This document shows, one piece after another, positions 1 through 38,878 of a stretch of DNA of 38,878 bases (position 1 is its first letter; every line of letters begins with the position of its first letter). This DNA comes from an uncultured Traorella sp. (GTDB lineage: Bacteria > Bacillota_I > Bacilli_A > Erysipelotrichales > Erysipelotrichaceae), in the NCBI RefSeq assembly GCF_944327115.1, contig NZ_CALVGS010000035.1, positions 1-38,878 of the forward strand, given 5' to 3'. The notes under the pieces were generated by a model that worked only from the letters and a program-made list of their open reading frames with translations, ran no database searches and had not been told where the DNA came from. The translations under genes were made by a program, and so were the position numbers.

Positions 1-106
1 CATGATTATCAAAAATCTTGACATTTCTGATAAATAACTACAAAATTATCCTAATTTCTTTTTTTTGTTTTCACTATAAAAATGTAACATAGAATCCCCT
101 TTCTAA

Positions 107-130
107 AAAAGCACTGTCACCAGTGCTTTT
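107..130 (-). terminator. Terminator of the glgCDA operon
   Basis: A 10-bp perfect stem (AAAAGCACTG with CAGTGCTTTT) around a 4-nt loop lies just downstream of the glgA stop. On the minus strand it is followed by a T run. The remaining bases 1-106 hold no gene that I can support. Confidence 0.85.
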
Positions 131-135
131 CATTC

Positions 136-1578
136 CTATTCTCCACAGAGCTCTCGATATATACCTAGATAAAATTCTGCACTTTGAGCCCAGGAAACAT
201 CTTTTTCCATGGCATTCTTCACAATACCTTTCCATGCTGTCGGGTTATTATAGTAAAGATCAATGGCTTCCCACAATACATGCATCATATCATTCGAATT
301 GTAGTTAGCGAAACTGAAGCCACAGCCCTCTCCGGTATATTGATTGTAAGGCTGTACCGTATCTTTCAATCCACCGGTTTCTCTTACGAGTGGCAATGTG
401 CCATAGTGCATAGAGATAAGCTGTGAGATACCACATGGTTCAAACAGAGATGGCATCAAGAAGAGATCGCTGGCAGCATAAATTTCATGTGACAGTGCTT
501 CATTATAGCCACAATAGAAGCAAACCTTTCCTTTATTGCCCCACTCAGCTTCTCTTAGTTTCTCTTCAAGCCCTGCTTCGCCACTTCCAAGAATGACTAA
601 CTGAATTGGCTGATTGCAGATATTGAATAACTGTTCGATGATCAGATAGATGCCTTTTTGCCATGTAAGTCTGGAAACCAGACCCAGCATCATGACATTT
701 TCATCCACTTCAAGACCTAACTTCTTCTGTAAAGCCTTTTTATTTTCAGCCTTTCCCTTCTTATAAGTCTTAAATGTATAATTCTTTGTAATCAGTGCAT
801 CACTCTCTGGATCCCACATCTTCGTATCAATACCATTGACGACACCGCAGAGATCAGCTTCTCTGAAACGTAAGACTGCGTCCATTCTTTCACCAAACTG
901 GGTCGTTTTAATTTCTTCCGCATAGCTTGGCGACACGGTCGTGATCTTATCCGAATAGACGATACCTGCTTTCAAAAAGCTAATACCGCCATCAAATTTC
1001 ACATTTCCATTATCAAACACATAGTTGCCTAACCCAAGACAAGATTCCAGCATATCAGCTCCAAAATTACCTTGGAAGGCAAGATTATGGATCGTATAGA
1101 CATGCTTGATGCCACGATAGCGATAATCATGATTAAAGTTTTCTTTGCACATAGCGGCGATCATACCCGTATGCCAGTCATGACAATGCATGATCTCAGG
1201 GAAATAATCGATCTGATTCAACATTTCCAATACAGCTTTCTGGAAAAAGGCAAATCTTTCACCATCATCCTCATATCCATACATTGCTTCTCTTTCAAAA
1301 TATCCCTGATGTTCAATAAAATAATATGTCACATCATTATAGATATAATAGAAAAGATTGACCTGGGTTTCTTCATAATTGATATTTACGGTATAAGTTC
1401 TCAAATAAGTAAATTTATCATGCCAATTAATAGCTATCTTTTTATATAAAGGCATAACAACTCTGACATCATACCCGCGAGCTCTAAACTCATTCGGCAA
1501 TGATCCGATGACATCAGCCAATCCTCCACTTTTGATAAACGGCAAGCCTTCCGCAGCAACCATCATAATTCTTTCCAT
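136..1578 (-). CDS. glgA: Glycogen synthase (ADP-glucose type)
   Basis: Transfers glucose from ADP-glucose to the non-reducing end of alpha-1,4-glucan (GT5 family, GT-B fold, cytoplasmic). At 480 aa it has normal family length. The N-terminus carries the KSGGLADV ADP-glucose-binding motif (residues 16-23), and the C-terminal domain has the LFEPCGISQL loop expected for the GT-B donor site. Its ATG overlaps the glgD stop by one base (TAATG), and an AAGGAG ribosome site lies within the end of glgD, so the two are translationally coupled. It is the last gene of glgC-glgD-glgA and is followed directly by a terminator. No missing residues noticed. Confidence 0.97.
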   Translation of the reverse strand: MERIMMVAAEGLPFIKSGGLADVIGSLPNEFRARGYDVRVVMPLYKKIAINWHDKFTYLRTYTVNINYEETQVNLFYYIYNDVTYYFIEHQGYFEREAMYGYEDDGERFAFFQKAVLEMLNQIDYFPEIMHCHDWHTGMIAAMCKENFNHDYRYRGIKHVYTIHNLAFQGNFGADMLESCLGLGNYVFDNGNVKFDGGISFLKAGIVYSDKITTVSPSYAEEIKTTQFGERMDAVLRFREADLCGVVNGIDTKMWDPESDALITKNYTFKTYKKGKAENKKALQKKLGLEVDENVMMLGLVSRLTWQKGIYLIIEQLFNICNQPIQLVILGSGEAGLEEKLREAEWGNKGKVCFYCGYNEALSHEIYAASDLFLMPSLFEPCGISQLISMHYGTLPLVRETGGLKDTVQPYNQYTGEGCGFSFANYNSNDMMHVLWEAIDLYYNNPTAWKGIVKNAMEKDVSWAQSAEFYLGIYRELCGE

Positions 1579-2693
1579 TAGATACGATCTCCTTTTCTTA
1601 CATAAGCCGGTGATCCACAGACTCCTTGTATGTTCTTCACTCGCGAAATATTCGCTTCCTTATCCACAACGATATTATTCAGATACACATTCTCTCCAAT
1701 AACCGAATTCGGACAAATAACCGCATTTTTCACGACAGCACCTTTTTTCACTACACAGCCACGGCCAATGATCGAATTTTCAACTTCACCTTCAATCATA
1801 CAACCATTTGAAATAACACATCGGCGTACCTTGGCATCTTCTGTATATTTGGTCGGAGGTGAATCATTCGTACGTGTATAGATAGGCCACTCTTCCTTAA
1901 ACAGATCAGAAGCCACTTCCGGATCGATCAGCTCCATATTGGCCTCATAATAGCTTGTAAGGTCTGTAATGGCAGCTAAATAGCCGCGATACTGATAACC
2001 GCGAATATCTAATTCCTCACATTTCTCATTTAAGATATCTGTAAACCAATAAAGCGAGCTCACCTTCAATGCCTCATCGATCAGCTGTATGAATAGATTT
2101 TTCGATAATACATAAGTTTCCATAGAAATATTTCGAGTCTTATAGTTGCCCCGGTTCTTTCCGATAGACAATATACCCTTTTGTTTATTTAAAGCCAGTG
2201 TATCACAGTCAATAAAGCGTGTCTTTGCATCATCCACCGACTTATAAACAACCGTAATATCTGCTCCGCTTTCAAGATGTTTTTTCAACAATGTATCATA
2301 ATTCATCGAATACAACATATAACTTGGAGCAATCACGACATAATCCTTCGTTGACTTTTCAATGATTCGCATGTTGGCTTTAAAACTGGCAATATCTGTA
2401 TTATAGAATTCCGATTCCGGAGAATTTTCACCATATAAGATACTGATACCTCCACGTTTTGAGTTAATGTTATATTGGCGTCCTGTTCCCACATGAGAAA
2501 ATACGGAACGTGGACGGTTTTTTAAATAAATCTGAATTTCTTCTATTTCGGAATTTGTCATATTTGACAAAGGAAAGTCAATCATACGATAACGTCCTAA
2601 AAATGAAAAAGCTGCAATAGGACGATAATCATGCATTCCCTTTATACGAACATTTGATCCCGGAAAATTAACAATACCAAGTGCATTACACAT
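1578..2693 (-). CDS. glgD: GlgD, regulatory subunit of glucose-1-phosphate adenylyltransferase
   Basis: A 371-aa paralogue of the adjacent GlgC, with an N-terminal nucleotidyltransferase-like domain and a C-terminal left-handed beta-helix (hexapeptide-type repeats from about residue 285). The GGRGTRL pyrophosphorylase loop of GlgC is absent. The catalytic LSGDHIY stretch of GlgC is replaced by APSYM (residues 122-126), so the essential Asp is gone. This is the usual state of Bacillota GlgD, which is known to act as a non-catalytic partner raising GlgC activity in a heterotetramer. The start has a TGAGGTAAG ribosome site and lies 5 nt past the glgC stop. Confidence 0.93.
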   Translation of the reverse strand: MCNALGIVNFPGSNVRIKGMHDYRPIAAFSFLGRYRMIDFPLSNMTNSEIEEIQIYLKNRPRSVFSHVGTGRQYNINSKRGGISILYGENSPESEFYNTDIASFKANMRIIEKSTKDYVVIAPSYMLYSMNYDTLLKKHLESGADITVVYKSVDDAKTRFIDCDTLALNKQKGILSIGKNRGNYKTRNISMETYVLSKNLFIQLIDEALKVSSLYWFTDILNEKCEELDIRGYQYRGYLAAITDLTSYYEANMELIDPEVASDLFKEEWPIYTRTNDSPPTKYTEDAKVRRCVISNGCMIEGEVENSIIGRGCVVKKGAVVKNAVICPNSVIGENVYLNNIVVDKEANISRVKNIQGVCGSPAYVRKGDRI

Positions 2694-2698
2694 ATTTC

Positions 2699-3826
2699 TT
2701 ACCTCACATTCTTGGAAATCAATTCAATCTCTTCGCTATTTGGATCTCCTACTACCATATTAGGGGCTATTTTAATGCCGTTTGCGACAATGACCCGATG
2801 CAGCTGGACACCCTCTCCGATCTGACACTCCGGCAATACGACCGAATCCTGCACTAAGGCATCTTTACCGATCTTAACGCTCGTAGAGATCACTGAGCCT
2901 TCCACTTTTCCATCGATATAACAGCCCTGGTCAATGATCGAATTAATGATATCTCCATGATCTCCAATATACTGAGGAATCGCACATTTATCCTGTGTAT
3001 ATATTTTCCAAGTCTGATCCTGAAGATCCAGCTCTTTGGAACGATACAAAAGATCCATATTTGCTTCCCACAACGAAGAAATCGTTCCGACATCTTTCCA
3101 ATATCCTTCAAAGCGCCATGACCACAAACGCTTTCCTTCATTTAACATCGTCGGAATGATATCTTTACCGAAATCATGATGAGAATCAGGATTCTTATCA
3201 TCATCATTTAATAGTTTTCTCAATAACTTCCAGTTAAAGATATAAATACCCATTGATGTTATTTTTCTCTTTGGTTCCTTTGGTTTTTCTTCAAATTCAA
3301 TGATCCGGCCGCTTTCATCCGTATTCATGATACCAAAGCGACTTGCCTCCTTCATCGGAACCGGCAGGACTGCAATCGTACAGTCAGCATTGTTTTCCTT
3401 ATGATGTGCCAACATCTTGGCATAATTCATCTTATAAATATGATCACCTGAAAGAATCAGTACATATTCCGGATCATAAGAATCAATAAAATCTATATTT
3501 TGTGTAATCGCATCGGCAGTACCTCGATACACATTAAACTCTGTATCTGCTTTTTCACGGGGCGGCAAAACAAAAACACCGCTGTCTTTCGCATCAAGAC
3601 CCCAGTGACCTCCTCCGGCAACATAAGAATTTAATTGAATGGACTCATATTGTGTCAAAACACCCACAATATTAATTCCTGAATTAGCACAGTTACTCAA
3701 TGGAAAATCAATAATACGATATTTTCCACCAAAATAAACTGCTGGTTTTGCAACTTTCTTTGTCAGTGCTTCCAGACGCGTACCGCGTCCTCCGGCAAGA
3801 ATCATTGCCAACATCTGTTGTTTCAT
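2699..3826 (-). CDS. glgC: Glucose-1-phosphate adenylyltransferase, catalytic subunit
   Basis: Makes ADP-glucose from glucose-1-phosphate and ATP, the committed step of glycogen synthesis. At 375 aa it has GGRGTRL at residues 12-18, GTADAI at 102-107 and the LSGDHIY metal-binding/catalytic segment with Asp128. A C-terminal beta-helix follows from about residue 290. The start ATG has a GGGGG ribosome site 9 nt upstream. It is first in the glgC-glgD-glgA operon, and a -10-like TATAAT lies at 3859-3864 with a weak -35. A strong cre-like site sits further upstream at 3906-3919. Confidence 0.97.
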
Positions 3827-3905
3827 AAATTATAACCCCCTGGTACATCTATACCACTATTATAAATACTTTTTCACAAAATATCTACTACTTTGAGAAA
3901 AAAGA

Positions 3906-3919
3906 TGAAAACGCTTTCC
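3906..3919. promoter_or_regulatory. Candidate CcpA (cre) site upstream of glgC
   Basis: TGAAAACGCTTTCC matches the Bacillota cre consensus TGWNANCGNTNWCA at every constrained position except the last. It lies about 60 bp upstream of the likely glgC transcription start. Upstream placement in Bacillus can give activation rather than repression; the direction here is unknown. A second cre-like site precedes pgm. Confidence 0.6.
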
Positions 3920-4039
3920 ATATTTTACCTATAAAAAAAGTTATTTTTACCTAATTTCTACAATTTCATCTCTTTTTCGATTTTTATTGTATGATTTTTC
4001 CAAAAGAAAAATGCCTGTTGTGTACAGACATCCTATTTT

Positions 4040-4322
4040 TTAAATAAATAACCTAATGTTGCGGCCAACACCTGTTGCACCGGCACAACAATAACAATTA
4101 TCCTTAGAAATACTGTGACATCCGCTATATCCAAGTGTATCCACTCAACTCCAGCATTAATAAATTCCCTCCACATGCTTTCTTCACAGCATTCACCAAA
4201 TCAACATCAACCGTTTTACTTGATCTAGTTTTATCATAGACATAATTTCTATATGATGTAAGAAATAATAAAACTCACAATACATAGACTATTATCAAGA
4301 ATACTTTTTTACTCTGATTCAT
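4040..4322 (-). pseudogene. Decayed gene for a small secreted Cys-rich peptide
   Basis: An ATG at 4322 follows an AGAGGA ribosome site that overlaps the end of the glycerate kinase gene. It opens MNQSKKVFLIIVYVL, a typical signal/membrane start. An in-frame TGA falls at codon 16 (4277-4275), after which the same frame continues hydrophobic and then turns polar, reaching VNAVKKACGGN before a stop. A one-base shift joins it to a frame carrying GYSGCHSISKDNC and then YCCAGATGVG, ending at 4040. Two lesions in one otherwise continuous peptide suggest a recently broken gene of about 90 codons. The Cys/Gly-rich C-terminus resembles bacteriocin-like or other exported peptides in style only; I do not recognise the family. 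The rest of 3827-4329 holds only the glgC promoter region. Confidence 0.45.
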
Positions 4323-4329
4323 GTTTCCT

Positions 4330-5451
4330 CTATTCTGACGATTGAAACTTAACGAGTTCTTGAAATATTTCATCAACTTTTTTAGAATAATCTATCTTTG
4401 CAGAAAGCATTTTCTTTTCCAATGGAATTTCTTGTTCATTTAACACAATGATTCGATCAACATAATGAGTATTTTTAAGCGTTGTGGATCCTGTAATGAC
4501 CCAAATAGGCACGTTATATTTCTTTGCTTCAGATATGAGGTTTGAAATAAGCTTTCCGTGTAATGACTGTTCATCAAAGCGTCCTTCACCCGTAATCATT
4601 AAATCGCTTTGTTTTATTTCAGATTCTAAGTGCAATCTTTCCATCAAAAGGGTCGTACCATTTAATATTCTGGCATGATGAAATGCAGCCAGAAAAAGAC
4701 CTAAACCTCCGGCAGCACCTAATCCTTCTATCTTTTTCAAAGATTGATGTGTCATCCTCTCTAACACATCAGATAAATGATATAAGCCTTTATCCAACTG
4801 TATGCATTGCTCATATGTAGCTTTTTTTTGCGGTCCAAATACAAAAGCACAGCCATTTTCTCCAGTTAGAGGATTGGTTACATCGACACCTAATGTAAAT
4901 GTACATTCAGATAACCGACTATCTGCCCTACTTATATCAATGATTTCAATCTTTTCCATATTTGAAGGTAAAGGGGCTAATCGTTTTCCCTCTTTATCAA
5001 AAAAACGATAACCTAAAGCTTCGGCTAAACCAATACCTCCGTCAACAGTTGCACTGCCACCTAAAAAGATAACAAATTTTCTAAATCCATTTTCAATTCC
5101 AAATTGAATGATCTTGCCCAAGTTAAATGTATTAAGAGTTAAGGGAGCAAGATAATCCTGATATAAAGGAAGACCTACTACTGATGCCGATTCTATCAAC
5201 ATCGTATCATTCTCTACCACATAAGGAATTTTCATATCACCAAGTAGATTATCTTTAATGATGATCTCATTTAAAACACCACCATACGAGAGATAACTTT
5301 CTAAACTTCCTTCGCCGCCATCGGCAAATGGAATACAATGACAAGAAAATTGGGATGAATATTTTTTTAATTTTTCCTGCCATATCATACAAATTTCTTT
5401 TGATGTTAAGCTTCCTTTAAAACTATCACTCACAACAAGTATTTTTTTCAT
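4330..5451 (-). CDS. Glycerate kinase (GarK/GlxK family)
   Basis: Phosphorylates D-glycerate with ATP; in this family the usual product is 2-phosphoglycerate, feeding lower glycolysis. The 373-aa product has normal length and family landmarks: DSFKGSLTS near the N-terminus, FADGGEGS, a glycine-rich GLGAAGGLGL segment and ITGEGRFDEQSL. Start ATG with AAGGAG about 10 nt upstream. A nagA-like remnant lies immediately upstream in the same direction. No partner gene for glycerate production lies nearby, so the substrate source cannot be told from context. Confidence 0.92.
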   Translation of the reverse strand: MKKILVVSDSFKGSLTSKEICMIWQEKLKKYSSQFSCHCIPFADGGEGSLESYLSYGGVLNEIIIKDNLLGDMKIPYVVENDTMLIESASVVGLPLYQDYLAPLTLNTFNLGKIIQFGIENGFRKFVIFLGGSATVDGGIGLAEALGYRFFDKEGKRLAPLPSNMEKIEIIDISRADSRLSECTFTLGVDVTNPLTGENGCAFVFGPQKKATYEQCIQLDKGLYHLSDVLERMTHQSLKKIEGLGAAGGLGLFLAAFHHARILNGTTLLMERLHLESEIKQSDLMITGEGRFDEQSLHGKLISNLISEAKKYNVPIWVITGSTTLKNTHYVDRIIVLNEQEIPLEKKMLSAKIDYSKKVDEIFQELVKFQSSE

Positions 5452-5467
5452 TATATAATGACTCCTT

Positions 5468-5584
5468 TTATAATGCTTTTCTACCTTTAGTATAAGTCAT
5501 TTCAACTGAATAGTCATCATTCAATACTACAATATCTGCATCATAACTCACAGCATCCAATACTGTTTTATACTGATACAATGC
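5468..5584 (-). pseudogene. 3'-end fragment of an amidohydrolase gene, probably nagA
   Basis: A 38-codon open stretch with no start codon, closed by a stop at its 5' edge, ends just before the glycerate kinase ribosome site. It contains DADIVVLNDDYSVEMTYTKG, which strongly resembles the closing beta-strand region of N-acetylglucosamine-6-phosphate deacetylase (GKxADxVVLDxxxxVxxTxxxG). I infer that the remainder of that gene was deleted. Family identity rests on recognition of this short segment only. Confidence 0.5.
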
Positions 5585-5598
5585 TTAAAGCTATAAAC

Positions 5599-5643
5599 AA
5601 AAAAATACCAGGAAACTTTTTAATTTTCAAAAAGCTTCCTGGT
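5599..5643 (-). terminator. Terminator of pduL
   Basis: A long hairpin (ACCAGGAA..CTTTTT with AAAAAG..TTCCTGGT, 5607-5643) is followed on the minus strand by seven T. It lies 14 nt beyond the pduL stop codon. Confidence 0.85.
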
Positions 5644-5657
5644 GTTTTATTTTAAAA

Positions 5658-6233
5658 TTAAAGAATAATTTCTCCCATAGCTGTACCGCTGACACCAGCT
5701 GCATTAGCTTCATCTGTATCAATATGCATTGCAAGTGCATAAGAATCAGATACACGTATTACAGTATCTCCAAAGGTTGTCGTTCTGTCTTCTGTTTCTA
5801 TTTTGACACTTACGATCTGACCATTGGATACACCATAGTATTCCGCATCCTTTGGTGTCATATGGATATGACGTTTTGCCGCAATGACACCTTCCTTGAT
5901 TTCGATTTCACCACAAGGTCCTGCAACGATGATGCCATTCGTACCGGCAATATCTCCTGATTCACGGATCAATGCTTTTACACCTACAGTTCTTGCATCT
6001 GTGAGTGAAAGTTCGATCTGGGTAGCTTTACGAGTAGGACCTAAAACACTTAATTTCAATTCACCGCGAGCCCCCTTGATCGTTACCTTTTCTTCACAGG
6101 CAAACTGTCCCGGTTGTGAAAGATCTTTTTTAGGAGTTAATTGATACCCCTTTCCAAATAATGTTTCTAGATCAGCGTCTGATAAATGAGCATGACGCGC
6201 ACTGACTTCTACTAATACTTTTTCTTTTGACAT
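5658..6233 (-). CDS. pduL: PduL-type phosphate acyltransferase (phosphotransacylase)
   Basis: Interconverts acyl-CoA and acyl-phosphate. The 191-aa product has two PduL beta-barrel repeats with the metal-binding histidine clusters: VSARHAHLS at residues 9-17, AKRHIHMTP and LAMHIDTDEANAAG. There is no N-terminal encapsulation helix and there are no microcompartment shell genes nearby, so it is probably cytosolic and acts as the housekeeping acetyl-CoA/acetyl-phosphate enzyme in place of Pta; that is an inference. Ribosome site AAGGAG. It has its own strong promoter with an inverted repeat, and its own terminator, so it is a single-gene unit. Confidence 0.93.
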   Translation of the reverse strand: MSKEKVLVEVSARHAHLSDADLETLFGKGYQLTPKKDLSQPGQFACEEKVTIKGARGELKLSVLGPTRKATQIELSLTDARTVGVKALIRESGDIAGTNGIIVAGPCGEIEIKEGVIAAKRHIHMTPKDAEYYGVSNGQIVSVKIETEDRTTTFGDTVIRVSDSYALAMHIDTDEANAAGVSGTAMGEIIL

Positions 6234-6260
6234 AACATAATCTCCTTACTTAACATCTAC

Positions 6261-6289
6261 ATTATAGGAGTTTCATTTTACTTTTTCAA
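6261..6289 (-). promoter_or_regulatory. pduL promoter
   Basis: TTGAAA (6284-6289), a 17-nt spacer and TATAAT (6261-6266) on the minus strand form a near-consensus sigma-A promoter. Transcription would start about 20 nt before the pduL ATG. Confidence 0.85.
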
Positions 6290-6302
6290 CAGTAAAATGA
6301 AA
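6271..6302. repeat. 12-bp perfect inverted repeat over the pduL promoter
   Basis: TTTCATTTTACT (6271-6282) and its exact reverse complement AGTAAAATGAAA (6291-6302) flank 8 nt. The repeat covers the -35 box and most of the spacer. As an RNA hairpin after folC it lacks a T run, so a protein-binding operator is more likely than a terminator. The binding protein is unknown. Confidence 0.6.
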
Positions 6303-6318
6303 GCATAACTTAAACCTT

Positions 6319-7554
6319 TCAATTATTTTCTAACTTTTTGCTCAGATAACGGCGGACAAGCGAAATAAAATAAAGGGAACCGCAAATGACCAAGACTCCT
6401 TCTTTCTCCATGCCTTCATCGATCGCCTGCCGATAATCTTCAACCACCTTTAAAGAAAAAGGCTGAGCCAAACGCTCTGCTTTATCAGCACGTTCATTCT
6501 CAAACTCACAAAGAACGATATCCTGTGTGATACGCCTCAATTCCGCAAGCATCTTTTCTCCTTCTTTATCTTTCAGACAGCTAAAGATGATATGGATCTT
6601 ATCATAATTCTGTAAAGAAGCAACAAGGGCTTTGATACCATCCAAATTATGGGCTCCATCTATGATGATCAGCGGATCCTGACGCATGATCTCAAAACGT
6701 CCGGCCCAGCTCGTATCAAACAAGCCTTCTTTGATCATCGTTTCATTGATATCAAAATTCTTTTTCTCATTTAGATAATGAATCGTTTCAATGGCTAAGG
6801 CTGCATTCAAACGCTGATAAAGTGCCTTTGTGTTTAATTGATATTCTTGCTTCTGATATTCAAAATACAAAAAATCATCAACATGCACATGATCGACAGA
6901 GGCAATTTTTATGAGATGTGAATGATGCTTTTCTGCTTCCCTTTCAAAAACATTTAAACAATCCTCTCTGTCACTGGCACTGATGCAGTCAACACCATCC
7001 TTGATGATGCCCGCTTTTTCATAAGCAATCTTTTCATAGGTATCCCCCAGATACATCATATGATCCATACCGATATTGGTAATCACAGACACCAAGGGGT
7101 TTTGAAGGACATTGGTCGCATCAAAACGGCCACCCATGCCCACCTCATAAATTGCGATATCTGCCCCTTCATCTCTAAAATACAAAGAAGCGATCAGCAT
7201 ATCGATTTCAAACATGCTTAAATCATATTTTTCCCATAAAGACTCTGTTTCATTGATATAAGATAAAAGTTTTTCATCACTGATGCTGATATCGTTGATA
7301 CGGATACGGTCATGATGACTGATCAGATAAGGCGAGGTAAATGTACCTACCCGATATCCTGCTCTTTGTAAGATGCTGCGCAGATAATTGACCGTGCTTC
7401 CTTTGCCATTCGTGCCGCCTACATGAATGGTTTGAATCTGATCTTGCGGATCATGCAGTTCAGCAACCGCTTTTTTAAAAAGTTCAAGACCGGAATGATG
7501 ATGCCGGCGTCTTTCAATGACCGCAATGGCTTCTTCTACATTCTTCCACATCAT
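6319..7554 (-). CDS. folC: Bifunctional folylpolyglutamate/dihydrofolate synthase
   Basis: ATP-dependent Mur-ligase-family enzyme adding glutamate to folates. Residues about 46-58 carry the GGTNGKGST P-loop, and IYEVGMGGRFDATN is the conserved Mur-ligase/FolC segment. The C-terminal domain has IIDGAHNLDGI. Length of 411 aa is normal. I start it at the ATG overlapping the ung stop (TGATG); the upstream TTG is inside ung and has no ribosome site. The overlap with ung and tight spacing to the upstream lipoprotein gene make it the third gene of one operon. Confidence 0.93.
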   Translation of the reverse strand: MMWKNVEEAIAVIERRRHHHSGLELFKKAVAELHDPQDQIQTIHVGGTNGKGSTVNYLRSILQRAGYRVGTFTSPYLISHHDRIRINDISISDEKLLSYINETESLWEKYDLSMFEIDMLIASLYFRDEGADIAIYEVGMGGRFDATNVLQNPLVSVITNIGMDHMMYLGDTYEKIAYEKAGIIKDGVDCISASDREDCLNVFEREAEKHHSHLIKIASVDHVHVDDFLYFEYQKQEYQLNTKALYQRLNAALAIETIHYLNEKKNFDINETMIKEGLFDTSWAGRFEIMRQDPLIIIDGAHNLDGIKALVASLQNYDKIHIIFSCLKDKEGEKMLAELRRITQDIVLCEFENERADKAERLAQPFSLKVVEDYRQAIDEGMEKEGVLVICGSLYFISLVRRYLSKKLENN

Positions 7555-8222
7555 CAATCGATCTGCCAGTCAATCGGCGTATAGCCATGCTGCTTCAAAA
7601 ATGCGTTCGTCTTGGAAAAATGGCGGCATCCGAAAAAACCATTATAAGCTGACAGCGGTGAAGGGTGAGCACACTTTAATACAAGATGATGCGGGTTAGT
7701 GATCATTATGCTCTTATTCTGGGCATTTCTTCCCCACAGTAAGAAAACGATCGGCTCTTTTCGCTCATTCAATAAAGCAATGATACGATCTGTCAGTATT
7801 TCCCAACCCTTATTGGCATGAGAATTCGCCTGACCTTCCCGTACCGTCAGCACCGTGTTCAACATCAATACTCCTTCTTTGGCCCATTTCACAAGTTCCC
7901 CGTGACTAGGAATCGTACAGCCGACATCATCGTGTAATTCTTTAAAGATATTTTTTAAGGATGGCGGAGGCATGACCCCTTTCTTTACCGAAAAACATAG
8001 TCCATGTGCCTGATTTGGTCCATGATACGGGTCCTGTCCCAATAAAACCACCTTCACATCCCGATAGCTCGTATATTTTAACGCATTGAAAATATCATAC
8101 ATATCCGGATGTATCTTATAATGCTTATACTCATACGCCAAAAAACGCCTGAGCTGCTGATAATAATCCTTTTCAAATTCATCTTTTAATAATTGATCCC
8201 AATCATTTCCAATATGTACCAT
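7554..8222 (-). CDS. ung: Uracil-DNA glycosylase, family 1
   Basis: Removes uracil from DNA. The 222-aa product carries the catalytic water-activating loop GQDPYHGPNQAHGLCFSV and the DNA-intercalation/His loop HPSPLSAY, both complete. The ATG lies one base past the stop of the lipoprotein gene and no ribosome site stands at normal distance, so translation probably depends on coupling. It overlaps folC at its 3' end. Confidence 0.97.
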   Translation of the reverse strand: MVHIGNDWDQLLKDEFEKDYYQQLRRFLAYEYKHYKIHPDMYDIFNALKYTSYRDVKVVLLGQDPYHGPNQAHGLCFSVKKGVMPPPSLKNIFKELHDDVGCTIPSHGELVKWAKEGVLMLNTVLTVREGQANSHANKGWEILTDRIIALLNERKEPIVFLLWGRNAQNKSIMITNPHHLVLKCAHPSPLSAYNGFFGCRHFSKTNAFLKQHGYTPIDWQID

Positions 8223-8223
8223 A

Positions 8224-9384
8224 CTATTTTAACCATTCCTGATAATCTTCATCCAATTCATTCTGACATGCTTCTATTTCTTCAAGATTGCAAGCCTTCA
8301 TCTTTTCAATCGTTGTATCCAAATAAAGAAAATCCAACGCTCCCTCTGTTTTATTTTCAATACCGACCCAGTTTCTTGAAATTGCCCCATTCAACGCAAT
8401 CGTTTTTTCTTTAATATGTTCATTTTCAAACGTAAACTGATCCAGCTGATCTTCCAAAATCAAAGGTATCCGTATCTCATCATTACATAACAGCTGCATG
8501 CCTTTTACGGAGTGCATCAGCTTGACCAAATTTTTAGCGGCATTCGGATAAGCGGTATCCTTATTGATGACATAGCCATAAGAGATAGCCTGGGTATAAA
8601 GCTGATGACCATTGATGGTAGGCAGCTTGGTAATCTGATACCTTCCCTGATTGACCTCTTCATCCTGCTTCAGCTGCATGCCGTCTGTGACAAAGCCGCT
8701 ATAATATGTATTTTGAATAAACCAGTTATCAAAAGAAGCCGGATCATCACATGCGATGAGCTCTAAAATCTTTTGATAATCAGTAAGTGCTTCCTGAAAA
8801 GCAGAACCTGTAAAATTAATGATATTACGATCCCTTCCCGGCAGATAATTCAGATTTGAAGTAAGGAAAGCCGAAGTAAAATAAATATCATCCATATAAT
8901 AAAAACCATGATCCAATTCAGCTATTTTCTCAATCTCTTTAAAGGTATCCTTATCGATCCCATCATTTTCGATCTTATTCAGATCAAGGGCATAATAGCT
9001 CATTCCCTGAGCCATGATCGGCTGATAAACTTTTCTGACCTTATCAAAGATATCATTAAAATTGGTATTTAAGCTCACCTCAACATCACTTTCAGGTTCT
9101 AAAAGCTCATCAATGACCAAAGGAACATATTTATCTTCCAGCCAATAAACGTCATAAGCCACATCTTCACCATTCGCAATAGAATTCTGAATCTCTTCCT
9201 GACTTACGACACTGATTTCAAGCCCGGCATCCGGATAGGTTTCCTTCCATAATTCATTTAACTGCTCTTTATAAGCTTCATCATGAACAGCTACTTTCAG
9301 CACAGCTTCTTCTTCATTTTCGATCGTTCGGCTGCATGAAGCCAGCAAAGCTGCAGCCATCAGAAACATCCATATCTTTTTCAT
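8224..9384 (-). CDS. Orphan extracellular solute-binding lipoprotein (family 1/MalE-like)
   Basis: A 386-aa exported lipoprotein: lipobox LLASC with the lipidated Cys at residue 17, then a periplasmic-binding-protein fold. The segment around KLPTINGHQLYTQAISYGY, followed by YPNAAKNLVKLM, matches the hinge/C-lobe region of family 1 sugar-binding proteins. A polyamine-type binder is the alternative. No ABC permease or ATPase gene is nearby. Instead it heads an operon with ung and folC. A TATGAT -10 box with an upstream TGG ends exactly 6 nt before the ATG and there is no ribosome site, so the mRNA is probably leaderless. Confidence 0.8.
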   Translation of the reverse strand: MKKIWMFLMAAALLASCSRTIENEEEAVLKVAVHDEAYKEQLNELWKETYPDAGLEISVVSQEEIQNSIANGEDVAYDVYWLEDKYVPLVIDELLEPESDVEVSLNTNFNDIFDKVRKVYQPIMAQGMSYYALDLNKIENDGIDKDTFKEIEKIAELDHGFYYMDDIYFTSAFLTSNLNYLPGRDRNIINFTGSAFQEALTDYQKILELIACDDPASFDNWFIQNTYYSGFVTDGMQLKQDEEVNQGRYQITKLPTINGHQLYTQAISYGYVINKDTAYPNAAKNLVKLMHSVKGMQLLCNDEIRIPLILEDQLDQFTFENEHIKEKTIALNGAISRNWVGIENKTEGALDFLYLDTTIEKMKACNLEEIEACQNELDEDYQEWLK

Positions 9385-9390
9385 TCTTTT

Positions 9391-9400
9391 ATCATACCAT
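9391..9400 (-). promoter_or_regulatory. Extended -10 promoter giving a leaderless lipoprotein mRNA
   Basis: Minus strand reads ATGGTATGAT (9400-9391), an extended -10 element with no good -35. Only 6 nt separate it from the ATG at 9384, so the expected start site is the A of the start codon. Confidence 0.6.
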
Positions 9401-9420
9401 ATCTTTCATCATTTCTAAAG

Positions 9421-9443
9421 AAAAAGCAGTTTTTCAACTACTT
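9421..9443 (-). terminator. Terminator of the pulA-DUF4234-DUF2752 operon
   Basis: On the minus strand AAGTAGTT, a GAAA loop and AACTGCTT (one G-T pair) are followed by TTTCTTT. The stem includes the stop codon of the DUF2752 gene. Confidence 0.65.
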
Positions 9444-9815
9444 GATTCCTTTGATCAAACGTGCGATCAGATTATCTTCGACATATGCCATCGGATACTT
9501 TGGAAAGACCATGATCATGCGATAAACATAAATGCTCATCCAAATGACCAATGTCAACGTCAACAGTCTTTTAAACCATTTCCTGTCTTTAAAATACGTA
9601 TAGAGAAGCGGAAAAAACATCAAAACTAAAAGATAGATCACCGGATTGAAATAAAAAGCCTTTTCAAAATCTAAGCAAAGCAGATAATAGGCAGCTGTTG
9701 TCATCATGCATCCCGGACAAGGAATACCGGTAATTCTTTCAAACGGGCATTGCCACATGAAGAAAACCACAAAGATGACAATTACCAGCAAAAAATTAGT
9801 AATACTCTTTTTCAT
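9438..9815 (-). CDS. DUF2752 membrane protein
   Basis: A 125-aa protein with an N-terminal hydrophobic segment, then FERITGIPCPGCMMTTA, the signature of DUF2752 (CPGCGxTRA type), and two further hydrophobic segments near residues 50-70 and 80-100. Function of the family is unknown; the two Cys could bind a metal or form a thiol pair, which is inference. The ATG lies 20 nt inside the end of the upstream DUF4234 gene without its own clear ribosome site, implying translational coupling. Confidence 0.82.
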   Translation of the reverse strand: MKKSITNFLLVIVIFVVFFMWQCPFERITGIPCPGCMMTTAAYYLLCLDFEKAFYFNPVIYLLVLMFFPLLYTYFKDRKWFKRLLTLTLVIWMSIYVYRMIMVFPKYPMAYVEDNLIARLIKGIK

Positions 9816-10146
9816 CGATACAGTGATTCATTTCACTGACAAGAATCAGCATACTGATGAACCCTAACTGAAAAACAGCCAATATCGGACATAAAAGAGA
9901 AATTGAGCTTGTCCGCATACCTAGATCATATTGAAAATTCTCAATCTGCTTTCCTATTTTATAGTACCAGTAAATATGATAAATTCCACAGGTAATCAGT
10001 GAAAGCAGAAGATCCATTGCCGGATCATTTCGATAATCATACTGCAATTCATTCATTTCTCTGGAAATCGCATAAATAAGATACACATAATATAAACCAC
10101 AGGTAAATATCATCAGCAATATTGTAGTTGCAAGATTTCTTTTCAT
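9796..10146 (-). CDS. DUF4234 membrane protein
   Basis: A 116-aa protein with three predicted membrane segments (about residues 5-25, 44-62, 80-104). The repeated pattern TCGLYYVYLIY and TCGIYHIYWYYKI is typical of DUF4234. The ATG overlaps the pulA stop by 4 nt (ATGA), and its ribosome site GGAGG lies within the last codons of pulA. This makes co-translation with the pullulanase very likely. No catalytic motif is visible; the family has no assigned function. Confidence 0.82.
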   Translation of the reverse strand: MKRNLATTILLMIFTCGLYYVYLIYAISREMNELQYDYRNDPAMDLLLSLITCGIYHIYWYYKIGKQIENFQYDLGMRTSSISLLCPILAVFQLGFISMLILVSEMNHCIDEKEYY

Positions 10147-12260
10147 CGTGATCCTCCTTTGCTTAATACAATCACACTTAATGGCTGGATTGACAGATAA
10201 CCATTCACAATCTCATGATCAACACGGCCGTTATAAAAGAGAAGGTAGCGAATACCATCAAAAGGATAGCCAAACTCCCGATAACTCGGATTAAACATGA
10301 TCATCAGATCTTCTTGTCCATCATGAATATGATAACATAAGACCGTTGCATCGATATCTCCAAACGATACATGCTCCTGAATCATTTGCGTACTTGGATA
10401 ACGCAAACAGGCATGATCTTTTCTTAACTGAATGCAATCCTTCGTATATTCAACGATCGTTTCATATGTGTTTTTTCTCTCCCAGTTGAGCCAATTGATA
10501 TCATCCTTACTGTTATAAGTATTAGGTTTACCATATTTTGTACGGGCAAATTCCAGGCCCGAATGAAGAAACGGGATTCCTTGTGCAAAAAGGACGGCCG
10601 CAATACACATCTTCTGACGCATGATCCTTTTCTCACGAGTATCCTCCTTACAGCACTCCTTCAGCTTATCCCAGCATGTCTGATTATCGTGACATTCAAC
10701 ATAATTGATGACATTGACAGGCTCCATGAAATATCGATAGGTATATGCATCACTAACAGAAGCACTTAATACATCCTTCATCATCGCTAGCTGAGATAGA
10801 TCACCGCTGCAATAACCTTTCTGATACACTTCTTCAATTCTTGTCTGACCCTTGGCCACATCCCGAAAACGATCCGAGAAATGAGCAATATGCGGCATCT
10901 TATAGTCATTGAGGATCGTGGCCCGCTGCTCACCCTCCAAAAAACTTGGCATATTCCAGCCTTCACCATAGATCATGACATTCTTATCAATCTGATGACA
11001 AGCTTCATAGACCTGATTCATCGTATCCACATCCAAGATACCCATCAAATCAAAGCGAAAGCCATCCACATGATATACTTCCATCAGATATCGGCAGCAG
11101 TCAATGATGTATTTTCTTCCCATCGCCCGTTTAGAATCAAAATCATTGCCACATCCGGAACCATTGGAATAATAGCCTTCATTATTCATCTGAAAATAAT
11201 AATTAGGAACGCTCTTTGCCAACGGCATATCTTCCATCTCAAAAACATGATTAAACACGACATCAAAGATCACACGGATCCCTGCCTTATGCAATTGATG
11301 TACCATCTCTTTTAATTCAACGATACGCGCATAAGGATCATCCGGATCGCTGCTGTAACTGCCCTCCGGGGTCATGAACTGGGCCGGATCATATCCCCAA
11401 TTATAGAAAACCGAAGGATTGTTTTCATCGACACTGGCGAAATCCATGACCGGCATCAGCTGTACATGCGTCACTCCCAATTGCTTCAAATAAGTAAAAC
11501 CGATATTTTTCTGAATCGTATGTTCATTTTCTTCAACAACACCCAAAAATTGCTTCGGATGTTCAAAATCGTGATCCTGATTTTGAGCCGTAAAATCACG
11601 CACATTCATCTCATAGATGATCGCATCTGTATAATGCTTCAATTCAGGCAACGATGGCCTTTCATCTTTAAATTTCTCAATATCGACAACAACACTGTAT
11701 CTTGAATTTGCCAGCGAACTCTTTCCATATGGATCTTCACACGCCTGCCAGCTGCCATCCACTAAGATATAGTAGAGATACGTCTTTTTTTCCATATCGC
11801 CATTGACAGTGACCTCATAAATACCACGATCTTTTCTTTCCATCGGATAAGAGATTCCATCCAGATGCAAACGGACTTTTACCGCAGTTGGTGCCCATAA
11901 TTTAAACACGGTCTTTTCCTTTGTATAAACAGCTCCCAGATCATTACCATCATAGCTAAATTGTTCATCAAATGCCAAAAGCTTCGTAATATAACCTGTT
12001 TTTAAAGGACACCTGCGTGCATATTCATGCAGGACATGATATTCCTTTCCTATTTCTACAGATTTTTGAGTCTTACATGTATATTTATTGTAATTTTTAC
12101 TCGTCGGTTCAATTGTCTGAATTTCAAGATCTTCCAATCTTCCGTTCTCATCTTCAAGATAAAAAAGACGGCTGTTTCCCTCATAGCTTTGTTTTGACAT
12201 ATAAATGACGATCTTATCAAAATCGTCTAAATAAGCTTCAAAATAATTAATCTGCCTCAT
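10143..12260 (-). CDS. pulA: Type I pullulanase / glycogen debranching enzyme
   Basis: GH13 enzyme hydrolysing alpha-1,6 branches. N-terminal region, then a CBM48-like domain (about residues 95-180) containing VYTKEKTVFKLWAPTA, then the catalytic barrel. It carries YNWGYDP (the type I pullulanase signature), VIFDVVFNH, DGFRFDLMGILD with the nucleophile Asp, YGEGW with the acid/base Glu, and NYVECHDN. There is no signal peptide, so it probably acts on internal glycogen with GlgP. I start it at 12260, not the upstream in-frame ATGs at 12314 and 12293, because those lack ribosome sites and the extra codons contain a TATAAT box. The resulting protein is 705 aa. Confidence 0.93.
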   Translation of the reverse strand: MRQINYFEAYLDDFDKIVIYMSKQSYEGNSRLFYLEDENGRLEDLEIQTIEPTSKNYNKYTCKTQKSVEIGKEYHVLHEYARRCPLKTGYITKLLAFDEQFSYDGNDLGAVYTKEKTVFKLWAPTAVKVRLHLDGISYPMERKDRGIYEVTVNGDMEKKTYLYYILVDGSWQACEDPYGKSSLANSRYSVVVDIEKFKDERPSLPELKHYTDAIIYEMNVRDFTAQNQDHDFEHPKQFLGVVEENEHTIQKNIGFTYLKQLGVTHVQLMPVMDFASVDENNPSVFYNWGYDPAQFMTPEGSYSSDPDDPYARIVELKEMVHQLHKAGIRVIFDVVFNHVFEMEDMPLAKSVPNYYFQMNNEGYYSNGSGCGNDFDSKRAMGRKYIIDCCRYLMEVYHVDGFRFDLMGILDVDTMNQVYEACHQIDKNVMIYGEGWNMPSFLEGEQRATILNDYKMPHIAHFSDRFRDVAKGQTRIEEVYQKGYCSGDLSQLAMMKDVLSASVSDAYTYRYFMEPVNVINYVECHDNQTCWDKLKECCKEDTREKRIMRQKMCIAAVLFAQGIPFLHSGLEFARTKYGKPNTYNSKDDINWLNWERKNTYETIVEYTKDCIQLRKDHACLRYPSTQMIQEHVSFGDIDATVLCYHIHDGQEDLMIMFNPSYREFGYPFDGIRYLLFYNGRVDHEIVNGYLSIQPLSVIVLSKGGSR

Positions 12261-12266
12261 AAAAAG

Positions 12267-12276
12267 ATTATACCAT
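12267..12276 (-). promoter_or_regulatory. Extended -10 promoter giving a leaderless pulA mRNA
   Basis: ATGGTATAAT (minus strand) is an extended -10 element. Six bases (CTTTTT) separate TATAAT from the ATG at 12260. No -35 at 17 nt and no ribosome site. Same geometry as at 9384 and 33995. Confidence 0.65.
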
Positions 12277-12365
12277 ACTTTTAACTCTTGCATACAAGTT
12301 TTTATCAAGCTCATGAATAATGAAAACTCATTTTCAAATAAAAGAACAGCTGAATATACAAGTAA

Positions 12366-12387
12366 CCCCAGTATAGCAATACTGGGG
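12366..12387 (-). terminator. Hairpin after the bPH2 gene
   Basis: CCCCAGTAT and ATACTGGGG form a 9-bp perfect stem with a 4-nt loop, 9 nt past the stop of the tldD-tldE-bPH2 operon. The T tract on the minus strand is poor (TTACTTGTAT), so efficiency may be modest. Confidence 0.6.
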
Positions 12388-12395
12388 TATAAATT

Positions 12396-12992
12396 TTATT
12401 CTTTATTATCATACTTTGTCTGATAACCCGGATTATTATCAGGACGCAAAGCATTTGGATATTCGATATCGCTCTTGACATCGAAGCTTGTTTTAGTCAG
12501 CATCTTATAAACCTTTACAGGATTATCAATACCGATGAAATCAATCTTACCTGAATCACTTGTAATATGGATCGAACCGACATGTCTAAGCTTTTCAATC
12601 AGACCCATCGTAATATTTACATGATCAATTTCATGATGGTCAATACTTCGCACTTCGACTCCTAAGGCTCCGCCTACTTGTATCACACGATGATCGGTAA
12701 CAGCATATCGTACATTTTCCCATTCGATACGCCTTCTTATAAAAGAAGTAAATACGCTGTAACACGGATAAAGATGAATAGCGAAGAATGCGATAAGAAA
12801 TAAAAGCATCAAACCGGAAGCAAAATGTAAAAAGTTAACAATGAATATGATATCAATACAACCCCATATGACAGCAATAGGAAGCATTCTTAATGATGGC
12901 AGAAAACAGTAACAGAATTTATCCGGCTTCATTTCACAAAGAATTGTTTCATTATTTTTTATGAGATCCCGTATTTCTACTCTTTCATCCAT
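12396..12992 (-). CDS. Membrane protein with bacterial PH domain (bPH2/DUF304)
   Basis: A 198-aa protein with a short cytoplasmic N-terminus, a hydrophobic hairpin of two membrane segments (about residues 33-75) and a C-terminal bPH2-type beta domain (WENVRYAVTDHRVIQVGG onward). The start is set at 12992, one G beyond the tldE stop, because GGTGAG precedes it at the right distance; the ATG at 13019 lies inside tldE. Tight packing makes it the third gene of the tldD-tldE operon. Role unknown; bPH2 proteins are commonly membrane-associated and of unassigned function. Confidence 0.75.
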   Translation of the reverse strand: MDERVEIRDLIKNNETILCEMKPDKFCYCFLPSLRMLPIAVIWGCIDIIFIVNFLHFASGLMLLFLIAFFAIHLYPCYSVFTSFIRRRIEWENVRYAVTDHRVIQVGGALGVEVRSIDHHEIDHVNITMGLIEKLRHVGSIHITSDSGKIDFIGIDNPVKVYKMLTKTSFDVKSDIEYPNALRPDNNPGYQTKYDNKE

Positions 12993-12993
12993 C

Positions 12994-14325
12994 TTACTCA
13001 CCACTGATCGATAATTCATTCAACAGCAAAGATGGAGAACTGATGCCTGACAAAGAATCATAGGTATCATTGCCTACGGCTTCTACCTCTTTCATCATAC
13101 TTAAGAAATTACCTGCAACGGTAAATAGATTGACCGGACGAGTGATCTTTCCATTCTCCACAAGATAGCCGCTGGCCTGCAGTGAGAAATCTGTTGATAT
13201 AGGATTCAAGCCTGCATGAAGGCCATTTAATTCATCGATGACCAAGCCGTCTTTCATGATCGCTAAAAGCTCATCAAAGCTGTTTTCTCCATTCTCAATA
13301 TAGAAATTGGTAGGAGAAATACCTACGCTTGATGCATACCCGCTCTTAAAACCGTTACCTGTTGATTCACACTTCATCATGGCAGCAGACTTCTGGTTAT
13401 GCAGAAACATCTTCAGTCTTCCATGATCCACGATCGTCTTAGTGAAACAGGCCACCCCTTCATCATCAAATGGGCTGCTTGACAAACCATCCTTTTTCAA
13501 AGGATCATCCTTGATCGTAATCTTCTCATCAAAGATCATTTCACCACATTTATCCTTGAGCTGACTGATTCCCTTATAAACATTCTCACCATTGAAGAGT
13601 CCGCATAAAGCTCCAAGCAGGCTGCACATTGCCTCATTTTTCAAGATGACCTTATACTTGCCGCTTTTTACCTGAACGGCATTTAATTTACTGAGCACTT
13701 TGTTTTTCAGATCAGCCACGAATGCATCTACATCATAATGTTCAATATCCCTCAAAACTCGGATCTCATAAGCCGACTTATGATCATTTTCTTCATTAGC
13801 CAGCACATTTGCATAGAAAACACAAACTTCATCACTCTTGGAAATATCCATTCCCAGTGAATTAACGATCCTTGTTTCGGCTTTTTCACTTTCCATCATC
13901 GTTTCCATGACCTGTGAAATCCGTTCATCTGCATTCAACAGTTTTTCTTCTACTTCTTTCAAAAAATTGATCTTATCTGTAACACTCGTTTCAGACATAT
14001 GACTGACGCTTTTTTCAATTTCAGGATAATTCTTATCCCCCTGATAAATCATGGCACTATCTTCACTTTCAATGGCCTGTGCGTTAGATTTGATCATTTC
14101 GATACATAAGTCTATATTATCATCACTATCTTCTTCTAAAAAGCAATAGCCCATCTTTCCCTGATACAGACCGCGAATCGCTAAACCGCCGCTTTGTGCG
14201 ATCGTAAAGCTATCCACCTTTTGTTCATAGACATTGATAGATTCTTTTTCAGCCTTTTGAATATAGATCTCAATTGTTTCAATGCCGGCTGACCTTGCTT
14301 TTTCAATCAATTTCTGTGTATTCAT
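12994..14325 (-). CDS. tldE: TldE/PmbA-family metalloprotease subunit
   Basis: The 443-aa product is the non-metal-binding partner of TldD; in Escherichia coli the TldD/TldE heterodimer digests unfolded peptides and matures microcin B17. Conserved features include GGLAIRG near residue 46, the late GNGFKSGYASSVGISPTN stretch and the C-terminal SLSGISSPSLLL. The metal ligand motif present in TldD is absent, as expected. Start ATG follows GGGAGTAAGCT, 3 nt past the tldD stop. Confidence 0.9.
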   Translation of the reverse strand: MNTQKLIEKARSAGIETIEIYIQKAEKESINVYEQKVDSFTIAQSGGLAIRGLYQGKMGYCFLEEDSDDNIDLCIEMIKSNAQAIESEDSAMIYQGDKNYPEIEKSVSHMSETSVTDKINFLKEVEEKLLNADERISQVMETMMESEKAETRIVNSLGMDISKSDEVCVFYANVLANEENDHKSAYEIRVLRDIEHYDVDAFVADLKNKVLSKLNAVQVKSGKYKVILKNEAMCSLLGALCGLFNGENVYKGISQLKDKCGEMIFDEKITIKDDPLKKDGLSSSPFDDEGVACFTKTIVDHGRLKMFLHNQKSAAMMKCESTGNGFKSGYASSVGISPTNFYIENGENSFDELLAIMKDGLVIDELNGLHAGLNPISTDFSLQASGYLVENGKITRPVNLFTVAGNFLSMMKEVEAVGNDTYDSLSGISSPSLLLNELSISGE

Positions 14326-14328
14326 AGC

Positions 14329-15711
14329 TTACTCCCTTCCTCCTACGATCATGCTGCTCACACGAATTGCAGGCTGTCCGACATCTGTCGGAATACTGCC
14401 ACTGCTGGCACCGCACATTCCTTGGGCACGCGATAGATTCTTGCCGACACGATCAATTTTCAAAAGTGTTTCTGCACCATTGCCGATCAGACTGGCACCC
14501 TTCACCGGCTTAACAATCTTGCCATCCCGGATCAGATACCCTTCCTGAACGGCAAAGTTAAAATCACCGGTGCTTGGATTGACGCTGCCACCGCTCATGG
14601 ACTTACAGTAAAGACCATAAGCCGTATCCTTGATCATGTCCTCCAGCTCATCTTCTCCCGGCAAAATAAAAGTATTGGTCATACGGGATGTCGTTTCATA
14701 TTTATAAGACTGTCTTCTTGAGCTTGAAGTAGATGGCATATTCATTCTTCTGCCATTCAGGCTATCCACCATATATCCTTTTAAGATACCTTTTTCAATC
14801 AATAAATTGCGTTTTGTGAAATTTCCTTCATCATCAATATTCGCAGAACCCCATGCATTCGGAATCGTACCATCATCGACCGCACTGACTTTTTCATTGG
14901 CAATCTTTTCATTCAGCTTGCCGCAGAATACCGACTGTCCTTTCGCAACAGCACTTGCTTCCAGTGCATGTCCGCAAGCTTCATGGAAGATCACACCACC
15001 AAAGCCATTATCAATGATGACCGGCATCGTTCCGCTCGGACACTCATCCGCAAACAGCATCGTCTTGGCAATACGTGCCGCCTCACGACCGGCTTCCTCC
15101 ACATCGATCTCATCATAAAATTCCAGACCTTTGGATGCTCCGGGACCATAAAAGCCCGTTTCCATCTTATCGCCCTCCATCGCAATCGCCTGCACTGCCA
15201 AACGAGTACGAATACGAGTATCACGAATATATTTTCCTTCAGTATTCGAGATCGCTACTTCCTGCTTTTCATCCAAATAAGAAGCCATGACCTTTTTGAT
15301 CACTTCATCATAGTTCATTGCTGCCAATGATGCCTTGCGAGCAAGTTCGATCTTCTTATCACTTGATACATTTTCCGGATCGATCTTGATCGGATGTTTG
15401 TTTTCATAGACAACTTCTTTTAATTCAAAGGTTATTTCTTTTCTTTCACCTTCAAATGACTGGGCAAGCTTTTCAGCCATATGCATCATATTTTCCATAG
15501 AAGTATCATTGGAATAACCATAGACCGATTCATTTCCATGAAAGATCCTGATTCCGGCACCATAAATCATGCCGCTGTTTGCATTATCCACCTTCCCGTT
15601 TAAAAGAGAATATTGATGCGTTACCTTTCTTTCTTCAAATATTTCCGCATGGTCACCTCCGCTTGATAAACAAGCTTCTAATATCTCATGCAGCTGAGCT
15701 TTTTCAAGCAT
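14329..15711 (-). CDS. tldD: TldD metalloprotease, catalytic subunit
   Basis: A 460-aa peptidase (U62) with the HEACGHALEA zinc-binding/catalytic motif and a later conserved SGGSVNPSTGDFNFAV segment. I start it at 15711: AGAGGTGATGAT precedes it, while the upstream ATG at 15747 overlaps the TATAAT of the promoter. The leader would be about 13 nt. It forms an operon with tldE and the bPH2 gene. No modified-peptide (RiPP) synthetase is nearby, so a general peptide-degrading role is more likely than toxin maturation. Confidence 0.93.
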   Translation of the reverse strand: MLEKAQLHEILEACLSSGGDHAEIFEERKVTHQYSLLNGKVDNANSGMIYGAGIRIFHGNESVYGYSNDTSMENMMHMAEKLAQSFEGERKEITFELKEVVYENKHPIKIDPENVSSDKKIELARKASLAAMNYDEVIKKVMASYLDEKQEVAISNTEGKYIRDTRIRTRLAVQAIAMEGDKMETGFYGPGASKGLEFYDEIDVEEAGREAARIAKTMLFADECPSGTMPVIIDNGFGGVIFHEACGHALEASAVAKGQSVFCGKLNEKIANEKVSAVDDGTIPNAWGSANIDDEGNFTKRNLLIEKGILKGYMVDSLNGRRMNMPSTSSSRRQSYKYETTSRMTNTFILPGEDELEDMIKDTAYGLYCKSMSGGSVNPSTGDFNFAVQEGYLIRDGKIVKPVKGASLIGNGAETLLKIDRVGKNLSRAQGMCGASSGSIPTDVGQPAIRVSSMIVGGRE

Positions 15712-15730
15712 ATCATCACCTCTTGCCTTC

Positions 15731-15739
15731 ATTATACCA
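15731..15739 (-). promoter_or_regulatory. tldD extended -10 promoter
   Basis: TGGTATAAT on the minus strand, an extended -10 element lacking a clear -35. The divergent promoter of the 29-aa peptide gene (-10 TATAAT at 15779-15784, TTTACT 16 nt upstream) lies about 20 bp away. Confidence 0.6.
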
Positions 15740-15800
15740 AACTTCATTCGAAAGTATTTACTTTTTCTCTCAAAAAGTTATAATTTATTAACAAGGAGTG

Positions 15801-15890
15801 ATGTTTATCAAACGAAAGGTCAAAGCAATTATATTACTGCTCATCTGTGCTGCCATGGTCATCGGACCTATTATTGGATATTTATTATAA
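15801..15890 (+). CDS. 29-residue single-span membrane peptide
   Basis: A short ORF with a strong ribosome site (AAGGAG, 15793-15798), its own promoter (TTTACT-16-TATAAT, 15757-15784) and its own terminator just after. The peptide starts MFIKRKVK (four basic residues) followed by a 21-residue hydrophobic segment rich in Ile, Leu, Ala and Gly. This is the form of a small membrane regulator or a type I toxin-like peptide. No antisense RNA promoter was recognised. Divergent from tldD. Family unknown. Confidence 0.6.
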   Translation: MFIKRKVKAIILLLICAAMVIGPIIGYLL

Positions 15891-15897
15891 AAGGCTG

Positions 15898-15932
15898 CTG
15901 TTTTTCCGGTATGGAAAACAGGAGTTTTTTTT
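15898..15932 (+). terminator. Terminator of the 29-aa peptide gene
   Basis: CTGTTTTTCC and GGAAAACAG form the stem, followed by GAG and eight T. Confidence 0.8.
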
Positions 15933-15972
15933 GATATGATACTTTTAGATTTTAAAAAGGAGAAAATGATCT

Positions 15973-16854
15973 ATGTCTATAAAGCTTATCGTAACTGATA
16001 TGGATGGAACCTTGCTGGATTATAAGGATGAAATCAGCATGGAAAATATTCAGGCCTTGATGACCGCCCAGCAAAAGGGCATTCAGGTCATCCTGGCAAG
16101 CGGGCGGAGTCATCGCCGTCTGCTTCCTTATGCCCAAAAGCTTCATCTAAATGAATATGGCGGTTTACTGATCGAAGTCAATGGGATGGCCATCTATGAT
16201 CCTAAAACCAATAAAAGAAGGATCTTTCAACAGCTGCATCGTGATGAAGTCATGGATATCTGCAACTATCTGTCAGCCTTTGATGTTGAGATACAGGTAT
16301 ATTTTGATGATGGCTTTTATTGTTATATCCCGGATGTTTTATATATTTATAAAAGAGAAGAACGGGAAAGAAGAAAACTGCCGGATGATTATCCTTGGGT
16401 CAGTGGGGCATGGAGCTGGATCAGTGATAATCGAAGCGGCTATCCCAATCAGAAACTGATCAAGAATTTTCAGGAAATTGACAGAGATAAGCTAAATAAG
16501 GTCAATATAAGTCATAATGCCGATTATTTGGATCAGATCGAAGCCACGATCAAGAATGATTTAAAAAATTATCAGGTCGTGCGTACTTGTCCGAGAATGC
16601 TTGAGATCACACCTAAGAACATCAGCAAAGGCCAGACCTTAAGAAGATATATGGAAGAAGCAGGTTTATCAAAGGATGAGGTAATCGCTTTTGGTGATGG
16701 TGAAAATGATGTAGATATGTTTAAAGCTGCAGGTATTTCAGTAGCTATGGATAATGCCGAAGAAAGGATCAAAAAAGAGGCCACATATGTTACCTGTGCC
16801 AATACCCAAAGCGGAGTTGCAAAGGCACTATACCGATTTGTGCTTCATGAATAA
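15973..16854 (+). CDS. Cof-type HAD-superfamily phosphatase
   Basis: A 293-aa cytoplasmic HAD hydrolase of the Cof subfamily (IIB cap). Motif I is DMDGTLLD (residues 8-15) with both catalytic Asp; motif II is in VILASGRS; motif IV is GDGENDVDMF. The family dephosphorylates sugar phosphates, flavin precursors and similar metabolites; the substrate here cannot be deduced. Ribosome site AAGGAG. A TATGAT box lies just after the preceding terminator and may be its promoter. It converges with the S9 peptidase gene. Confidence 0.9.
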   Translation: MSIKLIVTDMDGTLLDYKDEISMENIQALMTAQQKGIQVILASGRSHRRLLPYAQKLHLNEYGGLLIEVNGMAIYDPKTNKRRIFQQLHRDEVMDICNYLSAFDVEIQVYFDDGFYCYIPDVLYIYKREERERRKLPDDYPWVSGAWSWISDNRSGYPNQKLIKNFQEIDRDKLNKVNISHNADYLDQIEATIKNDLKNYQVVRTCPRMLEITPKNISKGQTLRRYMEEAGLSKDEVIAFGDGENDVDMFKAAGISVAMDNAEERIKKEATYVTCANTQSGVAKALYRFVLHE

Positions 16855-16882
16855 AAGGAAGGATCAACGTCCTTCCTTATTT
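16855..16882. terminator. Bidirectional terminator between HAD and S9 genes
   Basis: AAGGAAGGA (16855-16863) and TCCTTCCTT (16870-16878) form a perfect 9-bp stem with ATTTT on the plus side and TTTTAT on the minus side. It overlaps the stop codon of the S9 gene. Confidence 0.75.
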
Positions 16883-18835
16883 TAAATATTTTTCCATCCA
16901 AGCCGTAATCTCTTCTAATCTTCTTACACGGTGCTTTGGTTTGCCACTGCGGCTGAGCTCATGATTTTCACCATGGAAAAGAACAAATCGAGCCTCAATT
17001 CCTAAATCAACCATTGCCGTATATAATTGCAAGCCCTGTTCCAGCGGACAGCGATAATCCTGATCACTGTGGATAAAAAGAGTCGGTGTTTGAATATTCT
17101 TTGCATATTTCAACGGTGAATGCTCCCATAATTTTTCATAAGAATCAAAGATGTTGCCATGTATCTGATCGGATGCAAAAGTATGTCCGATATCACTGGT
17201 ACCATAGAAGGAAATCCAGTTACTGATGGAACGCTGTGTTGCCGCACATGCAAAGCGATTCGTATGAGAGATGATCCAATTTGTCATGAAACCACCATAA
17301 CTGCCGCCGGTAACACCTAAACGAGCTTTATCAATAGCCGGATACTTTTCAAGCACAGCATCGGTAAACTTCATCAGGTCATCATAGTCGATCGTGCCAT
17401 ATTTACCAAATATATCCATAAACTCATTATCTCGGCCATCACTACCTCTTGGATTGGTAAAGAACACAAAATAACCAAGATTTGCCCATACCTGCATTTC
17501 ATGGTAGAACACCTTGCCATAAGCTGTTTTAGGGCCGCCATGAATATCCAGAATAGCCGGATATGTTTTATTTGGATCATAGTCAACCGGTTTTAAGACC
17601 CAGCCAACAAAATCAATCCCATCATTTACAAATCTTACCTCTTCATAATCGCTCACATATTTATTTTTCAAGACATCCTCATTCAGACAGGTTTTCTGAA
17701 TGACCTGAGCATCCTGATATTCATAAACCTCCTGTAATTTGCCATCCTTCATACCTACAAACATAAGCTTACCGTCACAAACATCAAAGCAATCAACACT
17801 GCCGCTGATATGCACGACTTCTTTGCATTGCTTATCGGCATTCAAGGACATTATGACACTATCTTCATTGACAGTCGAAATATAATAGAGGATATTTTGA
17901 TCTGCTTTCATAAAAATTCCTCCACCATAGCGGCAGTCACTGCCTACGCTTCCCCAAAGGCTCATCTCATTGTCATAGAAAAGAGAAACATTTCCTTGAT
18001 CATCCAATAAAAAGAAACGCTCATTCTCATTTCTTCCATGCTTCCATTCACAATTTCCTATGAATAAAATATAATCATTAAAGTAAAAGGCATCGGAAAT
18101 CTGATACTCCTTTTCAGGAAGCAGGACTGATGTAGACTTATTTTCAAAAGAATAAATCTGGATACTATTTTTATCCGTTGTTTTCTTTAAATCCTCATTC
18201 GCAACAAACAAAACCTCATTCTTCTCTTTATTCAACCGATAAGATGATACATTGATCTCATCTGATGTGATTGCTGTTAATTCATCAGCAGAGGCATCAT
18301 AAAGATATAAACGGATGATCGTATTGCTTACAAAACCGGCACCATTGAAATAAAAAGGAATTTTCGTGAAAACCTCATAATCCTCATCTTCTTTTTTGCG
18401 CTTAAGACGTTCTTCTTTAATCTGGCAATCATCCCCATAAGAATAGTCTTTATCATATCGCACAGCTAATAAATACACATCCTTTGAGATACATTCAAAA
18501 GAAGCAACTGCGAACGGTACATCAAAAGCCTTGATAGCTTCTCCTCCATCTAATGAAATCTTATAAAATGAAGTTTTTTCTTCTTCATCTTTTGATGCTT
18601 CTCGATGACTGATAAATAAAAGCGTTACCGGATCGATAAATTGAAATTGTCCATCCTTACCACTTTGAGTAAGCGGACGACATTCACCATCCTTCAACAT
18701 ATACAAATTATTGCGATAGCTGTTATTTTCCTCTTCACACTCATGAAGTGCAAATACACAGCTGCCATCTTGACCAAGCTTCAGATTACTGATGAAACGG
18801 TACTTTAAAAAATCCTTCAATGCTAATTTTTCCAT
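16877..18835 (-). CDS. S9-family serine peptidase (acylaminoacyl/dipeptidyl type)
   Basis: A 652-aa cytoplasmic peptidase: an N-terminal beta-propeller (to about residue 390) and a C-terminal alpha/beta-hydrolase domain. The nucleophile is in GGSYGGFMTNW, the acid in FIHSDQDYRCP and the His in GENHELSRSG, so the triad is complete. No signal peptide. The family releases dipeptides or acylated amino acids from short peptides, so it probably recycles peptides. Ribosome site GAGAGGG. Monocistronic. Confidence 0.92.
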   Translation of the reverse strand: MEKLALKDFLKYRFISNLKLGQDGSCVFALHECEEENNSYRNNLYMLKDGECRPLTQSGKDGQFQFIDPVTLLFISHREASKDEEEKTSFYKISLDGGEAIKAFDVPFAVASFECISKDVYLLAVRYDKDYSYGDDCQIKEERLKRKKEDEDYEVFTKIPFYFNGAGFVSNTIIRLYLYDASADELTAITSDEINVSSYRLNKEKNEVLFVANEDLKKTTDKNSIQIYSFENKSTSVLLPEKEYQISDAFYFNDYILFIGNCEWKHGRNENERFFLLDDQGNVSLFYDNEMSLWGSVGSDCRYGGGIFMKADQNILYYISTVNEDSVIMSLNADKQCKEVVHISGSVDCFDVCDGKLMFVGMKDGKLQEVYEYQDAQVIQKTCLNEDVLKNKYVSDYEEVRFVNDGIDFVGWVLKPVDYDPNKTYPAILDIHGGPKTAYGKVFYHEMQVWANLGYFVFFTNPRGSDGRDNEFMDIFGKYGTIDYDDLMKFTDAVLEKYPAIDKARLGVTGGSYGGFMTNWIISHTNRFACAATQRSISNWISFYGTSDIGHTFASDQIHGNIFDSYEKLWEHSPLKYAKNIQTPTLFIHSDQDYRCPLEQGLQLYTAMVDLGIEARFVLFHGENHELSRSGKPKHRVRRLEEITAWMEKYLK

Positions 18836-18858
18836 ATCAAGCCCTCTCTTTTTTAAAC

Positions 18859-18887
18859 ATTATACTCTCAAAATACAAAGATGAAAA
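18859..18887 (-). promoter_or_regulatory. S9 peptidase promoter
   Basis: TTTTCA (18882-18887), 17 nt, TATAAT (18859-18864) on the minus strand, ending 23 nt before the ATG. Confidence 0.6.
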
Positions 18888-18962
18888 GTAACACCTTCAT
18901 ATCAAAAAAACTAGTAATAAAGTAAGATTTATTTGATTATAAGGTTCATCATTCACTTTGTA

Positions 18963-18991
18963 TTTACATCCAAAATACGGCGTGTTAAAAT
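18963..18991 (+). promoter_or_regulatory. Promoter of the small-ORF pair
   Basis: TTTACA (18963-18968), a 17-nt spacer and TAAAAT (18986-18991). It lies 30 nt ahead of the 49-codon ORF and faces away from the S9 promoter. Confidence 0.65.
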
Positions 18992-19021
18992 GAAATCAGA
19001 GGAATGGAAAGGAAGGGACAT

Positions 19022-19171
19022 ATGTTCATTAACAGAAATATAAGACAGGCATGCATCATTCTTGAAACAAACAAAATCTTAACGGAAGTTAAGATACATG
19101 CGAATGAAACAAAAAATCTGATTTCAAGTTTTACTTTAAGCAGCCAACTCAGCTGTCGTATGGAAATTTGA
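19022..19171 (+). CDS. Small ORF of 49 codons, unknown
   Basis: Starts ATG after AAGGAAGGG and is placed between a good promoter and a second small gene 11 nt on. The product is polar with no clear membrane segment or motif (one Cys near each end). It may be a true small protein or a leader for the next gene. I do not recognise it. Confidence 0.4.
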   Translation: MFINRNIRQACIILETNKILTEVKIHANETKNLISSFTLSSQLSCRMEI

Positions 19172-19182
19172 GGTGGAAGTAT

Positions 19183-19347
19183 ATGACTCCTAAAAATGTA
19201 TTTAGAATCATATCTGCCTTTATTTTAATCATATTGGTTATTTTATACGTCACCGGCAACATTTCCCGAAATTATGCAGATATCGTCATTTTCACATGTC
19301 TTATCATATCTTTCGGCAATGCCTACATACAGATAAAGAAGATATAA
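19183..19347 (+). CDS. 54-aa two-span membrane protein, unknown
   Basis: ATG with an AGGTGG ribosome site overlapping the stop of the preceding ORF. Two hydrophobic segments (about residues 9-24 and 32-47) are separated by a short loop with TGNISRNY, and the tail ends IQIKKI. The layout resembles many short Bacillota membrane proteins without assigned function. A terminator follows at once, so it ends a compact two-ORF unit. Confidence 0.6.
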   Translation: MTPKNVFRIISAFILIILVILYVTGNISRNYADIVIFTCLIISFGNAYIQIKKI

Positions 19348-19363
19348 TATAATATTATTCACA

Positions 19364-19393
19364 AAGGTTTGGAGTTATTTCCAAATCTTTTTT
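19364..19393 (+). terminator. Terminator of the small-ORF pair
   Basis: AAGGTTTGGA and TCCAAATCTT pair over 10 bp with one G-T pair around a 6-nt loop; six T follow. Confidence 0.75.
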
Positions 19394-19424
19394 CAGTTTT
19401 CATATAGGCCTCTATGACAGAGGT

Positions 19425-21839
19425 CTACTTAACTGTGATCTTATTTAAATGCCAGATATCCCGTACATATTCCTCGATCGTTCGATCGCTTGAGAAATAT
19501 CCGCTCTTTGCGATATTCACCAAACACATCTTGGCCCAGTGATGACGATCTTTGTAATGCTCACGAATGCGTGCCTGAGTTGCCTGATATGCATCAAAAT
19601 CAGCTAACAGGAAATATTCATCATTCTTAAACATCAATTCATCATAAATGATCTTAAACTCATCCCTGTTTTCAGCCCATGTACCATCGATAAATGAATC
19701 AACGATTTTCTTTAAATGCGGAATATGGTTATAGTAATCCCATACATTATAAGAATTTGCACGCTTCATCGTTTCTACATCTTCTACCTTTAATCCGAAG
19801 ATCAAAGCATTGTCATAGCCGACACGGTCAACGATTTCCACATTGGCTCCATCCAGTGTTCCCAAAGTAATGGCACCATTCATCATAAATTTCATATTAC
19901 CTGTACCGCTGGCTTCTTTTCCTGCCGTAGAGATCTGTTCGCTGACATCCGCTGCATTCATCAATATTTCCGCAATGCTGACACCATAATTAGGAATAAA
20001 GACAACTTTCATATATTGTGAAATTTCCGGATCATTATTCACCTTTTCGGCAATCGCATGGATCAGCTGAATCACTTTTTTCGCAAATGTATAAGCCGGA
20101 GCTGCCTTTGCCGCAAAGATAAAGGTACGTGGGAAGATCTTGAAATTCGGATCTTCCTTCATCTTCTGATACAGATAGATGATGTGCATGACATTCAGGA
20201 GCTGACGTTTGTAAGCATGCAGACGCTTTGCCTGAACATCAAAAATTGAATTGATATCCACTTCTATTCCTGTTACCTCTTTGATATAAGCAGCCAAAAT
20301 CTTCTTTCTTTCAAGCTTTACCTGTAAGAATTCTTCTTGAATCTGGACATCATCTACATAATTCATGAGTTTTTCCAGATCTTGCGGATGATCGATATAA
20401 CTGCTTCCGATCGTTTTATCTAATAAGGCTTTTAATTGTGGATTTGAATATACCAGCCAACGGCGATGCGTGATACCATTGGTCTTATTATTAAACTTTT
20501 GCGGTTCGATCGCATATTGATTCTTGAAAACATCATTGATCAAAATCTGTGTATGTAAAGAAGCTACACCATTAACAGAATGAGAACCGATGATTGCAAG
20601 ATGAGCCATATGTACCTGTCCGTCAATGATGATCCTTGTTGAATTAATCAGGTCAGGACGGTAATATTTATAGTTGAGATCATAGCAGTAACGACGATCA
20701 ATTTCTTCAATAATCATATAGATTCTAGGCAATAATGTCTGAATCATCTTCACCGGCCATTTTTCCAATGCTTCTGATAACACGGTATGATTGGTATAAG
20801 CCACTGATTCCTGAACGATCCTAAACGCATCATCCCATTCATACAGATAATCATCCATCAGGATACGCATTAATTCCGGAATAGCTAATACCGGATGCGT
20901 GTCATTTAACTGGATCGCATTCTTCTCTGCGAAATTATCCAACGTATCATACACACGAAGATGAGCCTTGATTAATGCCGTCAGACCTGCTGACACAAAG
21001 AAATATTGCTGTTTCAAACGCAGATATCTTCCGGCTTCTGTTGAATCATCCGGATAAACATTCTGATTGATTGCTATGACATCACGGATATATTCACTGA
21101 ATTCCTGTGAATTAGATGCATCTTCTGCCGGCTCAGCACTCCACAGACGAAGGGTATTCGTTAAATTCGTATTATGTCCTACTACTTCCATATCGTATGG
21201 AACGGCCTGAATGATCTGTGCTCCAACATGATTGATCTTCGCTTTTCCATAGATATCCATTTCCATTTCCACTGTACCATAGAATTTAACATTGACAGCA
21301 TGTTTTGGTTTTCTTACTTCCCAAACATTTCCCAGCTTCAGCCACTGATCAGGAACCTCAACCTGCTTGCCATCTACGATCTTCTGTTTGAAAAGACCAT
21401 ATTCATAACGAATGCAGTTACCATGTCCTGCATATCCCAATGAAGCTAATGAATCAAGGAAACAGGCAGCAAGACGGCCCAAACCGCCATTGCCTAAGCC
21501 AGCATCGCTTTCCATTTCTTCCAGCTCATTAATATCAATACCTAAATCATTCAAACCATCTTTGACGATATCATAGATGCCTAAATTCATCAGATTGTTT
21601 GTCAGTAATCGGCCAATTAAAAATTCCATAGAAAAATAATACATCTGTTTTTCATTTTTCTTGGCAATTTCTTCCTTGCTAGCCTTCCAGTTCATAGCGG
21701 CATAGTCACGGATCATTGTCCCAAGTACCATATACTTTTCAGTGATGTGGGATTGTTCTATGGAACGGCCATATTTTGCGATAATTCTCGTTTTAAATTC
21801 TTCTTTAAACTCTTCCTTGTTTTTAAATTTATATCCCAT
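19425..21839 (-). CDS. glgP: Glycogen/alpha-glucan phosphorylase
   Basis: GT35 enzyme that uses phosphate to release glucose-1-phosphate from glycogen. At 804 aa it has normal length. It has the N-terminal GGLGRLAACFLDSLASLG segment, NGITHRRW, KRLHAYKRQ, and the PLP site in EASGTGNMKFMMNGA, whose Lys carries the cofactor. Ribosome site GGGAGG. Its own leader follows the terminator of the upstream RhuM-Doc gene, so it is transcribed separately; its promoter is not clear (TAAAAT with no good -35). With PulA it completes glycogen breakdown. Confidence 0.97.
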   Translation of the reverse strand: MGYKFKNKEEFKEEFKTRIIAKYGRSIEQSHITEKYMVLGTMIRDYAAMNWKASKEEIAKKNEKQMYYFSMEFLIGRLLTNNLMNLGIYDIVKDGLNDLGIDINELEEMESDAGLGNGGLGRLAACFLDSLASLGYAGHGNCIRYEYGLFKQKIVDGKQVEVPDQWLKLGNVWEVRKPKHAVNVKFYGTVEMEMDIYGKAKINHVGAQIIQAVPYDMEVVGHNTNLTNTLRLWSAEPAEDASNSQEFSEYIRDVIAINQNVYPDDSTEAGRYLRLKQQYFFVSAGLTALIKAHLRVYDTLDNFAEKNAIQLNDTHPVLAIPELMRILMDDYLYEWDDAFRIVQESVAYTNHTVLSEALEKWPVKMIQTLLPRIYMIIEEIDRRYCYDLNYKYYRPDLINSTRIIIDGQVHMAHLAIIGSHSVNGVASLHTQILINDVFKNQYAIEPQKFNNKTNGITHRRWLVYSNPQLKALLDKTIGSSYIDHPQDLEKLMNYVDDVQIQEEFLQVKLERKKILAAYIKEVTGIEVDINSIFDVQAKRLHAYKRQLLNVMHIIYLYQKMKEDPNFKIFPRTFIFAAKAAPAYTFAKKVIQLIHAIAEKVNNDPEISQYMKVVFIPNYGVSIAEILMNAADVSEQISTAGKEASGTGNMKFMMNGAITLGTLDGANVEIVDRVGYDNALIFGLKVEDVETMKRANSYNVWDYYNHIPHLKKIVDSFIDGTWAENRDEFKIIYDELMFKNDEYFLLADFDAYQATQARIREHYKDRHHWAKMCLVNIAKSGYFSSDRTIEEYVRDIWHLNKITVK

Positions 21840-21883
21840 AATTACCTCCCGTAGTGCTATGATTTTAACACTTTTTAGGCATG

Positions 21884-21915
21884 AAAAAAAGTCTTTTTTG
21901 CGATAAAAGACTTTT
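21884..21915 (-). terminator. Terminator of the RhuM-Doc gene
   Basis: AAAAGTCTTTT and AAAAGACTTTT pair perfectly over 11 bp; on the minus strand the second arm runs into seven T. Confidence 0.75.
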
Positions 21916-22000
21916 CATTAGGCTCTTTCATAATATTTTTAGCCCCTCATTGATGAAACACTGCTTACACCAACAATAAGAAATTATTTCCATTTCATTT

Positions 22001-22969
22001 TTATATGATCGATGGTACTAATAAATTCATGACGATATCAACCATCATCTCTTTTTCCTCCGGTTTCGATTCCGCAATCATCAATGTTATCGCCACCAAA
22101 GCATCATTACTTAAAACCATATTTCTATCAACATCAAATAATGCATGATTCCGATTTAGAAACTCAAGAAATAAAATAGCCGCCAGACGTTTATTTCCAT
22201 CAAAATAAATATGATCTTTCACAAGCATATAAAGAAGATTTGCTGCTTTTTCTTCAAGAGTTGGATATAGTTCTCTTCCAAAAACATTCTGTTGAATCTG
22301 ATCCAATATTCCTCTCAACATACCTTCACTTCTTTCCTTTCCAAATAGATCTGATTGCTTAGAAAACTTTGTTTTTTGAATCACTTCTCGACATTCATCT
22401 TCAGTTAAATAAGCAATGGTATCTCTTCCCTGAGGCTTAATAATCCGCTGATGATCATAATCATCCAAAAGATCTAATGCCTGAGAATAGGCTTCAATCA
22501 CTTGAAGAATATCATTTGCTTCCAGTCCAGCCATATCAGCAATACCGGAAATAAGAGATTTATGTACTTCCAGCTTACGTTGAAGGGCAGCCAGTCTTTT
22601 TTCATTCACTGCATATCCCTGAACCATGTAATCCTTGAGAACTTTTGATGCCCACTTTCTGAAAGCTATCCCTTGTTTTGAATTTGTTCTGTAACCCACT
22701 GCTAAAATAACATCAAGACTATAGTATTTCACATTATAATCCTGTAAGTTCAATTTACCCATATGTGCAAAATTTGCACACATGCTTTCTTCATCAAGCT
22801 CACCTGATTTAAAAATATTTCTAATGTGTCTGCCCACAACTGTCCTATCAATATTAAATAATTCAGCAATTTGTTTTTGATTTAACCATACTGTATCTTT
22901 TTCAAGATCTACTTTTACATCTAATTTTAATTCTCCATCTACGAACTGAATCATTTCATTTTTGCTCAT
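22001..22969 (-). CDS. RhuM-family protein with C-terminal Fic/Doc domain
   Basis: A 322-aa protein. Residues about 1-130 are the RhuM-type region, with VWLNQKQIAELFNIDRTVV (HTH-like) and YYSLDVILAVGYRTNSKQG; residues about 200-315 are a Fic/Doc domain with the death-on-curing motif HIYFDGNKR (His, Asp, Asn and Arg kept). Fic/Doc enzymes modify proteins with nucleotide monophosphates or phosphate. RhuM was first named from a Salmonella pathogenicity island. No Phd-like antitoxin is adjacent. Start set at 22969 because GAGGG lies 5 nt upstream. Promoter TTTCAA-16-TATGAT at 22992-23019. It interrupts an otherwise glycogen-only stretch, suggesting acquisition. Confidence 0.85.
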   Translation of the reverse strand: MSKNEMIQFVDGELKLDVKVDLEKDTVWLNQKQIAELFNIDRTVVGRHIRNIFKSGELDEESMCANFAHMGKLNLQDYNVKYYSLDVILAVGYRTNSKQGIAFRKWASKVLKDYMVQGYAVNEKRLAALQRKLEVHKSLISGIADMAGLEANDILQVIEAYSQALDLLDDYDHQRIIKPQGRDTIAYLTEDECREVIQKTKFSKQSDLFGKERSEGMLRGILDQIQQNVFGRELYPTLEEKAANLLYMLVKDHIYFDGNKRLAAILFLEFLNRNHALFDVDRNMVLSNDALVAITLMIAESKPEEKEMMVDIVMNLLVPSII

Positions 22970-23121
22970 ATTTTCCCTCGCTTTCATTCAGATCATAAGA
23001 TAAACCCAAAGATTTGAAACCTTATTCAATAATTTTATCTCTCCTTTCTATTATTCTTTCTATCTTCATTTTATTTTTAATCTTAATATTCAAAATGAAA
23101 ACATTTAAAGAATAATGATAT

Positions 23122-23160
23122 TTTGTGTACACAAATTATATCATATTTCATTATATAATG
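23122..23160. repeat. Two perfect palindromes upstream of the RhuM-Doc gene
   Basis: TTTGTGTACACAAA (23122-23135, 14 bp) and CATTATATAATG (23149-23160, 12 bp) lie in a very AT-rich stretch 100-170 bp before the RhuM-Doc promoter. They could be regulator sites or a relic of an insertion boundary. The rest of 22998-23190 holds no gene. Confidence 0.5.
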
Positions 23161-23191
23161 ATATGTTTTTTGTAATATTTTTTATTTCATA

Positions 23192-23223
23192 AAAAAAGAG
23201 CTATTTGTTTGATATAGCTCTTT
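23192..23223 (-). terminator. Terminator of the pgm-glgB operon
   Basis: AAAGAGCTAT and ATAGCTCTTT pair over 10 bp; on the minus strand seven T follow. It is 6 nt past the glgB stop. Confidence 0.85.
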
Positions 23224-23228
23224 CATAA

Positions 23229-25067
23229 TCATACAGATTTTTTCGATTTTATTTCTTTTACCTCAAAAACGATACCGCCGAAAGGCGCAATTTCAATTTC
23301 ACAACTGTAATCTAAAAAATTATGAGGTACTTTTTTCGTACGCAAAGCTTTTTTATTTCTAATGTTACTGCCACTATAAATATCTGTATCTGTATTCAAT
23401 ACTTCTTTCAGTGTTGAATTCTTTTCCACACCGATCCTGAAATTGGCATAATGATTTGGTGAAAAGTTTAAGACGATGATAAACTTCTGGTTCTCATTCA
23501 TACGCTGATAGATAAACATATTATCAGCCTTATTGTCGGCATCGATCCATTTGAATCCCTCCCATGAATAATCAAGTTCATAAAAGGCAGGATTTTCGAT
23601 AACTAACTTATTCAGATCAGCAATGTAATGGCTAAAGGAGTCATGCATCGGATATTCCAGCATGAACCAGTCATTTTCTTTCGTTTCATCCCATTCCCGA
23701 AATTGAGCAATTTCATTGCCCATGAAATTTAATTTCTTTCCCGGATGGGTCATCATATACATATACAAGGTTCTTGCCTGAGCAAATTTCTGTTCATAAC
23801 TGCCCCACATCTTATCTATGATCGTATGCTTGCCATGAACGACCTCATCATGTGACAAAGGCAAAATAAACTTTTCAGAATAAAAGTAAGCCATGGAAAA
23901 CGTCACCTGATTGTGATGATACTGGCGATAGATCGGATCCTTCTCCAAATACTTCAGCGTATCATGCATCCAGCCCAGATCCCATTTATAGTCAAATTCC
24001 AGACCGCCATCCCATGATGGAGCGCAAACTTTTGGAAAATCACTGGAATCTTCTGCAATCAGAAATGCTTCCGGATGAAGCTTATGGAGATTATTATTCA
24101 TTCGCTTGATGAAATATAATGCCCCTTCATTCACACCTTTATCCTTATTGCCCTGCCAGAAGATCATGTTCGCAATCGCATCCATGCGCAAGCCATCCAC
24201 ATGGAAGATATCCAGCCAATAATTGGCCGCTGACATCAGGAAGGAACGGACCTCTTCCCGCCATAGATTGAAGTTGCTCGTGCCCCATTGAGAATTGGCA
24301 TCATTATCATTGTCATACTCATATAAAGGTGTACCATCAAAATAATTCAAAGAATAGTTATCTTTGACAAAATGTACCGGTACAAAATCCATGATGACAC
24401 CGATATCGTTTTGATGCAGACGGTTGATCAGCTTCTTTAAATCATTGATCTTTCCATAACGGCTCGTAACCGCAAAGTAACCGCTTGTCTGATAGCCCCA
24501 CGAACCATCAAAAGGATATTCATTCAAAGGCATGAATTCTACATGCGTATAATTCATCTTCTTGACATAATCAATCAGCTCATCTGCAATCTCATCATAC
24601 CTGAACCATTCACGGCCATCTTTCGGTTTTTTCCATGAACCGATATGCATCTCATAAATATTCATCGGCTGATCAAGATTACGCGTACGCTTTTTCATCC
24701 ACCTTGAATCCTTGAAGACAGGTGTATGAATTTCTTCGATGATCGAGGCTGTATCCGGTCTTAGCTGTGAGTAAAAGGCATAGGGATCTGCTTTATCAGC
24801 CACATTTCCTAACGCCTGGACGATACGAAATTTATATAGCTGCCCCTTTTTAGCCCCCGCAATAAAAAGCTCATAAACACCTCTTTCATCAATTTTCTTC
24901 ATCTTTGATCCTTCACTGTCCGTCCAGTCATTAAAATCTCCGATGACATAAATATTCTGAGCATGAGGCGCATAGGTTCTGAAAACAACACCGTCATCTT
25001 CAATATGTGCGCCAAAATATTCATAGGCATTGCACATATTTCCTTCAAAAAATTCTTTTAAATCCAT
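23229..25067 (-). CDS. glgB: 1,4-alpha-glucan branching enzyme
   Basis: GH13 enzyme that forms alpha-1,6 branches in glycogen. N-terminal CBM48 domain (VIGDFNDWTD, about residues 42-51), then the barrel with YEMHIGSW, FDGSWGYQ, DGLRMDAIANM (nucleophile Asp), LIAEDSSDFP (acid/base Glu) and LPLSHDEVVHGK. A start at 25067 gives 612 aa; AGGTGA precedes that ATG, while the 18 further upstream codons overlap the end of pgm. It lies 16 nt past pgm and shares its promoter. Confidence 0.95.
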   Translation of the reverse strand: MDLKEFFEGNMCNAYEYFGAHIEDDGVVFRTYAPHAQNIYVIGDFNDWTDSEGSKMKKIDERGVYELFIAGAKKGQLYKFRIVQALGNVADKADPYAFYSQLRPDTASIIEEIHTPVFKDSRWMKKRTRNLDQPMNIYEMHIGSWKKPKDGREWFRYDEIADELIDYVKKMNYTHVEFMPLNEYPFDGSWGYQTSGYFAVTSRYGKINDLKKLINRLHQNDIGVIMDFVPVHFVKDNYSLNYFDGTPLYEYDNDNDANSQWGTSNFNLWREEVRSFLMSAANYWLDIFHVDGLRMDAIANMIFWQGNKDKGVNEGALYFIKRMNNNLHKLHPEAFLIAEDSSDFPKVCAPSWDGGLEFDYKWDLGWMHDTLKYLEKDPIYRQYHHNQVTFSMAYFYSEKFILPLSHDEVVHGKHTIIDKMWGSYEQKFAQARTLYMYMMTHPGKKLNFMGNEIAQFREWDETKENDWFMLEYPMHDSFSHYIADLNKLVIENPAFYELDYSWEGFKWIDADNKADNMFIYQRMNENQKFIIVLNFSPNHYANFRIGVEKNSTLKEVLNTDTDIYSGSNIRNKKALRTKKVPHNFLDYSCEIEIAPFGGIVFEVKEIKSKKSV

Positions 25068-25083
25068 TGCTTTCACCTGCTCT

Positions 25084-26772
25084 CTATTGGATAGCATCAG
25101 ACATTGCCTTCTGATAGGCAACCGTTTTATCTTTAGCCTCCTGAATGGAATTTCCTTTTACACAATAATAGAATTTACATTTTGGTTCAGTACCGCTTGG
25201 ACGGACAGCCACCCAGCTGCCATCCTTGAGATAGAATTTCAATACATCAGATTGAGTAAAACCAGTTAAATCTCTTTCCTGTCCGTTTTCAACACGCTTC
25301 AGCGTCTTGTAATCCTCATATGCGACAACAGCAGTTCCTGCAATTTGTTCTGGTGTGTGTTCACGTAACGTAGCCATGATCTCCTTGATACGCATAGCAC
25401 CTTCCTGTCCTGCTAAGGAAAGAGATGTCTGACTTTCCTGATATGTACCCAATTCCTCATACAGACCATTCAGCACATCGACTAACGTTTTTCCTTGTGC
25501 ATGATAATAGCAGGCTGCTTCCGCAAGCATCAAACAAGCCTGAGGTGCATCCTTATCACGTACGAATGGTGATATCAGCGATCCATAGCTTTCTTCATAG
25601 CCAAATACATATTCCTTTTCATGCGATACTTCATATTTCGCAATCTTTTCACCGATAAACTTAAAACCTGTTAATGTCTTTTCGGTTTCGACACCATATT
25701 TAGAAGCAATCTTCTCACCTAAATCACTGGTAACGACCGTATTGAACATTACTGCGTTTTTCGGCATTTTTCCTTTTTTAGTTCTTTGTGAGAAAATATA
25801 TTCAATTAAAACAGATCCTGACTGATTTCCTGTCAAAAGAACATATTCGCCATGATGCTTAACGGCAACACCCATACGATCCGCATCCGGATCACAGCTT
25901 AACACGATATCCGCATTTTCCCTTGCCGCATATTCCAGCGCCAGGTTATAAGAAGCCGGTTCTTCCGGATTCGGTGTCGGCGTATTTGAAAAATCAGGAT
26001 CTGGCGTACACTGTTCCTCGACCGCTACATAATGATATCCCGTACGGTTATAAATTTCCTTCACAGGAATATTGCTCGTACCATGCTGAGGTGTAAAAAT
26101 AATTTTGATCCCTTCTTTATCCACATCCGGATTCAGCTGAATCGCCAAAACATTTTTGTAGTATTCTTCATCAACCTCTTTCCCGATAATATGGATCAAT
26201 GACTCATCGGCATTATCGGTCTGAATGGCCAGCTCATCTTCTACCGCATTGACAAGCGCAATCACTTTATTCGCCAAAGCAGGTACCAGCTGACAGCCTT
26301 TATCATCATACAGCTTATATCCGTTATATTCCTTTGGATTATGAGAAGCTGTGATCATGATACCTCCTGCACATCCTAAATGACGTACCGCAAAGCTTAA
26401 TTCCGGTGTCGGCCGCAGACTTTCAAATACATAAGTCGTAATACCAAAAGTAGAAAGCACTTTTGCGCTGTCCATCGCAAATTCATGGGACATATGACGA
26501 TTGTCATAGCCTATGGCAACACCCTTCTTCTTTGCATCTTCGCCTAAAGACAAGATATAGTTAGCAAAACCGACATTGGCTTTGCGAATCGTATGTATAT
26601 TAATACGATTGGTCCCTGCCCCTAATAGACCTCTCATACCTGCTGTTCCAAATTCAATATTGGTATAAAAAGCATCATTTTTTGTTTTTTCATCCATGTT
26701 TAAAAGCTCTTCTTTTAAAGTCGGATCAATATTCGGATGGTTCAGCCATCTATTATATTGTTCTAAAATCAT
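25084..26772 (-). CDS. pgm: Phosphoglucomutase (alpha-D-phosphohexomutase, PgcA-like)
   Basis: Interconverts glucose-6-phosphate and glucose-1-phosphate, linking glycolysis to GlgC and GlgP. The 562-aa product has the phosphoserine loop TASHNPKEYNGYK, the metal loop DPDADRMG, the sugar loop GYEESYG and the phosphate loop RPSGTEPK. Ribosome site AGGAGGG. First gene of pgm-glgB. A cre-like site overlaps its -35 region, suggesting repression by CcpA during growth on preferred sugars. Confidence 0.95.
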   Translation of the reverse strand: MILEQYNRWLNHPNIDPTLKEELLNMDEKTKNDAFYTNIEFGTAGMRGLLGAGTNRINIHTIRKANVGFANYILSLGEDAKKKGVAIGYDNRHMSHEFAMDSAKVLSTFGITTYVFESLRPTPELSFAVRHLGCAGGIMITASHNPKEYNGYKLYDDKGCQLVPALANKVIALVNAVEDELAIQTDNADESLIHIIGKEVDEEYYKNVLAIQLNPDVDKEGIKIIFTPQHGTSNIPVKEIYNRTGYHYVAVEEQCTPDPDFSNTPTPNPEEPASYNLALEYAARENADIVLSCDPDADRMGVAVKHHGEYVLLTGNQSGSVLIEYIFSQRTKKGKMPKNAVMFNTVVTSDLGEKIASKYGVETEKTLTGFKFIGEKIAKYEVSHEKEYVFGYEESYGSLISPFVRDKDAPQACLMLAEAACYYHAQGKTLVDVLNGLYEELGTYQESQTSLSLAGQEGAMRIKEIMATLREHTPEQIAGTAVVAYEDYKTLKRVENGQERDLTGFTQSDVLKFYLKDGSWVAVRPSGTEPKCKFYYCVKGNSIQEAKDKTVAYQKAMSDAIQ

Positions 26773-26794
26773 ATGATTCCCTCCTGATAGTTTT

Positions 26795-26821
26795 ATTATA
26801 CATCATGTGAAAGCGTTTTAG
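26795..26821 (-). promoter_or_regulatory. pgm promoter with overlapping cre-like site
   Basis: TATAAT (26795-26800, minus strand) has no good -35. TGAAAGCGTTTTAG (26808-26821, plus strand) matches the cre consensus with mismatches only in the last two positions and covers the spacer and -35 zone. That location normally blocks RNA polymerase. Confidence 0.6.
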
Positions 26822-26916
26822 TTAAACAATTTTCTTTTTTTGTCCGTTTTCTCTTAAATCAAATTCTGATTCATATTATTTTTCTGATATAATAAATACA
26901 TTGCGAGGTGAATATC

Positions 26917-28275
26917 ATGAATCAATCTGCTGATTTGGGACATGGTTCCGTAGGAAAGCTCTTATTCAAGCTTGCCTTGCCTGCCATTGTCGCACAGATC
27001 ATCAACGTTCTATACAACATGGTCGATCGTATGTATATCGGTCATATTGAAGGTATCGGCGATGTTGCCTTAACAGGAGTAGGGGTGACCATGCCGATCA
27101 TCATGGCAGTGAGTGCTTTTGCGGCACTTGTCAGCATGGGTTCTGCTCCAAGAGCCAGCATCATGATGGGGCGCAAGAAAAACGATGAAGCAGAGAATAT
27201 CCTTGGCAACAGCTTTGTGCTGCTGATCGTCATTGCCATCATCACCACAGCCTTGATTCTTATTTTCGGATGGGATCTGCTGCTCTTCTTTGGAGCGAGT
27301 GAAAATACGGTACAGTATGGATGGGAATATCTTCAGATCTATGCGATCGGAACGATCTTTGTTCAGCTGACATTAGGACTCAACGCTTTCATCAGCGCAC
27401 AGGGATTTTCTACCGAAGCGATGAAAACGATCTTGATCGGAGCCATCCTCAACATCATCCTGGATCCTATTTTTATGTTCCCGTTAAACATGGGTGTTCA
27501 AGGGGCTGCACTGGCTACGATCCTTTCCCAGGCAGTTTCCTGTGTATGGGTCATTCTGTTCTTATGTGGAAAGAAAACATCTTTGAAGCTGAGAAAAAAA
27601 TATCTGACATTACGTCCGGCTGTTTTCCTTCCATGTATCGCTTTAGGACTATCACCTTTTATCATGCAGTTTACAGAAAGCGTCATCACAGTCTGCTTCA
27701 ACACATCGTTATTAAAGTATGGAGGAGATATCGCTGTTGGTGCCATGACGATCCTTTCCAGCGTCATGCAGTTCTCCATGCTGCCGCTTCAGGGCATGAC
27801 CCAGGGCTCCCAGCCAATCGTATCTTATAATTTTGGTGCCGGTAATTTAGATCGCGTGAAAAAAGCCTTTATGTATCTTTTGGTCGTTTGCATGATCTAT
27901 TCTACGACGCTTTGGGCACTCAGCATCTTTACGCCGCAGCTGTTTGTCAGCATTTTTACCGATAAGCCTGAGCTTGCAGCTTATACCCAGAAAGCCTTGC
28001 GTATCTATATGGCAACAAGCCTTCTGTTTGGGGCACAGATTGCCTGCCAGCAAACCTTTATCGCTTTAGGCAATGCCAAGACCAGCGTTTTTCTGGCAGT
28101 CTTACGAAAAATTATCCTATTGATTCCTTTGATCTATATCTTACCGAATCTCTTTACTGATCAGGCAAACGCAGTATTTATGGCCGAACCGGTTGCTGAT
28201 TTTATCGCTGTCTGTACGACCGTTACGATGTTTGTGATTTATTTCAAACGTTTATTAACTCAAAAAGCAAAGTAA
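26917..28275 (+). CDS. MATE-family multidrug/toxin exporter
   Basis: A 452-aa inner-membrane protein with about 12 hydrophobic spans in two related halves. It opens with GHGSVGKLLFKLALPAIV, typical of MATE proteins, and has the VLYNMVDRMYIGH and QPIVSYNFGA segments seen in the MepA/DinF branch. It likely exports cationic drugs or metabolites using Na+ or H+; the substrate is unknown. Start set at the ATG at 26917 after GAGGTG; the GTG at 26908 is part of that ribosome site. A TATAAT box lies at 26887-26892. It converges with the TetR gene. Confidence 0.92.
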   Translation: MNQSADLGHGSVGKLLFKLALPAIVAQIINVLYNMVDRMYIGHIEGIGDVALTGVGVTMPIIMAVSAFAALVSMGSAPRASIMMGRKKNDEAENILGNSFVLLIVIAIITTALILIFGWDLLLFFGASENTVQYGWEYLQIYAIGTIFVQLTLGLNAFISAQGFSTEAMKTILIGAILNIILDPIFMFPLNMGVQGAALATILSQAVSCVWVILFLCGKKTSLKLRKKYLTLRPAVFLPCIALGLSPFIMQFTESVITVCFNTSLLKYGGDIAVGAMTILSSVMQFSMLPLQGMTQGSQPIVSYNFGAGNLDRVKKAFMYLLVVCMIYSTTLWALSIFTPQLFVSIFTDKPELAAYTQKALRIYMATSLLFGAQIACQQTFIALGNAKTSVFLAVLRKIILLIPLIYILPNLFTDQANAVFMAEPVADFIAVCTTVTMFVIYFKRLLTQKAK

Positions 28276-28290
28276 TATTTGCTTTTTTTT
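28262..28290. terminator. Terminator between the MATE and TetR genes
   Basis: AAAAAGCAAA and TTTGCTTTTT pair over 10 bp around 6 nt, with a run of T to 28290. The stem includes the MATE stop codon. The minus strand also has an A/T run, so it may serve the TetR gene too. Confidence 0.75.
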
Positions 28291-28831
28291 ACATTTTTAA
28301 ACATTCTGAAAGAATCCGGGCGACCTTTCGGATCTCAAGTTGGCAATCCTGATCCACCCATTTTTTTAAAGTAATCGTAAAGCCTGCCTGATAACAGACA
28401 AAACGTAATGACATCACCTCTTCATCATAAATACCCCGCTCATGAAAATAAGGTAAAATGATCGTATCCCACATTTCTTTTAGACCGTCTTTTAAAGGAA
28501 AGTTCGTATTCATTTCAAAATAAAGTTTATAAAAATGCCTGTTTTCCTTTACATGCTCAGCAAAGATTTCATAAGAGCGAAATGACATAAATTCAATCCT
28601 CACAGGCTGGTTCTCATAGGTTTCGATTAATTGTTTAAATATCGAAGACTGAACATCCTCAAATAGTTCAACGATATCTTCATAATGCTGATAGAAAGTT
28701 GTCCGATTGATCCCGACATCACGACAAATCTGTGCAATATTCACTTTTTTCTTTTCATGAATGAGTTTCAAAAGCGTATCTTTGATTCGCTGATGGGTTT
28801 GTTGATAATGTTTATTCTTTTTATGATTCAT
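28289..28831 (-). CDS. TetR-family transcriptional repressor
   Basis: A 180-aa protein with an N-terminal helix-turn-helix (VNIAQICRDVGINRTTFYQHY, about residues 35-55) and an all-helical C-terminal ligand domain of the type found in small TetR/AcrR regulators. It is transcribed away from the SDR gene, and a single large palindrome between them supplies both promoters, so it very likely represses itself and the dehydrogenase. Ribosome site GGAGG. The ligand is probably a substrate of the dehydrogenase, which is inference. Confidence 0.9.
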   Translation of the reverse strand: MNHKKNKHYQQTHQRIKDTLLKLIHEKKKVNIAQICRDVGINRTTFYQHYEDIVELFEDVQSSIFKQLIETYENQPVRIEFMSFRSYEIFAEHVKENRHFYKLYFEMNTNFPLKDGLKEMWDTIILPYFHERGIYDEEVMSLRFVCYQAGFTITLKKWVDQDCQLEIRKVARILSECLKM

Positions 28832-28871
28832 AATGCCTCCAAATAATCAACATATGATGTTTTTTTGATGA

Positions 28872-28911
28872 TTGATAAGATCATTTTAAAATCTTATAAT
28901 GATTTTATCAA
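28872..28911. promoter_or_regulatory. Palindromic operator containing two opposed promoters
   Basis: Arms TTGATAAGATCATT (28872-28885) and AATGATTTTATCAA (28898-28911) match at 13 of 14 positions around 12 nt. On the plus strand TTGATA-17-TATAAT (28872-28900) serves the SDR gene. On the minus strand TTGATA-17-TAAAAT (28911-28883) serves tetR. Each -35 is an outer arm of the palindrome, so one bound TetR dimer pair would block both. Confidence 0.85.
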
Positions 28912-28931
28912 GAGTGAACGGAGGTAAAACA

Positions 28932-29681
28932 ATGAAGAAACAGCTTGAAAACAAAGTCTTTTTGATTACAGGTGCCGCTAGCGGCATGGGAAAAGCAACC
29001 GTCACAAAATTTGAAGCTGAAGGTGCTTTGATCGTTGCGGTTGACCGCAATAAAGATGTATTGAATGTTTGGGGTGGACATGAACATGTAACACCTGTGA
29101 TTGCTGATGTGACAGATCTGGATAATATCAAGAATATGATAAATATTGTTAAAGAAACATATGGACATTTGGACGGTGTATGCAACATCGCAGGCATCAA
29201 TGATCTCAGCTATCCGTTATTAGAAACTGATGATGAAAGATGGGATACGGTCATGAACATTGACTTAAAAGCTCCTTTCAGAATCCTTCGGGAAGCCATG
29301 CCTCTCATGATTGAAAATGGTGGCGGAAGCATCGTCAACATCGGTTCCTATGCAGCATTAAGAGGTAATCATGGACCCAGCTACACAGCTGCCAAAGCAG
29401 GTTTAGAAGGCCTGACAAAAAGTATTGCTTTTAGTTTTGCGAAAAACAATATCCGTTGTAACATCGTTCATCCGGGAGGATGTGCGACTAATCTTACCCT
29501 TGGCGGTCAAAAATATCATGAAGCCCAGGAAAGCCTTTCAAATTTAATCAAGGCAATGCCGGTCAAGAGTTTTGGACAGCCTGAAGAAATTGCCAATATC
29601 TGTGCATTCTTATGCAGTGACGAAGCAACATGGATCAACGGAGCAGTGATTTCCGTAGACGGCGGTATGTCGGTTTGTTAA
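28932..29681 (+). CDS. Short-chain dehydrogenase/reductase, classical SDR
   Basis: A 249-aa NAD(P)-dependent oxidoreductase. The cofactor motif is TGAASGMG (13-20), Asp38 at the end of the second strand favours NAD(H), NIAG is at 85-88, and the catalytic residues Ser139, Tyr151 and Lys155 are all present. The end EATWINGAVISVDGGMSVC is typical of the FabG/glucose-1-dehydrogenase/bile-acid dehydrogenase class. The substrate is not evident; a steroid or bile-acid hydroxyl is one possibility in a gut bacterium. Start at 28932 with GGAGG upstream. Controlled by the adjacent TetR. Confidence 0.92.
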   Translation: MKKQLENKVFLITGAASGMGKATVTKFEAEGALIVAVDRNKDVLNVWGGHEHVTPVIADVTDLDNIKNMINIVKETYGHLDGVCNIAGINDLSYPLLETDDERWDTVMNIDLKAPFRILREAMPLMIENGGGSIVNIGSYAALRGNHGPSYTAAKAGLEGLTKSIAFSFAKNNIRCNIVHPGGCATNLTLGGQKYHEAQESLSNLIKAMPVKSFGQPEEIANICAFLCSDEATWINGAVISVDGGMSVC

Positions 29682-29683
29682 TG

Positions 29684-29722
29684 AAAAATTCCTTTCTTTA
29701 ATGCAAGAAAGGAATTTTTTTT
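29684..29722. terminator. Terminator after the SDR gene
   Basis: A perfect 15-bp stem (29684-29698 with 29705-29719) around a 6-nt loop and a run of T on the plus side. The minus strand also ends in five T, so it can act both ways. Confidence 0.85.
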
Positions 29723-29813
29723 ATATATGATCCTTTAATTTCTTAACAATGCAATCCTGTATTAAATAATCACTGTCATATAATTGAAATTGGTCCAACT
29801 TTAAGGGTTCACT
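29721..29813 (-). pseudogene. Short start-less coding-like remnant downstream of the PAP2-like gene
   Basis: A 30-codon open stretch on the minus strand, in the same frame as the PAP2-like gene after two stops, contains KLDQFQLYDSDYLIQDCIV and ends right at the terminator. No start codon. It looks like the 3' end of a lost gene that kept its terminator. No family recognised. Confidence 0.25.
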
Positions 29814-29828
29814 TCATAAGGCTCTTAA

Positions 29829-30677
29829 TTATTTATTCATCATTTCTTTAAAAGAATCATTCTTCTTATAGTAAACCAGATAAAACAAGAAAATAGACAT
29901 GCATCCGATCAAAAGACCTATCAATATATCACTCAAATATGAATATCCTAAGATGATCTGACTGATCGCAATGACAAATATCCATGAAAAGCTGATTATT
30001 GAAAGAATCGTTTTTCTATCTCTGAATCTTCTGGAAAATTGCGGTATGAGATTGATCAGCAGGATATCACTCGATAAGGCCAGCGTGATTGATGGAAAGC
30101 TGCGATTCAGAAAGCCCATCGGATCAAAGGAAAGACCTGCAAGATACCAGGGTTTAAATACGTTTACAGTTCCGTCAAGCCTGCGGAAAGGAATCCTGTC
30201 AACAAAAGCAGTACATGTCAATGTAATGATCAAAATCAAAGCAAAACTGCTGAGTCCCAGCTTTGAAGCCTTTCTAAGCGCATAAGCATCATGATCACAT
30301 ATAAGCTTTGTCACCATATAACAGCATACAAATATTCCGATATCAATGGCCATGATCAAGGTGATCGAATAAAGTCCTAAATTATAAAGAAAGACATATC
30401 CGCAAAGAAAACCGAATACCGCTGTCAATAGAAAGCCTCCCACTGCACTAAGCATCGAGAAAGATGAATAATCACGAGAACGGCTATTGAAAATACCTGC
30501 ACTGAAAAAAGCCATTAAAAGATAAGCAGGAATCTGTGCAAAGACATGGATGCTTCGACATATCAGTGAAGAACGATTATACAAGTCATCACTGATTTTA
30601 TAATCAAAATAATAAGAAACAACCAAAAGCATTACCAATATGATAAAGAAAATCTGAAATTCTTTTCTAATTTTCAT
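29829..30677 (-). CDS. PAP2-like membrane protein, probably inactive
   Basis: A 282-aa protein with about eight hydrophobic spans. The C-terminal half has the outline of a type 2 phosphatidic acid phosphatase, but PSGH reads PSIT, and SRxxxxxHxxxD reads SQIILGYSYLSD, so the motif 2 His and the motif 3 Arg and His are lost while the final Asp stays. A lipid-phosphatase reaction is therefore unlikely. It could bind lipid or act as a partner. Start at 30677 after AGGTGA; its promoter is near-consensus. Single-gene unit. Confidence 0.7.
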   Translation of the reverse strand: MKIRKEFQIFFIILVMLLVVSYYFDYKISDDLYNRSSLICRSIHVFAQIPAYLLMAFFSAGIFNSRSRDYSSFSMLSAVGGFLLTAVFGFLCGYVFLYNLGLYSITLIMAIDIGIFVCCYMVTKLICDHDAYALRKASKLGLSSFALILIITLTCTAFVDRIPFRRLDGTVNVFKPWYLAGLSFDPMGFLNRSFPSITLALSSDILLINLIPQFSRRFRDRKTILSIISFSWIFVIAISQIILGYSYLSDILIGLLIGCMSIFLFYLVYYKKNDSFKEMMNK

Positions 30678-30694
30678 TGCAATCACCTGTTTTA

Positions 30695-30723
30695 ATAATA
30701 GGGATAAAAGAAATAAATGTCAA
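30695..30723 (-). promoter_or_regulatory. Promoter of the PAP2-like gene
   Basis: TTGACA (30718-30723), 17 nt, TATTAT (30695-30700), minus strand; 17 nt from the -10 to the start codon. Confidence 0.85.
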
Positions 30724-30758
30724 CCATAACCGATTCATTTTATAACACCATACCATAA

Positions 30759-30778
30759 GAAAAAAGCGCCAGGCGCTT
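30759..30778 (-). terminator. Terminator of the dut operon
   Basis: AAGCGCC/GGCGCTT inverted repeat with a tight centre, overlapping the dut stop codon and followed by six T on the minus strand. Confidence 0.6.
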
Positions 30779-31238
30779 ACTTTTGATCCGTACTGCCAAA
30801 CCCGCCGCTTCTTTCACCCTCTGAACGATCATCATCTGCCTTTTGATATTTCATGAAAATGGCCTGACCGATCCGCTCATGTTTAGAAATGGATACAGGT
30901 TCGCTTGTAAAATTATAAAAAGCAAATTTCATGGCACCGTCATTATCACGATTTCCATAATAATCAGCATCTATGATACCTATGCTGTTAGCCATGACCA
31001 ATCCTTTTTTAAATGGGTTCGAGCTGCGATTACACAGCATCAAAAACTCATCCTCCGGCATATAAGCCTTAAGTCCGGTTTCCACAAGAAAAGGCTTATC
31101 TCCCCATTTAAACGGCATGATCACACAATCCTCAGCAGCCTCGATATCATAACCCGCTGATCTCTGCGTGCTTCTTTGCGGAAGATGAATATCTTTATCC
31201 TCAAAGCCTTTCGCAACCTCAAAACCTCTATTTCTCAT
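30777..31238 (-). CDS. dut: dUTP diphosphatase, trimeric type
   Basis: Hydrolyses dUTP to dUMP, keeping uracil out of DNA and supplying dTMP synthesis. The 153-aa product has all five trimeric dUTPase motifs: AGYDIEA, NRSSNPFKKGL, GIIDADYYGNRDNDG, ERIGQAIF and the P-loop-like SGGFGST at the C-terminus. Ribosome site GAGAGG. The ATG overlaps the end of the upstream membrane protein gene by 11 nt, so they are co-translated. The window also holds ung, the repair counterpart, in another operon. Confidence 0.95.
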   Translation of the reverse strand: MRNRGFEVAKGFEDKDIHLPQRSTQRSAGYDIEAAEDCVIMPFKWGDKPFLVETGLKAYMPEDEFLMLCNRSSNPFKKGLVMANSIGIIDADYYGNRDNDGAMKFAFYNFTSEPVSISKHERIGQAIFMKYQKADDDRSEGERSGGFGSTDQK

Positions 31239-31746
31239 GTCTGCCTCTCTTCCTGTTCTTAAAGCTCTTCAGTTTTTCTTCAAATAACGGTCTTATTTTC
31301 TTTGAAACATATATCTCATCCTCACTGGTAAGCTTTACACGATAACCCTTTAAAAATTTCTTCTTTTCTTCAATTTTCAATACGCTGCGATATTTAAACA
31401 TTTTCCCCGCATAAAGAAAACCGTTATCATATAAAACAAAGGTCCGTGTCAAAACAGCTTCGATAATGAAAACGATACAGAAGAAAGCCAATACAAAAAA
31501 CATAAAACCATACGGATAATTTTGATTCATGAGAAAATAAACACCAAAAACAACCATGAGCACTGCGAACGCTGCATAAGCAAGTACCAAAGTCATATAA
31601 TCCTTATAAATCTGGACATCTTCTTTATTCTTTTTGATCTGTTCGATATTTTTACGCATTGCGATAAGTCCGCTCAATGCTTCCTTTCCTTCAAATACTA
31701 AAAAGACTGCCACCAATACGATAACGACCCAGCTTACTATATCCAT
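31228..31746 (-). CDS. Three-span membrane protein with cytoplasmic tail, unknown
   Basis: A 172-aa protein with membrane segments at about residues 4-20, 55-75 and 82-104, then a basic tail with FVLYDNGFLYAGKMFKYR and a run of Arg/Lys at the end. The tail resembles the small domain of DUF5673-like proteins (membrane hairpin followed by a PH-like strand set), but I am not sure of the family. Start at 31746 after AGAGGG; a TTG 18 nt upstream is less likely. An extended -10 ATGGTATATT lies at 31772-31781. Overlaps dut. Confidence 0.65.
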   Translation of the reverse strand: MDIVSWVVIVLVAVFLVFEGKEALSGLIAMRKNIEQIKKNKEDVQIYKDYMTLVLAYAAFAVLMVVFGVYFLMNQNYPYGFMFFVLAFFCIVFIIEAVLTRTFVLYDNGFLYAGKMFKYRSVLKIEEKKKFLKGYRVKLTSEDEIYVSKKIRPLFEEKLKSFKNRKRGRHEK

Positions 31747-31830
31747 AATATCCCTCTTTTCCAATGTTAATAATATACCATAATCTCTCTTAAAAATGTA
31801 GTTTAAATTTTATATCTGCCTTACTGAAGA

Positions 31831-31860
31831 AAAAACAGTCAGTCTTTTGACCAACTGTTT
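31831..31860 (-). terminator. Terminator of the 140-aa unknown gene
   Basis: AAACAGT and ACTGTTT arms with a partly paired interior; TTTTT follows on the minus strand, 16 nt past the stop. Confidence 0.65.
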
Positions 31861-31875
31861 CATACATTCCATGAA

Positions 31876-32298
31876 TCATTCTTCAGTTTCGTAAATGATA
31901 TCTCCTGCATAATACATGGCAATCGTTGCCTCAACGACATTATTATTTTCCGGAAATATTAGATATCCGCTATATACGACTGAATTATATCCATAATTTT
32001 CATCAGTAACTTCAAATGAAAAATCTTCATAACGTTTAAGAAAATCCGGTAATGTAAATTTTTCTCCATTGAACTTACCTAATTCACCATTCTTGCTTAA
32101 CAAATATACAAAACAGAAATCAAGATCTGCCTCTTCAAAAACAATCGTTCCGTCTACTTGTTTATATGGTTCACAAGATTGAGAATATCCTTGTTCAAAA
32201 AATAGCTTTAATGATTGATCCATCATTTCGATTCTTTCGATCCTCATATCATGAAGACTATAAGGAACATCGCTTTTATATTTATACCGTGTGATCAT
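31876..32298 (-). CDS. 140-aa cytoplasmic protein, unknown
   Basis: No signal peptide or membrane segment. The product is acidic and rich in Tyr and Phe, with a repeated beta-like pattern (DMRIERIEM, LKLFFEQGY, DGTIVFEEADLDFCFVY, VYSGYLIFP), which suggests a small all-beta domain. I do not recognise the family. The start is fixed by AGGAGG 6 nt before the ATG at 32298. It begins only 27 nt after the HPr terminator hairpin and no promoter fits in between, so it may be read by partial read-through from ptsH. Confidence 0.7.
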   Translation of the reverse strand: MITRYKYKSDVPYSLHDMRIERIEMMDQSLKLFFEQGYSQSCEPYKQVDGTIVFEEADLDFCFVYLLSKNGELGKFNGEKFTLPDFLKRYEDFSFEVTDENYGYNSVVYSGYLIFPENNNVVEATIAMYYAGDIIYETEE

Positions 32299-32325
32299 AT
32301 GTAACCTCCTGTCTTTTTTAAAATA

Positions 32326-32349
32326 AAAACATATCCGAAGATATGTTTT
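32326..32349 (-). terminator. ptsH terminator with TTCG tetraloop
   Basis: AAAACATATC and GATATGTTTT form a 10-bp stem closed by C(TTCG)G on the minus strand, an extra-stable RNA tetraloop, followed by TATTTT. Confidence 0.8.
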
Positions 32350-32363
32350 CATTAATCTTTTAA

Positions 32364-32630
32364 TTATGCGATGATCTTCTGGGCACGAAGGATATCTTCG
32401 ATAGCTGTCATCGCAGCTTCTTCATCTTCACCGTTGAAAGTAATCGTGATTTCAGACTGTGTAGGAATACCCAGTGACATAACACCCATAATAGATTTCA
32501 TGTTAACTTCGCGTCCCTTGAAAGCAACGCTTACTTCACATTTAAATTTACTTGCAGCGCTTACAGCTACCGTTGCAGGACGTGCATGTAATCCAACTGG
32601 ATCAATAACTTGAACAGTAATTTGTTTCAT
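32364..32630 (-). CDS. ptsH: Phosphocarrier protein HPr
   Basis: Passes phosphate from enzyme I to sugar-specific PTS enzymes. The 88-aa product has the active His15 in GLHARPA and Ser46 in NMKSIMGVMSLG, the site that HPr kinase phosphorylates to make the CcpA corepressor in Bacillota. Ribosome site AGGAGG. Promoter TTGTAA-17-TAAAAT. No ptsI next to it, so it is a stand-alone unit apart from possible read-through into the 140-aa gene. Relevant to the cre-like sites in the glycogen genes. Confidence 0.96.
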   Translation of the reverse strand: MKQITVQVIDPVGLHARPATVAVSAASKFKCEVSVAFKGREVNMKSIMGVMSLGIPTQSEITITFNGEDEEAAMTAIEDILRAQKIIA

Positions 32631-32663
32631 TTTTATATTTCCTCCTAAATAATCATCATTTGT

Positions 32664-32692
32664 ATTTTAACCCAAATTGCAAACAGTTACAA
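32664..32692 (-). promoter_or_regulatory. ptsH promoter
   Basis: TTGTAA (32687-32692), 17 nt, TAAAAT (32664-32669) on the minus strand, giving a leader of about 28 nt. Confidence 0.75.
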
Positions 32693-32710
32693 GCATAATT
32701 TCTTATTTTC

Positions 32711-33127
32711 TCATTCAAATTCTTCACTTGAAATACAACTGATTCCATTTTCTTCCAATAGCTGTGTACAAATCCCTTTTCCCGCTATCTTTTTACCGCT
32801 GAAGCTGCCATCATACACCTGATGAACGCCACAGCTCGGTGAGCTCTCTTTTAAGATTGCCACCCGGCATCCGTGCTTTTTGATGATTTGTAAAGCTTTT
32901 TCGGCACCTGAGTGAAATGCGTCATCAACACTTTGCAAGGAACTGGAATAAACTTTTCCGTCAATGATCTCGCTTGGCTGCCGAGGTATTGGCAAGCCAC
33001 CCAGGCATTCAGGACAAATTCCAATATATTCTTTATCTTTTAAATAATCAATGACCTTTTTATTCATGCAATGTTTGCCATCATAGCGACAGCATTCACC
33101 TAAAAGACATTTACTGACTGCAATCAT
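32711..33127 (-). CDS. DUF523 (TudS-like) cysteine-rich protein
   Basis: A 138-aa protein of the DUF523/YbbK family. Conserved Cys are in SKCLLGECCRYDG (near the N-terminus), ICPECLGGLPIPR and ESSPSCGVH. A studied member, TudS, is an iron-sulfur 2-thiouracil desulfidase, so a [4Fe-4S]-dependent desulfuration is plausible but unproven here. Start set at 33127 because GAGGTGG precedes it; the TTG 18 nt upstream overlaps that site. It follows murB by 31 nt in the same direction and may be co-transcribed. Confidence 0.85.
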   Translation of the reverse strand: MIAVSKCLLGECCRYDGKHCMNKKVIDYLKDKEYIGICPECLGGLPIPRQPSEIIDGKVYSSSLQSVDDAFHSGAEKALQIIKKHGCRVAILKESSPSCGVHQVYDGSFSGKKIAGKGICTQLLEENGISCISSEEFE

Positions 33128-33158
33128 ACTACCACCTCGATTCAATTGATATATTCAG

Positions 33159-33995
33159 CTATTCAATGATCTTTATTTCACACTCTAAATGCTTTGAGGT
33201 CTGTTCATAAACAATTGCTTGTACTTGATGGATCAGCGTTAAGAAATCACGAAAGCTTGCCTCTCCCTGATTAATCAAAAAACCTGCATGTTTCGTTGAT
33301 ACTGCAGCCTCATTGACATGATATCCTTTTAATGAACAATCATTGATCAGCTGACTGGCATAGAAATCAGGCCCTCTTTTAAAGGTAGAACCTGCACTGT
33401 ATTGATCAAGAGGCTGCTTTTCGATTCTTTTTTCTATCAGCTCCTTCATTTTCATACGGATCATTTCTTTATCCCCTTTTTTCAGACGAAAAACCGCATT
33501 GATGATACATTCGCTGCGATCTGAAAAAACAGAATGACGATAGCTGAAAGCACATGCTTCTTTAGAATATTGCTTTTCTGTTGTCGTTACACATTCAACG
33601 ACATCACTGATCTCACCGCCATAGGCACCGGCATTCATAATAACTGCACCTCCGACACTGCCCGGTATCCCATAAGCAAATTCTAAGCCGCTCAAGCCTC
33701 TTTGATAAGCATATAGGCAGACATCCATAAGTCTGGCACCTGCCTCGGCTATGATCACCTCTGATTTACATTCAATATGATTCATCTGTGTCAGGATCAT
33801 GGCACTTTCAAATTCTCTTTCATCACTGATCAGGACGTTGCTGCCATTTCCCAAGATGATCGGCTGATCATTTGCCAGGATTTTTTTTACTTCTTCTTCA
33901 TTTTTTGGAAAATATAACTTTTTACATTTACCACCGATATGAAGAGTCGTATATTCCTTCAAATATTCATTCCTTCTTATTTCAATCTTGTCCAT
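33159..33995 (-). CDS. murB: UDP-N-acetylenolpyruvoylglucosamine reductase
   Basis: FAD/NADPH enzyme of peptidoglycan precursor synthesis. The 278-aa product has the FAD-binding LGNGSNVLI and GIPGSVGGAVIMNAGAYGGE segments and the catalytic Ser in SAGSTFKRG. The C-terminal Glu-containing QGEASFRDFLTLI region is present. I start at the ATG at 33995 (MDKIEIRRN); the 21 upstream codons lack a ribosome site and read through a TATAAT box that ends exactly 6 nt before this ATG. That geometry suggests a leaderless mRNA, as for pulA and the lipoprotein gene. Confidence 0.93.
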   Translation of the reverse strand: MDKIEIRRNEYLKEYTTLHIGGKCKKLYFPKNEEEVKKILANDQPIILGNGSNVLISDEREFESAMILTQMNHIECKSEVIIAEAGARLMDVCLYAYQRGLSGLEFAYGIPGSVGGAVIMNAGAYGGEISDVVECVTTTEKQYSKEACAFSYRHSVFSDRSECIINAVFRLKKGDKEMIRMKMKELIEKRIEKQPLDQYSAGSTFKRGPDFYASQLINDCSLKGYHVNEAAVSTKHAGFLINQGEASFRDFLTLIHQVQAIVYEQTSKHLECEIKIIE

Positions 33996-34194
33996 ATATT
34001 TATTATATGAAAGAATATGATAAATGCCTAATAGAATGCCTGACACAAACAATTCCAAATATAGGAAACATCACCTTGAATCCTGCCATGATTTTCTTTG
34101 ATATTCGCATTCTTCCCTGTTTCTTTATCACAAACTCGTCCAATGATTCACTCACAGTGATAAATATCGGCTTCTTCTTTAAATGATAACCTAT
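33996..34194. other. murB-lysR gap
   Basis: About 200 bp with the murB -10 (34002-34007). A 59-codon plus-strand ORF (34007-34186) and a 60-codon start-less minus-strand frame both run through it, but neither has a ribosome site or recognisable product. I annotate no gene here. Confidence 0.5.
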
Positions 34195-35073
34195 CTAAAA
34201 TACAGTACATTCCTTCATGAGCGTCATAAAATCCTTTATAAGTACATTTGACTGTACTGACTTATAATAAATGCCAAAAGAGAGATCATTATTGCCACTG
34301 ACAGGCACATAGGTTAACGCCATGTCCGGTGATACAAGCTTAGGTGTGATGGCAATCCCGATACCTGCCTGCACAAGACTGAAAACCGCTTCAGCTGTTT
34401 CGCAAAAATAAAAGTCTGAAAAAGGACGGCCGTCCATGAGCTTTCCTTGCAAACGCACGATATCATCTTGTGCTTTCGCAGGATCTAAAAGAATGATTTT
34501 TTCTTTTCGCATGTCTTCTATGGTCACTGTTTTTTTCCCGGAAAGAGGATGGCCCAATGGCATGACACAGACAAGTGGAATTTTCGCGATCTCACGGTAG
34601 TTTGCATTTATCTTTTTCGCAGAAGATTCCTTAAAACCAATAATCAGATCGACATCATCCTCTTCCAAAAAACGATAAAGATGTGCAAAAGGAACGACAT
34701 GAAGGCGTGGATGCAGGGCAGGATGACGTTCGATTAATCTTTTCAAAACAGGTGGTAAAAGAAACAAATAAATATAACTATGACAACCGATCGATAAAAA
34801 CTGAAGCTGTTCATCGTTTGGGTTTTCAAATCTTTTCATCGCCCGCTGTGTCAATGCTACGATCTGCTTGGCATCGTGAATAAAGATCCGTCCTTCCTCT
34901 GTCAATTTGACGCTGCGGGTCGTACGTTTAAAAAGCTTGACGTTTAAGCTTCTTTCCAGTGAATGGATCTGCTGGGTCACTGCCGGCTGGGTCACATGCA
35001 GCTGTTCGGCTGCTCTGGCAAAGTTTAAGGTTTCGGCGACCGTTAAAAAACATAAGAGTTGGAAAGTATTCAT
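34195..35073 (-). CDS. LysR-family transcriptional regulator
   Basis: A 292-aa regulator. The N-terminal winged helix-turn-helix is complete (MNTFQLLCFLTVAETLNFAR, then AAEQLHVTQPAVTQQI), followed by a linker helix and a two-lobed substrate-binding domain resembling the CbbR/CysB type. Start at 35073 with GAGGTG upstream. Divergent from marR across 135 bp, but LysR targets are usually next to or divergent from the gene, so either itself, marR or distant genes could be controlled. No metabolic partner gene lies beside it. Confidence 0.9.
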   Translation of the reverse strand: MNTFQLLCFLTVAETLNFARAAEQLHVTQPAVTQQIHSLERSLNVKLFKRTTRSVKLTEEGRIFIHDAKQIVALTQRAMKRFENPNDEQLQFLSIGCHSYIYLFLLPPVLKRLIERHPALHPRLHVVPFAHLYRFLEEDDVDLIIGFKESSAKKINANYREIAKIPLVCVMPLGHPLSGKKTVTIEDMRKEKIILLDPAKAQDDIVRLQGKLMDGRPFSDFYFCETAEAVFSLVQAGIGIAITPKLVSPDMALTYVPVSGNNDLSFGIYYKSVQSNVLIKDFMTLMKECTVF

Positions 35074-35145
35074 CTTACACCTCAATTAATAATTTTTACT
35101 TATCAATAATAGCATTTTCTAAATTCTCTTTCAAGGCGAATTTAC

Positions 35146-35181
35146 TATAATAGTACATGTGCTGAATGTTAAGAAGTTAAC
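35146..35181 (+). promoter_or_regulatory. marR promoter region and candidate MarR operator
   Basis: TATAAT at 35146-35151 is followed at 35168-35181 by GTTAA-GAAG-TTAAC, a small inverted repeat between the -10 and the ribosome site. MarR repressors often bind such repeats to control their own operon. The -35 is weak. Confidence 0.45.
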
Positions 35182-35208
35182 TAATAGTCACAGAAAGGAG
35201 TCTTATAG

Positions 35209-35673
35209 ATGGAACATATCGTTTTGATTCTCAAAGAATTGAATCAGGCATTGGAGCTTTATGCGAAAAAGAACATGCAGATGTTAGATATTACCCCTTC
35301 ACAGGCGTTTACCTTGGATTATCTGCTCTCTCAAAAAACAAATGTCTATGCAACAAAGCTTCATGATGCATTTAAGATATCGAAATCAGCTATATCATCG
35401 ATCTTGAAGGGATTGAAGAATAAAGGCTATTTGAGGCTGGAAAGCTCACGTGAGGATGAACGAAAGAAGATCATCATACTGAGTGATAAAGCTTATCGGG
35501 AAAAGGATATGATTCATGATTGCTTAATGAAGCAGCAAGAGAATCTATGCTTGAACATAACTGAAAATGAAATGGAGCTTTGTAAGCATACATTGCTTAA
35601 GATGCTTCAAAACATGGATGACAGGAGGAATGAACATGATAAAAACGCTCTTATCACAAGTAAAGCAATATAA
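35209..35673 (+). CDS. MarR-family transcriptional regulator
   Basis: A 154-aa winged-helix regulator. TPSQAFTLDYLL and TKLHDAFKISKSAISSILKG (recognition helix, about residues 47-66) and the wing LESSREDERKKIIIL are typical MarR features. Ribosome site AAGGAG. It overlaps the first ABC gene by 38 nt. Placement of marR in front of a pair of exporter half-genes is the common layout for drug-responsive control, so it probably represses this operon until a ligand binds. Confidence 0.9.
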   Translation: MEHIVLILKELNQALELYAKKNMQMLDITPSQAFTLDYLLSQKTNVYATKLHDAFKISKSAISSILKGLKNKGYLRLESSREDERKKIIILSDKAYREKDMIHDCLMKQQENLCLNITENEMELCKHTLLKMLQNMDDRRNEHDKNALITSKAI

Positions 35674-37390
35674 GAAAGCATCGTTTTTAGCGCCTTTGTT
35701 TACTGCTTTAGAGGTGCTGATGGAGGTATTGATTCCCTTTGTCACTGCTTCTATCATTGATAAAGGAATCGAAGCCGGCAATATGACACAGATTTTTATC
35801 TATGGCGGCATTATGCTGGTCATGGCTTTTTTTAGTTTGGTATTTGGTGTCCTTGCGGGAAAATATGCCGCAGAAGCTTCCAGCGGCTTCGCATGCAATC
35901 TGCGTGATGCCATGTATGAGAATGTACAGACCTTTTCTTTTTCAAATATTGATAAATATTCAACGGCCGGACTTGTTACTCGAATGACAACAGATGTGAC
36001 AAATATTCAGAATGCTTATCAAATGGTCTTACGTATTGCGACAAGAGCACCCTTGATGCTTATCTGCAGCATGTTCATGTGCTTTTTCATCAATGCTTCA
36101 TTGAGCTCGATCTTTTTGATCGCAATTGTCTTTTTGGCAGCAGCCTTGTTGTTTATCATGCTGAGAACGACGAAGATCTTTAATTATGTATTTCAAAAGT
36201 ATGATGATTTAAATGCCAGCGTACAGGAAAATATCAGTGCGATCCGTGTCGTGAAGGCATATGTACGAGAAGATTATGAAGACCAGAAATTTAAAAAGGC
36301 GGCAGAGCATCTGTATCGTTATTTTGTAAAGGCAGAGAGTCTTTTAGCGTTGAATAATCCTGTCATGATGCTGGTTGTCTACGGATGTATCATTGCTCTT
36401 TCATGGTTTGGTGCCCATTATATCGTCATAGGCGATCTGACAACCGGGGAATTGACCAGCATGTTTAGCTATGTCATGAGCGTTTTGATGTCACTGATGA
36501 TGCTTTCCATGATCTTTGTCATGATTTCCATGAGCATTGCCAATGGCAGACGAATCGTCGAAATATTAGATGAAAAATGTGATCTGACAAATCCTGAGCA
36601 GCCTGAAATGGAAGTTGCTGATGGTCGTATTGACTTTAATCACGTTAGCTTTTCCTATAAGCATGGCAGTGGTGAAGAAACTCTCCATGACATTGATTTA
36701 CATATTGCTTCCGGGGAAACGATCGGTGTCATCGGATCTACCGGTTCAGGTAAATCGACACTGGCTTCTCTGATCAGCCGTCTTTATGATGTTGACGAGG
36801 GAAGCGTCTTTGTAGGCGGCAGGGATGTGCGCAGCTATGATCTTGAGGCCTTGCGTAACCAAGTCGCAGTCGTTCTTCAGAAAAATGTCCTTTTCTCCGG
36901 TACGATCTTGGATAATCTTCGCTGGGGCAAAGAGGATGCGACGGAAGATGAATGTCGTGAAGTTTGCAGGCAGGCCTGTGCAGATGAGTTTATTGAACGG
37001 TTTCCAAATAAATACGATACTTGGATCGAACAGGGCGGCAGCAATGTTTCCGGTGGTCAGAAGCAGCGTTTATGCATAGCCAGGGCTTTACTGAAAAAAC
37101 CAAAGGTGCTGATCCTGGATGATTCGACCAGTGCGGTCGATACCGCCACAGATGCCAAGATACGTCAAGCCTTTGCCACTAAGATTCCCGGTACGACAAA
37201 ATTGATCATTGCCCAGAGAATTTCCAGCGTCCAAGATGCAGATCGTATTTTAGTCCTGGATGACGGTACTGTAAAAGGCTTTGATACTCATGAAAACCTA
37301 TTGAAGGAAAATGAGATGTATCGTGAAATTTATGAAGCCCAGACACAGGGTGGCGGTGATTTTGATGAAGCCGGAAAGGAGGAAGCATAA
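35636..37390 (+). CDS. ABC exporter half-transporter, degenerate-site subunit
   Basis: A 584-aa type IV ABC exporter subunit: six membrane spans (about residues 15-320), then the ATPase domain with Walker A GSTGSGKST, signature VSGGQKQRL and Walker B VLILDDSTSAVD. The catalytic Glu after Walker B is Asp, the usual state of one subunit in heterodimeric exporters such as TM287/288. The ATG at 35636 lies within marR behind AGGAGG; the ATG 6 nt before is too close to that site. The partner follows by one base. Substrate unknown, probably a drug or lipid-like compound. Confidence 0.92.
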   Translation: MIKTLLSQVKQYKKASFLAPLFTALEVLMEVLIPFVTASIIDKGIEAGNMTQIFIYGGIMLVMAFFSLVFGVLAGKYAAEASSGFACNLRDAMYENVQTFSFSNIDKYSTAGLVTRMTTDVTNIQNAYQMVLRIATRAPLMLICSMFMCFFINASLSSIFLIAIVFLAAALLFIMLRTTKIFNYVFQKYDDLNASVQENISAIRVVKAYVREDYEDQKFKKAAEHLYRYFVKAESLLALNNPVMMLVVYGCIIALSWFGAHYIVIGDLTTGELTSMFSYVMSVLMSLMMLSMIFVMISMSIANGRRIVEILDEKCDLTNPEQPEMEVADGRIDFNHVSFSYKHGSGEETLHDIDLHIASGETIGVIGSTGSGKSTLASLISRLYDVDEGSVFVGGRDVRSYDLEALRNQVAVVLQKNVLFSGTILDNLRWGKEDATEDECREVCRQACADEFIERFPNKYDTWIEQGGSNVSGGQKQRLCIARALLKKPKVLILDDSTSAVDTATDAKIRQAFATKIPGTTKLIIAQRISSVQDADRILVLDDGTVKGFDTHENLLKENEMYREIYEAQTQGGGDFDEAGKEEA

Positions 37391-37391
37391 A

Positions 37392-38878
37392 ATGAACAAG
37401 CCTAAGACAAATATGAAAGACCTCATGAAAACGATGAAGCGGATATTGGGTTATATGTTGAAAAACTACAAGCTTTCTTTTCTGCTGGTGGTGATCTGTA
37501 TCATCGGCTCCTCCCTGGCAACGCTCTATGGTACGCTGTTCATGCAGACATTGATCGATGATTATATCGTACCTTTGACACGTTCGGCTGATCCTGATTT
37601 TGCTTCCTTAGCAAAAGCCTTGCTTAGCTTGGCTGAGATCTATGCCGCCGGTATCCTGTGTGCTTATGCCTATAACCGCATCATGGTCAATATCACACAG
37701 GGTACGATGCGTAATCTTCGTGTTGAGCTGTTTGAACATATGGAGTCTTTACCTATCAGATACTTCGACACCCATATTCATGGTGATATCATGTCTATCT
37801 ATACAAATGATGTCGATACCCTTCGTCAATTGATCAGTCAAAGCATTCCCCAGCTGATCCACTCATCCGTAACGATCATTTCTTCCTTTATCAGCATGAT
37901 CGTGTTAGACATTCCATTGACCTTGGTTACCTTGTTCATGATCGGTATCATGCTGATCGCTACATCTAAAATTGCTGGCAAGTCTGGTACTTATTTCACT
38001 AAGCAGCAAAAAGATTTGGGTATCGTAAATGGTTACATCGAAGAAATGATGGAAGGACAAAAGGTCGTAAAGGTCTTCTGTCACGAAGAAAAAAGCCTGG
38101 AGGATTTCCGAGCTTTAAATGAAGAGCTGCGTGCAAGTGCAAATGCAGCCAATACTTTCTCCAACATTTCAATGCCGATCAATGCCAATATCGGTAATAT
38201 CAGCTATGTATTATGTGCCATCATCGGGGCAATCATGGCGCTTGGCGGTTATTCGGGGCTCACGCTTGGAACCCTTGTATCATTTTTAACACTGAATAAA
38301 AATTCAACCCAGCCGGTAAGTCAGATATCCCAGCAAATCAACAGTATCGTCATGGCCATGGCCGGTGCCAACCGTATCTTTGATCTGATGGATGAAGAAA
38401 GTGAAGTCGATAATGGTTATGTGACACTTGTGAATGCCATCGAAAATCCTGACGGCAGCTTAAGTGAAACTGAAAAGCGTACCGGTATTTGGGCATGGAA
38501 ACATCCGCATAAAGCAGATCATACGATCACTTATACGAAGCTTGAAGGTGATGTTACCTTTGATGATGTTGATTTTGGCTATGATGAAAATAAGATCGTC
38601 CTTCATAATATCAAACTGTATGCGACACCGGGACAGAAAATTGCCTTTGTCGGCAGTACAGGTGCCGGTAAGACGACGATTACAAATCTGATCAATCGCT
38701 TCTATGATATCGCAGACGGAAAGATACGTTATGATGGCATCAACATCAATAAAATCAAAAAAGCAGATCTTAGAAGATCATTAGGCATGGTCTTGCAGGA
38801 TACCCATCTGTTTACAGGAACCGTGCTGGATAATATCCGTTATGGACGATTGGATGCAACGGATGAAGAATGTATCGC
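37392..38878 (+). CDS. ABC exporter half-transporter, second subunit (cut by window end)
   Basis: Starts MNKPKTNMKDLMKTMKR after AGGAGG inside the previous gene and stays open to the last base (at least 495 codons), so the 3' end is missing. Six membrane spans, then a linker insert with EKRTGIWAWKHPH, a hallmark of this second-subunit branch (YheH/EfrB type). The ATPase domain has Walker A GSTGAGKTT and a Q-loop at VLQDTHLF. The signature motif and Walker B lie beyond the edge. It pairs with the preceding subunit; by family rule it should carry the consensus catalytic Glu. Confidence 0.92.
   Translation, partial: MNKPKTNMKDLMKTMKRILGYMLKNYKLSFLLVVICIIGSSLATLYGTLFMQTLIDDYIVPLTRSADPDFASLAKALLSLAEIYAAGILCAYAYNRIMVNITQGTMRNLRVELFEHMESLPIRYFDTHIHGDIMSIYTNDVDTLRQLISQSIPQLIHSSVTIISSFISMIVLDIPLTLVTLFMIGIMLIATSKIAGKSGTYFTKQQKDLGIVNGYIEEMMEGQKVVKVFCHEEKSLEDFRALNEELRASANAANTFSNISMPINANIGNISYVLCAIIGAIMALGGYSGLTLGTLVSFLTLNKNSTQPVSQISQQINSIVMAMAGANRIFDLMDEESEVDNGYVTLVNAIENPDGSLSETEKRTGIWAWKHPHKADHTITYTKLEGDVTFDDVDFGYDENKIVLHNIKLYATPGQKIAFVGSTGAGKTTITNLINRFYDIADGKIRYDGININKIKKADLRRSLGMVLQDTHLFTGTVLDNIRYGRLDATDEECI

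Follow-up and report, generated by a model that had tools for sequence, protein, structure and literature searches.

A candidate TetR operator beside predicted overlapping divergent promoters of tetR and an SDR gene in an uncultured Traorella sp.

In the genome of an uncultured Traorella sp., a gene for a TetR-family regulator (tetR) and an SDR oxidoreductase gene diverge from a gap of 100 bp, and 40 bp of this gap (positions 28872-28911) look like a pair of overlapping divergent sigma-A promoters, one for each gene. The same 40 bp form an inverted repeat, which in the original prediction was taken to be a single operator for both genes. We consider it rather probable that these 40 bp are mostly promoter structure and that the TetR protein acts from an adjacent dyad, TCAACA-N13-TGATGA (28847-28871), in the tetR leader. 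Judging from its agreement with a consensus of tetR leaders (12/12), its conservation and its recurrence, this dyad is the most likely binding site of TetR, which would thus bind beside the palindrome rather than on it.

The tetR gene (28289-28831, reverse strand) encodes a protein of 180 amino acids, and the SDR gene (28932-29681, forward strand, with its ATG at 28932) encodes one of 249 amino acids. Both genes have a GGAGG ribosome-binding site, at 28836-28840 on the reverse strand for tetR and at 28920-28924 on the forward strand for the SDR gene. A terminator-like stem, predicted directly 3' of the SDR stop codon (29683-29720, forward strand), suggests that the SDR transcript contains a single gene. 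A MATE efflux gene (positions 26908-28275 of the window, that is, of the whole analysed stretch of 38,878 bp) is convergent with tetR, with 13 bases between its end and the end of tetR at 28289; the order of MATE gene and tetR is likewise found in Traorella massiliensis.

By its C-terminal domain, which matches TetR_C_8 above the cut-off (29.9 vs 26.1 bits), and by its N-terminal HTH region, in which the TTFY residues align with other TetR proteins, the regulator is a member of the TetR family. Matches to AcrR and DhaS were partial and below the cut-off; an identity with DhaS (TIGR02366) was rejected, as the score of 29.2 bits (E 8.4e-07) compares with an equivalog cut-off of 129. The enzyme looks like a generic SDR. 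The curated cut-off was reached by none of the 25 NCBIfam families listed, and no molecule name among the best 60 of its 666 PDB matches refers to a bile acid or a hydroxysteroid. A screen of bile acids and steroids as substrates of the SDR and ligands of TetR had been suggested, and within these two sets we find no link to them and no sign of a bile-acid enzyme.

The palindrome reads TTGATAAGATCATTTTAAAATCTTATAATGATTTTATCAA. Its coordinates, the promoter hexamers, the 17-bp spacers and the 14-bp arms with 13 of 14 positions matched all proved exact on recheck; widened to 18 nt, the arms are 89% complementary. The predicted SDR promoter, TTGATA-17-TATAAT (28872-28900, forward strand), agrees with the consensus at 11/12 positions, and the predicted tetR promoter, TTGATA-17-TAAAAT (28883-28911, reverse strand), at 10/12. 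Placed, as is usual, seven bases beyond the -10 box, the start sites would lie at about 28907 for the SDR gene and about 28876 for tetR, roughly 31 bp apart. The two -10 boxes (28895-28900 and 28888-28883) are separate, with 6 bp between them. As expected for an overlapping divergent pair, the predicted promoters are on opposite strands, precede divergent genes and overlap in their core elements.

Neither the promoter pair nor the inverted repeat is due to chance. The window contains a single overlapping pair of promoters on opposite strands in which both score at least 10/12 and which overlap by at least 15 bp; the mean number of such pairs in 40 Markov-1 simulations of the window was 0.025. 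When the 100-bp gap was shuffled 1000 times, no inverted repeat as good as this one (13/14 arms, spacer up to 20) was found. Note that the two features are not independent evidence, since two good promoters that face each other create symmetry by themselves: in this geometry, hexamer agreement imposes it at 9 of the 14 arm positions. With the four hexamers fixed and the rest random, arms of at least 13/14 appeared in 3.4% of 200,000 trials; if both promoters were merely required to score at least 10/12, the share was 0.36% of 100,000 trials. The palindrome is therefore partly, but not wholly, a by-product of the promoters, and the symmetry beyond what the hexamers predict is a modest excess. 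We take the hexamers at 28872-28911 to be nearer to the consensus than usual, which makes competition between polymerases a plausible prediction, and it seems reasonable that polymerases at the shared 40 bp would sterically exclude each other.

Matches to the SDR were found in 2 of the 272 genomes of the family (E <= 1e-60), while a class-wide search of 395 genomes (E <= 1e-62) gave one match, the genome itself, and those other members of the genus that were searched gave none. Only one other genome has the gene pair, so the conservation of the gap is judged from two sequences. In this second genome, that of T. massiliensis (contig NZ_LT629967.1), tetR is 83% and the SDR 91% identical, and the flanking genes, including the MATE transporter, are in unchanged order. 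Both -10 hexamers and both 17-bp spacings are unchanged, the -35 hexamers have become TTGATG and TTGCTA, the 40 bp are identical at 31 positions, and the match between the arms has gone down from 13/14 to 11/14. In other words, the promoters were kept and the palindrome was not. A comparison of related intergenic regions had been proposed as a check on the arms and the promoter spacing together; in this one other genome it speaks for the spacing and the -10 boxes and against the arms. Together with the promoter scores, it bears out the view that tetR and the SDR gene would be transcribed from two promoters within the same 40 bp. On the other hand, the symmetry of an operator should be kept in orthologous loci, and in the single other locus found the arms stand at 11/14. 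The dyad at 28847-28871 is identical at 23 of 25 positions.

The dyad directly abuts the palindrome, and its last base lies immediately before the -35 box of the SDR promoter. Relative to the inferred start sites it would span positions +6 to +30 of tetR and approximately -60 to -36 of the SDR gene. It agrees with the consensus YCANCA-N13-TGTYGR at 12/12 positions, compared with 9/12 at best within the palindrome. By the same scoring, a compact variant, TCAACA-N2-TGATGT (28847-28860, 11/12), has its left half-site in common with the N13 dyad.

The consensus recurs upstream of related tetR genes, with identities down to approximately 20%, and mostly between the predicted start site and the ribosome-binding site. 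From 72 loci we obtained 67 upstream regions (in the rest, the start codon or the N-terminal match was lacking). After removal of L031-L033, which repeat two loci, the pattern was scored at all spacings from 0 to 25 in the remaining 64 regions. At a spacing of 13, the pattern is present at 11/12 or better in 31 of the 64 regions and at 12/12 in 20, whereas all other spacings give at most 18 regions at 11/12 or better and at most 3 at 12/12. The 18 regions, found at N16, are probably a register of the N13 sites shifted by 3 bp. The dyad was first noticed in the same 64 regions in which it was counted here, and the independent count is that of a hold-out set. It consists of 40 further TetR upstream regions from matches without a locus in the first sample, namely all 29 remaining from one search (the paralogue from the same genome aside) and 11 of those listed in another. 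The dyad is found at 11/12 or better in 14 of these regions and at 12/12 in 6, and the other 26 are without it at 11/12. Shuffling the hold-out regions 200 times gave a mean of 0.56 regions (maximum 3) at 11/12 or better and a mean of 0 at 12/12. The compact form with a spacing of 2 is present in 8 of the 40 at 11/12. Many of the rows are related to each other; for example, five are from Bacillus, and L019, L020 and L026 are near-identical.

A promoter could be assigned to 30 of 31 sites, those of this locus and of T. massiliensis among them, and only weakly in the case of distant tetR genes; in 27 of these 30 the dyad begins after the predicted start site. The motif [NH]R[TSG]TFY was seen in the recognition region of every one of the 32 regulators whose genes have a site of at least 11/12, against 13 of 33 without one (counted by eye in related rows, uncorrected). 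In the genome itself, TCAWCA-N13-TGTYGR occurs at 8 places and the reversed pattern, used as a control, at none. Six of the places fall within open frames, including one frame at a contig end; the only two outside such frames are tetR leaders, the one studied here and that of another tetR gene, on contig C16. This second gene (dyad at G000:C16:30106-30130; L073, L081) is approximately 28% identical and has a leader with both a compact palindrome and an N13 dyad, TCATCA-N13-TGTTGA. One further locus, L025, in which an SDR gene with 35% identity diverges from a distant tetR, was set aside; the dyad is absent there at 11/12.

Compact palindromes of the type AACAAC..GTTGTT are found near the -35 region, upstream of the N13 dyad, in L007, L013, L014, L070 and L073. 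They have the half-site TGTTG in common with the N13 dyad, which suggests that one regulator may use two operator geometries. In some tetR leaders (L061, L067, L072, L016, L021) there appear, by eye, to be two successive N13 dyads.

If TetR acts from the dyad, the locus could work as follows. Polymerase would occupy the shared promoter DNA in one orientation or the other and produce either the tetR or the SDR transcript. TetR bound at 28847-28871 would shut off its own gene; the same bound protein would crowd the -35 and upstream region of the SDR promoter, so that the SDR gene would probably be held down as well, and a ligand would free both genes. The idea that one operator controls both genes may therefore still hold with the neighbouring dyad as that operator, while the evidence from the arms and the half-sites speaks against the palindrome in this role.

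A serious alternative, although we think it unlikely, is that TetR at 28847-28871 blocks tetR only and in this way frees the SDR promoter or activates it, like an activator bound upstream. The site would be well placed for this, being in the tetR leader and yet wholly upstream of the SDR -35 box, and competition between polymerases at divergent promoters has been demonstrated once one direction was strengthened (PMC12825309). The NCBIfam model for DhaS (TIGR02366) is named as an activator, but this family match is weak, far below the cut-off, and a site that touches the edge of the -35 box could as easily hinder the polymerase.

Less likely again is that TetR binds the 40-bp palindrome itself, with one operator spanning both promoters and each arm (28872-28885 and 28898-28911) serving as a sub-site through the small palindrome TGATNNNATCA that it holds. 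Both arms do contain TGATNNNATCA, their 13/14 match is above what the hexamers require (the 3.4% given above), and long operators for two dimers occur in the TetR family, for example with QacR (28 bp), CgmR (32 bp) and CprB (22 bp) (PMC4150764). However, TGATNNNATCA is missing in T. massiliensis, where the arms have also decayed although the promoters stay, and the palindrome does not resemble the half-sites of related tetR leaders, which are matched perfectly next door. Finally, we reject the very improbable reading that the leader dyad is an RNA hairpin beside the ribosome-binding site and not a DNA operator: the dyad does lie within the transcribed leader in most rows, but all six pairs are possible in only 6 of 50 distinct sites, in 15 of the 50 the third pair, counted from the loop, would be T against T, and a fixed spacing of 13 bp fits helical phasing better than a loop.

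With the dyad as the preferred operator, a more general reading can be put forward tentatively, and with considerable doubt. A large group of Firmicutes TetR proteins with the [NH]R[TSG]TFY helix may share an operator in their own transcribed leaders, YCANCA-N13-TGTYGR, and use its compact form (N2/N3) at -35 regions. In the Traorella locus, the leader operator would be set against a symmetric promoter with polymerase exclusion, and binding of TetR would choose the direction in which polymerase is loaded. Among the matches listed for DhaS operators, TetR sites with a 13-bp spacer and TetR regulon motifs, in a literature to which subscription papers mostly do not belong, the dyad was not found, and we do not claim that it is absent from print. 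What has been gained is a different candidate operator that can be tested. As the dyad precedes many tetR genes, one footprint could yield predictions of binding sites for a whole group of uncharacterised regulators from gut bacteria.

As an arrangement, overlapping divergent promoters are ordinary, and their combination with a TetR-family regulator has been on record since Tn10. The pair described here illustrates it neatly in a compact form, and more interest attaches to the dyad in the leader. The overlapping divergent promoters of Tn10 tetR/tetA were reportedly described by Bertrand et al. (1983). As in Traorella, regulator and target genes diverge, their promoters overlap and the regulator belongs to the TetR family. 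The operators of Tn10 sit inside the promoter region, whereas here the best operator candidate is beside the promoters, in the tetR leader.

A second comparison is with bidirectional promoters described in E. coli and Salmonella, acrR/acrA among them, where pseudo-symmetric DNA binds polymerase in two orientations (PMC12825309, PMC10268837). There, too, a TetR-family protein is involved, as the autorepressor AcrR represses both RNAs at acrR/acrA (PMC12825309). In five of five E. coli bidirectional promoters tested, basal transcription was too low for competition, which was seen after one -35 had been improved (PMC12825309). With this caution, the published work supports both parts of the scheme proposed here, joint repression and polymerase competition. 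Bidirectional promoters of this kind are defined by a shared -10 and by start sites at a distance of 7-25 bp, with 18 bp the most frequent value (PMC10268837). The Traorella pair would fall outside this Grainger/Warman definition because about 31 bp lie between its inferred starts and it has two distinct -10 boxes. With respect to the operator, the closest likeness is to the QacR and CprB type, since operators of 22-32 bp for two dimers are known in the TetR family (PMC4150764). Like these, the 25-bp dyad is longer than a site for a single dimer and is of the same size class; they bind two dimers, whereas the Traorella dyad is known from its sequence, with the TGTYGR half-sites and the N13 spacing defined in the present analysis.
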